A stretch of 64,000 bases of DNA from Panulirus ornatus. Its lineage: Eukaryota > Arthropoda > Malacostraca > Decapoda > Palinuridae. Positions 1 to 64,000 of the stretch are shown here, in pieces (position 1 is the first letter of the stretch; the number at the start of each line of letters is the position of its first letter). The notes under the pieces were generated by a model that saw nothing but the letters and a program-made list of their open reading frames with translations, was not told the origin of the DNA and did not search any database. The stretch covers positions 27,827,894 through 27,891,893 of the forward strand of contig NC_092231.1 in NCBI RefSeq assembly GCF_036320965.1, given 5' to 3'. Position numbers and translations under genes: made by a program.

Positions 1-1844
1 AAAAAATAATCTGCATCAAATACGGTCCCAATCTGCAGTTAGTTCAGCTGCAAACAAAGAGAAATGGAAAAGTGGCATTTTGCTACTCCTCACTTTGTCA
101 TAAGCGTGAGTAATATTCTTTTGCCATTTAACAACTAAATGCCTCATTTCTAAAATTTCAAATCAATTTTCTTTAATTTTGCTTTCTGAATGAAAAATAT
201 ACATGTATATAAGGTGCAGTGAAATACAAATGCAACTGAAAGAAAAAAATCTGTCATAATAACTTAAAGGTTTTAGATAAATATAATCAACAAATAATAA
301 AAATTGAACATTAAAAATTAAAGTTTTGGAAAATTGCTGTGCAGAACTTAATTTCATGAAGAATGAAGTTTAAAATGAGCATAGCATTCCTAATTTTGGA
401 AAAAACATTATTAAATTGGCCACTCAAAGTAGGCCTACAGGTGGCAGACGATACAAGTGGCACGAGGTGGTATAAATGGCAGTGTCCTTAGAAATGGCAC
501 ACATGCAGGAAGCTTCAATAAATCATTCTTCATCTGGATTGCTAATACAGCCTAAAGTGTATGCGGGATTCAGCTTATGGTGGGCAAGCACGATGCCATG
601 ACTAAGGACAATAGCATCCTACTATGCTTGCCTTGATTGAGGACAACAGTACCAAAAGGGTTCAAGTCCCTTAATACCAGGTGAAAAATTATAATAATAA
701 TCACAGTATCATATATCTATGCTAGAGTATATACTATTACTGCATCACTCAATTGCATCAATCTTTCTTCTGCAATGACTGTAGAATACCATACATCTTA
801 TGTAAAGTATATATTTCTACTAACCCAAAATATGTTTATATTATACCATTTATGATGTGAACAAATCTGTTTGCAAGTCACTGATATGAAAGTCACAAGG
901 TAAAGAATCCATTTTCTACTACCATATTTGCAAAAATCAGTGCTTCAAATTCATCAAGCATTTGAATTACTATGATATATTAAAAGAGCCTTCTATTAAA
1001 AAGGTTTTACCCATACATAATCATAAAAATAGCAAGGTAAGTTCCCATATAAGAAATAGAAAAAGATGTAAATATGGGCTGTGCTTGAAGAAGCTAAGTA
1101 GACTCTTGATCAGCAAAATAAGTTGGGACAAAGACCTTCATGGACAGCAGAATTCAGTGGAAACAGATTTTCTTACCAAGCAATGCATATAATATATATA
1201 CTTTTGACATTTCTTCACCCACTGGTCAAAAACATTCATACTGAAATTTCAGTCTCTGATAACTTATAACTGAACAGTGTTTAATAAGCATTAACATCCT
1301 TATTGGTGAAATCTTTTGTGGATCATAATATACTGTGAAAAATATCTGTCACTAACCTGTGCATATATAAGAGTTTTAATAACAGAAAAATGATGATTGA
1401 TGAAGGTCTACTTAACTTCATGCATTGAAAATAACTTTTTTAACTCCAGTAAATAGAATTGACACAAAAAACACAAGGAATTAATTTCACTACAGTAAAC
1501 TTAAAGGGAAAAGTAATATCATCTTAGACAGTACCACCTTTGATCAACAATGATGCTGCAATGCCCACACCATAAACATCTAAAACACAAAATGTCAGTA
1601 TCTGTTGTCAATACAGATCTGCAATGATGACTGACCTGATGCCCTAAATTGACAATTTTACTATGTCTACACTAATATCAAATCCAAACACTTAATCTAA
1701 GCTGTCACTACTACAAAGGTACCGAGGCATTGCTTGAAAACTTCAAAAATGGGTTCATCACTGAACTTGGCAGTTCTGTTGATGTAACGCATGTAATATG
1801 GGGCTCCTGTCATACCGCACAAGCACACACATGCATTTACACAC

Positions 1845-1847
<3 letters not shown>
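1..1847. other. AT-rich sequence without recognisable gene
   Basis: Both strands show only short AT-rich open frames with no family motif and no convincing exon flanked by splice signals. I see no tandem array, tRNA-like fold or transposon end here. It is best treated as intergenic or intronic unique DNA. Confidence 0.5.

Positions 1848-1916
<69 letters not shown>
1848..1916. repeat. (TA)n microsatellite
   Basis: About 34 TA units run uninterrupted, preceded by a short (AC)n stretch. The tract forms the left border of the inverted-repeat element that follows. The open frames reading IYIYIY across it are artefacts. Confidence 0.97.
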
Positions 1917-1918
<2 letters not shown>

Positions 1919-1922
1919 AAGA

Positions 1923-1938
1923 GATCACAATTGTGATC
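1923..1938. repeat. 16-bp perfect palindrome
   Basis: GATCACAATTGTGATC is fully self-complementary. It lies between the (TA)n tract and the left arm of the large inverted repeat. No function can be assigned. Confidence 0.85.
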
Positions 1939-1946
1939 AACTAAAT

Positions 1947-2239
1947 TCTTTTCTTACCACAGGAAAATTAAACACATTAAGCTCTCAAGCGCACTTTCCT
2001 GTAATGATCACATCATCAGGGGAGATACAAGAAATGCAAGTCAGTTGATATACAACGAAGAGACGTAGCTAGGAGGTTATTTGGTAAACAAGTGATTACC
2101 CGAAGCTTATTTCACCAAATGGCGTCCTAATTACGTCTCTTCATTGTATATCAACTGACATTTCGCATCTGCCCTGATGTGATCCTGACACGAAAGTGCA
2201 CATGGGAAATTATCGTGTTTCATATCCCTGTGGTAAGAA

Positions 2240-2242
<3 letters not shown>
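1947..2242. mobile_element. Inverted-repeat element with about 145-bp arms
   Basis: The left arm (about 1947-2095) and the right arm (about 2101-2242) are imperfect reverse complements. Matching blocks include TTCTTACCACAGG against its complement near 2230, the GTCAGTTGATATACAA block, and GAAGAGACGTA. The unit is bounded on both sides by (TA)n tracts. Read on the minus strand, the left arm contains CTGATGA and, 13 nt later, GGAAA, which recalls a hammerhead core, but the spacing of stem II does not fit cleanly. Hammerhead motifs are known in Penelope-like elements. The link here is only a suggestion. Confidence 0.6.

Positions 2243-2295
<53 letters not shown>
2243..2295. repeat. (TA)n microsatellite
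   Basis: About 26 TA units lie between the inverted-repeat element and the 3' tail of a minus-strand SINE-like copy. Confidence 0.97.
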
Positions 2296-2297
<2 letters not shown>

Positions 2298-2485
2298 TTT
2301 TTCCTTTCATACAATTCGCCATTTCTCGCGTTAGCGAGGTACCGTTAAGAACAGAGGACAGAGCCTTTAAGCGAATATGCTCACCTGGCCCCCTTCTATT
2401 CCTTCTTTTGGAAAAAAAAAAAAAGGGGGGGAGAGTGGAGGATTTCCAGCCCCCTACTCCCTCCCCTTTAAGTCGTCTTCTACGG
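2296..2485 (-). mobile_element. SINE-like non-autonomous element, 5'-truncated copy
   Basis: Read on the minus strand it ends with the family's tail (ACCTCGCTAACGCGAGAAATGGCG) followed by a CTTTC-rich end and (TA)n. Its 5' part is lost after the GTAGAAGACGAC block. Here the inner tail stem is CUCGC/GCGAG, fully Watson-Crick, where other copies have a U-G pair. This supports a conserved RNA hairpin. Confidence 0.8.
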
Positions 2486-2589
2486 ATTTCGGGTTTAACG
2501 GACAAATAATACTACCGAGTTTTTATTTCAGAAAGGTGACTTTATTCATTAAATAATTATGCAATCCTTACAATTCAACATGTCAAGTG

Positions 2590-2760
2590 ACTATAAGAGG
2601 TGCAATGAAAGCAGGTAGGCCGTCCTCACATTTCTCAGGAGATGGGTGGTATCACCATTTCCTGTCTCTCCTGCCTCCATCTGCCCAGCAACCATTCCCA
2701 CCTGCCGGCTGCCCGCCACCCAAATGTCGTACTACACACTAGACCCCCTCACGAAATTTT
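2590..2760 (+). repeat. Dispersed repeat related to the tRNA-like SINE at 3.64 kb
   Basis: The blocks TAAGAGGTGCAATGA (about 2594) and TGCCCGCCACCC...TACACACTAGACCC (about 2707-2745) recur at 3703-3755 with small changes. This copy has about 110 bp extra between the two blocks, so one of the two is an internally deleted relative. Nothing suggests that it encodes a protein. Confidence 0.6.
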
Positions 2761-2899
2761 GGTAACTGACGATTTGTTACAAAATCAAAGACAAAACAAG
2801 AAAATAAAAGAAATGAAATCAAAATTGGACATGGCATAAGGCATACATACACACAAATCACTGGTCAGCAACAGTACATTTCCTTTACATGCGAGCAGA

Positions 2900-3470
2900 A
2901 CAACAATGACAAAGAAATTTAGTGTGTTCACTCTTCACGGGAGCCACTACAAACATAATCTTGCAAGTGTGCGGGGCGGTGTTCACAAAGTGAGGGCGCT
3001 GCCGCCTAAGGCTGGGTGTCGTCACAATTGGGGGCGAAGCCACTGCTGGTGTGTGGGCACTACCCTTGACCCACGGGTTTCGTGGGGATCGGCGAAACCC
3101 GGGGGCGTAAGTACCGTCGCTTTCTCAAAGACGCGGCCAATGCCGTCAGGCTTCGCTGAGTATTGTCTCGCGGTTTCACGCCAACTGTCACAAACCTTCG
3201 AAACTACGTCCTGCACGCAAACTGGTGCCCGCGGACAGCTGGGGTAGCGTAGCAGCGTCACCTGCTGGGCCACTCTACACGAGAGCCTGCCTCTCTGTTA
3301 TGGTCCGCTCCGTTTCGCAGAGTGGTTCTTCATCCCCGGTTTATCAGATAATGTTGCCGAGGCGCCGGGACACGCAACTGTTTTCCTGCTGACAGATGTG
3401 CTGGTGACTTATTCCCCCCCCCCCCCCTCTATTAGGAGGGTGTTGAGATATTGGAGCATAGCCTGAGTTG
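2900..3470. other. GC-rich segment without recognised gene
   Basis: This interval is clearly GC-richer than its surroundings. Overlapping open frames of 83 and 113 aa on opposite strands match no family I know. A C-run sits near 3415-3428. It precedes the tRNA-like region and may be part of a larger composite repeat. Confidence 0.35.
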
Positions 3471-3635
3471 CTCTGCTGTTGTGCAAGCTACCTCCAAAAC
3501 CCATGTTGCTCCTCTATATCCCTTTAGCCACCTTTACCGCTGCTGCGGAGCGTCCACTGGACTTGGGGGAGTGGGTTGAGATGCGGGCCACGATTCCCGC
3601 GTCCAAGACGATTTCTTTGGGTGCGCCTCATCTGA

Positions 3636-3782
3636 AAGTGAGCAGCCTTGCGATAACCTTGGATTTTCCCTCGTAGGTTCGAATCCTACTCACTGCGCGA
3701 TGTAAGAGGTGCAGTGAGGTGCCCGCCGCCCAACTATCGTACCACACACTAAACCCTACGGTGATAGTTAAAAAAAAAAAAA
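3636..3782 (+). mobile_element. tRNA-derived SINE-like unit with A tail
   Basis: A perfect T-arm is present: GTAGG (3673-3677), loop TTCGAAT, CCTAC (3685-3689). It contains the B-box GGTTCGAATCC typical of pol III promoters. Flanking CTCAC/GTGAG bases could form part of an acceptor stem from about 3640 to 3694, but D and anticodon arms are not convincing, so this is not a functional tRNA gene. A tRNA-unrelated body shared with 2590-2760 follows, then an A14 run (3769-3782). Head, body and A tail together fit a tRNA-derived SINE. Confidence 0.5.
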
Positions 3783-3910
3783 GTGTGAACCTAAATGTAG
3801 CACAGAAAAAGACGACATTAGATTCAATGGACTCTCGGCATTAACGGACAACTCTTCACCCCTAAATAGTCGGATAAGTCTAGGGTTTACTGTATATGAA
3901 GGTGAAATCG

Positions 3911-4632
3911 CAACTTCACTTCATTTTTTCTCCATTCAAACCTACATCCCAACTAACTTGTCCCTCAACCCTGGTGAAGCTTATAGCCTTGATCTGCATA
4001 CTCGCCCCTCCTTCCAAAACTTGCATTCACCTCCCTAACCACCTCGTCCACAAACAAATCTTACAACCATTACACACCCTTGCCGCAGGCAGACTTTCAT
4101 TGGGAACTAATCACTCTCCTCTCTTTCTACTTGTACACACACCTTACATCCTTAGTAAAACCTTTTCACTGCTTCTAACAGCTTACCTCCCACACCATAT
4201 ACTCTTAAAACCTTCTAAAAAGCATCTCCATCAACCCTATCATGTGCCTTCTCCAGATCCATAATTGCTATATACGAATCCATCTGTTTTTCTAAGTATT
4301 TCTTACATTTTTCAAAGCAAACACCTGATCCACACATCCTCTACCACTTCTGAAACCACACAGCACCTCCCCAATCTGATGCTCTGTACATGCCATCACC
4401 CTCTCAATCAATACCATCCCATACAATTTCCCAGGAATACTCAACAAACTTATGCTTCTGTAGTTTGAACACTCACCTTTATCCCCTTTGCCTTTGTACA
4501 GTGGCACTATGAATGCATTCCGCCAATCCTCAGGCACTTCACCATGATCCATACATACAATGAATATCCTTACCAAACAATCTACAACTCGTCACCCGCT
4601 TTCTTAACTTATTCTACTGCAATACCTTATAT
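3911..4632 (-). mobile_element. LINE family A, internally deleted RT fragment
   Basis: Minus-strand frames include the RT segment PEDWRNAFIVPLYKGKGDKG and an FRSGRGCVDQVFALKNV block, as in the best copy at 12.4-13.8 kb. The segment jumps from the region after the catalytic core directly to the palm region, so an internal part is missing. Its 5' side is cut at 4632, where the next LINE copy begins. This suggests that the second copy inserted into this one. Confidence 0.85.
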
Positions 4633-4777
4633 CTATTTTATTTATTTATATTATTCATTATACTTTGTCGCTGTCTCCCGCGTTTGCGAGGTAGCGCAAG
4701 GAAACAGACGAAAGAATGGCCCAACCCACCCACATACACATGTATATACATGAACGCCCACACGCACATATACATAC

Positions 4778-5554
4778 TGTTACGGAACACGTGTGTCTGT
4801 GCTCACATGTTCGCGTATATAACGTGTCATTTGTCCTTGAGCACCCCGACCCTTCCCCGAGGCGGGGGGGGGGGAGTAAGTTGTCATCGGCTGCGGAATA
4901 TTTCGCCACCCGTACTGGACATGTCGCTGCAGGCTTACCAGGGGGAGGGTGATCTACGCAGTTTGTGTAACTGTTCCTCCAACCAATCAGAATGTAACTG
5001 AAGCTCATAGCCAATCAAAATGTAAGGTTGTATAGCTAGCAGGGAACGCTTATATACCCATGACACCCGCTGAGTCTCTCTCTTTCTAGCCCAGCGAGGT
5101 AAGTGGTCCACCCCTGCTGTAAGTCCTGCTGTGTTGTAAGCCTGTAAGCCCTGCTGTGCTATAAGCCCGTTATAATTATTAGTATAATGTTATCGAAGAA
5201 CTGCCTTAGAGGAAAGAGAACTCCTGGCTTGAAATCTTATCTGGAATGGTAAGTCATGTACAAATGTTATCTCATGTTCAGTGTTACCTCATGTTTAATG
5301 TTTACTCTTATGATCAGTGTTAACGTAATGTTTCATGCTTGATTTATGTGCCTATCTTTGTACACTTGAATTCTTTCATTATAAGTAGATTTAGTGTAAT
5401 GCTGGTCTTTAATTCAATCCCATAACTTTATTATTGCGTTATCCTGAGTTGTGCAACTTGACAAATCTATAACGTCCTTGCAAGACAAGGAACAGTAGTA
5501 TTTGTAACATATGTTACTGGCGACCTTGCCTGAATAAGTGTTGAATTCGTAACA
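4778..5554 (+). mobile_element. LTR-retrotransposon remnant (solo LTR or LTR plus stub)
   Basis: The insertion starts TGTTAC and ends GTAACA, a terminal inverted repeat of the TG...CA type. It is flanked on both sides by ATAC (4774-4777 and 5555-5558). Removing it restores the LINE 3' UTR sequence seen in sister copies. A TATATA box lies at 5051-5056. At 5501-5525 the sequence reads TTTGTAACA, a short spacer, then TGGCGACCTTGCC. This looks like an LTR end followed by a TGG-initial primer-binding site. The remnant may therefore be a 732-bp LTR (4778-5509), a short internal stub and the last bases of the other LTR. Strand is assigned from the TATA box and PBS order. Confidence 0.75.
5049..5059 (+). 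promoter_or_regulatory. Candidate LTR TATA box
   Basis: CTTATATACCC lies about 270 bp into the LTR, where a U3 promoter would be expected. The same 11-mer occurs at 51207-51217 in the second LTR candidate. Confidence 0.45.
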
Positions 5555-7571
5555 ATACCTATAAATTTCAATGTATACATACATATACATGCACAGATAT
5601 ATACATGTATACAGATGTACACACTCATACTTGCTGCCCCCACCCATTCCCGTCGCCATTCAGCCACACATGGAACGGTATCTCCCTTCCCCCCGCGCGC
5701 GCCAGGAAGACAACAAAGGCCACATTAGTTCACGCTCAGTCTCTAGCTGTCATGTGTAATGCACCGAGGCCACAGCTCCCTTTCCACATCTAGGCCCCAC
5801 AAAACCTTCCATGGTTTACCACAGACGCTTCACATGACCTGGTTCAATCCACTGACAGCACATCGACCCCGGTATACCACATCGTTCCAATTCACTCTAT
5901 TCCTTGCACGCCTTCTACCCTCCTGTATGTTCAGGCCCCGATCGCTCAAAACCTTTTTCACTCCATCCTTCCACCTCCAATTTGGTCTCCCACTTATCCT
6001 CGTTCCCTCCACCTCTAACACAAATATCCTCTTTGTCAATCTTTCCTCACTCATTCTATCCAAGTAGCGAAACCATTTCAATACACCCTCTTCTGCTCTC
6101 TCAACCACACTCTTTATTACCACACATCTCTCTTACCCTTTCATTACTTAATCAAACCACCTCACACCACATATTGTCCTCAAAGATTTCATTTCCAACA
6201 CATCCACCCTCCTCCGCACAACTCTCTATAGCCCACGCCTCGCAACCATATAACATTGTTGGAACCACTATTCCTTCAAATATACGCATTTTTGCTTTCC
6301 GAGATAACGTTCTCGCCTCCCACATATTCTTCAAAGCTCCCAGTACCTTCGCCCCCTATCCTACCCTGTGACTCACTTCCGCTTCCATCGTTCCATCCGC
6401 TGCTAAATCCACTCACATATATCTAAAACACTTCACTTCCTCTAGTTTTTCTCCATTCAAACTTATCTCCCAGTTAACTTATCCCTCAACCCTTATACAT
6501 TGCTCTTATTCACATTTACTCTCAGCTTTCTTCTTTCACAGTTTCTCACCCGAATCAGCCACCAGCACTGTATCATCAGCGAACAACTGACTCACTTCCC
6601 AAGCTCTCTCATCCACACCAGACTGCATACTTGCCCATCTCTCCGAAACTCTTGCATTCGCCTCCATAACAACCCCAACCATAAGCAAATCAAACAACCA
6701 TGAGACATCACGAACCCCTGCCGCAAACCGACATTCACTGGGAACCAATCACTTTCCTCTCTTCCTACTGGTACACATGCCTTATACCCTTGATAAAAAC
6801 TTTTCACTGCTTCAAGCAACTTACCTCCCACACCATATACTCTTAATACCTTCCACAAAGCATCTCTATCAACTCTTATCAGATGCCTTCTCCAGATCCA
6901 TAAATGCTACATACAAATCCATTTGTTTTTCTAAGTATTTCTCACATACATTCTTAGAAGCAAACACCTAATCCACACATCTTCTACCACTTCTGAAACC
7001 ACACTGCTCTTCCCTAATCTGATGCTCTGTACATGCCTTTACCCTCTCAATCAATACCTTCCCATATAATTTTCCAGGCACTCACCTTTATCCCCTTCGC
7101 CTTTTTGCAATGAAACTATGCATACGTTCCGCCAATCTTCAGGCACTTCACCCTGTAACATACACACACTGAATATCCTTACCAACCATTCAACAACATA
7201 GTCACCCCCTTTCTTTAATAAATTCCACTGCAATACCATCCAAACCCGCCGCCTTGCCGGCTTTCATTTTCCGCAAAGCTTTCGCTACCTCTTCGTTGTT
7301 TATCACACCATTTTCCCTTACCCTCTCACTTCGCACACCACCTCGACTAAAACACCCAATATCCGCCACTCTATCAACAAACACATTCGACAAACCTTCA
7401 AAACACTCATTACATCTCCTTCTTACTTCACCACTACTTGTTATTACCTCCCCATTAGCCCCTTCACCAATGTTTCCATTTGTTCTCTTGTCTTACGCAC
7501 TTCATTTGCCCCCTTCCAAAGCATCTTTTTATTCTCCCTAGAATTTAATGATTTTATATATATATATATAT

Positions 7572-8135
7572 TCGAACAAAGTTCATACGAAAGCCGACCT
7601 TCATAGAACATACAAACCTCCAACAGCCAGGATTGAACCCGGGACCCCTGTGCAACAGGCGGGAGCGCTACCACTAGGCTATGACCGCTCCTAATAAAGA
7701 AATGACTATTCGGATACTATGTACTCGAATACCCTTCGTCTCGTGTTGGTGAGCAACGGGGTTTATACACCGGTCATTTCCCATCAGGCTCACACAGCCA
7801 GCATTTTACCGAACTTAGCTGTATAACGCAGAGGTATATGCATACGAACAAAGTGCATATGAAATCCGACCTTCATAGAACATACAAACCTCCAACAGCC
7901 AAGATCGAACCCGGGACCCCTATGCAACAGGCGGCAGCGTTACCCCTAGGCTATGATCGCCCCTAAGAGGGAAATGACTATTCGAATACTACTATATACT
8001 CGAATACCCTTCGTTATTTCCCATCAGGCTCACAGAGCCAAAAGATAGCATTTTATCGAACCTAACTGTACAACGCAGAGGTATATGAATATGAACAAAG
8101 TCATATGAACGCGCACCTTCATAGTACAAACCTAC
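7572..8135 (-). repeat. Tandem array of tRNA-Ala-like SINE units
   Basis: Two full units (about 7572-7839 and 7840-8088) and a partial third lie head to tail. Each minus-strand unit has a tRNA-like core (about 7621-7693 and 7895-7966). It contains an A-box-like TAGCCTAGTGGTAGCGC, a CCTGTTGCACAGG anticodon-like arm with TGC, and a B-box GGGTTCAATCC (GGGTTCGATCT in unit 2). The core resembles tRNA-Ala, but the units carry long unrelated flanks and mutations. These are SINE or satellite units, not functional tRNA genes. Confidence 0.75.
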
Positions 8136-8412
8136 TTACAACTTACAACCTATGCGACTTAAGACCATCCGTGCATACGACCGGAAAACAATATAAATGA
8201 AGAAATACACGTAAATATATAAATCAAAACTTAATCGTACGCCCGCCAATGCTAAAAGCTGCGTGCATACCATAGTGACTGTCAGACGATATCTCGGTAT
8301 TGTGGACTTCACAGCATCTCTCTCACCTCTCTCTGTTAGCATTCAGTCAGCGTGTGTTAAAGTGACTAACAAATTTTCGTGCTGGATTAATCCATTTCCA
8401 TATTAAACCAAA

Positions 8413-8946
8413 GATGACGAGCATGAGAAAAAAACTTATCACATGATAGATCTGGCAAGAAGCCGACGAAGACGATCCATTTGGAATTGAAAATATAGGT
8501 AATCACCCAATATAAATGAGTAAAAAAGTTGATGTGATTACACGTGATCTCTGGTTGTCCCTTTCGATGGTCTCGACAATTTTAAAGGTCAGAGACAAAA
8601 AATTATGTGAAGCAGTGAAAGGTTCGGCAAGTACGAAGTCTACGATGATAAGAAAGCAACTGCAAGGGCCCATCCAGGAAAGAGAAAAGTTGTTAATGCT
8701 GTAGATGGAAGATCAAAATTCAAAAACGTGTACCACTAGGCAATGGCTAGAAGTCTTTTTGAGACTCTGAAGGAGCGAGCTGGCAAGGATTACATCAAGA
8801 CCTTCACAGCAACTCATGGCTGGTTAAATAGATTTAAAAGACGCAGCTCGCACAACATTCGAGTCACAGGTGAAGCAGCAAGTGCTGACAAAGGTGCTGC
8901 CGAAAAGATACAAAATAAAACAATGAATCTCTCTAATAAACCATAA
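8413..8946 (+). pseudogene. pogo/Tigger-type transposase relic (CENP-B-like DNA-binding part)
   Basis: Two broken plus-strand frames (8516-8704 and 8743-8946) read like the N-terminal half of a Tigger DDE transposase. The first carries a helix-turn-helix segment (LSLSMVSTILKVRDK) and the EAVKGSASTKSTMIRK block. The second carries SLFETLKERAG, ATHGWLNRFKRR and VTGEAASADKGAAEK, the typical CENP-B/Tigger HTH region. A stop and frame shift separate the halves near 8702, and the catalytic DDE core is absent. I infer a truncated, inactive DNA-transposon copy. No terminal inverted repeats could be defined. Confidence 0.85.
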
Positions 8947-9270
8947 TGATTTTAAAAAGTCTGTTCATAAAACTGGTTAGACAGAAATGAGATAATCACG
9001 CTAGAGCTTGCACTGCGTAAAAAGCAAAAATAAAATATGAACTAAAGAATCTTAAATAAAAGGTAAAAAGAAACTATACAATTATATAATAAAGCTGGTA
9101 AAAAAAAAAGATAATCATGAGAGAATGTGAGTAGGATAAAAGGATGCTGTACAGGTATACGAATTCTACATGCCATGCTGACATACGTCCGACTTACGTC
9201 CATTTCGAGATCCGATCGGAACTCTGACAAATGTCGGGGATAGATTGTATATGTTTTTTTTTTTCTATTG

Positions 9271-9502
9271 TCGAACATATTCGTTATTTCCCGTGTTAGC
9301 GAGATAGCGTTCAAGAACATATGACAGAGCCTATGAGGGAAAGCTGCTCACTTCACCCCCCCCCCCCCCCCTTTCTCTGTTCCGTCTCTTGGAAAAGTAA
9401 AACAGGAGGGGAGGATTTCCAGCCCCTTCCCTTTCAGTTGCCTTATACGACACGCAGGGAATACGTGGGAAGTATTCTTACTCTCCCTATCCCCAGGGAT
9501 TA
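9271..9502 (-). mobile_element. SINE-like non-autonomous element, near full length
   Basis: Read on the minus strand it starts with the palindromic head TAATCCCTGGGGATAGGG and carries the TTCCCACGTATTCCCTGCGTGTCG block. It ends with the tail CGCTATCTCGCTAACACGGGAAAT. A C-run at 9356-9370 is a G-rich expansion on the element strand. Its 5' end abuts (TCTA)n and (TA)n repeats. Confidence 0.85.
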
Positions 9503-9503
9503 C

Positions 9504-9528
9504 ATCTATCTATCTATCTATCTATCTA

Positions 9529-9618
<90 letters not shown>
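9504..9618. repeat. (TCTA)n followed by (TA)n microsatellite
   Basis: Seven TCTA units grade into about 43 TA units. The tract joins the 5' end of a SINE-like copy to the 3' tail of a LINE copy. Confidence 0.97.
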
Positions 9619-9621
<3 letters not shown>

Positions 9622-9987
9622 CATTCATTTATTCGTTTATTATACTTTGTCGCTGTCTCCCGCGTTAGCGAGGTAGCGCAAGGAGACAGACGAAAGAATG
9701 GCCCAACCCACCCACATACACATGTATATACATACACGTCCACACACACACATATACATACCTATACATCTCAACGTATACATATATATACATACACAGA
9801 CATATAAATATATACACATGTACATCATTCATACTATCTGCCCTTATTCATTCCCGTCGCCACCCCGCCACTCACGAAATGACAGCCCTCTACCCCCGCA
9901 TGTGCGCAAGGTAGCGCTAGGAAAAGACAACAAAGGCCCCATTCGTTCAGTCTCTGGCTGTCATGCATAATGCACCGAAACCACAGC

Positions 9988-9988
<1 letters not shown>
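9619..9988 (-). mobile_element. LINE family A, 3' UTR-only copy
   Basis: It contains the tail hairpin (reverse complement of ACCTCGCTAACGCGGGAGACAGCG, about 9652-9680), the TATACAT-rich UTR, and the upstream second hairpin-like motif near 9898-9920. It stops before the coding region. The 5' truncation point is directly followed by (TA)n. Confidence 0.88.

Positions 9989-10060
<72 letters not shown>
9989..10060. repeat. (TA)n microsatellite between two LINE 5' ends
   Basis: About 33 TA units separate the truncated 5' end of a minus-strand LINE copy from that of a plus-strand copy. Confidence 0.97.
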
Positions 10061-10062
<2 letters not shown>

Positions 10063-11093
10063 AGGAAGTAAAGTGTTTTAGATATCTGGGAGTGGATCTG
10101 GCAGCGGATGGAACCATGGAAGCGGAAGTGAATCATAGGGTGGGGGAGGGGGCGAAAATCCTGGGAGCATTGAAGAATGTGTGGAAGTCGAGAACATTAT
10201 CTCCGAAAGCAAAAATGGGTATGTTTGAAGGAATAGTGGTTCCAACAGTGTTGTATGGTTGCGAAGCGTGGGCTATGGATAGAGTTGTGCGCAGGAGGGT
10301 GGATGTGCTGGAAATGAGATGTTTGAGGACAATGTGTGGTGTGAGGTGGTTTGATCGAGTAAGTAATGTAAGGGTAAGAGAGATGTGTGGAAATAAAAAG
10401 AGCGTGGTTGAGAGAGCAGAAGAGGGTGTTTTGAAATGGTTTGGGCACATGGAGAGAATGAGAGAGGAAAGATTGACCAAGAGGATATATGTGTCGGAGG
10501 TGGAGGGAACGAGAAGTGGGAGACCAAATTGGAGGTGGAAAGATGGAGTCAAAAAGATTTTGAGTGATCGGGGCCTGATCATGCAGGAGGGTGAAAGGCG
10601 GGCAAGAAATAGAGTGAATTGGATCGATGTGGTATACCGGGGTTGACGTGCTGTCAGTGGATTGAATCAGGGCATGTGAAGCGTCTGGGGTAAACCATGG
10701 AAAGTTGTGTGGGGCCTGGATGTGGAAAGGGAGCTGTGGTTTCGGGCATTATTGCATGACAGCTGGAGACTGAGTGTGAACGAATGGGGCCTTTGTTATT
10801 TTTTCCTAGCGCTACCTCGCACACATGAGGGGGGAGGGGGATGGTATTCAATGTGTGGCGAGGTGGCGATGGGAATGAATAAAGGCAGACTGTGAATTGT
10901 GTGCATGGGTATATATGTATGTGTCTGTGTGTGTATATATATGTGTACATTGAGATGTATAGGTATGTATATTTGCGTGTGTGGACGTGTGTATATGCAT
11001 GTGTATGGGGGTGGGTTGGGCCATTTCTTTCTTCTGTTTCCTTGCACTACCTCGCAAATGAGGGAGACAGCGACAAAGCAAAATAAATAAATT

Positions 11094-11097
<4 letters not shown>
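10061..11097 (+). mobile_element. LINE family A, 5'-truncated copy with intact C-terminal frame
   Basis: The insertion begins inside the coding region at EEVKCFRYLGVDLAADG and stays open to a stop at 10644-10646. This gives about 194 residues of the RT C-terminal region: YGCEAWAMDRVVRRRVDVLE, WFDRVSNVRVREMCG, LKWFGHMERMREERLTKRIY, and a GRPNWRWKDGVKKIL motif. A long 3' UTR follows, with two hairpin-like motifs (near 10805-10830 and 11047-11076) and an AAATAAATAAAT end leading into (TA)n. The RT catalytic core is absent, so this is a dead-on-arrival copy. Confidence 0.9.

Positions 11098-11149
<52 letters not shown>
11098..11149. repeat. (TA)n microsatellite
   Basis: About 25 TA units directly follow a LINE 3' tail. 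Confidence 0.97.
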
Positions 11150-11150
<1 letters not shown>

Positions 11151-11173
11151 CATACTTAATCGCCGTCTCCCGC
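11150..11173 (-). mobile_element. LINE tail fragment
   Basis: The bases up to CGCCGTCTCCCGC match the LINE 3' tail in reverse orientation. They are cut off by the SINE-like copy that follows. Confidence 0.6.
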
Positions 11174-11311
11174 TTTTTTTTCTTTTAATTTTCCAAAAGG
11201 AGGAACAGAGGGGGGCCAAGAGAGGATATCCCACAAAGGCCCAGTCCTCTGTTCTTAACGCTACCTCGCTAACGCGGGAAATGGCGAATAGTTTAAAAGA
11301 AAGAAAAAGAA
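11174..11311 (+). mobile_element. SINE-like element, 5'-truncated copy
   Basis: It starts in the T-run/TTTTCCAAAAGGAGGAACAGAG part of the family. It ends with ACGCTACCTCGCTAACGCGG, then AAATGGCGAATAGTTTAAAAGAAAG. Confidence 0.82.
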
Positions 11312-11873
11312 ATATATATAAACGCCCACACACACACACATATACATATCTATACATTTCAACGTATGCATACATATACACACACAGACATACATATATA
11401 CACATGTACATATTCATACTTGCTGCCTTCATCCATTTCTGTCGCCACCCCGCCACACATGAAATAGCATTCTCAACCCCCCTAGGGCCTAGATGTGGAA
11501 AGGGAGCTGTGGTTTTGGTGCATTACAAACGACAGCTAGAGACTGAGTGTGAACGAATGTGGCCTATGTTGTCTTTTCCTAGCGTTACCTCGCGCGCGCG
11601 CGCATGGGGGGAGGGGGGATGCTGTTTCATGTGTAGCGGGATGGCGACGAGATGGATGAAGGCAGCAGGTATGAATATGTACATGTGTATATATGTATAT
11701 GTCTGTGTATGTATATGTATGTATACATTGAAATGTAAAGGTATGCATATATATGTGCGTGTGTTGGCGTTTATGTATATGGAAGTGTATGTGGGTGGGT
11801 TGGGCCATTCTTTCGTCTGTTTCCTTGCGCTACCTTCCTAACGCGGGAGACAGCGACTAAGTATAATAAATAC

Positions 11874-11876
<3 letters not shown>
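11312..11876. mobile_element. Palindrome made of two LINE 3' UTR fragments in inverted orientation
   Basis: The segment 11312-11486 is a minus-strand LINE 3' UTR piece. From 11487 the plus-strand UTR is read (GGAAAGGGAGCTGTGGTTTTGG onwards) to the tail hairpin at about 11827-11858. The minus piece is complementary to about 11600-11780, giving a foldback with roughly 170-bp arms. A (CG)n expansion at 11592-11604 sits in the upstream motif. The tail hairpin here carries a CCTTCCTAACGCGGG variant. Confidence 0.75.

Positions 11877-11907
<31 letters not shown>
11877..11907. repeat. (TA)n microsatellite
   Basis: About 15 TA units separate the 3' tail of one LINE fragment from the 5' junction of the best LINE copy. 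Confidence 0.95.
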
Positions 11908-11909
<2 letters not shown>

Positions 11910-14026
11910 ATTATTAGTGAAAGAGAAGAGAGAGGCATTTGGACGATTTTTGCAGGGAAAAAATGCAATTGAGTGGGAGATGTATATAAGAAAGAGACAG
12001 GAGGTCAAGAGAAAGGTGCAAGAGGTGAAAAAGAGGGCAAATGAGAGTTGGGGTGAGAGAGTATCATGAAATTTTAGAGAAAATAAAAACATGTTCTGGA
12101 AGGAGGTAAATAAAGTGCGTAAGACAAGGGAGCAAATGGGAACTTCAGTGAAGGGCGCAAATGGGGAGGTGATAAAAAGTAGCGGTGATGTGAGAAGGAG
12201 ATGGAGTGAGTATTTTGAAGGTTTGTTGAATGTGTTTGATGATAGAGTGGCAGATATAGGGTGTTTTGGTCGAGGTGGTGTGCAAAGTGAGAGGGTTAGG
12301 GAAAATGATTTGGTAAACAGAGAAGAGGTAGTAAAAGCTTTGCGGAAGATGAAAGCCGGCAAGGCAGCAGGTTTGGATGGTATTGCAGTGGAATTTATTA
12401 AAAAAGGGGTGACTGTATTATTGACTGGTTGGTAAGGTTATTTAATGTATGTATGACTCATGGTGAGGTGCCTGAGGATTGGCGGAATGCGTGCATAGTG
12501 CCATTGTACAAAGGCAAAGGGGATAAGAGTGAGTGCTCAAATTACAGAGGTATAAGTTTGTTGAGTATTCCTGGTAAATTATATGGGAGGGTATTGATTG
12601 AGAGGGTGAAGGCATGTACAGAGCATCAGATTGGGGAAGAGCAGTGTGGTTTCAGAAGTGGTAGAGGATGTGTGGATCAGGTGTTTGCTTTGAAGAATGT
12701 ATGTGAGAAATACTCAGAAAAGCAAATGGATTTGTATGTAGCATTTATGGATCTGGAGAAGGCATATGATAGAGTTGATAGAGATGCTCTGTGGAAGGTA
12801 TTAAGAATATATGGTGTGGGAAGCAAGTTGTTAGAAGCAGTGAAAAGTTTTTATCGAGGATGTAAGGCATGTGTACGTGTAGGAAGAGGGGAAAGTGATT
12901 GGTTCTCAGTGAATGTAGGTTTGCGGCAGGGGTGTGTGATGTCTCCATGGTTGTTTAATTTGTTTATGGATGGGGTTGTTAGGGAGGTGAATGCAAGAGT
13001 TTTGGAAAGAGGGGCAAGTACGAAGTCTGTTGGGGATGAGAGAGCTTGGGAAGTGAGTCAGTTGTTGTTCGCTGATGATACAGCGCTGGTGGCTGATTCA
13101 TGTGAGAAACTGCAGAAGCTGGTGACTGAGTTTGGTAAAGTGTGTGAAAGAAGAAAGTTAAGAGTAAATGTGAATAAGAGCAAGGTAATTAGGTACAGTA
13201 GGGTTGAGGGTCAAGTCAATTGGGAGGTAAGTTTGAATGGAGAAAAACTGGAGGAAGTAAAGTGTTTTAGATATCTGGGAGTGGATCTGGCAGCGGATGG
13301 AACCATGGAAGCGGAAGTGGATCATAGGGTGGGGGAGGGGGCGAAAATCCTGGGAGCCTTGAAGAATGTGTGGAAGTCGAGAACATTATCTCGGAAAGCA
13401 AAAATGGGTATGTTTGAAGGAATAGTGGTTCCAATAATGTTGTATGGTTGCGAGGCGTGGGCTATGGATAGAGTTGTGCGCAGGAGGGTGGATGTGCTGG
13501 AAATGAGATGTTTGAGGACAATGTGTGGTGTGAGGTGGTTTGATCGAGTAAGTAACGTAAGGGTAAGAGAGATGTGTGGAAATAAAAAGAGCGTGGTTGA
13601 GAGAGCAGAAGAGGGTGTTTTGAAATGGTTTGGGCACATGGAGAGAATGAGTGAGGAAAGATTGACCAAGAGGATATATGTGTCGGAGGTGGAGGGAACG
13701 AGGAGAAGAGGGAGACCAAATTGGAGGTGGAAAGATGGAGTGAAAAAGATTTTGTGTGATCGGGGCCTGAACATGCAGGAGGGTGAAAGGAGGGCAAGGA
13801 ATAGAGTGAATTGGAGCGATGTGGTATACAGGGGTTGACGTGCTGTCAGTGGATTGAATCAAGGCATGTGAAGCGTCTGGGGTAAACCATGGAAAGCTGT
13901 GTAGGTATGTATATTTGCGTGTGTGGACGTGTGTATGTACATGTGTATGGGGGGGGGGTTGGGCCATTTCTTTCGTCTGTTTCCTTGCGCTACCTCGCAA
14001 ACGCGGGAGACAGCGACAAAGTATAA

Positions 14027-14043
<17 letters not shown>
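11908..14043 (+). mobile_element. LINE family A, best-preserved copy (RT domain, short 3' UTR)
   Basis: The copy opens inside the linker upstream of RT (a KRKVQEVKKRANESWGERV segment), passes the full RT, ends the frame at 13836-13838, and has a short 3' UTR. In that UTR the segment between CATGGAAAGC and GTGTAGGTATG is deleted relative to other copies. The tail hairpin is at about 13990-14018, followed by an A-run and (TA)n. It lacks an endonuclease, so it is 5'-truncated next to (TA)n. With its minus-strand sister at 19.7-20.9 kb it defines a short-UTR subfamily. Confidence 0.93.
12091..13838 (+). pseudogene. Non-LTR retrotransposon reverse transcriptase, two frames
   Basis: This codes for the RT that would copy the element's RNA at a nicked target. 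Part 1 (12091-12435) holds the linker and the KAAGLDGIAVEFIKKG motif. Part 2 (12429-13838, 469 aa) holds EDWRNACIVPLYKGKGD, NYRGISLLSIPGKL, FRSGRGCVDQ, motif A (FMDLEKAYDRVDRDAL), motif B (GLRQGCVMSPWLFNLFMDGV), motif C (LLFADDTALVAD) and a FRYLGVDLAADG block. A C-terminal domain ends in GRPNWRWKDGVKKIL. The parts are separated by a one-base indel in the AAAAAAGGGG run near 12405. A TGA lies upstream at 12067-12069 in the same frame as part 1. The style is RTE/Jockey-like; the exact clade is not resolved. Confidence 0.92.

Positions 14044-14119
<76 letters not shown>
14025..14119. repeat. A-run, (TA)n and (GT)n compound microsatellite
   Basis: An A20 run is followed by about 20 TA units and about 18 GT units at the 3' end of the best LINE copy. 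Confidence 0.97.
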
Positions 14120-14121
<2 letters not shown>

Positions 14122-15365
14122 TTACTGAACCAGGACTGGTCAATAAGGGGAAGAGGCGAATGACAAACTTACGAAGAAAGTCATAAAACCTCCAAACAGG
14201 AGTTGTCTATAAGGACACATTGGATATTAGAGATCCTTTAACTTTCCGAGTTATTTGAAAAATATCAGAAAGGTAGTGATATCTACATGGTTGTCTAACT
14301 ATCATGAGAGTAAATTACTAAACAGTTAAGGATAAATTCATGCACATTTTATTTTCCCCTTTAGACGAGTCAGATTAGAATAAATGTAAAAATATATTAA
14401 TTCATCATAACTAAGTTTATCAAATACTGTAATAGCTTGAGGATGGAGGAGTAAATCACCCTCGCTTTAGAAAGCTTCTATTCATATGTTGATTTGACTG
14501 TTTATATTTTCTCATCATGTGTGGCAAATGCCTTAAGAGTTCATACTGCATTTTGTGTAAGAAGCAATTTCGATGAAGATCAAGCAGGGAAGGCAAAACA
14601 AAGGTGGAAGGCTGGAATATCCTAACTAAGAAGACCGCACACAAACGTTCACGAGGCTACTTGAAGCCATAGAAAGTTCAGGAAATCGACCTGCAAAAGT
14701 GGAGAACTCTTTCCCCGTCCTGTACAAATACGTAATTTATTGATGGGTAAAAATGAAAGTTTCATCAAATCCACAGTTCCACTCCCATTTTTCATGATCA
14801 ATACTTTTGAAATGGCATAAGTATTCGCTCTACCTACTTTCAATACTTTGTTGAATTTAAGTACTTAAATTAGGAGATTGTCCTTTCTTGTTTTTAGTTT
14901 CAAACTTTTCGTTTTAAGTAAACTTATAGAAATTTAAGTTCTGCAAATACTTCATTGTCTTTCTCGTGCTTCATCAAAACTGGTGGCTTTAGTCACGTAC
15001 CCACTCGACTAGAAAAGTCACCTTCCACTGTTGACAAGAGAAAGTGAGGCAATGAAGAGTACAGTCTCAACACAGCATGATAATGATGCGATGGTGCTAG
15101 AAGTAATCTTGCTGCAAATAAGTGTCTCTATTGTCATACTGTTGTGAATTGCGAGTGTGTCTTCAATTTCTTTATGGGAAATATTCTATTTGAAAAACAT
15201 TATCAAATGAAAATTTGTCAGCATGGCTTGGCATATCATTCTTTTTTACGCTTCAAGTGAACCCGTATTGGATGTCTGCCAGGACACATGAGCTCCCACT
15301 ATATGCATCCCTAAAGCTGTAAGAACCCTGTACGAAGGGTTATGGAGTTATAGAATTAATATAAA
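14120..15365. other. AT-rich unique sequence, no gene seen
   Basis: Only short frames without recognisable motifs occur. I find no tandem repeat or transposon end. Confidence 0.45.
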
Positions 15366-15605
15366 TCTTTTTTTCTTACATGCTCGCCATTTCCCGCATA
15401 CGCAAGGGAGCGACAAGAACAGATGACTGAGCCTTAGAGGGAAAACTCCTACCCTGGCATCTTCCTCTGCTCCTTCTTTTGGAAAGTAATACAGGAAGGG
15501 AGGATTGCTAGCCACCCACTCCCACCCCTCTTAGTTGTCTTCTACAATATGCAGAGAATACGTATGTGGGCAGTGGTGTTCTTTCTTCACTATCCCCAGG
15601 GATAA

Positions 15606-15606
<1 letters not shown>
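15366..15606 (-). mobile_element. SINE-like element, full-length diverged copy
   Basis: On the minus strand it runs from the palindromic head TTATCCCTGGGGATAG through the AGAATACG block. The tail is diverged, reading CGCTCCCTTGCGTATGCGGGAAATGGCGAG. It faces a plus-strand copy across 30 bp of (TA)n, heads together. Confidence 0.85.

Positions 15607-15637
<31 letters not shown>
15607..15637. repeat. (TA)n between two SINE heads
   Basis: About 15 TA units separate two oppositely oriented SINE-like copies whose 5' heads face each other. Confidence 0.95.
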
Positions 15638-15640
<3 letters not shown>

Positions 15641-15875
15641 CCCTGGGGATAGGGGAGAAAGAATACTTCCCACGTATTCCCTGCGTGTCGTAGAAGGCGA
15701 CTAAAAGGGGAGGGAGCGGGGGGCTGGAAATCCTCCCCTCTCACTTTTTTTTTTAATTTTCCAAAAGAGGGAACAGAGAAGGGGCCCAGGTGAGGATATT
15801 CCCTCAAGGGCCCAGTCCTCTGTTCTCAACGCTACCTCGCTAATGCGGGAAATGGCGAATAGTATGAAAGAAAAG

Positions 15876-15876
<1 letters not shown>
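15638..15876 (+). mobile_element. SINE-like element, full-length copy
   Basis: It runs from TATCCCTGGGGATAGGGGAG to the tail ACGCTACCTCGCTAATGCGG. AAATGGCGAATAGTATGAAAG and (TA)n follow. The head ATCCC-TG-GGGAT is self-complementary. I found no convincing A and B boxes, so the pol III origin expected of a SINE is unproven. Length is about 235 bp. Confidence 0.9.

Positions 15877-15961
<85 letters not shown>
15877..15961. repeat. (TA)n microsatellite between tandem SINE-like copies
   Basis: About 42 TA units with one phase slip near 15900 link the tail of one copy to the head of the next. Confidence 0.97.
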
Positions 15962-15965
<4 letters not shown>

Positions 15966-16196
15966 CCCTGGGGATAGGGGAGAAAGAACACTTCCCACGT
16001 ATTCCCAGCGTGTCGCAGAAGACGACTAAAAGGGGAGGGAGCGGGGGGCTGGAAATCCTCCCCTCTCGTTTTTTCTTTTCTTTTTTTTCAAAAGAAGGAG
16101 CAGAGAAGGGGGCCAGGTGAGGATATTCCCTCTGTTCTTAACGCTACCTCGCTAACGCGGGAAATGGCGAATAGTATGAAAGAAAGAATGAAAGAA

Positions 16197-16201
<5 letters not shown>
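15962..16201 (+). mobile_element. SINE-like element, full-length copy
   Basis: It carries the palindromic head, the CCACGTATTCCCAGCGTGTCG block, the T/C-rich middle, and the tail ACGCTACCTCGCTAACGCGG leading into GAAAGAAAGAATGAAAG. It is closely related to the copy just upstream. A short internal deletion removes the AAAGGCCCAGT part near 16128. Confidence 0.9.

Positions 16202-16257
<56 letters not shown>
16202..16257. repeat. (TA)n microsatellite
   Basis: About 27 TA units lie between a SINE-like tail and the 3' end of a minus-strand LINE. Confidence 0.97.
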
Positions 16258-16258
<1 letters not shown>

Positions 16259-19200
16259 CTTTTTTTTTCCCATACAAGTTCATTTCTTGGGTCAGCGAGG
16301 TGCTAGCATCAGCGTGGTAGCACCAGAAAAAGATGAAGAAATGGCCTAATCTGCTCACATTCACACTCTAGCTGTCATATACAGTGCACAGAAACCAAAT
16401 CCCCCTCTCCAAACCCAGGCCCCATGGCCCATTCTGAGGTTTCCCCTGACCATTTCACATACCCTGGTTCAGCCCACTACAGCACGTCCTCCCTTGTACA
16501 CTATATTGTTCCAATTTTCTTTATCCCTAGCATGCCTTGCACCCTCCTACATGTTCAGGCCACAAGCCCTCAAAGCATCTTTCACTCCATCCTTCCACCT
16601 CCCCACTGGTTAACCCCTTTTCCGTTCCATCCACTTCTGACGTGTACACTCTCTCAGCCAAGTTTTCTTCACTCATTCTCTCCTCTTGCTCAGCACACAC
16701 TCTTCAACTCTCTTAAACATCCTCCTTTTACTAGCACATCTCTATCTTACCCTATACTTTTCATTCATTCAGACAACCCTCCTTACACCTTGTTCTCAAA
16801 ATTGTTCTCAAACATTTTCCAGCAAATGCACTCTATCATTTACATTTATGTCAAAGGCCCATGCCTCATATAACACTGATGGGACTACTATACCTTCTAC
16901 CACACCCATCCTTGCCCTTCGAGACAGTCACCTCTCTTCCTAAACATTCCTCAACACACTCAAGACCTTTGCTCCCTCATCCACCCCATGGCTTACCTCA
17001 GTTCCTATGGTTCTACTCACGCTAACACAGCCACTCCAAGGTATCTAAAATTCCCACTTCCTCTAAGCTCTCTCCATTCAAACTCACATCCCAACTAGCC
17101 TGTCTCTTTTCACTGCAAAACCTAAAATCCTTAGTTTTATTCACATTTACTTTTAACTTTCTCCTTTCACACACCCTTCCAAACTAAGACAACAGCTTCT
17201 GCAGTTTCTCACTTGAATCTATTCTCAGCTTTGTATCATCAGCAAACAATAATTGACTCACCTCCCAGGACCCCTATCCCCAGCCTAAATCATACCTGCT
17301 CCTCTCACGAAGATCCTTGCATTCACTTAGCTCACAACCCCATCCAGAAAGAGATTAAATAGCCATAGTGACAGACCAACCTTCACTCGGAACCACTTAT
17401 CCTCCTCTCTACCTACTCACACACGTCTTACTCTCAGGATAAAATCTCCTCAATGCTTCTACTAACATTCGTAACACTTTCCACAAAGGATCTCCAGCAA
17501 CCCTATAATATCCTTTCTCCAAATCCTCAAATGCCATATACAGATCCTTCTGTTTATGTATTCTCAAACACATTCTTCAAAGCAAACACCTGATCCAAAC
17601 ACCCTCTACCACTCCTCAAACCACATCCTGCCCCATCTGATGATTTGTGCATGCCACCATCCTCGCTATCACCATTCTCCTAAACAACCTACCAAGTACA
17701 CTCAAAAATCTTATATCTCTAATTCAAACATTCACCTTTGTCCCTCTTGCCTTTCTGCAATGGCACCATGTATACATTGCACCAATCCTTAAGCACATCA
17801 CCATTATCCACACATACATTGAAAATCCTAACAAACCATCTTTTTAAGAAATTCGTCTGTAATACTATCCACTCCTGCTGCCCTGGTACATTTCGCCATA
17901 TACAATGCTTTCACCCCCTCTACTTCCTTCACCAAACCACTTGCCATTACCCTCTCACTTTGCATACCAACCCGACCCAAATACATCCTCCTCAAAAACA
18001 TTCAACAGTCCTTCAAAGTACTTAATCAATCTGCTCTTCATCTCGTTACTATTTGTAACCACCTCCTCATTTGCCCCCTTCACCGTTGTTCCCATTTGCT
18101 CCCTTATCTTTTCTTACACTGTCAACCTCCTTCCAAAATATTTTATTCTCCCTGAAGTTTGCTGATACTGTTCACCCCAATTCTCATTTGACCTTTTTAT
18201 CAGCCCTTGCACTTACCTCTTGACCTCCTGCCCCTTTCCCTAGTACACCTAATCACCTCCAGTCCTTCTATGTAAGTGCTGCCTATACAACTCTCGTTTT
18301 TCTTTCACTAGTAACTTTACATTATCATGCCACCACTCACTATCCTTTCTCACTTGCACAACTCCCGCCTTCCGCATTCCACACACTTCTCCAACACATA
18401 CTAGCACTGCTTCCTTAAATACACCTAAGCTCTCTTGGTATTTCTTCATATGTCTCCTGTCCAAGCTCACTTACATTCATCAACTTCTCACCCATGTCAT
18501 TTCCTTTTCAAAAACAATAAAAAATCTACAAATCTTCACCCTCGCCTCCACGAGATAATGATCACACATCCTATCAACTGCCCCTCTGAACACATACACA
18601 TCCAAGAGTCGTACCTCTTTTACATGCCTGTCAATTAAAGTGTAATTCAGTGATGCCTGCTGACCATCTCCCTAACGCATCCACTTACAATTGTGGATGT
18701 CCCTCTTTTTAAACTAAGTATTCCCAATCACCAGTCCTTCTCCAGGACACAGCTCCACAAGCTGTTCGCCTTCTCCATTCACCATACTGGTAACTCCATA
18801 CCCACTAATTATACTCTAAACTGCCACATGAATCACTTACACATTCAAATCACCCATCATTAAGACTCGGTATCTTGCATCAAAACTGTTGAAACACTCA
18901 CTCAGCTGCTCCCAAAACACTCACTTCTCTTCATCTTTCTTCTGATGCCATGTGCATAAGGACTAATAATCATTCATATCTTGTAATCCATATTCATTTT
19001 TACCCATATCAGTCTGGAGCTCTCTTCCTTACACTCTCCTAACACTGCTGCTTCAGCAGTAGTGCTACCCCTTTCTTAGCTCTCACTTTCACTAACCCCT
19101 AACTTTACTCCTAAGACATTCCTAGACCACTCTTCCCCCTTACTGTTGAGCTTTGTTTTGATATAAACCAGAGCATCAAACATACTACCCATCTCTCCCT

Positions 19201-19290
19201 TCTTCACATCTTGGTAATATTCACATGCATTCAGACCCCAGCCTGAGCCTTCAAGAAGGATGAGCACTCCTTACTCAGCTCCTTCAGTTC
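16258..19290 (-). mobile_element. LINE family B, near full length (endonuclease plus RT), degraded
   Basis: This older relative of family A keeps the longest 5' part in the window. Reading the minus strand, an APE-type endonuclease lies at about 19260-18500. It has MMGDLNV near 18850 (the GDLN catalytic motif), a LNYTLIDRHVKEVRLLDVYV segment, and a DRMCDHYLVEARV block near 18560 (the DH motif). The linker (18249-18470) and the RT follow, heavily mutated, to about 16700. The 3' UTR ends near 16262 with GCTACCACGCTGATGCTAGC and ACCTCGCTGACCCAAGAAATG, related to the family A tail. It suggests that family A elements originally carried an APE endonuclease. Confidence 0.8.
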
Positions 19291-19297
19291 TTTCTCT

Positions 19298-19646
<349 letters not shown>

Positions 19647-19731
<85 letters not shown>

Positions 19732-19737
19732 CTTTTT
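19647..19737. repeat. (TA)n and T-run
   Basis: About 34 TA units are followed by a T-run. This joins a SINE-like 3' tail to the 3' tail of an oppositely oriented LINE. Confidence 0.97.
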
Positions 19738-20934
19738 TGCTTTGTCGCTGTCTCCCGCGTTTGCGAATTAGCGCAAGCAAACAGACGAAAGAAATGGCCC
19801 AACCCACCCCCATACACATGTATATACATGCACGTCACACACGCAAATATACATACCTACACAGCTTTCCATGGTTTACCCCAGACGCTTCATATACCCT
19901 GATTCAATCCACTGACAGCACGTCAACCCCGGTATACCACATCGATCCAATTCACTCTATTCCTTGCCCTCCTTTCACCCTCCTGCATGTTCAGGCCCCG
20001 ATCACTCAAAATCTTTTTCACTCCATCTTTCCACCTCCAATTTGGTCTCCCACTTCTCCTCGTTCCCTCCACCTCCGACACATATATCCTCTTGGTCAAT
20101 CTTTCCTCACTCATTCTCTCCATGTGCCCAAACCATTTCAAAACACCCTCTTCTGCTCTCTCAACCACGCTCTTTTTATTTCCACACATCTCTCTTACCC
20201 TTACATTACTTACTCGATCAAACCACCTCACACCACACATTGTCCTCAAACATCTCATTTCCAGCACATCCACCCTTCTGCGCACAACTCTATCCATAGC
20301 CCACGCCTCGCAACCATACAACATTGTTGGAACCACTAGTCCTTCAAACATACCCATTTTTGCTTTCCGAGATAATGTTCTCGACTTCCACACATTCTTC
20401 AATGCTCCCAGGATTTTCGCCCCCTCCCCCACCCTATGATTCACTTCCGCTTCCATGATTCCATCCGCTGCCAGATCCACTCCCAGATATCTAAAACACT
20501 TTACTTCCTCCAGTTTTTCTCCATTCAAACTTACCTCCCAATTGACTTGACCCTCAACCCTACTGTACCTAATAACCTTGCTCTTATTCACATTTACTCT
20601 TAACTTTCTTCTTTCACACACTTTACCAAACTCAGTCACCAGCTTCTGCCGTTTCTCACATGAATCAGCCACCAGCGCTGTATCATCAGCGAACAACTGA
20701 CTCACTTCCCAAGCTCTCTCATCCCCAACAGACTTCATACTTGCCCCTCTTTCCAAAACTCTTGCATTCACCTCCCTAACAACCCCATCCATAAACAAAT
20801 TAAACAACCATGAAGACATCACACACCCTGCCGCAAACCTACATTCACTGAGAACCAATCACTTTCCTCTCATCCTACACGTACACATGCCTTACATCCT
20901 CGATAAAAACTTTTCACTGCTTCTAACAACTTCT

Positions 20935-20937
<3 letters not shown>
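19738..20937 (-). mobile_element. LINE family A, short-UTR subfamily copy
   Basis: The 3' tail (about 19741-19775) is followed by the same deleted UTR junction as in the 11.9-14.0 kb copy. A 311-aa open frame at 19923-20858 then covers RT motif B remnants (CVMSSWLFNLFMDGVV), motif C (QLFADDTALVAD) and the whole C-terminal domain. One residue is lost before FADD compared with the sister, and the GLRQG part is damaged by a frame break. It is 5'-truncated at about 20937 against (TA)n. Confidence 0.92.
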
Positions 20938-20984
<47 letters not shown>

Positions 20985-20991
20985 ATATATA
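20938..20991. repeat. (TA)n microsatellite, interrupted
   Basis: About 26 TA units with one phase slip sit at the 5' truncation point of the LINE copy on the left. Confidence 0.95.
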
Positions 20992-21010
20992 TTTTATATT
21001 TTTTTATTTT

Positions 21011-21242
21011 ATTTACTTTGTCGTGTCTCCCTGCTGCGAGGTGAAGCGCAAGGAAACAAGAAGAATGGCCTCACTCCCGCATACAGGTTCAACGCATCTA
21101 CATATACAAGTGTTACCTGGTTAACCGCAGACGCTTCACATGTGATTCATGCCACTGAAGACGTTACCGTAACCACATACGATCCATTCTCCTATTCCGT
21201 TGTCCTCCTTTCACCCTCCGCAAGTTCAGGACACCTCACTAA
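21011..21242 (-). mobile_element. LINE family A 3' UTR, heavily deleted copy
   Basis: Scattered blocks of the family tail (CTTTGTCG, GTGTCTCCCTGC, GCGCAAGGAAACA) and UTR (CGCAGACGCTTCACATG) remain in order but with many small deletions. Confidence 0.7.
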
Positions 21243-21256
21243 TAAAATATAAAATA

Positions 21257-21257
<1 letters not shown>

Positions 21258-21309
<52 letters not shown>

Positions 21310-21310
21310 T
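21258..21310. repeat. (TA)n microsatellite
   Basis: About 23 TA units plus a short AT-rich end lie between two decayed LINE 3' ends. Confidence 0.95.
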
Positions 21311-21542
21311 ATTTTTGTGTGTCACAAGTGACGAGGTGGTCAAGGAAAAACGAAGAAATGAACCACCATAACATGTATATACATATAGTCCACACACAAA
21401 TATTACATAATAAACATTTCAATATTTATCCAATACTTACATCGCTGATTCTCCCTATAAGGTACGTCAAAACGAGGAAAAACATCAACCATTTCCGCCT
21501 ATTCCTGCCTCCTATCATCCCCCTCATGTCAGGCCCACCTTA
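21311..21542 (-). mobile_element. LINE 3' UTR, strongly degraded copy
   Basis: GACGAGGTGG, CATGTATATACATATAGTCCACACAC and later blocks follow the LINE 3' UTR order with much decay. Confidence 0.5.
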
Positions 21543-21769
21543 GAAAAGAAATGCATAGCATTTATAATTAATCAATAAACTTATTTAATGGCAAGCGAAG
21601 GCCAACACATTCTGTAATCAGCCATATATATTATTATTATATATAATATCCATATATACGTTTCCACATCTAATGCAGTTTGCAAACCACTGACCCAAGC
21701 CATATCAGCATACCTAGATAACGAACACATCTCTCTCATCATGTGTAAGCAGCGAACCATCCTCACTCA

Positions 21770-23418
21770 GCCATCCCTCATGTTCAGTCAGGACCCAACA
21801 TATCACTCGTACATATCTATTAGTCTTTCAACCCTGATCCAACGCCTTCAATTTGGTCTCCCAATTCTCCTTGTTCCCTCCACCTCTGAAACATATATCC
21901 TCTTTGTTAACTTTTCCGCACTCATTTTCAACACAACCTCTTTTGCTCTCTCAATCACACTCTTTGTGTTTCCACACATCTTTCTTACCCTTTCATTACT
22001 TACTCGATCAAACCACTCATGCCACATATCGTCCTCGAACATTCATTACCAAAAAACCCACTCTCCTTCGCAACCATATAATATTGTTGGAACTACTTTT
22101 CCTTCAAACATACCCATTTTTGCTCTCTGAGATAACGTTCTCTCTTTCCACACATTCTTCATCGCTCTCAAAACCTTCGCCCCCTCCCCCATCCGATGAC
22201 TCACTTCCGCTACCATGGTTCTATTCGCTGCTAAGTCCTCTCCTAGATTTCTAAAACACTTCAATTCCTCCATTTTTCCCTCATTCAAACTTACATCCCC
22301 ATTAACTTGTCCCTCAACCTGCTAAAACCTAATACTCACTTCCTAGGCCCCCTCATCCCCGACAGACTGCATATTTGCCCCTCTCTCCAAAACTCTTGCA
22401 TGTACCTCCCTCACTACCCCATCCATAAACAAATTAAACAACCACGGTGACATCGCAAACCCTTGCCGCAGACTGACCTTTAACAGGAGCAAATCACTCT
22501 CCTCTCTTCCTACTCGTACACAAGCTTTACACCCTTGATAATAACTTCTCACTGCTTCTTGATGCTTACCTCCCACACCATATATCCTTAAGACCTTCCA
22601 CAAAGCATCTCTATCAACCATATCATATGCCTTCTCCAGTTCCATAAACGTCACATACAAATCACTTGTTTTTCTAAGTATTTCTCACACACATTCTTCA
22701 AAGCAAACACCTGATCCACACATCCTCTACCACTTCTGAAACCACACTGCTCTTCCCAAGTCTGATGATCTGTAACCGTCTTTATCCTCTCAATCAATAC
22801 CCTCCCATAAAATTTCCAGGTACACTCAACAAACCTATGCCTGTGTAGTTTGAACACTCACCTTCATCCCCTTTGCCTTTATACACTGGCACGATACATG
22901 CATACCTCCAATCCTCAGGCACTTCACCATGATCCATACATACAGTGAATATCCTTATCTGCCATTCAACAACATAGTCCCCCTTTCTTGATAAATTCAA
23001 ATGCATTACCATCCAAACCCTTCGCCTTACGCAAGGCTTTCACCACCTCTTCTCTTTTCACTAAACCACTCACCCTGACTCTCTCACTATGCATACCACC
23101 CCGACCTAAACACCCCTACTTCTGGCACTCATCATCAAACAGTTAACAATCCTTCAAAATACTTACTCCATCACTACCTATTATCACTTCCCTTTTTGCT
23201 CCCTTAAACGATGTCCCCCATTTTTTTTTTTTTTTTTTTTTTTTTTGTATTTCGCATATTATTTACCACCCTCTAAAACATCTTTTTATTGTCCCTGAAG
23301 TTTAATGATACTCTCTCATTCCAACTCTCATTTGCCCTCTTTTTCAACCCCTGCACCTTATTTTGACCTCCTGCCACTTTCCCTTATACATCTACCTATC
23401 ATTTGCACTCCTTCCTTT
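21770..23418 (-). mobile_element. LINE family A/B copy, internally deleted
   Basis: It runs from the C-terminal domain (blocks at 21848-22042 and 22046-22288) to a junction near 22335 that skips the FADD region. It continues with LFNLFMDGVVREVHARVLER (22343-22660), the FRSGRGCVDQVFALKNV block and EVPEDWRYACIVPVYKGKGD (22794-23012). A T26 run lies inside it at 23221-23246. Many stops and frame shifts are present. Confidence 0.82.
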
Positions 23419-24135
23419 AGTTCTCGCAGAAGCTGTGCCCCCTCAACCAACGTATGACTCACTTCTGCTTCCATAGTTCCATTTACCACCAAGTCTGCTA
23501 AAACACTTCCTCCGATTTTTCCCCATTCAAACTCAAACCCCAAGTAAACTGTCCCTCAATCCTACTAAACCTAATATCCTTATTTTATTCACATTTATTC
23601 TAAACTTCCTTTTTTCATACACTCTTCCAAACTAAGTCAACAATTTTTGCGGTTTCTCACTTGAATCTGCCACCAGTGCAATAACATCAGCAAACAACAC
23701 CTGACTCACCTCCCAAGCCCCCCCCCCCCCCCTCAAAAAAAGCCCTACACGACTGCATAATCGCCCCCTCTCTCTCTATGACTGTCGCATTTACATCCCT
23801 CACCAGCACAACCATAAACAAACTAAACTGCAATGGTGACCTTCCCTTGGAACCATTCACTCTCTTATCTTCTCACGCTTATATATGCCTTTAGACCCTC
23901 GATGAAAACTTCTCACTGCATCTACAAGCTTTCCTTCCACACCATATATCCTAAAGAGCTTCCACAAGGCATCTTCATCAATCTTATCATATGCTTTCTC
24001 CAGAGCCATGTCATGTGCAAATCCTCTGTTTCTTTCAGTAATTTTCGCACATATTCTTACAGGAAACAATTGATCCATACATCCTCTACCACTTCTAAAA
24101 CTACATGGTTCCTTCCCAGTCTGATGCATCTGACC
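23419..24135 (-). mobile_element. LINE fragment, second decayed copy in tandem
   Basis: The C-terminal-to-palm order restarts at 23419, so this is a separate copy. It includes an FRSGRGCMDQLF block and an ALEKAYDKIDEDALWKLF motif A relic (23857-24129). A C-run lies at 23720-23732. Confidence 0.75.
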
Positions 24136-24424
24136 TAGGAATACCTGTTCTTACGAATGAGTAGCAAGAAACAATATCCAATTCCTAGTCTGACATACAA
24201 TCAATTACTCATACTTATGAACTGCCGAACTGCATCTTTTCATGAAAATGTTGCTTAATACCACATTCTATTAACTATATCTTATATGCATCACATTATT
24301 ACAGTCAGGTACAGGTATTTTTTCTAATATGATGCATTTCTTTATATTTTCCAACTTACCAACAGGAACCTTACCTGTTCGTAACCCAGGTAACCCCAGT
24401 ATATGAATGTGTGTGTATGCAAGT

Positions 24425-24765
24425 ATATCTTTTTCAATCCATCCTTCTAAGTCCACAATCTGGTCTTCCTCTCCTTGTTCCCTCCACTTCTGACACATGT
24501 ATCGTGTGACAACTTCTTATTATCTCTAAATCATAAACCATTTCAGCACACACTTCAGCTTTCCCAACCATACTTATCACCACACATCTCCTACCCTATC
24601 ACTACTTAATCAACCCTCCTCACGTCACGTACTTAATTCAAACATTTTATTTCTAACACATGCACCCTCCTCTGAACATTCTCACCCATAGATCATCCAT
24701 ATAATATTTTTGGAACTACTGTATCTTCAAATATCTATTTTCGCCTCCCCAGATAGCTAGACACA
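24425..24765 (-). mobile_element. LINE family B C-terminal fragment
   Basis: The sequence from CAATCCATCCTTC to CTATTTTCGCCTCCC follows the coding order of the family C-terminal domain in reverse orientation. It is too mutated for a continuous frame. Confidence 0.6.
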
Positions 24766-24799
24766 TGTCTACCTGTAGTCGAAATCGTGACAAGACTTC

Positions 24800-25235
24800 T
24801 GTTGAGACGACGTTGTTATTCTATTCTGGGTTTGCCACTGTTCTGAGTAATGTCGTGTTGCAGGTTTGTTGCTTCTAGTAAGGTGTTGTACTGTGACTGT
24901 GAAGCTGTCTGCATACCTGAGGACCTTCATGTTGTGGTCTTCTGCAGGTTATGGAAGGTCATGTAGGAAGAGACTGAAGGGGGTTGGAGAAAGAATTGCT
25001 CTTTCAGGGAACACCATAGTGGAGTTTAAGAGAGTTACAGGTGAAGCAATTGCGAGTAACTCAGGCTTGGAAAGTGCTAAATCACTTTTTGTAATTGTCG
25101 TGGACGACAGGATCAAGTATCGTTTGTGTGAGGATGTGTTGCTGAAGACTTTCAAAAGTTTTTTTTTTGATGTCTACTGCCACCAGTGGTGTGCAGGAGA
25201 GAAGCTATGGTTGGTTGAGGCCATTTTGGATATAT
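24800..25235 (-). pseudogene. Jockey-like reverse transcriptase relic (different LINE family)
   Basis: The minus strand shows RT motifs in order. VAVDI (motif A relic) is near 25180, AILSPTPFSLFLHDLP (motif B) near 24960-25010, and KVLRYADSFTVTV (motif C, YADD changed to YADS) near 24900-24940. The spacing and the wording LSPTxFxLFLHDLP are typical of Jockey-superfamily elements and unlike family A. The changed catalytic Asp and frame breaks mark it as dead. The plus-strand 152-aa frame here is its shadow. Confidence 0.72.
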
Positions 25236-25240
25236 TGTAT

Positions 25241-25241
<1 letters not shown>

Positions 25242-25283
<42 letters not shown>

Positions 25284-25322
25284 TGTGCGTGCGTGTGTGT
25301 GTGTGTGTGTGTTTGTGTGTGT
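25242..25322. repeat. (GT)n microsatellite, interrupted
   Basis: About 40 GT units with CTGTGCGTGC interruptions. Confidence 0.97.
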
Positions 25323-25329
25323 GATAACA

Positions 25330-26400
25330 CACTCCATCTGCTTTAGGTTACACCACGATTAAGTCCCGTCAGTGGACGAGGGAGAGTACAGTCTGGTTGA
25401 TGAGCTTATTTAGCACCATATTCAAATATCACTCCGAGACACCTAACGGTAATAAGTGAGGGTCACATTTCATTGTATCCAGCTTTGTAGCACAGCAGTG
25501 CGTGTTGTGGCTGAAGCTAAGCCACGTAGTTGTGTGATTACTATTTGTGTTACGGAGAGAGAAAGTACTCACGTTACCCTATCTCTTAACCTTGCATATA
25601 TGTACCATGTCTTTAGTATTATTTTGTACACACACACACACACACACTAGCATATTTGTGTCAGTCTTTATGTTGTTGGGGAGACAATGATCTTTCCTTG
25701 ACCTGGGTGGTTTATCTTATTCTCCCCCTTCTGTCATGCATACGCATATATAACTGTTAATACAAATACAATGTGAATAAATATCTTTGTTTACATGCGT
25801 TAAATCCAACCTTCCGCTCCTACCCAAAAGTTCCCAAATCTATTGATTATTGATTAAGAGTACAGCCACTTACGTTACCATTACCCTGGATTGGCCAAAA
25901 TGTAAGAAACCAGTTTTGTGATGCTGTGGTCTTCTTCCTTCATACAAGTTCTTGCAAATTATACCGAATCGGATGAGTTACTTTACTTGTCATTTGTGCC
26001 ACTATAAGTGAATTGTATCACAAGTTCTGGTGCCTAAACATGGACTGGCACCACAGAGTTTGAGGAAAACACACACTACACATCACATTTCTGTATTCCT
26101 ATATCAATCATTGCCTTCAGTTGCTAGCATGACAGCTTGTGAGAAACGACAACACAGAAAGTCACAGATAAGGCAGACATATGCACCATAATTATGTTGA
26201 AGCAAAGACGCTGGTGAAGACGTGACACTAAATTCATCCACAAACTAACACGATATACAAGTATGGTTAGTGTCGACTGCCCGAGAAGTTACAGCTTCTG
26301 CCGACAGAGCGCATGACGCTCGTTCAAAACAGAAGGGAGACGAGCGTAAAACATTCCATATTAACTTTACATGTAGGGGTACATGAGACATAGTATGATA
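25330..26400. other. Mostly unique sequence, possible decayed LTR
   Basis: A short (AC)n tract lies at 25629-25648. No gene is recognised. The part from about 25910 to 26430 lies just beyond the integrase end of the neighbouring Gypsy relic. It would be the place of its 3' LTR, but I could not pair it with a second copy. Confidence 0.3.
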
Positions 26401-26428
26401 CATAAGCATAAAAACATACAGTTCGTCA

Positions 26429-26439
26429 ACCTCCCTCCC
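26429..26439 (-). other. Possible polypurine tract of the Gypsy relic
   Basis: On the minus strand GGGAGGGAGGT lies downstream of the integrase C-terminus and precedes TGACGAACTG, a plausible LTR start. Without a matching 5' LTR this stays tentative. Confidence 0.3.
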
Positions 26440-26739
26440 GATGGAGTCTGAAGTGAAGAGGACTTAAATATCCAGACGTTCCACATGCTGACGTCTGCAA
26501 GAGCTACGTCTTAGTGATGCGAGGGGTAGGGGAAAACAAACCTTATGCCCGTCTTCCACAGAGGCTGTTATTCCTTCGTAGCTGGCGAGGAAAAGACGGG
26601 CGGGTTTGGGTCTTTACGTAGTGCTGACTGACTGGCACGGGGCGGGATTGGTGGTGAGGGGAATGTGATGTAGCCTCAGGAAACGGCGGTTTCTCCAACA
26701 TACTCTACCGATACCTACGATTATCCCTGCCGTGTCCCA

Positions 26740-29720
26740 TCACCTCGCGACGGGATCTTGTAAGCGGACAGGTTCACCAAGCTTGAGAGGGGAAAGGGAG
26801 CGGGAGGTGCTGTTATAGTACTCCTCCGCCTTCTGTTGCAGTGTGAGCTGTCGTGCATCATACTCGTCCGCTGTGTCCTGCCACTCGGAAGCGAAGGAGC
26901 GGCAGTGTGTTGGCATGGATGTGCCGAGCGATCTGAGCGGGTGACCGGCCGTCTGGGCGGGGTTGTTGTGTGTCTCCATCAGTCCTTCGGTGGAAGTTTT
27001 CATCCTCCAGGCAGCCATTACTGATGGTCTTGATAATGAGGCGTTTCACCTGCTTCACACAGGCCTTACGGGTAATGTGGTCATGAGATGTGGCGAGTCA
27101 CGCCCCAACGCTTGAGGAAGGTCAGAAATTCTGACCTGGGGAACTAAGGTCCACTGTCCGCGTGGAGACGGACAGGTTCGCCTACATTAACGAAGAAGCT
27201 TGATGGTGGTGCGAGAGGTGGCGTCCCTTCCGTACTGACTCACGTGTGGTCAGCCAGATAGACGATCGGCGTACAGCAGACATTCCTTCCTGCGTGTGAG
27301 AACAGCTCAGCAGAGACGTCCTCGTAAGGCCGCGATGGGTGCGGGTCACACATCAACGGCTCCTTTACCAGGGATGGCTGGAGGGTCTGGCATGCGTCAC
27401 ATGCCTGCACGGTGTGCACGATGTCACTCGTGGTGCCAGGCCACCACAACGTCTGCCGGGCGCGGCGCTTTGAGGCCTCTATTCTTCAGTGAGTTGTGAA
27501 GGCGGGAAGAACAGGGAGGCCAAATGCGGCGGGGATGATGAGCCGGGCGCCGTGGAGAGCGAGACATTCATCAGTGGCCAGACTGTCTCGTATTTTCCAG
27601 AAATCTCGTAGTGATGCTGGTTCTTTCGGCAAGTCTGTGGGAAAACCTGTGATCATGGATGGCGTCGTGGAGCTGACGGTAGGCGTCGTCCTGGGCAGCT
27701 GGCCATCAAGCAGCTATGTAAGGTGACGTCCGCCCAAGCCTCGAAGTCTTCCGGGGTTGGGTCATCCACAGGTGCGCAGGAGATGCGCGTCGGGGATGGC
27801 AAGTTCTCTCCCCTTACGCTAAACTGTCGTGAGGGAAAACTGCGTCGTCTTCTTCAAACGCTGGAAACGTGAGGTCTCCACAGCGTCCAGTGTGTAGCCG
27901 TTCAAAATGGGCACCAGCGGCTTCTGGTCGATGAGGAGGCCGAAGTGTGGCAGACCCAGCAGATACCGGCGGCACTTTCTCATGGCCCACACAGCCACCA
28001 CAAGTTCTAACTCCACAATGGCATATCCTGTCTAAACGTCGCAAAGAAAACGAGAGCTACACTGCACCAGCCTCCTCTTGTCACCATGGCACGACACAAG
28101 AGCGTAAACCCACACCTTTCAGACACGAGGCTTCAGTCTGCAGAACTGTAGGAAGGGCGGGATCAAAGTGGGCGAGAACTGGAGACGAGTTCAAGGTTTA
28201 TTCCACTCTCTCGAATGATGCGTGGTGGTCGGGGGTCCACACAAAATCATTCATGGGGCTGAGAAGGGAGCAGAAAGTGTCTGGCGATGTTGCTATGCTG
28301 GGGTGAAGTTTGCAGGCCGGTTCGCGACATCCATGAATGACCCCGAGGTCCGTGATGATGGTGGGCGTGGGGGAATCTGAGATGGCACTCACCTTACCTG
28401 GTTCTGCAGTCATACCCTCAGCAGTGATGCCATACCCACAGCTCGGCAGACTGGCTGGCGTACACTAACCTGCTGACGTTCATGTTATGCCGTGTTTACG
28501 ACATCGCTGAAGGTCGACTGTGTAGGTCGGTTCCCAGGCGAACACGTCATCCAAGACAGTGCCTCAGTTGTTGACATCTTCAAGAGCGATTTACCACGTC
28601 TGAAAAATTCGTCCCCTATAGACACGAATCCCATGGGGGCCACGTAGAAATTTGTAACTTCCCCACGGAGTTATGAAGATGGTGAACGGCTGTGCCTCCT
28701 TTGCTAGCGGAAGCTGACAGTATCGCGTCCGTCGTGGTCAAATATTTGCATCCACGAGCGACCTCCATGACAGGTTGCGCGGCGTTGGGGCAGGGTGGTG
28801 GGCGGGTCGCAAAACTTGCTCGTTCAGTTTGGTGAGGTCCATGGTGGTGCAGACGCCTTCCCTCTGCTTCGGTGTCACCAGCCATCGGATAACACCATCT
28901 CCAATACCCCGACATCCAGCGGCTGGATGACCCCTTGCTTCTGCTGTCTAGCACCTGCTCGCCAGGCCAGGGGGATGGCCCAGGGAGTGTGGAGTGCAAA
29001 GGGCTGCTGCACCTCCGCCTGCTGGTGGATCGTCATGGGCAGGCCAGACACGGTCCACAGCTATGTTCCCTATGGACCTCTGGATCCACCAAGTCGTCCA
29101 TGAAATCTTCCAGAAGCTTCTGGCGATCCTCCACCAACTGCTCGGCGCTGGGGATATCAAGGTTGACATCGGTTGTGGAGCGACTATATCTGCTTCAGGT
29201 AGTTAGCAGGGATGATAGTGATGGCTCTGGCGTCATACCAGGAGAGCAGGACGTCGTCTGTGTCATGGGATACGTCGACGGTGGTGTCGTGTGACATATC
29301 TCCCAGGGTGAGAATTGCCTCGAATGATGCCACAGGTGACAGTCTACTGCTGTTCACCACGAGAACCTCCTCGTCCAGCGGAAAGGAGAAGTCAGACGCG
29401 AGGAGACCAAGCTGTGGCAGTTGTCGTGGTCCCGTGATGGCTGTCTTTTCTGCGCCGATGTCGGGCGTGCACAGCAGAGCCCCTCGTCGAGTCCCGTCAG
29501 GTAAACGTACTTTGGGTGCGCGACGGTTGGCTGGGCACCTGTGGACACCACTCAGCTTCAGGCGACGGCCAGCTTTACCTGTCAGCTTGTTGTTGTCACG
29601 GAGCTTCTGCGGATCCTGTAGTTTCTAGCGACACACTTTCCTGAAGTGTCCCGTGTGTGTGGCCACACTGGCAGCACTTCTATACCTCCGGCAGGACGCG
29701 ACGCTGCTTCACTCGTCCTT
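26740..29720 (-). pseudogene. Ty3/Gypsy pol relic (protease-RT-RNase H-integrase)
   Basis: Reading the minus strand, a possible Cys-rich knuckle (KCCQCGHTHG) is near 29650. An aspartic protease follows with LLCTPDIGAEKTAIT near 29450 (DIGA in place of DTGA). RT follows (about 29100-28420), with VTPKQREGV, MDLTKLNEQVLRPAHHP and a VLDDVF active-site relic (28544-28556). RNase H follows (27819-28016, ELELVVAVWAMRKCRRYLLGL and LVPILNGYTLDAVE). Integrase comes last (27240-27449, WWPGTTSDI and ACDACQ), with its C-terminal part at 26740-27018. Domain order PR-RT-RH-IN is diagnostic for Ty3/Gypsy. Frames break repeatedly, so it cannot be active. The sequence is GC-richer than its flanks. Confidence 0.9.
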
Positions 29721-29929
29721 CAGGAGGTACAGCGGCGCCACAACCATCACACTGCTGACGGTGTTCTGCTTGTTGCGCAGTGGCGCGAGCTGTCGAGCGC
29801 TGGCGACGCTTTGACATCTTTTGAACGGCCTTAGACTTGCCTGTCAGATCCGCCCCGGTGTTGTGGGCTGACTCCTGGCTGCGGCACAAGGACAGGGGTG
29901 TTGGCTAGTTCAAGTTATGAAAACGATCA

Positions 29930-30115
29930 CAGTGTAGACCTTAAAATTCCAATTACACCCTTCTGCTGATTATGCTAACCGTAAAGTCATTGAATCTATC
30001 TTAATTGCTAATACTAAGAACTTTAATTTGTCCCTAAGCAACTTTTAAGCCCATCCTATTATCAACCATATCAGGAAAGAATTAAGAAGAGACGAAAACA
30101 AACCAAAAAAATTGT
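29930..30115 (+). pseudogene. Possible Penelope-like element C-terminal relic
   Basis: A plus-strand frame reads RKVIESILIANTKNFNLS, one stop, then HPIINHIRKELRR. The IES-LI-NFN-LS pattern resembles the tail of the GIY-YIG endonuclease region of Penelope-like retroelements. The fragment is short and interrupted, so the family call is tentative. Confidence 0.35.
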
Positions 30116-30398
30116 AGCAATCTAGGAGATTTATCAATAAAGTATCCTAGATCTTTCATTAATAAATCCCTTAAGTAAGCAAAGAAATCATTTTATAGAG
30201 CCCAAACCTTCCATTGACACCAAGAATCTTTTAGTTCTCTCTTTTAATAATTTTAATTTACTTCCAATGTTGCTTAGCTCTGACAATGTAAGGCATTTCT
30301 CATCATACACGACCCGAGTAAAGACCATATCTTTAGGTAAGTACGAGTTTTACATCATCACGAATAATACTTCTGTAGGTTGGAAATCCGTTCACAAT

Positions 30399-30755
30399 AG
30401 AGGGACAACTGGTTCCTTAAAACACGATAAAATAATAACCTATCGTTACGAGGGACAACTGCTACCTTAAAACACGATAAATATTAACCAATCAGTTACA
30501 GGGGACAAATGTTACCTTAAAACATGATGAAATACTGACCAATCAGTTACAAGGGACAACTGTTACCTTAAAACACGATAAATATTAACCAATCAGTTAC
30601 AGGGGACAAATGTTACCTTAAAACATGATGAAATACTGACCAATCAGTTACAAGGGACAACTGTTACCTTAAAACACGATAAAATAATCACCAATCAGTT
30701 ACGGGGACAAATGTTACCTTAAAATACGATAAAATAATTACCAATCAGTTACATA
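30399..30755. repeat. 52-53-bp minisatellite, about 7 copies
   Basis: The unit holds ACCAATCAGTTAC, GGGGACAAATGTTACC and TTAAAACACGATAAA. Alternating unit types make a dimer of about 103 bp that is itself repeated. Six units carry the CCAATCA motif. Confidence 0.92.
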
Positions 30756-32225
30756 AAGCTATCAATGCACTAGGCTCCTCATCCTAGCCTAACTTATATT
30801 CCGAAGGCTTAGCAAGGGAAGCCTAAGCTGTATTTTCCGAAGGCAAAGCCTATGATTCCTTGATCTGTGTAGACCTGCTAGGCTGTATTTTCCGTAGGTT
30901 CAGCAAGGGAAGCCTGAGATCCATTGATCTGTCTAGATCAACACAGTCGAGATGCCTTCTTTTTGGGTCCATCGAGGGAAGACCAACCCTCCAATGTTGC
31001 CCATTATTCACTGATAAGAATAATCATTATCTAGTAAATCGTGTCAGTAAGACCCATTTTCCGTTGATAAAATTTCTATTCTTATCAGTTGTTTACAAGT
31101 ATTACCTTCAGAATAACATTTGTGAATAAAACAATGAGAACTGTGTTGTCCTCACTACTCTCATCCTTCGATAATAATGCTATGGACTGTCCTTTTGTTT
31201 ACATTGACCCACATACGTCACCAGCGTCCCTTGTTTCGTATCAATTTTCATGGTTATTATCCCTGTTACTATCGCTTTCACACTTACCTAAAAGTATATA
31301 AACTATACTGAGATATGGCCACCTGTGGCCTCGTCAGTGCTGATGTCTGGCCACCTGTGGCCCCTTTAGAAGTGAGGTGTGTCCACCTCCGAGCCCGTCT
31401 GATCTGAGCTCTGGCCGCCTAGTGTGACCTGTCTGCCAGAACCTAACCTCTCCTCAGTCCAAGTCAACATTCGTCTTTATCGTATTCGTTTTCTTACGTT
31501 GGGGTAGTTCAGTCACAAGATATTATTACAGTTTACGGATTACAGAACTTACGAAATTTTCGTTACATGGAATCGAAAATCTACTTTTTTTTACGTACTC
31601 TGATATATATCACTATGCTCGCAAACGCACATCAAAGGGAGATTCAATCTATAAAAGATATTTCATAACTTATGTGGGATGCAAACGGTAAAATTGCCGT
31701 TTCATTTTCAGTATATGAGATTGTCTTGTTCAGGTGTGGGGGAGGTGCAGCCGGTGAGTGAACTCTGCGGTGAACGTAACCCGTGTTATACTTACTGTAC
31801 AGACCAGCTGACCATCAGGACGGTGACCATACAAACACACATACAGACACACATCTATGGTTGGAGATGATCTGTCGTTAGTGTCAACACCAGTTCTATC
31901 CCCTGATCTAGATGCCTTACTTCTTCCCATTCTAAAGTGATAACTTTAGAGGGTCTGTGATATGCAACTGGGATATGTCCTCTCCCAGGGTAGGACCTTG
32001 ATACAGTAAGAGATAGGGTGTCTCCAGCGGGATCCCGAGATCCCAAAAGGGCCATGATAAATCCTGGGACAATTATTAGAAATCCTGGAATTTTAGCAAG
32101 CTATTCTACACATATTATATGTACTTGTCTTGCGTCATCATCTCGACGCTGCCAAAATAAGCTCTCCTGATTATCAAGCCGTAGGTAAACTAACTCCACA
32201 ATGTATGTTGGGGAAACCTCTCCAC
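30756..32225. other. Unique sequence, no gene recognised
   Basis: Short frames on both strands have no family motif. Small local repeats occur (CCGAAGG...AGCAAGGGAAGCC near 30800-30915, TGGCCACCTGTGGCC near 31317-31365). Confidence 0.4.
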
Positions 32226-32269
32226 ACACACCCCACCACATGACGTCATAGCAACCTCCTACTACAAAC

Positions 32270-32795
32270 TCCTCCATCCGCACACAACACCTTACCACCC
32301 CCACACTGCACCCCACCATCCCCATACAACACCCCATCATCCTCACACAACAAACCACCATCCCCACACAACACCCCATCATCCCCACATAACACCCCAC
32401 GAACCCCTAATCGTACCCCAACATCCCCACACAGCAATCCACCAGCCCCAAATCGCACCCCAACATCCCCACACAGCACCCCACCATCTCCACACAGCAA
32501 TCTATTAGCCCCAAATCGCACCCCAACACCCCCACACAGCACCCCACCATCCCCACACAACACCCCACCAGCCCTAAACAGCACCCCAACATCCCCATGC
32601 AACACCCCATCATCCCCACGCAGCACCCAACCAATTCCACACAGCAACCCACCATCCCCACACAGCACCCCATCGTCCCCACATGACACCCCACCATTCA
32701 CAAAGAGCACCCCACCTACCCCAAACAGCACCCCTTGATCCCCACACAACACTCCCCCATCCCCTTCCAGCAACCCACCATCCCCACACCTAACA
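32270..32795. repeat. C-rich minisatellite, period about 15-21 bp
   Basis: Repeats of CACCCCACCATCCCCACACAA vary in length. The 194-aa and 96-aa minus-strand frames (GVLCGDGG repeats) are products of this array, not genes. Confidence 0.9.
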
Positions 32796-33538
32796 TCCTC
32801 ACACAAGCCCCTCTCCAGTCCTACCCCCACCCAGCCCCGCGTCCTCCAACAACCATATTGTCTTGTTTATCCCATCAGAGACGGCGCTCCATCCTGGGGC
32901 CACACCTTCCTCCCTCACCCTGACACTACCCACCAACCTGCTCCAGTGACCTGCCAGTCCTGCGCCACACAAGGGAGCCACTCACCTTGCCCAGGTGTCA
33001 CATATCCCCGGCCCCTCTCGCTCCTTCCCTCCCACCTCCTCTTTCCTTGGACGTAGTGTCTACATCGTCCACTTTACTCAGGCTCTTCAGAAGGTGAAGG
33101 TCTGGCGGGGGCGCCTCTAAACATACAGACCCACCTCCCTCCCTCGCGCACGTCTCACTTTAATCATGAACGAAACTCACTCGTGTCCTGCAGCTCTACT
33201 CCAGCACAAGACCCCCCCCCCCCTCCTCCTCCTCCTGCTCACCACACACATGACCTCTGACTTTCTCTCGTCTCCTTCCCCCATCCATCATAAAGTTAAA
33301 CCGCTGATCCCACGTCCCTCTCTGACGAGGTTACACTGATTCCATTCCCGCCAGAGACAGGAGTGTCGTGTTGGACGCTTCCAATAGAGAGGTAGAATGG
33401 TCGTGTACCTGCGACACACGAGTGGTCGCACGGCGACGGTCAGTCAGCCCGGCGTTACCTAATGTTGACTGTTGCCGCTGAGTACGTGGGCGAGTATGAG
33501 AGCCTCGCCAGCAGGGTCGTGTGGAGGAGTCGACAGAG

Positions 33539-33737
33539 CTACCTCACCACAGCACAGGTTTCCTCCACACTGACATCCATACCACAGACCTACCTCACCA
33601 CACAACAGGTTTCCTCCACACTGACATCCATACCACAGACCTACCTCACCACAGCACAGGTTTCCTCCACACTGACATCCATACCACAGACCTACCTCAC
33701 CACAGCACAGGTTTCCTCCACACTGACATCCATACCA
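33539..33737. repeat. 51-bp minisatellite, four copies
   Basis: The unit ACCTCACCACAGCACAGG... repeats four times, nearly identical. Because 51 is a multiple of three, several frames stay open on both strands, for example one with 17-aa repeats beginning YLTTAQVSSTLTSIPQT. The array lies 50 bp upstream of the candidate signal-peptide exon. Confidence 0.93.
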
Positions 33738-33788
33738 GGATCCCATGGTACTACAGACGGCGACCTACTGCCGTCAGCAGGTGAGGCC

Positions 33789-33837
33789 ATGATGTGTGGT
33801 GGTGGGAGACTATCACTGTGCCTGCTTCTCATCCTGG
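33789..33837 (+). CDS. Candidate first coding exon with signal peptide
   Basis: From tandem ATGs the frame reads MMCGGGRLSLCLLLILG. This has a short polar start, one Arg, and a Leu-rich hydrophobic core, as in a signal peptide. It is cut by a consensus donor, G|GTGAGT at 33838. The intron falls in phase 1 at the end of the hydrophobic core, the usual place and phase for a signal-peptide exon of secreted or membrane proteins. A stop follows a few bases into the intron if unspliced. The ATG context is GAGGCCATGATG. The downstream exons were not found, so the protein is unknown. Chance occurrence is possible. Confidence 0.42.
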
Positions 33838-34022
33838 GTGAGTAGGCAGGAAGGTTGAGTCTTAAAGGAACACTAGGGTCTCAGGCATCACCACCAGTGT
33901 CTGAGACTCAAGTGTCATCCTGGGCAGAGGGTCTTGTCCACTTGTGAGGCAGCGGGCGAGGCATCAGACAGGGTTGGATGCCACAGCCCAGACTCGACAC
34001 GACCGCTGCCGCAACACAGTCT

Positions 34023-34027
<5 letters not shown>

Positions 34028-34059
<32 letters not shown>
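34028..34059. repeat. (TA)n microsatellite
   Basis: About 16 TA units in otherwise unique sequence, not next to a recognisable LINE or SINE tail. Confidence 0.95.
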
Positions 34060-34061
<2 letters not shown>

Positions 34062-34354
34062 AACATGTAAATTTGTGAATCACTGTAAACCATTACAGTG
34101 CCCATGAGTCGACCCTGGGCCCTCAGTGGTACAAAACCTCACACTGCTTCACGTCTTGAGCATTAAAACCTTTAATAGATCCCTGTGTGCACGAAATGGC
34201 CCGAGTGCATGGAGTTATCATGTCTTGTTAGGTCACGTGAGGCGAACCGAGGTCTCCGGATCACAAAGAATGGGAAGGGGATTTTTCTTTTAAGTTCGCC
34301 TGTCATTCAAATGACGTAGGTTAGACTACTGGGCACTCAGTGTAAGAAGGTCTG

Positions 34355-34747
34355 TTGAAGGATTGGAGGGTCTGGTGCCGGACTGGAGGGTCTAGTACCG
34401 GACTGGAGGAGGGTCTGATGCTGGACTGGAGAGTCTGGTGCCGGACCCGGACTGGAGGAAGCTTTGGTAACGGACTAGAGGGTCTAGTGCCGGGCTGGAA
34501 GAGGGTCTGATGTTGGACTGGAGGAGGGTCTGGTGCCGGACTGGAGGAGGGTTTGGTGCCGGACTGGAGGGTATGATGCCGAACTGCAGGGGGGTTTGGT
34601 GTCGGAATACAGGAGGGTCTGATATTGGACTGGAGGAGGGTCTGGTGCCGGACTGGGGTCGGGTCTGGTGTCGGAGTGGAGGAGTGTCTGGTGCCGGACT
34701 GGGGTCGGGTCAGGTGTCGAAGTGGAGGAGTGTCTGGTGCCGGACTG
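34355..34747. repeat. Degenerate minisatellite, period about 21-24 bp
   Basis: GGTCTGGTGCCGGACTGGAGGAG and variants repeat about 17 times with indels. The 95-aa plus-strand frame over it is an array product. Confidence 0.9.
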
Positions 34748-35461
34748 GTCTATTGTTCTTGCTGAAGAAAAAAGTCATTCCACACAACTGCTTCTAAATC
34801 TTTAACATTCCTGTGATACGATGACATGTGTCCGGTATTTTGTGCGATTTCTTTATTCAACTTCGCCAGAACAGCGGTTGAAACGTTACTCCATTAAACA
34901 TGTTATTTTCAGGGGCGTTCTAAAAGATCTGGTCTTCCCAATTCACCAATAATTCCTATTTTTACTTTTTTTCTTTTGAACTACAACGTCGTATTCCCAA
35001 TTTACCAATAATTCCTATGTTTACGTTTTTTTTTCTTTTCCTTTTGAGCTACAACGTCGTAGGCATATATATCAAAGGTCTTGCATAGTCTTTGTTTATC
35101 GCACTATTTTTGTTTCCTTCCCAGGGACTGAATAATTTAGCAACAGTGATGCAGGAACTGAGCTCAACAAGATCTTTCCCTCCCTCACACTATGTTGCCC
35201 TGGGTAAGGTAGCCTAGCTGCCAAGAGTCTAGTTCATTTCTGGACTGTGTTTGCTTCATCCTTTATGAAGTGAGGCTACGAGTTAGTTTCAAACTTTCAG
35301 GGATCATGTCAGCGTCCAGGCTCTCTTTTCAGAGGACATTTCAGTGCCTGTGTCGAGCTGGAGTTCGGTATATCTTGAAAAAAAAAAAAAAATGGAAAGA
35401 CACATACGCAAACTGCTATTGGCCCTCTCAAAGTTTAGGGCCGTGATGACGAGTTTAACTA

Positions 35462-35569
35462 ACGTCTAACATTTGTTTGAATTACGTCTAACATTTGCAT
35501 GAATTACGTCTAATATCTGTATGAATTACGTCTAACATTTGTATGAATTACGTCTAACATTTGTTTCAG
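35462..35569. repeat. 22-bp tandem repeat, five copies
   Basis: The unit ACGTCTAACATTTGTATGAATT is repeated five times with single-base changes. Confidence 0.9.
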
Positions 35570-35841
35570 AATGTCACTGAAGGTTCGTTCATCAGTGACG
35601 TGATTTTTGGCTCACTGAACACTGGCTCACGTTGCTACCGTGGTGCCTCGTTCTTCTGACCATCATCGGGCAGGAACATGCTTGAGATGATCGTGTTGTT
35701 ATCCTTTCCAAACATTCCTTTAAAATTTTGCCACTTGAGTGATTTCCATGGCATGATGACTGGTCGTCCATTGGTTCTTCCCGCCGCACAACGTACATAT
35801 ACTGCTGAACATGAATGTGCAGAATTCACCGTTTAGGCTGC

Positions 35842-35891
<50 letters not shown>

Positions 35892-35899
35892 TGTGTGTA
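35842..35899. repeat. (GT)n microsatellite
   Basis: About 28 GT units with one GAGT interruption near the end. Confidence 0.97.
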
Positions 35900-35929
35900 C
35901 ATACACAGGAGTAAAGACACGGCAAATAT

Positions 35930-35995
35930 ATACAAGGTTAGAGAGGCGGGGCAACACGAGTGCAACGTTCTCTCCCCGCAACACAGATAACATCA
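35930..35995 (+). repeat. Dispersed repeat, copy 1
   Basis: AGGTTAGAGAGGCGGGGCAA...CACGAGTG...TCTCTCCCCGCAACAC matches 44575-44640 at roughly 70 percent by eye. Complementary GGAGAG/CTCTCC-like ends suggest a hairpin or SINE-like origin. Confidence 0.4.
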
Positions 35996-36059
35996 CTTAT
36001 GGTGATCACATATGTATTTATCGCTACCTGGATTACCTTGTTCTCTTACAACAGGATGT

Positions 36060-37398
<1,339 letters not shown>

Positions 37399-38098
37399 AT
37401 TTTCACTTTTGTTTTCCTCTTATCTCAGCATGTCTTTAAAGGCCTCATTAGTGCCGGCATCTGATCTCCGTCTTGAGTACTCACTGGGAGGTAATCATCC
37501 GGTAAAGTTGTCTTTTGTGGCTTTCAGGAGGTCGTCTTCAGTGTTTTCCACACACTGCGGAAGTGAACTGTCTGTCGGACAAACATATCCAGAAACCAGG
37601 TCCTCAGTCATCGTGGATTGGTTTGACTTCACCAGTAAAATATTCTCATACTAACAGGACGCTTATTAGGCAGGGGAACTCGTGCGTTAATCTCAGCTTT
37701 TACAGCCAGCCAGCACCTCCCTGTTGTGGACAGATAGACAGCGCGGGAAATACCTCGCAGCCAAAAGGAAGATACAGTTCCCTGGGCTTGCTACTTTTCC
37801 GTCCGCCCCAACCCATCATCCTACAACCATGATGAGGACACCTGCAGACAGCAGCTGAAGATACGAAGCTGACAACTTTTCGCTTAAAAATGGGATGATT
37901 CCCGAAATATTGCGAAATAATTTCATCATCTCGTTGTTGTCAAAGCTTGAAATAATACGGACACATGAGCCGATCTTCCGTCTTCCACAAGAGATTAAAA
38001 CAACTGCCAGAAGTAATGAGCAGACATCTAGGAGGCTCATGTGTAAGCTAGAAATGTGTAAAAACATTGCGTTTAAAAGCACGCCACAATCACAAACG

Positions 38099-38230
<132 letters not shown>

Positions 38231-38680
38231 CTCAACTGTTCATCCTATCCTCTGGGCTAGTTCGTAAATTGATACTTGCTTTAGATTGAGGTATATCTAA
38301 TAACTACGTTCAAATGTCTGTGCGTTAATGTTTCATGGCCGCACTGTTAGCACCCAGTCGCTCCAAACTTTGGATGCACGTAATTCAGAATCCAAACAAA
38401 ATTTTACGCTAACGTTCGTACCTTCAAGTGCTTGTGCGTCTGTTTGTTATGATTTTACGGCCGAGCCATAACAACAAGAAGCCCTAAATTTTAGCTGTAG
38501 GTGTCTCCAAGTGTTTGTGAATTTGTTTCTTACATATTACGGCTGAACCGCACCTCCTAGGTGCCCTGAACTTCAGAAGGAGGTACTCCAGAACCAGGGC
38601 AAAATTTGTGCAGAAGGACCCAAGGAATTTCCAGCGGATGGACAAGGTCGAGAGAATCTAACGCCTTTCAGTGATTTACT

Positions 38681-38709
<29 letters not shown>
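38681..38709. repeat. (GT)n microsatellite
   Basis: About 14 GT units. Confidence 0.95.
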
Positions 38710-38711
<2 letters not shown>

Positions 38712-39091
38712 CAGGGTGGTGGGCACTCCTGAGACATACTCAGGCGCTTGGTACTCGCTCTAACGGGGGTATTCTCGAGATTGTTGCAAGAGACGCGGTG
38801 GCGGGTACGACTGTGACCGTTATGGAAGGAGTGAACGGAAAAACGCCATGATAGGCAGTTTTCAGACACCTCCAGCTGGTTGTACACATCACAGGCAAAC
38901 TTGAGTATTACGGGCGACATATGTTGTCTTCTACCGCGTAATTACAGCCGAATGAATAGTATCAAACCCCTTCAATGGGACGATATGACAAATGAGTCTT
39001 GACCTTTATAGTTGGCTACATGTCATCTTCTACACGGGAATTTCATTCAGCATCAACTCCTTCAGTAGGACGGCGCAGGATGGCTTGCTTG

Positions 39092-39116
39092 CCTGATGAC
39101 CTTTAAGGTCATCAGG
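39092..39116. promoter_or_regulatory. 25-bp palindrome with everted AGGTCA half-sites
   Basis: CCTGATGACCTT-T-AAGGTCATCAGG has perfect 12-bp arms. It contains TGACCT and AGGTCA, the half-site of many nuclear receptors, everted with a 3-bp spacer. It ends in CAG|GTAAG, which also matches a splice donor. No open frame supports an exon there. A binding role is only a possibility. Confidence 0.3.
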
Positions 39117-39579
39117 TAAGAACCGTACTAATGGCATCACAAACTCTTCACAGAAAAATCTAATTCTACTTTAGTTCTATGAAAAGCATTCACATCTATT
39201 ACAACTTCCTTAGATGCACTCACATCATACACATATTTGGCCCTCTTGAAATTATAGTATACATGACTTTATATATAATTACTTACCTTAACTGAAAAAA
39301 AAACAAATAATTAAAAAGGAAGTTCTGTCTCCAGAGGTAAGGTGATAAGGGCGCCTAAAAGGCTGGGAACATTATATATATCTACAATTCATTATACCCA
39401 TTATCTTGAAGAATTCAAGCAATGCCATCATTACAAACACTAGGTAAAGAATTGGTGCTGTGTGAGGCTTATCATAAACATGCCGCTAGGAGAGGTCTAC
39501 ATAGCTGGAGAGTCTGGGGTCAAGTCTTCATCACCTGGGGTTCCACGACCCCTCACTCTCCAGCCTATGTGATTAGTCA

Positions 39580-40015
39580 TTAATCAGCCAATCATTGGTT
39601 GTCCCTAGGGTTCCTCCTACGTGGCCTGTCTTTTAGCCAATCAGCAACCACACTGCTCTCGCTCTCTCTCTCTCTCTCTGGCCAGCTAGTGGCTAGGCTA
39701 GTTAGTGGTCGAAACATGGCCATGTTAGTTGGCTGGGACGTGTTATTCTGCTGGCATCTCAGGTCTCATGCTGATTAGTAGGTAGGTAAGCCGATCAGTG
39801 ACCTAGAAGCTCCCCCTAACAGGCAATTAGGAGTGCCATTCAGAGGCTACCACTCGGGTCCTGACTGGCTAGATCCTAAACCAGTCAGTGGGTGCCTCAA
39901 GGTTCTGCTGACTGGCTGACATCTAAGCCTATCACAGATCACCTCAAGAGTCCTGCTCGTTGCCTGGGAGATAAACCAATCAGAGGCTGACTGACAGAGC
40001 CAATCAGGGTGGCTT
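39580..40015. promoter_or_regulatory. Cluster of CCAAT-box motifs
   Basis: CCAATCA occurs near 39590, 39637, 39975 and 39999, mostly on the plus strand, with a short (CT)n at 39660-39679. No TATA box or gene start could be tied to it. Confidence 0.2.
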
Positions 40016-40499
40016 TGTGTTGAGAGGATGAAGAGATCAGGTGATGAAGGCTGTGTCTGCGAGGTTTGGGCCACTAGTGATCATGCAGAGAAGGCCACGG
40101 AGTCAGGAGCCTGGCGGGGACAACTGCTGCTACGCTGCGGCCAAGCAAGTGTCATCGTCACCGTCCACAGCAAATTTAAAAAAAAAAATGTATACATATG
40201 TGAAAAACATTACAATGTATGATGAGACTAGAAGAACGTGACAACAAATGAATGCGAAGATGAGAACAGACTGCTAAAGTGGTGGTACTAGCCTCGTCTG
40301 TGTCGCTGCGGGGAAAAGTATTGTGCTAATAATAACAGTAAGCCTACTGTGTCTAACTGTGGGAGTCCATCTCCATACCTATTCCACCTTTCAGTAAGTT
40401 GATGATTACAATTACATTTTCATACAGAATGCAGCTTAGAAAATGCCGGCCAAGGATAGGAGGAAATAGGTGGAGATGGACAGTGTTCAATGTGCGGAG

Positions 40500-40760
40500 A
40501 TAGGAGCGGTGCGGAAGGCTTGAGGTCCTTGTCTCCCGCACCGCCCTACCCTCGGCAGCGCTCACAACCAGCAACATCAACATTACACTTTGAAAAATAA
40601 ACACAAAGAGGAATCCACTGAAGGAGACAGGGCAAATCTCAAGGCAGCGGCAGCCGGACGCGCGCCCACACACCAGCCAAGCCTTCTGGCGCCCCGCAAC
40701 ACTAACGCACACCACCGCCGCCACCTCCTCACACACTCTCCTCCGGCTTACCCGTATTCG
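40500..40760. other. CpG-rich segment without assigned gene
   Basis: The interval is locally rich in CG dinucleotides (for example GCAGCCGGACGCGCGCCC). It overlaps a 127-aa minus-strand frame that I do not recognise. It could be a promoter or 5' exon, but no splice-supported coding segment is visible. Confidence 0.25.
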
Positions 40761-42436
40761 ATTTCCGAACCCAGAATTCTAAGCATTTCAGTAAATCCTA
40801 ACGTAATATAAATGGCTTCATATGCGATTTGATCCAAAAGAATCAGAAACATTTCTTCTCGGTAAACCTCTACACGAAATGGTTTAAGCTAACCTGACTA
40901 GGATACTCTAGCAGGTGGTACACTGCCATTAATGGGTTTCTCTTCGACGTGGTAGCTTACGCTTGTTTCTTTTGGCAAATCTAAAAGATCTTCAGCTCTG
41001 ATTCTTTTTCATGATTACAAAAGACAAGTCAATAACTGTCTCGGTTAAGATGAATTTACTGTTCCGAGATGAGAGTAGTCGTGTGCACCGACTACACTGT
41101 GTTCACCCCTTGTCTCCGTTTGGAGTCGCACCTTTAAAACACATTGCTAGAGAGAGAGAGAGACGCGGCCGATACCCGTTTGACCTTAATGTGAGTAAAC
41201 AATGCGTCGTCCAGTACAACAGTGGGAGAGCAGCGTACCGCTCGTCCGTCAGGCTGAGGGCGGCGGCAAATTGAAGAGAACGTGACTCATCCATGGTCGC
41301 CAAGTCTTGAATTAATTTACACCATTGTCATTACGATGAGAAGATATGCACTATTTGCAACACGGTAAATTACGACTGAAATTAGTTAACTAGTTCGAAA
41401 AACTCTATCGGTTGGAGGTTGCTGATCCGTGTTCAAGGACAGAGAAATAACCGTAGAAACACCCAAATATGAACCAACACTTGATTTTGTCTTGGCAGAC
41501 GTGATGAAGACCTGGTCGTTATAACAGGCGCGGGAATCTGATTAATATATAAAAATGTGAACGATGCTGGTAAGAAAACCAGATTATGCCATCGGTTATC
41601 AGATTAACCAACTTCATTCAACGTTATCTAAAGCTTGTTAAATATCGGTTATGGGGAATGATAGCTGAATACATATCATTAGACGGAAAGATAGTACAGT
41701 AGTCTTATTATCAGTCTTGTAGCAGCTGGGAAGAACGGCGATATGTTTCTGACCTGGGTGGAATACAGATAAATAGACGAGTGGCTGGAAACTACAACGG
41801 AATACGGGATAAACAATGTAATTAACACAGCAGTTTAGTGCGATAACAGCTAATGGAGATTGATGGCTAAAGGAACGAACGAACAAGAAAACGAAAATTA
41901 CATTAGCCAAGCTGCTAGGATGTCACCTCAATATTTCACTCATTTAAACAGCCTTAATTTAGTAACTAAACCCTCGTCTAGACAGGGAATGGCACGAAAT
42001 TGGCCTAATTAAGAAGGGTTATGACATCTGAAGAATTTAATTACAGGACTAAATACATAATAGAGCAACTAAATAACAACGGAGTTGTCAACCAAAGCTA
42101 TTATTATAACATGATTCGTGGCTACGTAACCTGAATACGAAAAAACAAAATGTCTACTTAATCAAAGAGATGGTAACTACGAAGTGCATTTAATGAGCTT
42201 AGTCCTTGTCTGAATACTTCAATGAATGAAATAAAGAGAGCAGGCTAGTTACATATATATTCAAATAAAATATCTCAACTGTCCATTTCTACGAATGTTT
42301 TTCCCTTGCCATGTTTCACGCTTCTTTTTCAGTTTCATAATTTTAACTCAAGGAAGCTTAGAGCTATGAGCTTAAGAACACTGCTATATATCACAAAGAT
42401 ACAGTATCATGTATTACCTCCCTTTGAGCGGCGCAA

Positions 42437-42496
<60 letters not shown>

Positions 42497-42497
42497 T
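42437..42497. repeat. (ATA)n trinucleotide microsatellite
   Basis: About 20 ATA/TAA units. Confidence 0.97.
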
Positions 42498-42599
42498 AAT
42501 ATAATAATAATGTCTTTAAAATCCCTCCTGGGTTGGTGTTGGTGAACACCCTTACAATTTCTGATGTTAACCAACACGGGACGACTCTCCCAGGGGTTG

Positions 42600-44560
42600 T
42601 TAACATTACTTACACAGAATATTAACGTCACTCAAGGGATAATTCATTCGTAGGAAAAAAAAAAAATCCCAAAACCCTTTGGGTTTACTTCAAGTATCTT
42701 AACTGCAAATATAAGAGATGGTGAATTATTGTAGAAAATCATTACTCAAATAAACGCTCGACAAGGTTAAGCGAAGCAAACCTGCAGTGTAAATTTTGAA
42801 TAATCATGACATCATTAAATCTATCACATACTTTATGATGCATTTAAGGGGATCAATACACATATGACCTGATATTTAGCTTCCGTTTCTCGATAATCTA
42901 GTTCTGAGCGTACAAAGGCGGAAGTACGTCGTTCCTAAAGAAACCCAATCTATTCTGCCTTTATCAAACACAAGTTTTCAGGTTTCGAGGCAAACCTCTT
43001 TTTTTCGGGTTAAATTTTTTACTGCTGTGCCCATTCTTCCCACGAACAGTTGGAACATATAAAGCCATACCTTTATATAACTCTATATAACCTCAGAAAA
43101 GCTTTACGCCATCTGTGAAGACTAGGATACCTAAAACACTAGGACATCCGTATCAAACTCTGCTCGAGGGAGTTCATTCTTTCGTGGTGATCATCTGCAG
43201 ACTTGCGTCCTCCGATATACCGTTAAGATATCCATCGTTCATATTTAAGCCCAAAAAAACAAGCAAAGTTTGTCAGATTCGCTCCGGTATCGCTTGGTTA
43301 GGATGTCAAACTCATTATAATCATGAACATGACAGTTACAGCAGGTAATAATTGTGGCCCACCTAACTACTTCTTATGGAAGCTTTGTTCATTTCGTGTG
43401 TGTGTGTATCCTAGCCTTACCTGTCATGTGTCTACCTGATGACCATGTTTCACGTGATCAGTACATAATTCACGTTAGCGACTCGCACAGAAAATCTAAA
43501 ATTTTGACCCTATAAACCTTTTATTCTAAAAACAACGGCTCACATATATATTAATTATTACCATTTACAATACATAATCACGGCAGATGATTCAACTCTT
43601 AACAAGCTCAACATACTGTACCATGCCTTTAAAGGTCATATGTCAGTGAATTGTATGAATAGCGCGGTGTAGTTATAGCGCTCCATAGAGCGGGATCGAA
43701 ATGTAATTTAGAATTTTAACTTTCGTGCCGATCTCGCTCTCCGGACCAATCACAACTCACAACACCAAGTTATAACACATCCCTAAACACGATCGTGATG
43801 TCTTCCACAAACATGAAGGTTAGGGTAGATAGTTCGGTTACGTTATGGGAGTCTGTCATGATCGTATTATAACCGTATTTTTCCCGGATCTTGTATAACG
43901 AATAGAACAATAATATTCTCTGCGTATTTATTAATCATAAGAAGTGATTATGTAATCGATGTCAAACCTGAGGAGAATGAAATTAAGGATAAATTTTTTT
44001 TTTTTTTCATAATTTGCTACGAATTGGGAAATATACAGCTTTCAACACGCAAACCACATAAAAAAAAAATCGCTGATGACTTTTTATTTTCGCTCAAGAT
44101 TAAAGGCAAGTTTTACCGTGTGTTGTTAACAATCAGTTAATGCAGTCTAAACATTTCATAAAATAAAGTGAAAAATTATTACCAAATGCTCAAACATCTC
44201 CAGATCCCACACGCCAGAACACAAGACTTCACTCCTGTGTCAAACATTTTGTCTCTGCATTCTGAACAGTGGAGAGGTAAGGAGTATGGTGATCTATTAT
44301 TGTGTGAAGACATTGGGTTCATTCCTGGCTGCTTCTCTCTAGCGTCAAACTGACTCAACAGGATTCGGTAAGATACGTACAATAAAAGTTTTGAGTCAAC
44401 CACAAATAACAATCATTAAGCAGAAGTACAAAATCTTTCGCCATATACGAGATTATACCGGCATGATACTAATGTTCTAAAGGACTGTAGTTCTGTAACT
44501 ATCACTTACGATAATACTTTTAGATGACAGTAAAGATATAATATGTATCAGGTACGTGCC
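42600..44560. other. AT-rich unique sequence, no gene seen
   Basis: No exon-like frame with splice sites, no array and no transposon motif were found. A weak inverted repeat (GAGCGGGATCGAAA and its near complement) lies at about 43688-43741. Confidence 0.35.
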
Positions 44561-44574
44561 AGCAGACACAACAA

Positions 44575-44640
44575 GTAAGGTAGGGAGACAGGGTAATACG
44601 AGTGTGGGGTCTCTCCCTAAAACACTCAAATGGTTATGAC
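44575..44640 (+). repeat. Dispersed repeat, copy 2
   Basis: AGGTAGGGAGACAGGGTAATACGAGTG...TCTCTCCCTAAAACAC is related to 35930-35995 in the same orientation. Two diverged repeats of a GGTCTCAGGTNG...TGGCCCC segment follow at 44709 and 44816. Confidence 0.4.
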
Positions 44641-45319
44641 AATCGTCAATTCCACTGAGTCACTGGTAACACAACGGTAGTCATATGATGACTGCTGCCA
44701 GTGAGAGAGAGGTCTCAGGTAGCACAGTAATGGCCCCCTCCCACGACCCCTGCAAATCAAAAGCATACAACTATGACCAAACCTCTATGTGTGACTGCTG
44801 CTGCTAGCCAGTGTGAGGTCTCAGGTGGTGGTGTAGTGGCCCCTCCACCATACCTAACTCAAGGTGTAAATCCCGTCTCCCTGTACTAAGAGCGATCCAT
44901 TAGGTAATAGGTTGTTGACAACAGCCGCCCGGGGTGATTCTACCGCCCTGACTGAGGAGCGTCACAGTGGTGCCCGCAACACATATATCACAACACTACG
45001 TCACGGTTGCTGGTCTTACTTTCCTGTCCATTATACCGAAGTGTGGGGCTGGTTCTGCCATCTTCTGCCTACTCGCATCATACGCCCACTCAGATCTTAA
45101 CCTCTTTTCTTCACATAAGTTGTCTTGTCTTGTTTTGTCTCTATAATCTTTATTAATGTAATCATGGGAGTGTCCAACGAACTAACGGCTCTCAGTCCTC
45201 GGTAACGTGGTAGGAAGCTCCAGTTTACAGCATGACTCCACTGCCCATGAGAAGGAGTGTTCAAACAGTAGTAGCACCAGCCTCGCTCACAACCTTTCCC
45301 TTTCTATCAGTTCCTGCAT

Positions 45320-45361
45320 CATCATCTACTCACTATATCAACATTCGAGGTCTTTCTAGAG

Positions 45362-45428
<67 letters not shown>

Positions 45429-48170
45429 GTTGCACCATCTGTCGTATTATTACCTTCCCTAATTTCTTACCTCCGAGACCCAACTATCTAATGATGTCCT
45501 CACAAGCCCTTTCCTCACGGCCAGATATGATTCCCACTCACCATTCCGGGTCAAAGGTGGTGTGTATGTGTGCTTATTCCATGATCAACACACTTGTGGC
45601 ACGCTTTGAGGACTATGAATCCCCAAACTTTGATATATGGCTCCAGGTTGTCTCCCATCTACCACTGTTTTCTTGTTCCGCCTACTGCTCTCATGATTCT
45701 ACAACTTTCATAATTTTCTTCGACTATCTAAACTCCTGCCATGAGGCCGGGACATCATCCTCTCGCCAGTAACATGAGATCCTCTAACTAGGAGATTCAA
45801 CGGTCGTCACAGGGAAAGGTTGAACTCCTCCCATACGGGTGGTTGAGGGACTGAGGCCTTCACCTTCTCCATTCTTGATGATCTGCAGCAAATTATCTCC
45901 CACCCTACCATATTCCTGACCGAGGTGATCACTCTCTCAACATTCTTGATGTGTTTTTCATCTATCCTTCGCCCCCATTTTCTTTTTCATATGATCTCGC
46001 TCTCGTAACGTTATTCATTTCAACGGTATCTTCCCTCCAGCAGCCTCTTCTAATTGTAAATATTGACCCTCAACAAAGCTGACTGGAATAACTTGTGAAA
46101 ATTCTTTTTTTTTTCTACTTTCCTTACGTAGTTTATTGTGGTGATGATTCTGTCTCCTCCAAACGCACAGTAGACTTACTGTTGCTGGAACTGAGGCATT
46201 TATCCCCTCTCCCTACAAGACGACTACTGTAGGTTCAACTATTCCAGCTCTGAGGCCACTCAAGCAAGGGCTCAAGCCTATCGGGGATGGAAAAACTCTC
46301 CTTCCTATGACTCTCATTCATCTTTTATCACTGCCCATAATCACTGCAAAGCGTTCCTTTAATCAAAGGAAGTGCGATAACCTCTCCTCGTCATCTACTG
46401 ATAGGTCTTTCTGGTCTTTAGCTAAGGGACATCTCTAACAACTTGTCGCTCTACCTGTCCTTAACTTTTCCGTTCTGACGGTACCATAGCTGTCTCTCCC
46501 ATAGACAAAGCAACTCTCTTTGGTTCCCGTTTCTCCTCTAACTCCACCTTCGATGACTCTAATATTCCTCCTCCCCCCCGATGTTCCTCTTACTTATCGT
46601 ATGCCCATATCTGTACTCTCATGTCGTACTGTGCGAAAATCGCTTCCCTCTCTCTGGACACAAGCAAGGCTCATGTACCTGATGGCTCTTAACCGTATTT
46701 TCTAAAAGTGTGTGCTTACTAACTTGCACCTGTGCTTGCTTGTCCGTTCCGTTCCTGTTTAAAAACCAGGACTTGCCCTTCTTGGAAGCATACGTTGGTA
46801 CATCCCGTCCCCAAGGGTGATCGCTCTAACTCCTCTAACTATCGTCCTACAGCTTGGACTTGTCTTCGAAAATCCCTCATCAAATCCCATACACTCATGA
46901 CTTGACTCTCATAGTCTTCTCTTTGTCAATCAGTACGACTGCCGTTGGGCAGGATCCTTTCCCATCTTACTGATGCTTGGTTATCATCTCTGAAAGATTT
47001 TGGGGAATCCTGTGTACTTATTTTCAATATAACAAACGTTTTTGATATGGTTTAGCATCGGGGTCTCACCTCCAAGGATACCTCTTTTCAACTTCCCTCC
47101 CTCACTGTGTTCCCTCATATCTAGCTTCCTTTCCGGCCGATCTATCTCCCTGGTTGTTGATGGATCAGCCCTCAAAGTTCTGTCCTGTCTTCTACATTTT
47201 CTTTTCATCAACCATTTCTTTTCTTTGATAAATAACCAAAAATACTCACATGCTGACGACAAAACATTGCATTCCTCCACATCAGTCAAATCTGTTCCTT
47301 CCTCCCTCACTCGACCTGCATCTCGTCTTGACAGTTCCTCTAAAATCTCAGACTTGGACAGGATATCTCAAGAGAGTAGATGAAATCTGGTTAAGTTTAA
47401 TGCCTCCACGACCCAGTTTCTGCCGAGATCTCAATCAGAAATTCCTCACAACTTTCCTGTCTCTTTTAATGTACCAGTAACTCCACCACTTGACAATGAA
47501 CATATGTGGTATTGCTATATCATTTAACCTAACTTGAAAACATTACATTAAGGAAACATAAGTCTTCCTCAAAAAACTGGGAGTCTTGTCTGGATGAAAC
47601 TTCCTGTCTTCTGAACAGCTGTTTCGTTTACACACAGGCTTGATCCTTCCTTGTGTGGAGTACTGCTCTCTCATATGGGGTGGTTCTAGCTATACATCCT
47701 TACGAGACAGATGAGTTTAAGCAGGTCCAGCCTAAAAGCTCTCCCAAGATACCCTCATAACTTGACACACTTACCCTACGCCATAATGTTCGTTAACTTT
47801 CCTCTTCTATAAATATCACTTTGGTTTTTGCTCCCACAACCTGGCTGCTTGTCCGCCTCCACCAATGGGTTGTCCAGGCAATACTCAGCAAGCTGCTGCG
47901 TCACATGATCACTATGCGGTCGTTGGCAACTCAAGTATGAGTCGTTTTGATAACTATTTCTTTCCCTACACTTCCAAGCGCTGGAACTCTCCATCCCCTC
48001 ACGTCTTCCTCAGTACCTACAACCGAGACTTTTTTTAATACAGGCTTTCCTTTTCGTACATATTCTCAAACCCATTTTCTTATCTCTTCTTTCTCCCTCC
48101 ATATCTTCTAGTTCAACCAAGACCCGGCCTTGACGTGGTCCTTTTTTCCGTTACTGGAGCCTGAAAATCA
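45320..48170 (+). mobile_element. LINE family C (CR1/Jockey-like) with endonuclease and RT, degraded
   Basis: The endonuclease part starts with HYINIRGLSRDL (near 45340) and continues with ARFEDYESPNFDIWLQVV and FIIFFDYLNSCHEA (45491-45772) and an LNILDVFF block near 45940. The RT part follows, with KHTLVHPVPKGDRSNSSNYR near 46800, a V-WHRGL relic near 47050, PSLCSLISSFLSGRSISLVV (47042-47383) and HADDKTLHSST near 47250 (YADD changed). A C-terminal CVEYCSLIWGG-like block lies near 47660. Many stops and frame shifts show that it is dead. A (CT)n microsatellite has expanded inside the endonuclease region. Confidence 0.85.
45364..45425. repeat. (CT)n microsatellite inside LINE family C
   Basis: About 31 CT units interrupt the endonuclease coding region just after the NIRGL motif. 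Confidence 0.97.
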
Positions 48171-48309
48171 TAGTAGTGGCCGAAGGGTCGCCACGTCAAC
48201 CCGGACAGTGCCACTGACACAGTCATTACCCGGGTCAGCGTCACTCAGTGCAATCCATTACCCAGGATAATGCAGAATGAAACTGCTGGACATATACCAG
48301 AATGGACGA

Positions 48310-48416
48310 GTGAATTATTATTATCATCATTATTGTTATTACTATAATTATCATTATCATTATTATTATTATTATCATCATTATTATTATCATTATTATC
48401 ATTATCATTATTATCA
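48310..48416. repeat. Cryptic (ATT/ATC)n repeat
   Basis: Interspersed TTATTATC and TCATTATT units without long perfect runs. Confidence 0.8.
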
Positions 48417-48664
48417 TGACACTACATGTCTTCCTTATATTCCTATAATCATATCTTGTGTTTCGGTGAGGCTAGGCGAAATTGGGGGCAGCACAGAGTT
48501 CGTCCCCGGCTGGGAGATGGTGGCACATGACTGGCTCGGATTATAAATTATGTTGTGGATAATAATTTTGATCATAATATCAGATCACACGAGAGATGTC
48601 TGGTGTCATGGCATTAATTGGTCCATCCTCCATGTTGTGTCCTGGTGACACACAGACTGGCCTC

Positions 48665-49800
48665 GGTAATGCTGTCCTGGATGAGGACTGTCCTGTGTGT
48701 TGCTGGCCTGCGTTACGGAGTGTCCTGAGTGACGCTGGCCTGTGGGACGTCTTGTTATGAGTGACGCTGGCCTGTGGGACGTGTTGTTATGAGTGACGCT
48801 GGCCTGTGGGACGTGTTGTTATGAGTGACGCTGGTCTGTGGGACGTGTTGTTATGAGTGACGCTGGCCTGTGGGACGTGTTATGAGTGACGCTGGCCTGT
48901 GGGATGTGTTGAGTGACGCTAGCCTGTGGGACGTGTTGTTATGAGTGACGCTAGCCTGTGGGACGTGTTGTTATGAGTGACGCTAGCCTGTGGGACGTGT
49001 TATGAGTGACGCTGGCCTGTGGGACGTGTTGAGTGACGCTGGCCTGTGGGACGTGTTGTTATGAGTGACGCTAGCCTGTGGGACGTGTTATGAGTGACGC
49101 TAGCCTGTGGGACGTGTTGAGTGACGCTGGTCTGTGGGACGTGTTGTTATGAGTGACGCTGGCCTGTGGGACGTGTTGTTGTGAGTGACGCTGGCCTGTG
49201 GGACGTGTTGTTGTGAGTGACGCTAGCCTGTGGGACGTGTTGTTATGAGTGACGCTGGTCTGTGGGACGTATTGTTATGAGTGACGCTAGCCTGTGGGAC
49301 GTGTTATGAGTGACGCTGGCCTGTGGGACGTGTTGAGTGACGCTAGCCTGTGGGACGTGTTGTTATGAGTGACGCTAGCCTGTGGGACGTGTTGAGTGAC
49401 GCTAGCCTGTGGGACGTGTTATGAGTGACGCTAGCCTGTGGGACGTGTTGTTATGAGTGACGCTGGCCTGTGGGACGTGTTGAGTGACGCTAGCCTGTGG
49501 GACGTGTTGTTGTGAGTGACGCTAGCCTGTGGGACGTGTTGTTATGAGTGACGCTGGTCTGTGGGACGTGTTGTTATGAGTGACGCTGGCCTGTGGGACG
49601 TGTTGAGTGACGCTGGTCTGTGGGACGTGTTATGAGTGACGCTAGCCTGTGGGACGTGTTGAGTGACGCTGGCCTGTGGGACGTTTTGAGTGACGCTGGC
49701 CTGTGGGACGTGTTGAGTGACGCTAGCCTGTGGGACGTGTTGAGTGACGCTAGCCTGTGGGACGTGTTGAGTGACGCTGCCCTGGGCGACGAATGGTTGT
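48665..49800. repeat. Minisatellite with 27-, 29- and 32-bp unit types
   Basis: The core GAGTGACGCTGGCCTGTGGG plus ACGTGTT repeats more than 35 times. Units end after GTT (27 bp), with AT added (29 bp), or with GTTAT or GTTGT added (32 bp). A GGC/AGC/GGT position also alternates. The short plus- and minus-strand frames (LWDVLSDAG, SLNTSHRLA) are array products. Confidence 0.95.
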
Positions 49801-50274
49801 GAGTGACGTCGTCCCGGGTGACGGAATTTCCTGAGGGAAGAATTGTCATGACTGACGGATTGTCGTGAGTGACGCTGGCAGGGATTAAGGACTGTCCAGA
49901 GTGACGTTTGAGTGACGGAGTGCCTTTACGCTAACTTAGTTGACGCATATTCTGAGTGACACTTGTTCAGGTAACGAATTGTCCTGAGTGACACATGGTG
50001 GGGTGTTGTGAGTGTCGCTGGCCTCGATGAAGATTTGTCCCGAGTGACGTCACCTGTGTGACGCTTTGTCCTGAGTGAGGCTGGCATGGGTGAAGTATTA
50101 TTGTCCTTAGTGACGCTGCCTTGAGTGACGATGGCTTGCGTGAAGGGATTTTCTGAGTGACGATGGCCTGTGTGATGAACTGCCCTGAGTGACACTGGAT
50201 CGAGTGATGGATTGTCCTGAGTGACACCGGATCATGTGATGAAATGTCCTGAATTACGCTAGACTCTTCTGAGT

Positions 50275-50825
50275 GACGCTGGCCTAGTATATGGACTGTC
50301 CTGAGTGACACTAGCCTGTGTGATGGACTGTCCTGAGTGACACTAGCCTGTGTGGTGGATTGTCCTGAGTGACACTAGCCTGTGTGATGGACTGTCCTGA
50401 GTGACACTAGCCTGTGTGATGGACTGTCCTGAGTAACACTAGCCTGTGTGGTGGATTGTCCTGAGTGACACTAGCCTGTGTGATGGACTGTCCTGAGTGA
50501 CACTAGCCTGTGTGATGGACTGTCCTGAGTGACACTAGCCTGTGTGGTGGATTGTCCTGAGTGACACTAGCCTGTGTGATGGACTGTCCTGAGTGACACT
50601 AGCCTGTGTGGTGGATTGTCCTGAGTGACACTAGCCTGTGTGATGGACTGTCCTGAGTGACACTAGCCTGTGTGGTGGATTGTCCTGAGTGACACTAGCC
50701 TGTGTGAGGGACTGTCCTGAGTGACACTAGCCTATGTGAGGGACTGTCCTGAGTAACACTAGCCTGTGTGATGGACTGTCCTGAGTGACACTAGCCTGTG
50801 TGAGGGATTGTCCTGAGTAACAGTG
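50275..50825. repeat. 32-bp minisatellite, about 17 copies
   Basis: The unit GTGACACTAGCCTGTGTG followed by ATGGACTGTCCTGA alternates with a GTGGATTGTCCTGA type. It shares the GAGTGAC...CTNGCCTGTG skeleton and the 32-bp period with the array at 48.67-49.80 kb. The two therefore look like diverged parts of one locus joined by degenerate units (49.80-50.27 kb). Confidence 0.95.
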
Positions 50826-51032
50826 GCTTGAGTGAAGAATTGTCCTGAGTGACGGTGGCTTGAGTGACGGATTGCCCATAAGAGGGCGGTGTGGGTGATA
50901 AGACTGTCCTGAGGGACAATTTGAGTCACGGTCCACTTCTCCAGGAAGATGACACACTAGATCACCACCACCATAACATGGCCAGTCAGAAACATGCTTC
51001 TATGTACCATACTTTAACATTATGGAGATTCC

Positions 51033-51563
51033 TGTAGCGACCCACTGGTGCTCCACAGTGTCACCTGACTGACGAGGCCCTGATTTAGTGGCAGGTCACA
51101 GCGGGTGACCTCACCTGACCTAATCATCCCCAGAGAAATGAGTTCGGTGGCCTGAGAGAGATCAGAGCTCGCGACATTTAACTTCCACGACCCGACCTTC
51201 CTGCCTCTTATATACCCGGGTATCGCCGCAGTCTGCCAGTTGGCTGGCTGGCTCTGGACAACAAGTGTACCACTCCGGCACCTCAAGTCTTGGCTCTTAG
51301 GGCGTCTCTACCACCATCAGTATAAGTCCCACGGTGACTCCTGACGTGTCATCTTCCTGGCAGGTGTCATTGTGGTGTCTCATCTCTGACGTCCACCATC
51401 ACCAGCAACCAGGCTCCAGTAACACGACCATCTCTTATTTCTCAACCTGCCACAAGTGACCTCTCCTCTCCCACTCCTGCACCTTCAGTAGTTCACACTA
51501 TGAACCTTAACCAATAAATCACTGTTGTTTAACGTGTTTCCCTGGCCCTCTCTCAGGTACACC
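51033..51563 (+). mobile_element. Candidate solo LTR
   Basis: The segment begins TGTAGCGACC and is flanked by ATTCC on both sides (51028-51032 and 51564-51568). It contains a TATATA box (51209-51214) followed about 300 bp later by AATAAA (51513-51518), the order expected for U3-R-U5. The right end reads GGTACACC rather than the usual CA, which lowers confidence. The 11-mer CTTATATACCC is shared with the LTR remnant at 4.8-5.6 kb. Confidence 0.4.
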
Positions 51564-51599
51564 ATTCCAACGACCCAGAAAGAGCACACACTAAATTCT

Positions 51600-52200
51600 T
51601 TTTTTCTCTAATGAGTGTGTTGCTGTAACAATATGCTCAGAAATAATACAACACGAGATCACTGATAGCAAAGTGTGCTTCAAACGTTGGACACGTAAGT
51701 GTTTTATCTAATATTGTCTGTCTGTGTTAGCATAGCGTGGCCTGGCCTAGAGGTGAGCTATTCATCCGCTCAATGTTAATTTAACTGTTCTGTTTGTACA
51801 CCCGAGACTGTATAGCGCATCGCTACACAAACAGAGGAAAGACGGGAAAAATCTCCTACGTAAGATCACTTACTTCTACTTAACAAATGAGCTTCTTAAA
51901 CTGTTTTTATAACATCCTTTAAGTGGTCTTTATTGGACTGGACCACTTACAAGATGTTTCTGTTTCTCGTCTGATCTTGTCATCGAGAAGCTCCAGACGG
52001 TATGATACTGACTCCTTCCATAACAGACATTCGTGATACAGATAAACAGAGGTAGGTCCAGGACTTGCCTGGAGTTCCAACGAGGATCCAGCAGCCTCAG
52101 AGCCACAGTTCCAGTCAAAATTAAAGGTTGCTCTAGGTCATATACTCTATGTATTTCCTTCCATTTGAGAACACTTTGATGGCAGTATAATTTGTCCGAG
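51600..52200. other. Unique sequence, no gene recognised
   Basis: No motif-bearing frame, array or element end was found. Confidence 0.35.
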
Positions 52201-52204
52201 CCAT

Positions 52205-52345
52205 TACATATTATATTATTCTTTGTCGCTGTCTCCCGCGTTAGCGAGGTAGCGCAAGGAAACAGACGAAAAAATGGCCCAACCCACCCACATACATATG
52301 TATATACATACACGTACACACACGCACATATACATACCTATACAT

Positions 52346-52424
<79 letters not shown>

Positions 52425-53222
52425 AATGTACATAATTCATACTTGCTCTCTTCATTCATTCCCGTCGCCACCCTGACACACATGAAATGAAAAACTCCAT
52501 GACCCACATGTGCGCGAGGTAGCGCTAGGAAAAGACAACAAAGGCCCCATTCGTTCACACTCAGTCTCTAGCTGTCATGTATAATGCACCGAAACCACAG
52601 CTCCCTTTCCACGTCCAGGCCCCACAAAACTTTCCATAGTTTACTCCAGACGCTTCACGTGCCCAGGTTCAATCCATCGACAGCAAGTCGACCCCGGTAT
52701 ACCACATCATTCCAATTAAATCTATTCCTTGCACACCTTTCACCCTCCTGCATGTTCAGGCCCAAATCGCTCAAAATCTTTTTCACTCCATCTTTCCACC
52801 TCCAATTCGGTCTCCCACTTCTCGTTCCCTCCACCTTAGACATATATATCCTCTTTGTCAATCTTTCCTCACTCATTCTCTCCATGTGACCAAACCATTT
52901 CAAAACACCCTCCTCTGCTCTCTTAACCACACTCTTTTTATTTCCACACATCTCTCTTACCCTTTCATTACTTACTCGATCAAACCACCTCACACCACAT
53001 ATTGTCCTCAAACATCTCATTTCCAACACATCCACCCTCCTCCCCACAACCCTACCTATAGCCGATGCCTTGCAACCATATAACAGAGTTGGAACTACTA
53101 TTCCTTCATACATAACGAGATAACGTTCTCTCTACACATTCTTCATCGCTCCCAGAACCTTCGCCCCCTCCTCCAACCTAAGACAATTCCATTTCCATGG
53201 TTCCATTCGCTGCTAAGTCCAC
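52205..53222 (-). mobile_element. LINE family A copy, long 3' UTR, 5'-truncated
   Basis: The tail hairpin lies at about 52223-52255. A (TA)n expansion inside the UTR spans 52351-52420, and the upstream motif is near 52507-52530. A 152-aa frame (52655-53113) holds the C-terminal domain (VVGRRVDVLEMRCLRTICG, WFGHMERMSEERLTKRIYM, GRPNWRWKDGVKKILSD). The copy ends near 53222 beside the foldback element. Confidence 0.9.
52351..52420. repeat. (TA)n inside a LINE 3' UTR
   Basis: About 35 TA units arose in the TATACATA-rich part of the UTR, not at the tail. The UTR itself is therefore a second source of TA microsatellites. Confidence 0.97.
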
Positions 53223-53243
53223 TCCCACTTCGACTGCTCGAAA

Positions 53244-53630
53244 TTACACCTCGAGTTTTCGAAAAGTCATCTTTTGCGATGCTGTGTTACTGGGAGTACG
53301 GTCTCGTCAAAGAACTTTTCACTCCAAAGGAGTTTACCTTTCCCTGCTGTTGGAAGAAGCGCAGCCTTGGGTTGCAGGGAACTTTCACAGATAATAGTAC
53401 TCGAAAATTGTGAATAAAATAGTTATATTTATCTCTATAAATATTCCAGGAAAATTTCTATGAAATAGTCCTGGTGTTACCCTGACTATTCTAATTGCTC
53501 CTGCAGTCCAAAGTTGCGCTACTTCCAAAAGCAGGGAAACGGAGACCTCTATGAAGTGAGGAGTTGTTTGATGATCCTGAATCTCCAGTGACACGGCTTC
53601 GTCACAGGTGACTTTTCACTCGCGGTGTAA
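53244..53630. mobile_element. Foldback (inverted-repeat) element, about 155-bp arms
   Basis: The ends are TTACACCTCGAG and CTCGCGGTGTAA. The left arm (53244-53400) and right arm (53480-53630) are imperfect complements, including TTTCCCTGCTGTTGGAAG against CTTCCAAAAGCAGGGAAA. The spacer is about 80-100 bp. It has no coding capacity, so it looks like a MITE-like or foldback transposon. Confidence 0.7.
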
Positions 53631-53664
53631 CCTCTAGCAGGAGCAGCCCGGTAACACTCTATAC

Positions 53665-53668
<4 letters not shown>

Positions 53669-53707
<39 letters not shown>
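53669..53707. repeat. (TA)n microsatellite
   Basis: About 19 TA units just beyond the foldback element. Confidence 0.95.
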
Positions 53708-53709
<2 letters not shown>

Positions 53710-55170
53710 CATTATTGTTGGCCACATGACCACTCCTAGACTAAGGACGGTCGTTAATCAAGTGACTGGAAGGAGTGCAGTAATGAGCTTCAGACACAGG
53801 TGCGTGCAAGACTCTGGTGGAAAACAAAAAAGATGATTAAGAGATGGCTGACTGCAGCACCAGGCTAACCCCCCCCCCCCTCCCCCAGCCTCGAGGGGTA
53901 GCATCAGTAGCTGGTCGATACATCAACAAATGGAGGCACACATCGACTGAGGAAGACGACTGAAAATCTGTTTCCAGAGTCCGGGAGATGAGGACGACAG
54001 GCGAGTGGTTAGAAGTCAAGTGGCTCATTAGAGAGGCGAGCCGACTGGATAATAGCTTGGATATGTATATCACGACGGGAGACGGGATGGTCAGGTGAGG
54101 GAAGGTTCCCTCACATGTGACTCCTGCACCCCACAATGTTCCCACTACATACCCTCACATGAAAACCTTACTAGTGATAGAACAGCACACTATGAGATGG
54201 CATTTGTTTCAGGAAGTTGAAACTAGGATATCTACAGCTATCTGAAGATTGTATAGCCATAGAAGACGATGAGGGGCCACGGGTGAACCAGTGCAGTGTA
54301 TAAGTCACCAAGTGGACGCCAGACCTCGGTCGTGTAGCTCATGAAACAGACAACACAGGCGAACCCAAAGGCACACTCTCGAGCTACACCAGGAACGATA
54401 TCATCTGCTCTGTGTTTGACTTGCTTCTGAGGAAAGCGGTGCTCTCTGGACACTTCCACAGGACAATACACAGCAGGTCATGAGGCGAGGCGAGTCAAGA
54501 GTATACCTGAAGGGTGTCACAATCGTTCACCGCAGAATGACTTGATAAGAGAGAGCCGTGCTGTGCGTCACCTGCTGACGCAACTTGTCAAAATGAGACA
54601 GAGGAGGAGAGGCAGATTGTAAGGACGTTAGCAATATGCTTGGTAAAGGACGAGAGAGATCTATCGGTCAGAGAAGAGCGATGAACTCATGCACTTCGTG
54701 ATGTGTTTTATCTCAAGATTTGTTATAGGGATTCGTAGTGGAAATAAAGGCTGTGTGAGGGTCAGATGAAGAGTGTGTCTGCGTAAGGTGAGGCGCTGCC
54801 TCCTCATGACGACAGATTATGACCGATCAAGACGTAGAGGAGGAAGATGAGTGTCTTAACGGAGGAGGGAAAGTCTGCCTCCACTGCGGCAGTTATAACT
54901 TACGGAGGAAGGGATGTCTACCTCCACAGCTGCAGCTGGGACCCCCGTTGTGGGCGTCTGTACACATGGGGGGAACGTCACACACGGGTCAGCTTGAGCT
55001 GTGAGGAGAGAAGTACTGCACATCTCCCCCTCATGACCCCTCCTGAACCGTCCTGGCTGAAGTGTGCAGGAGGGAATAGCAGGAGAGGTCGATCAATATA
55101 CAGGAGACAGGACATACAAGCCTCATGAAACTTGGCCATGAAACTTGGTGATGAAAGTGAGAATGTGGTA
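53710..55170. other. Unique sequence, no gene recognised
   Basis: Frames of 60-100 aa on both strands have no known motifs. The 93-aa frame at 54847-55128 and the 102-aa frame at 53837-54145 are not supported by splice context. Confidence 0.35.
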
Positions 55171-55177
55171 AACGTTT

Positions 55178-55262
55178 GGCCACATGGCCACTCCTACACT
55201 GCTGGCCACATGGTCACTCCTACACTGCTGGCCATATGGCCACTTCTATACTGATGGCCAAC
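55178..55262. repeat. 26-bp tandem repeat, three copies
   Basis: The unit GGCCACATGGCCACTCCTAC plus ACTGCT is repeated three times with a few changes. Confidence 0.88.
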
Positions 55263-55919
55263 ATTACCAAGAAGATAAACACGAGCAGCAAGATAGCACT
55301 CACCGTCTGGGTCACTGCACACGACGCACCTCCCCAAGTGAGGTAGACAAAGCCTTCGCTTACTTAAGCTGGATAATCATAGAGAGAAACATGCAAGAAG
55401 CACCACAAGTGGTATTATCTCAACATCTGATGGTCAATAAGCTAATCATTAATCATCATGTCTTGCCAATGGATTCTGATGGACGAGTATACATAACTGC
55501 ATGAAGCCACAATGTTCAAATGTCAGCATTTGTTTTCAAATCATCGTGTCCATTCTAACTATAATGTCCATTCTAACTATAACTCGTATGATTGTATAAT
55601 TCATGGTGTTTAAATTTTCTCAGTTGATTACAATGATCATCCCATTTAACCTGCAACATATCTGTACATTTTAACTGTTGCTTGGACGTTTTTGGTGTTA
55701 TTAAGGGTAATAAACTGAATTAACATGACATGTGGCTTCCTTCCTTATCTGCATAATTGAACGAGAGAATCTTTGTAAGCATTTAAGAGTTGAAAAAGTT
55801 TTCACATGCAGAATGATATAGTGGCTGGAGCAGTGAGAGTATCATGCTGTAATGAAATCATAACCACAAACTGGGCGAGCACATGACAGGCAGCGGATGA
55901 GAGCGGATGCACAGAGGTA

Positions 55920-56120
55920 CTAAAACAGCGAACGGAGCCCGGGCGCGGCAGGCGAGCGGGCGGCCGTTCGGGCGGTGCGATGTCGGAGCGGTGTGTGGGG
56001 GCGGGTGGGCGGCCGTGGTGTGGGCGGGCGAGCTGGCCCTTACTGTAGGGTGGCCGAACCTTAAGCCTTATAAAAGTGTGGGAGGGCGGGCCTTAGCTGA
56101 CGGTTTTGTATGACGTCATA
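55920..56120 (+). promoter_or_regulatory. GC-box/TATA/CRE promoter-like segment
   Basis: A sharply GC-rich block (about 55926-56045) contains about five GGGCGG-type boxes. TATAAAAG follows at 56069-56076. A start site would be expected near 56095-56105, and a perfect CRE, TGACGTCA, lies at 56111-56118. Order and spacing fit a plus-strand pol II core promoter. It lies about 150 bp beyond kinase exon B and points against the kinase gene. It would therefore be an antisense or neighbouring-gene promoter. No plus-strand coding exon was recognised downstream. Confidence 0.5.
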
Positions 56121-56133
56121 GTAGAGCAGCAAA

Positions 56134-56201
56134 AGATAAGTCAGGGCTGCCAACACAACTGAAGATATATATATGTATATATATAAGTCAGGGCTGCCAA
56201 A
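56134..56201. repeat. 18-bp direct repeat flanking a (TA)n stretch
   Basis: ATAAGTCAGGGCTGCCAA occurs twice, separated by an ACACAACTGAAG and ATATATGTATATAT stretch. It could be a short tandem duplication. Confidence 0.75.
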
Positions 56202-56273
56202 AGGACCAATTGGTAGATAAAACTCTGCGTCACGATGCACTAACAAGCTCTCGTGTGCAGCGTCATTACTTAC

Positions 56274-56348
56274 AATTCCATTACCAAATAGACTTTGTGT
56301 TTATCTTCAAACGTTTCTAAGAGCTGAACTATGTTGGGATGCGTTAGC
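56274..56348 (-). CDS. Protein-kinase exon B (subdomains IV-V), alternative exon candidate
   Basis: The minus strand reads a pyrimidine-rich acceptor ending TTCTTCTGTATTCCAG, a 75-nt open segment, then the donor GTAAGT. The coding starts with the last base of a split codon (AG|G would give Arg) and reads LTHPNIVQLLETFEDKHK then VYLVMEL, ending in a split Leu codon (TT|). HPNI is the conserved kinase subdomain IV motif. VYLVMEL is strand beta5 plus the start of the hinge, with Met at the gatekeeper position. Such wording is typical of CAMK-group Ser/Thr kinases; the exact family is not resolvable from 25 residues. Both introns are phase 2. Exon A, 606 nt upstream, has the same length and phases. 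Confidence 0.78.
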
Positions 56349-56954
56349 CTGGAATACAGAAGAATAAACCAAGGTGAGAACAAGACGAATGAACAGTTTG
56401 GGCTGTAATTTCTGATTCAGTGAGATCGGTTAGGACAGTAACATGGAAGGGTCAGCGTCTTAAAAAACTACTTTAGTGACAAGTAAGGACAACAAATGCC
56501 TCATATCAAGGCGTCCCCTCCCTCTGACTGGGATATTCATTGATCCGTTCCATCCTACTGTCCATGTAGCTCCCGCTAAAAAACCTTGAAACAAAACAAA
56601 TAACCACAAGACCCAGGAATCCAGAACGCGATGCGGTGGTGCCACATGTTGCAGCCTCTGTAGGGGTTTAGAGAGTGTGTCCGGGTGTTAGAGTGGCGGA
56701 GACGTGGCAAAAGTCACGCGAAACCTTGAATCACTTTCAAGAGAACATAATAGTTACATCTGTTAATGTCTGATAACAAAAAAGGTAATTTATCTCATGA
56801 TAAATGATCGATGGGAGTTTTTTTTTTTATGAATTCTCAAACACACTTCCTGTGAAGATGTGTCTCCAAACAAATGCTATCCGATCGGTGATTCGAGGCG
56901 ACGTTAGATTGCCACATCCCGTTTTCTTTTGGTGTGTGAGTGGGGGGTACTTAC

Positions 56955-57029
56955 AACTCGATGACGAGGTAAACGCGTTCAATGTCCTCGTAAGTATCCA
57001 GCAGCTGCACTATGTTGGGATGCCGCAGT
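56955..57029 (-). CDS. Protein-kinase exon A (subdomains IV-V), alternative exon candidate
   Basis: The minus strand reads acceptor GTGTGGACTTTTACAG, a 75-nt open segment and donor GTAAGT. The product is LRHPNIVQLLDTYEDIER then VYLVIEL, with split codons at both ends exactly as in exon B (phase 2 in, phase 2 out). By eye 17 of 24 full codons give the same residue, while most shared codons differ at synonymous sites. This indicates an old duplication kept under protein-level selection. The gatekeeper residue is Ile here and Met in exon B. Using both exons in one mRNA would duplicate strands beta4-beta5, so mutually exclusive use is likely. The rest of the kinase was not found in the window. 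Confidence 0.8.
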
Positions 57030-57739
57030 CTGTAAAAGTCCACACTTGTTATGGTAATATTAGACTTCCACTTACATTCCCCACTCTTTATGGTAACATT
57101 TTATGACAACACAAACTCCACTGAAAACCTACACACACACAAAAAAACTGACTATGGCAAGAGAAGCGTCCGAGCATACCTTAAATTCTCAAGTTTATTT
57201 GGGGAAAAAAATCTAAAATAAAATTTTATGTCCGGACCCAAAATTATTTTTTTTTAAATATTTATAAACTAAGGTAAACTGTTAAAAGTTTACATGAAAA
57301 AAAAATGTCTAAGCTACGGTCATTATGAGAAAGTTGACGAAAGTCTTCAGGTTTTCAGTGAAACAATAATCTTTTATAACATGCAAAAATATCAAAGGGT
57401 GATCAAAAAATAAAAATATTTTTTTAAAGGCAAGACATAGTTATAGAACAAGCAAAACTCACTGAAGTTATATAGAAACATGATTCTATAACCTGCAAAA
57501 ATATTGACAAGTTAGTAACAAGACATTACTCCATTTTCTAAAGTCCGCTGCATACAAAACTATGTTGCTTGATCCAAGTTTCTCCCCGTGACTACAGCCT
57601 CTATAACCTCAACTTAGGATATGTCAGCAGACGTAATCGACTTACAACACCTAACTTCATCCCATTTCTCCTTATAGCTTCAACCATGACTGGCTGCACG
57701 ACTCAGCACAAGTAACAAGTTTAGTAACACCACAGCAGC

Positions 57740-58385
57740 TAATCTGTCTTGCAATCTCCGCGTCACACACACATCACCAAGTCTGCCTCCTACACGTCAG
57801 GGGTCCGACTCAAATGCAGATTTCTTTTTTCTCTCGACAATGGCAACAGTTATACGAAAGGCCTGATCCGTCCTTGTATGGAGTACTGCTTCCACATCTG
57901 GAGAGGTTCCACCTACACGTACTTACTTCATACACTCAATACATAAGCAATCCCCACTGATCAACTCTCCCAATCTGACTTCAAAACTTGATCCTCTTTT
58001 TCCCTAGATGCATTGTTGGTTCTCTTTCCTTCTTATACAGCTATTACTTCGCCTCCTACTTTCGAGAGCGGGCTGTTGACGTGCTCCACCATCAACTAGA
58101 GTAAATCTCTGCCTTACATGGTTACTGAGTGGCCGTTAACAACAGAGACCCAAGCCACTGTGATTGTTGTTTCCTTCCTTACACCACTTAACTCTAGAGC
58201 TCCTAACCTTCTCACAGTCTTCCTAAAAGCTAAAGGCAGGTGTTCCATCACCTTAAATGACTTAGATTATCCTTCTCCTATATCTTCTGTTTGTACAGCT
58301 CACTTTCTTTATCTTCCTACTGAAGTCTAGCCTCGACGGGGACTTCCGTCCGTAGCTGGAGGGAATAATATTAAAGAATAAAAAG
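57740..58385 (+). mobile_element. LINE family C, 3' fragment
   Basis: The frame at 57749-57946 holds YTKGLIRPCMEYCFHIWRG, and that at 58118-58330 holds SRAPNLLTVFLKAKGRCSI. These match the C-terminal part of the element at 45.3-48.2 kb. The end near 58325 (CCTCGACGGGGACTTCCGTC) parallels that copy's end near 48130. Only the 3' part is present. Confidence 0.75.
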
Positions 58386-58494
58386 AAAATTATTTGAACT
58401 CAAGACAACATTCCTAAACTCAACCGACAGCTGGTTGGGTTGTGTTTACCCAGGAAAGAGTGAAGAACATAAGAGTTTGGATAAAAACACATAG

Positions 58495-59190
58495 AGTACA
58501 TATGGCTTATGTGACCACAGAGTACATATGGTTTATGTGACCACAGAGTACATATGGTTTATGTGACCACAGAGAACATATGGCTTATGTGACCACAGAG
58601 TACATATGGTTTATGTGACCACAGAGTACATATGGTTTATGTGACCACAGAGTACATATGGTCTATGTGACCACAGAGTACATATGGCTTATGTGACCAC
58701 AGAGTACATATGGCTTATGTGACCACAGAGTACATATGGTTTATGTGACCACAAAGTACATATGGTCTATGTGACCACAGAGTACATATGGCTTATGTGA
58801 CCACAGAGTACATATGGTTTATGTGACCACAGAGTACATATGGTTTATGTGACCACAGAGTACATATGATTTATGTGACCACAGAGTACATGTGGTTCAT
58901 GCGACCACACAGTACATATGGTTGATGTGACCGCAGAGTACATATGGTTTATGTGACCAAAGAGTACATATGGTTTATGTGACCACAGAGTACATATGGT
59001 TTATGTGACCACAGAGTACATATGGTTTATGTGACCAGAGTACATATGGTTTATGTGATCACAGAGTATATATGGTTTATGTGACCACAGAGAACATATG
59101 GTTTATGTGACCACAGAGTACATATGGTTTATGTGACCACAGAGTACATATGGTTTATGTGACCACAGAGTACATATGGTTTATGTGAAG
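58495..59190. repeat. 26-bp minisatellite, about 27 copies
   Basis: The unit ACAGAGTACATATGGTTTAT plus GTGACC is very regular, with occasional CTTAT/TCTAT variants and one short unit near 59036. Confidence 0.97.
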
Positions 59191-59283
59191 AGGACAGAGA
59201 ATCTTATTTAAAACATGAATGAAAATTTTGTTAAGAATAAGTTGGTTAAAAGTCTTAAGAATTGCCAAGCCATCGTACCCAGT

Positions 59284-59625
59284 GGTCGTACCGTCGTACA
59301 TGAGGGTCGTACTGTCGTGCTCAAGGGTCGTACTCTCGTGCTCAAGGGTCGGTCCGTCGTACTAAAGGGGGGTCGTACTCTCGTGCTCAAGGGTCTTTCC
59401 GTCGTGCACAACGGTCATATCGTCGTGCTCAAGGGTCGTACCGTCGTGCATAAGGGTCGAACTGTCGTGCTCAAGGGTCGTACTGTCGCGCTCAAGGGTC
59501 GTTCCGTCGTGCACAACGGTCATATCGTCGTGCTCAAGGGTCGTACTGTCGTGCTCAAGGGACGTTCCGTCGTGCACAACGGTCAAACCGTTGTGCTCAA
59601 GGGTCGTATCGTCGTCCTCAGGGAT
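59284..59625. repeat. 21-bp minisatellite
   Basis: GGTCGTACTGTCGTGCTCAAG and the variant GGTCATATCGTCGTGCTCAAG, with GTTCCGTCGTGCACAAC units, repeat about 16 times. Since the period is seven codons, long frames on both strands stay open (168 aa plus, 99 aa minus). These are not genes. Confidence 0.95.
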
Positions 59626-60049
59626 GGGGTGACAGGTGTTCAACAGAGGACCCAGCAACACCTCACAGCTGTAGCCACAGCTGCGACAGCTTCCAGCCAG
59701 TCCCGCTGTAGTGGTGGCTGACCCTCACCAACAACACAGGTTGTGAAGCCCAGGATGTCCACATCAACAGGGCGTTGCGCAGAACAGGTGTTCACCTGAG
59801 CAGCAAATCCAGAGCTGGGGGGGCCCAGTGGAAGCATCCAGCTGGTACACAGGAGAGCAATGCTTATATGCGAATACCATGATCGACGGACCCAGAGGGT
59901 TGTCTGCGAGGCGAGAACCGTGGGTCAAGATACATGATGGCAGCCGCTGCTCAAGCCCTTGACAACATATATCTAACCGTGGTTCTTAAAGACGTTCTTT
60001 TAATGGTCTGTCACTCAAAAGGGATTGCCTGAATACCGAGTCTTACTTA

Positions 60050-60290
60050 TACCTTGGTATACCGAAGGTCTTCTAGCCCCCCACAGCTGGGTCTGGGACC
60101 CTCCCTTACCTTACGTATACCTTATGATGGTTTGGGAGGTATTCTACCCCCACAGCTGGGTCTGGGACCGTACCTTACCTTACGTATACCTTACGATGGT
60201 TTGGGAGGTCTTCTACCACCACAGCTAGGTCTGGCACCTTACCTTACCTCACTCATACATTATCATGTTTTATGAGGTCTTCCACTCCCG
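60050..60290. repeat. 69-bp tandem repeat, about 3.5 copies
   Basis: Units contain CTTACCTTACGTATACCTTA, GATGGTTTGGGAGGTCTTCT and ACCCCCACAGCTGGGTCTGG. Confidence 0.88.
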
Positions 60291-60739
60291 CAGTTCGGCC
60301 TGAGACCAAGCTGTCGTGGTGTGCCTTTGTTTAGCTTGGCTGCTGGAGGCCGCGAGTGGTAGGCACTTCATCCTCCACAGCCTGCTGGTCTGATGCTCTC
60401 TGTACGTACTTGTGAAAACCTTGAAAAATATCTGGACAGTGTCGTGACCAGACCATTCCTAATGGTTGCTAGCCATCACACAGTTATGACCTCTGGATGT
60501 TTACAACGTCTTCCTCATCGACCATCTGGCATTTTCTAATTGTAGTGATGATAGTCTAAAGGTTCTCGCATGGCTGCAGATCCGACGGGGAACAACTTAA
60601 AAGTGGCAACCATACCTTCTAGGGTTTTCGCAGTGTAAAAAGCGTCATACCACTCTCCTGTCTGTGCCCTAGAGCGAACAGTCTAGCGATCTTAGCTACT
60701 GACAGCAGTGTCCATCTGTGGCAGCAGTCCCGCTCTATG

Positions 60740-61166
60740 TATGTACTGCAGCAGGCGGGTGCGGTGGTCAGTGTACCCTCAGTGTTTAAACCAACTGGAC
60801 AACCTGTCGGTTCATTTTGCCCGGGGGATGATAGCAGCGTCAGGCTGGGGTGTGTGTGTGTCTGCATGGCCTGTCATCCGGGCCAGAGTTGTCATTTAAG
60901 ACCTTCCCATCCATTACGGCCAGTGTGGTGGTGTTTACCCTTGCCTGTTTCCCCTCCGCGCCACACCGTGCAATGTGACACACAATCCGATAATAATATT
61001 TGCTCATTGTGCTCAGGAAAGAACCACTCATGGAGAGAATGCCAAACACATTACCGAAAAAAATGCCTCCACTGCAAATAAAAAAGCTCACCCAGCTACA
61101 GCAATGATATTTGATCTCAGGAAAATAAAAAAAAAAAGGAAAACGAGAATAATTGAACCGAAATAA
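60740..61166 (+). pseudogene. Gag-like (LINE ORF1) zinc-knuckle relic
   Basis: The frame at 60737-61081 ends with CSLCSGKNHSWREC, an exact CX2CX4HX4C zinc knuckle, followed by KKCLHCK and a stop. The continuation KKAHPATAMIFDLRKIKKK is in the next frame (60975-61166), so a frame shift splits a second knuckle. Paired knuckles before a basic tail are typical of the ORF1/gag protein of Jockey-type LINEs. It could belong to LINE family C, but no physical link is seen. Confidence 0.6.
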
Positions 61167-61219
61167 AATCCGGCCCAAGCCTCTCTTTCTCACAAGTAAC
61201 AAAACACACCCGGTCCAAA

Positions 61220-61224
<5 letters not shown>

Positions 61225-61286
<62 letters not shown>
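61225..61286. repeat. (CT)n microsatellite
   Basis: About 30 CT units. Confidence 0.97.
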
Positions 61287-61290
<4 letters not shown>

Positions 61291-61435
61291 ATAACAGGTG
61301 ATACATAAGGGAGGGAAATATCTGTCAGGTGTCGGGCGGGATAGTCGGCCCACTGAGCAGGCTGGCCAGGCAGAGTGCGGTACACAGACAACATGCCACC
61401 ATGAACCACGGAGGCCCAAGATGACTGCACACTTG

Positions 61436-61641
61436 ACCTGCAGCCATCAGGACCACTGTGGGATGTACAGTGGGGAAATGTAAGAAGATCCTGGATAAGT
61501 ATTGACAAGGTGGACCACACCAGCCAGGTTACGTGGACCTGCAGCCATCAGGAGGACCACTGTGGGATGTACAGTGGAGAAATGTAAGAAGGTCCTGGAT
61601 AAGTATTGACAAGGTGGACCACACCAGCCAGGTTACGTGGA
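61436..61641. repeat. Tandem duplication of a 101-104-bp unit
   Basis: ACCTGCAGCCATCAGGACCA to CCAGCCAGGTTACGTGG occurs twice in a row. The second unit has a 3-bp GGA insertion and few substitutions. Confidence 0.93.
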
Positions 61642-62235
61642 CCTGCGGGCTGCGGCTTTTAACAGTTTGGTCGACCAACGACTCGACTGAGAAGTTCGGA
61701 CGCATCCCGAGCTGTGGTGTGGGGTAGAAGACCACACATGACTGCTGTAGGTAGAGTTCTACACCGTTAGGATGTTCCTCTTGTGTTAACTTTACATTTC
61801 ATCATTGCAAGGTGTCATTTGTCCAAAATCATTCAGAAAAGGATTCAATTCTTTTTGCATCGTAGGTGTGTAGGATGTTATCATGGTAAAGTTTAAGAGT
61901 TCTCTAAGGTTATTTCCAATTTGTTACACAGTTTTTTGTTGCTGGTGAATGTGATGATTTTCATATATTTTCAATTATCGCTCGCGAGTCTTGATTTCAC
62001 TTTCCAATATTTTCCCTCTGGCTCGGCCGAGTGCGAGATCCTGGTGCCCTGGTGGCTCTGTTTATTTCATTTCTGGAACATGTCAGAAGACTAGGACTCT
62101 TCTGTGTGGTCGCTCGTCCACATCACTGCTACCCACAAGTTTGTCAGCGACCACGCTCTCTCCTGCTAACTAGACTAACGTCTCTTGAACAAGATATGGC
62201 TGGGATAAGATACCTCAGACCCTCAGTAAAGGTCT

Positions 62236-62722
62236 ACCTCAGGTGAAGCCCAGGATCTGTTGGTGAGACCCAGCATCTGTTGGTGAAGCCCAGCATCCGT
62301 TGGTGAAGCCCAGCATCCGTTGGTGAAGCCCAGCATCCGTTGGTGAAGCCCAGCATCTGTTGGTGAGACCCAGTATCTGTTGGTGAGGCTCAACATCTGT
62401 TGGTGAGGTCCAGCATCAGTTGGTGAGACCCAGCATCTGTTGGTGAAGCCCAACCATCTGTTGATGAGACCTAGCATCTATTGGTGAAGCCTAGCATCTG
62501 TTGGTGAAGCCAACCATCTGTTGGAGAGACCCAGCATCTGTTGGTGAGACCTAGCGTCTGTTGGTGAGACCTAGCATCTATTAGTGAAGCCAACCATCCG
62601 TTGGTGAGACCCAGCATCTGTTGGTGAGACCTAGCGTCTGTTGGTGAAGCCAACCATCCGTTGGTGAGACCTAGCATCTGCTGGTGAAGCCTACCATCTG
62701 TTGGTGAAGCCTACCATCTGTT
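62236..62722. repeat. 21-bp minisatellite, about 23 copies
   Basis: The unit GTTGGTGAAGCCCAGCATCTG repeats with GAGACC and CCAACC variants. It reads as heptapeptide repeats (TNGCWAS-like) on the minus strand only because 21 is a multiple of three. Confidence 0.96.
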
Positions 62723-62990
62723 GGGCATTGCACCTGGTCAGCACCGGTGTCTGGGTAACGCACCCGCGCACCTGATCAGCCTCTCTCAGCTGGGCAAGGT
62801 GAGAGGAATCCAGTGTTTTCCCACACTCGCTCCAGCAAGACAGGTTCTTCACCATGGAAGTAGGAACGAGTCATTGTTCTGGATTCACCTGAGGATCAAC
62901 CCGTGGGGATGATGGCGCCACACAGGATGGGATATTGTAATCAGACAGAAATCTGTCTTCACGACCACGATCATTAACATATCCGTCGGT

Positions 62991-63270
62991 GGCCCACTTG
63001 GTCAAGCGGTTCACAATCCTTCTTTCCAGTGGCCCACTTGGTCAGGCGGTTCACAATCCTTCTTTCCAGTGGCCCACTTGGTCAGGCGGTTCACAATCCT
63101 TCTTTCCAGTGGCCCACTTGGTCAAGCGGTTCACAATCCTTCTTTCCAGTGGCCCACTTGGTCAAGCGGTTCACAATCCTTCTTTCCAGTGGCCCACTTG
63201 GTCAAGCGGTTCACAATCCTTCTTTCCAGTGGCCCACTTGGTCAGGCGGTCCACAATCCTTCTTTCCAGT
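62991..63270. repeat. 40-bp minisatellite, seven near-identical copies
   Basis: GGCCCACTTGGTCAAGCGGT plus TCACAATCCTTCTTTCCAGT repeats exactly seven times (280 bp). Only an A/G switch at one site and a T-to-C change in the last unit are seen. Frames over it are array products. Confidence 0.97.
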
Positions 63271-63887
63271 CACTATGACCCTGGAAGCAGTGGTGTGGCG
63301 TGGCTTCCCTGCGTGTGCCGTTGTCCTGCTCAACCCAGCGATTGTGGAGACAATGATCATGAGAACCACAATGCCGTCAGCAGTCGCTCGACTCCCGAGC
63401 ATTATGGTACTAAATTTCCACATTTGACAGAAATACGTCCCGAAAACACCGACGCTGGATTCTTCTTCGCCATCTCACTAATGGGCAGAATAACTTGGAG
63501 GTAAACCTGGAGGTAAACCTGGAGGTAGACCAAGGAAGGTGTGGCCAGCCAGACCTCACCAGCCACCCTCCTTCTGCTACCTGAGCAGCGGCGAAGACGA
63601 GCATGACCCAAAGTCAAGTGGGCGAGACCAGGAGTGGGTCACACCAGGTACTGATGACGGCAGTACACACGTGTACACTCATACTCCAGCCCTCGAGTGT
63701 ACACCTCCCTCCCAATACTGCACAAGAGGAAATGACACACACACACACACACGTTCGATAGCTCGACCAATGGAGGTGGGGGAAATTAAACTATATTTTT
63801 CAGCGTGTCCGTGGGAGGGAGGAGCCGGCAGTGAAATGAGCAGTAAGAACAGCGTAGCAATTAGTGTGCAGTGATAAAAGAGTTTTG

Positions 63888-63908
63888 AGGGAGGGAGGGA
63901 GGGAGGGG
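63888..63908. repeat. (GGGA)n short tract
   Basis: Five GAGG units lie just upstream of the candidate start codon at 63912. Confidence 0.85.
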
Positions 63909-63911
63909 TAG

Positions 63912-64000
63912 ATGGCGATGCGTGGAGCGGAGGGCAGCGCACCGGCCAAGGAAAAACTGGTCGTCTGGCTGCTGGAACACGACATGGGAAAGATCAACGA
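63912..64000 (+). CDS. Possible N-terminal coding exon, runs off the window
   Basis: From ATG at 63912 the frame is open to the window end. It reads MAMRGAEGSAPAKEKLV then VWLLEHDMGKIN. The ATG context (GTAGATGGCG) is reasonable. The composition is protein-like, with a small Ala/Gly-rich start and then an amphipathic segment. A TGATAAAAGAG stretch about 45 bp upstream could be a weak TATA element. I do not recognise the family, and 29 codons open by chance is not rare. Confidence 0.33.
   Translation, partial: MAMRGAEGSAPAKEKLVVWLLEHDMGKIN

Follow-up and report, generated by a model that had tools for sequence, protein, structure and literature searches.

The window, by which we mean the whole 64-kb stretch of DNA analysed (C8:27827894-27891893, in a genome of 2.65 Gb), carries two short exons on its minus strand that encode related versions of the same segment of a protein kinase. 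Exon A (56955..57029) is 75 nt long and encodes LRHPNIVQLLDTYEDIERVYLVIE(L); exon B (56274..56348), also of 75 nt, encodes LTHPNIVQLLETFEDKHKVYLVME(L). Each is in phase 2 at both ends, the boundary codons being Arg (AG+A or AG+G) and Leu (TT+A), and each has an AG immediately before it and a GTAAGT immediately after it, the 5' splice sites lying at 56949..56954 for exon A and at 56268..56273 for exon B. The intron between them (56349..56954, minus strand) is of the GT-AG type and lacks a U12 donor. On recalculation, the coordinates, lengths, splice sites and phases put forward in the first-pass annotation of this locus were all reproduced, with the intron it had placed at about 600 nt now set at exactly 606 nt.

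The two exons are identical at 17 of 24 residues and at 47 of 75 nucleotides, but differ at 18 of their 24 third codon positions; with the Nei-Gojobori method (24 codons) dN is 0.24, while pS, at 0.97 over 16 synonymous sites, is saturated. The combination argues that selection on the protein has maintained both exons since they arose by an old duplication, and so bears out what had been read from the letters alone. That both encode homologous segments of a kinase N-lobe is likewise upheld: each 24-residue peptide matches positions 55-78 of the Pfam Pkinase profile (E = 0.00013 for exon B and 0.0036 for exon A; both below Pfam's own cut-off, as is to be expected at 24 residues), and a PDB search with the exon B peptide alone returns calcium-dependent and other kinases.

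Judged by its full-length relatives, the gene carrying exons A and B is calcium/calmodulin-dependent protein kinase I (CaMKI), which gives a family to the kinase spoken of in the first-pass annotation. The database protein P0002, discussed below, has a Pkinase domain scoring 267.7 bits (Pfam); its best solved relative is 1a06, a calcium/calmodulin-dependent protein kinase (E = 4.1e-148), followed by CaMK type 1 and 1D, and the named decapod matches of the full-length query are CaMK type 1. The alignment to 1a06 extends through the QAYHATAVIRQMR segment, which we take to be the C-terminal autoinhibitory/calmodulin-binding region. P0002 itself falls among decapod proteins, which points to a decapod or a close relative as the source of the genome. 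A set of other families suggested by the 24-residue peptides (DCLK, PHKG, PSKH1, HUNK, MARK and STK33) was dropped, since the nearest full-length relatives are of CaMKI.

Using fetched genomic stretches, we placed eight exons and seven introns of this gene on the minus strand. Working from upstream downwards, E2 (C8:27909474-27909340) is followed by an intron of 24,417 nt that leads to exon A; exon B is separated from E4 (C8:27827016-27826878) by an intron of 57,150 nt, and the introns that follow are of 42,928 nt (E4 to E5), 47,337 nt (E5 to E6), 1,738 nt (E6 to E7) and 4,650 nt (E7 to E8). E2 and E4, the nearest placed neighbours of the pair, are separated by 24.4 kb from A (upstream) and by 57.2 kb from B (downstream); both thus fall outside the window, and within its 64 kb no exon of the CaMKI gene was found besides A and B. 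At its outer ends, a genome search matched residues 2-79 of P0002 (99% identical) to C8:28683985-28683758 and residues 348-398 to C8:27593917-27593765, both on the minus strand, the edges given being those of the matches. The coding exons accordingly cover some 1.09 Mb (C8:28683985-27593765), which is very large for a protein of 398 residues; the first intron alone takes up roughly 774 kb.

The same gene holds a second alternative, outside the window: two C-terminal exons, reading QLMHAIVMVHKMQ... or QAYHATAVIRQM..., located at C8:27696408-27696250 (L020) and C8:27593917-27593765. The segment they exchange is presumably calmodulin-binding. In the Scylla proteins of the database, each C-terminal type is found both with A and with B (four combinations: P0010, P0011, P0122 and P0124), and both C-terminal types are also found outside crustaceans (e.g. 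P0044 and P0113 versus P0119 and P0120). As for the intronic sequence of the window, it contains large minisatellite arrays at 58493-59188, 48726-49808, 50262-50853, 32274-32789, 62242-62724 and 62989-63270, among them a 26-mer in 26.8 copies, lying upstream of exon A at a distance of about 1.5 kb, and arrays of 32-mer units between 48.7 and 50.9 kb. An open frame of 158 residues without a Pfam match (52655-53131, minus strand) appears to resemble the terminal part of a reverse transcriptase from a non-LTR retrotransposon, and a frame interrupted by stops (27195-27542, minus strand) is presumably akin to the zinc-binding stretch of an LTR-retrotransposon integrase.

Joining E2, A, E4, E5, E6, E7 and E8 at GT-AG borders yields residues 79-354 of P0002 with 276 of 276 positions identical and exon B absent; agreement of this order with an independent database protein puts the exon structure far beyond chance. 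The six contigs behind P0002 (‘lgn’) do not exceed 3,755 nt, too short to hold the introns of the gene, and we infer from this length that they are transcript-derived. A transcript of this species containing B was not seen in the protein database, whose clustering at 90% identity might conceal a B isoform. Exon B does occur alone in proteins of Portunus, Scylla, Cherax, Penaeus vannamei, P. japonicus, Macrobrachium and Hyalella, and in four decapods an A-only protein is paired with a B-only protein that, the exon apart, matches it over 250 residues with 0 mismatches: Portunus (P0004/P0121), Scylla (P0011/P0124 and P0010/P0122, one pair for each of two C-terminal versions), Cherax (P0018/P0125) and P. 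vannamei (P0129/P0126). In every one of these four the two members list the same longest contig. The search of related species called for in the first-pass annotation has thus turned up both single-exon forms in four further decapods. The named A and B isoforms have the look of gene predictions deposited in databases.

These pairs also bear on whether A and B might derive from a pair of distinct kinase genes that are interleaved, a reading for which nothing speaks beyond the duplication itself. Against it, the paired products of other decapods do not differ at any of the 250 residues compared outside the exon, and the genome search located a single CaMKI locus: matches off C8 are at most 54% identical (105 matches listed; 104 of 990 candidates scored), leaving the C8 gene as the only CaMKI locus among the matches listed. 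We consider such interleaving to be the most improbable of the explanations weighed here.

One protein joins the two exons. P0001, recorded by NCBI as isoform X2 of Macrobrachium rosenbergii CaMK1, carries A and then B in tandem, and again shows 0 mismatches over 250 residues outside the exon when set against its B-containing counterpart P0127; it may reflect a genuine transcript that includes both exons, or else an error of gene prediction. Were A and B independently regulated cassette exons, used singly, together or not at all, double inclusion of this kind would be a normal product, and in the present gene all four A/B combinations, including double inclusion and double skipping, do remain in frame without a stop. 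Against this, P0001 is the only one to hold both exons among 30 rows that we picked as malacostracan, by name or by place in a tree, from 307 retrieved proteins (among the matches listed), and a junction skipping both is present in 0 of the 307, the searches having been scored on the exon region, which disfavours skipped forms. An AlphaFold2 (AF2) model of P0001 offers a further hint that the double-inclusion product would be faulty: the A copy forms strands β4 and β5, whereas the B copy has a pLDDT of 25-37, which is weak evidence in a model that is poor overall (mean pLDDT 60) and for an insert which, being absent from other rows, is expected to score low. Independent cassette use is, in our estimation, unlikely.

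Mutually exclusive exons are described in PMC5740500 as similar in sequence and length, conserved in frame, used singly and never jointly. Exons A and B agree in length (75/75 nt), in phase (2/2) and in sequence (17/24 residues), and they are a well-supported candidate for tandem exons that one crustacean CaMKI gene uses as alternatives, very probably in a mutually exclusive way, a reading to which we assign a probability of roughly 0.8. The first-pass proposal of candidate mutually exclusive splicing gains from the A-only P0002 and from the A-only/B-only pairs of four decapods; a strict either/or rule is less secure, P0001, which joins both exons, being the main evidence against it.

Turning to the protein, the region of the exon aligns without gaps between the crustacean protein and solved CaMKI chains, and the first 17 PDB matches of an AF2 model of P0002 are CaMKI-type chains. 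In this model (mean pLDDT 60.5, with blocks of 79-90 over exon A) residues 124-148, corresponding to exon A, run over the loop preceding β4, β4 itself (132-137) and β5 (141-147), so that the exon probably spans the stretch from the αC/β4 loop to the start of the hinge. The predicted ‘gatekeeper’ is Ile in exon A and Met in exon B. We take the Met of YLVMELVKGG to be Met465 of DCLK1, an assignment that fits the position of the hinge residue Gly471; Met465 and Gly471 are given as the gatekeeper and hinge residue of DCLK1 in PMC8395186. The turn between β4 and β5 changes along with the gatekeeper, reading K-H-K in B, I-E-R in this species' A and x-E-H in the other A-type rows; across rows, the Met type has K-x-K and the Ile type x-E-H or x-E-R.

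The coupling of turn to gatekeeper is close. When the 204 CaMKI-type rows in which the 25-residue segment is clean were sorted by residue 17 of the exon, Glu at this position was accompanied by Ile in 18 of 18 and any other residue by Met in 185 of 186 (the exception being P0237), counts that are not independent, given the kinship of the sequences. With the gatekeeper masked, the nearest different sequence has the same gatekeeper in all 30 malacostracan rows, and ranking by identity to this species' A or B gives 18 A-like rows with Ile and 10 B-like rows with Met. The remaining two, the unnamed P0231 and P0235, have Ile yet are B-like by this masked identity, so that the separation of the types is not clean in every lineage.

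What the exchange would do to the enzyme may be gauged from the receptor tyrosine kinases: in FGF receptors, replacing a Thr/Val gatekeeper by Met/Ile raises kinase activity, and some inhibitors bind worse, according to PMC4471147. This printed precedent concerns a change from Thr/Val to Met/Ile in tyrosine kinases, whereas here Met is set against Ile in CaMKI; by analogy, the Ile/Met exchange may alter CaMKI activity. Exon choice would swap the gatekeeper and the β4/β5 turn and leave the rest of the enzyme unchanged, and the A and B kinases are predicted to differ in basal activity or in the behaviour of the ATP site rather than in fold.

The two types are unevenly spread. Of the malacostracan rows, 30 in all, 20 combine Ile with an A-type turn; counted here are P0001, in which A is the first of the two copies, and the Chionoecetes row P0233, in which an unrelated insert follows A. 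Met with a B-type turn accounts for the other 10. At the peptide level, exon B is identical (24/24) to the exon of B-only proteins from Portunus, Scylla, P. vannamei, P. japonicus and Macrobrachium, and also to that of 53 retrieved rows outside the 30, many of them Hymenoptera. The CaMKI proteins of insects, chelicerates and Daphnia belong to the same family, all of them Met-type among the matches listed and with exon B as the same type of sequence, 24/24 in many insects; this identity with many insect rows makes B the likely ancestral type.

Ile-type rows lie in the malacostracan group among the matches listed, P0237 again excepted. In a tree of 46 CaMKI rows built without the exon (by a quick method, and blurred by the C-terminal alternative), the same rows fall into one group of 26 (SH-aLRT 94, drawn open). 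P0237, an unnamed protein (jgi), groups instead with a Liolophura protein; it has Ile at the gatekeeper (SHVYLVIEL) without the Glu of the turn, perhaps through an independent change. Among the non-decapods, the isopod row P0053 (Armadillidium) is of the A type and the amphipod row P0143 (Hyalella) of the B type, while neither an isopod B nor an amphipod A was seen among the matches listed in a search that was not exhaustive. The NCBI name of P0053 is labelled UNVERIFIED_CONTAM, and the row is weak evidence for an origin of A before the isopod/decapod split.

Variation within the types might be taken to mean that one of the duplicated exons has fallen out of use or is decaying, as Ile-type exons are the more variable (13 distinct sequences in 20 rows, compared with 4 in 10 for the Met type); that B is unseen in a transcript of this species would fit with the same idea. 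Yet A is present in the transcript-derived P0002 of this very gene, B is identical throughout to the B of other decapods and of many insects, splice sites are intact in both exons, and dN is low against saturated synonymous sites; we therefore think decay very unlikely for either copy.

How would the choice between A and B be made, if the exons are indeed alternatives? The pyrimidine tract in the 3' splice site region of exon A (57030..57069, minus strand) has 10 pyrimidines in 20, the weakest of nine acceptors examined, the eight others having 13-16 in 20; that of exon B (56349..56388, minus strand) has 15 in 20. None of the hard devices by which joint inclusion could be prevented appears to operate here. 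Steric block was rejected, the 606-nt intron being not too short for splicing of A to B, as was U12 incompatibility, the sites not being of this type; enforcement through the reading frame and nonsense-mediated decay was rejected too, because every A/B combination stays open, so that double inclusion or double skipping would not be removed by this route.

Nor did complementary docking/selector pairing clearly exceed shuffled controls within 400-500 nt of the exons, in the one sequence analysed. In the intron at 56349-56954, where the first-pass annotation had proposed looking for docking sequences, no such pairing rose clearly above shuffles: the A-B intron folds slightly better than its shuffles (z = -1.89), the energies of docking duplexes were reached by 84, 68 and 99 of 100 shuffles, and contiguous stems by 58, 60 and 6 of 60 rough block shuffles (dinucleotides kept in one phase only). 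Inverted repeats near the exons are A/T-rich or of 12-16 nt, and a motif scan around A and B gave nothing distinctive. With the acceptor of A the weakest, that of B at 15/20 and the hard devices absent or unproven, a regulated choice with B as default is favoured: B, with its strong acceptor, would be the default exon, and A would need a tissue- or stage-specific factor. Exclusivity would then be regulated and not hard-wired, because double inclusion stays in frame.

Tandem alternative exons are a known kind of arrangement in kinases. The closest in form is FYN (FynB/FynT), in which tandem duplicated, mutually exclusive exons with tissue-specific use encode part of the kinase N-lobe; they cover the linker between SH2 and kinase domains together with the N-terminal region of the kinase that holds the ATP site, and the word ‘gatekeeper’ is absent from the source (PMC9741552). 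FYN is a tyrosine kinase of the Src family, unlike CaMKI, and its exon pair is presumably of independent origin. Nearer in family is CAMK2D, a related CaM kinase with a tandem duplicated kinase-domain exon and a cluster of residues by the ATP site (PMC9741552; mentioned also in PMC5740500); this is human CaMKII and not CaMKI, and since the swapped residues are unspecified in the accessible text of PMC9741552, a parallel is possible. CAMKI itself is listed among the differentially spliced genes of one group of Drosophila neurons, with the exon unspecified (PMC6025963). Mutually exclusive exons described for Macrobrachium g42168 were set aside, as they lie in an actin gene and not in CaMKI (PMC9767951).

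Among the open-licence PubMed Central titles and abstract openings listed, none names the A/B pair or describes a splice swap of the gatekeeper. The remark in the first-pass annotation that the arrangement might be new is sustained to this extent, but must be tempered, as NCBI already lists paired A/B isoforms, under X-numbered or hypothetical protein names.

As to what the pair may mean, we regard as evenly balanced the proposition that malacostracans swap the gatekeeper of CaMKI by splicing, between an ancestral Met and a derived Ile with a charge-changed turn, in which case a single gene would supply two forms of the kinase that differ in catalytic set-point and in their response to inhibitors. 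The switch would then have been retained in decapods at least, over a range that takes in penaeid shrimps and crabs. Drug-resistance mutations are the best-known setting for gatekeeper residues; in farmed and fished crustaceans, a conserved animal gene seems to change its gatekeeper naturally, by exon choice, and it is the predicted gatekeeper as target that makes the exon pair worth testing. Work on shrimp that measures CaMKI as one transcript (e.g. PMC10525212) may, this suggests, mix two enzymes. If confirmed, A and B would provide a natural isoform pair, identical outside 25 residues, that could be used to probe the roles of the gatekeeper and of the αC/β4/β5 region in a calcium-dependent kinase, in living tissue.
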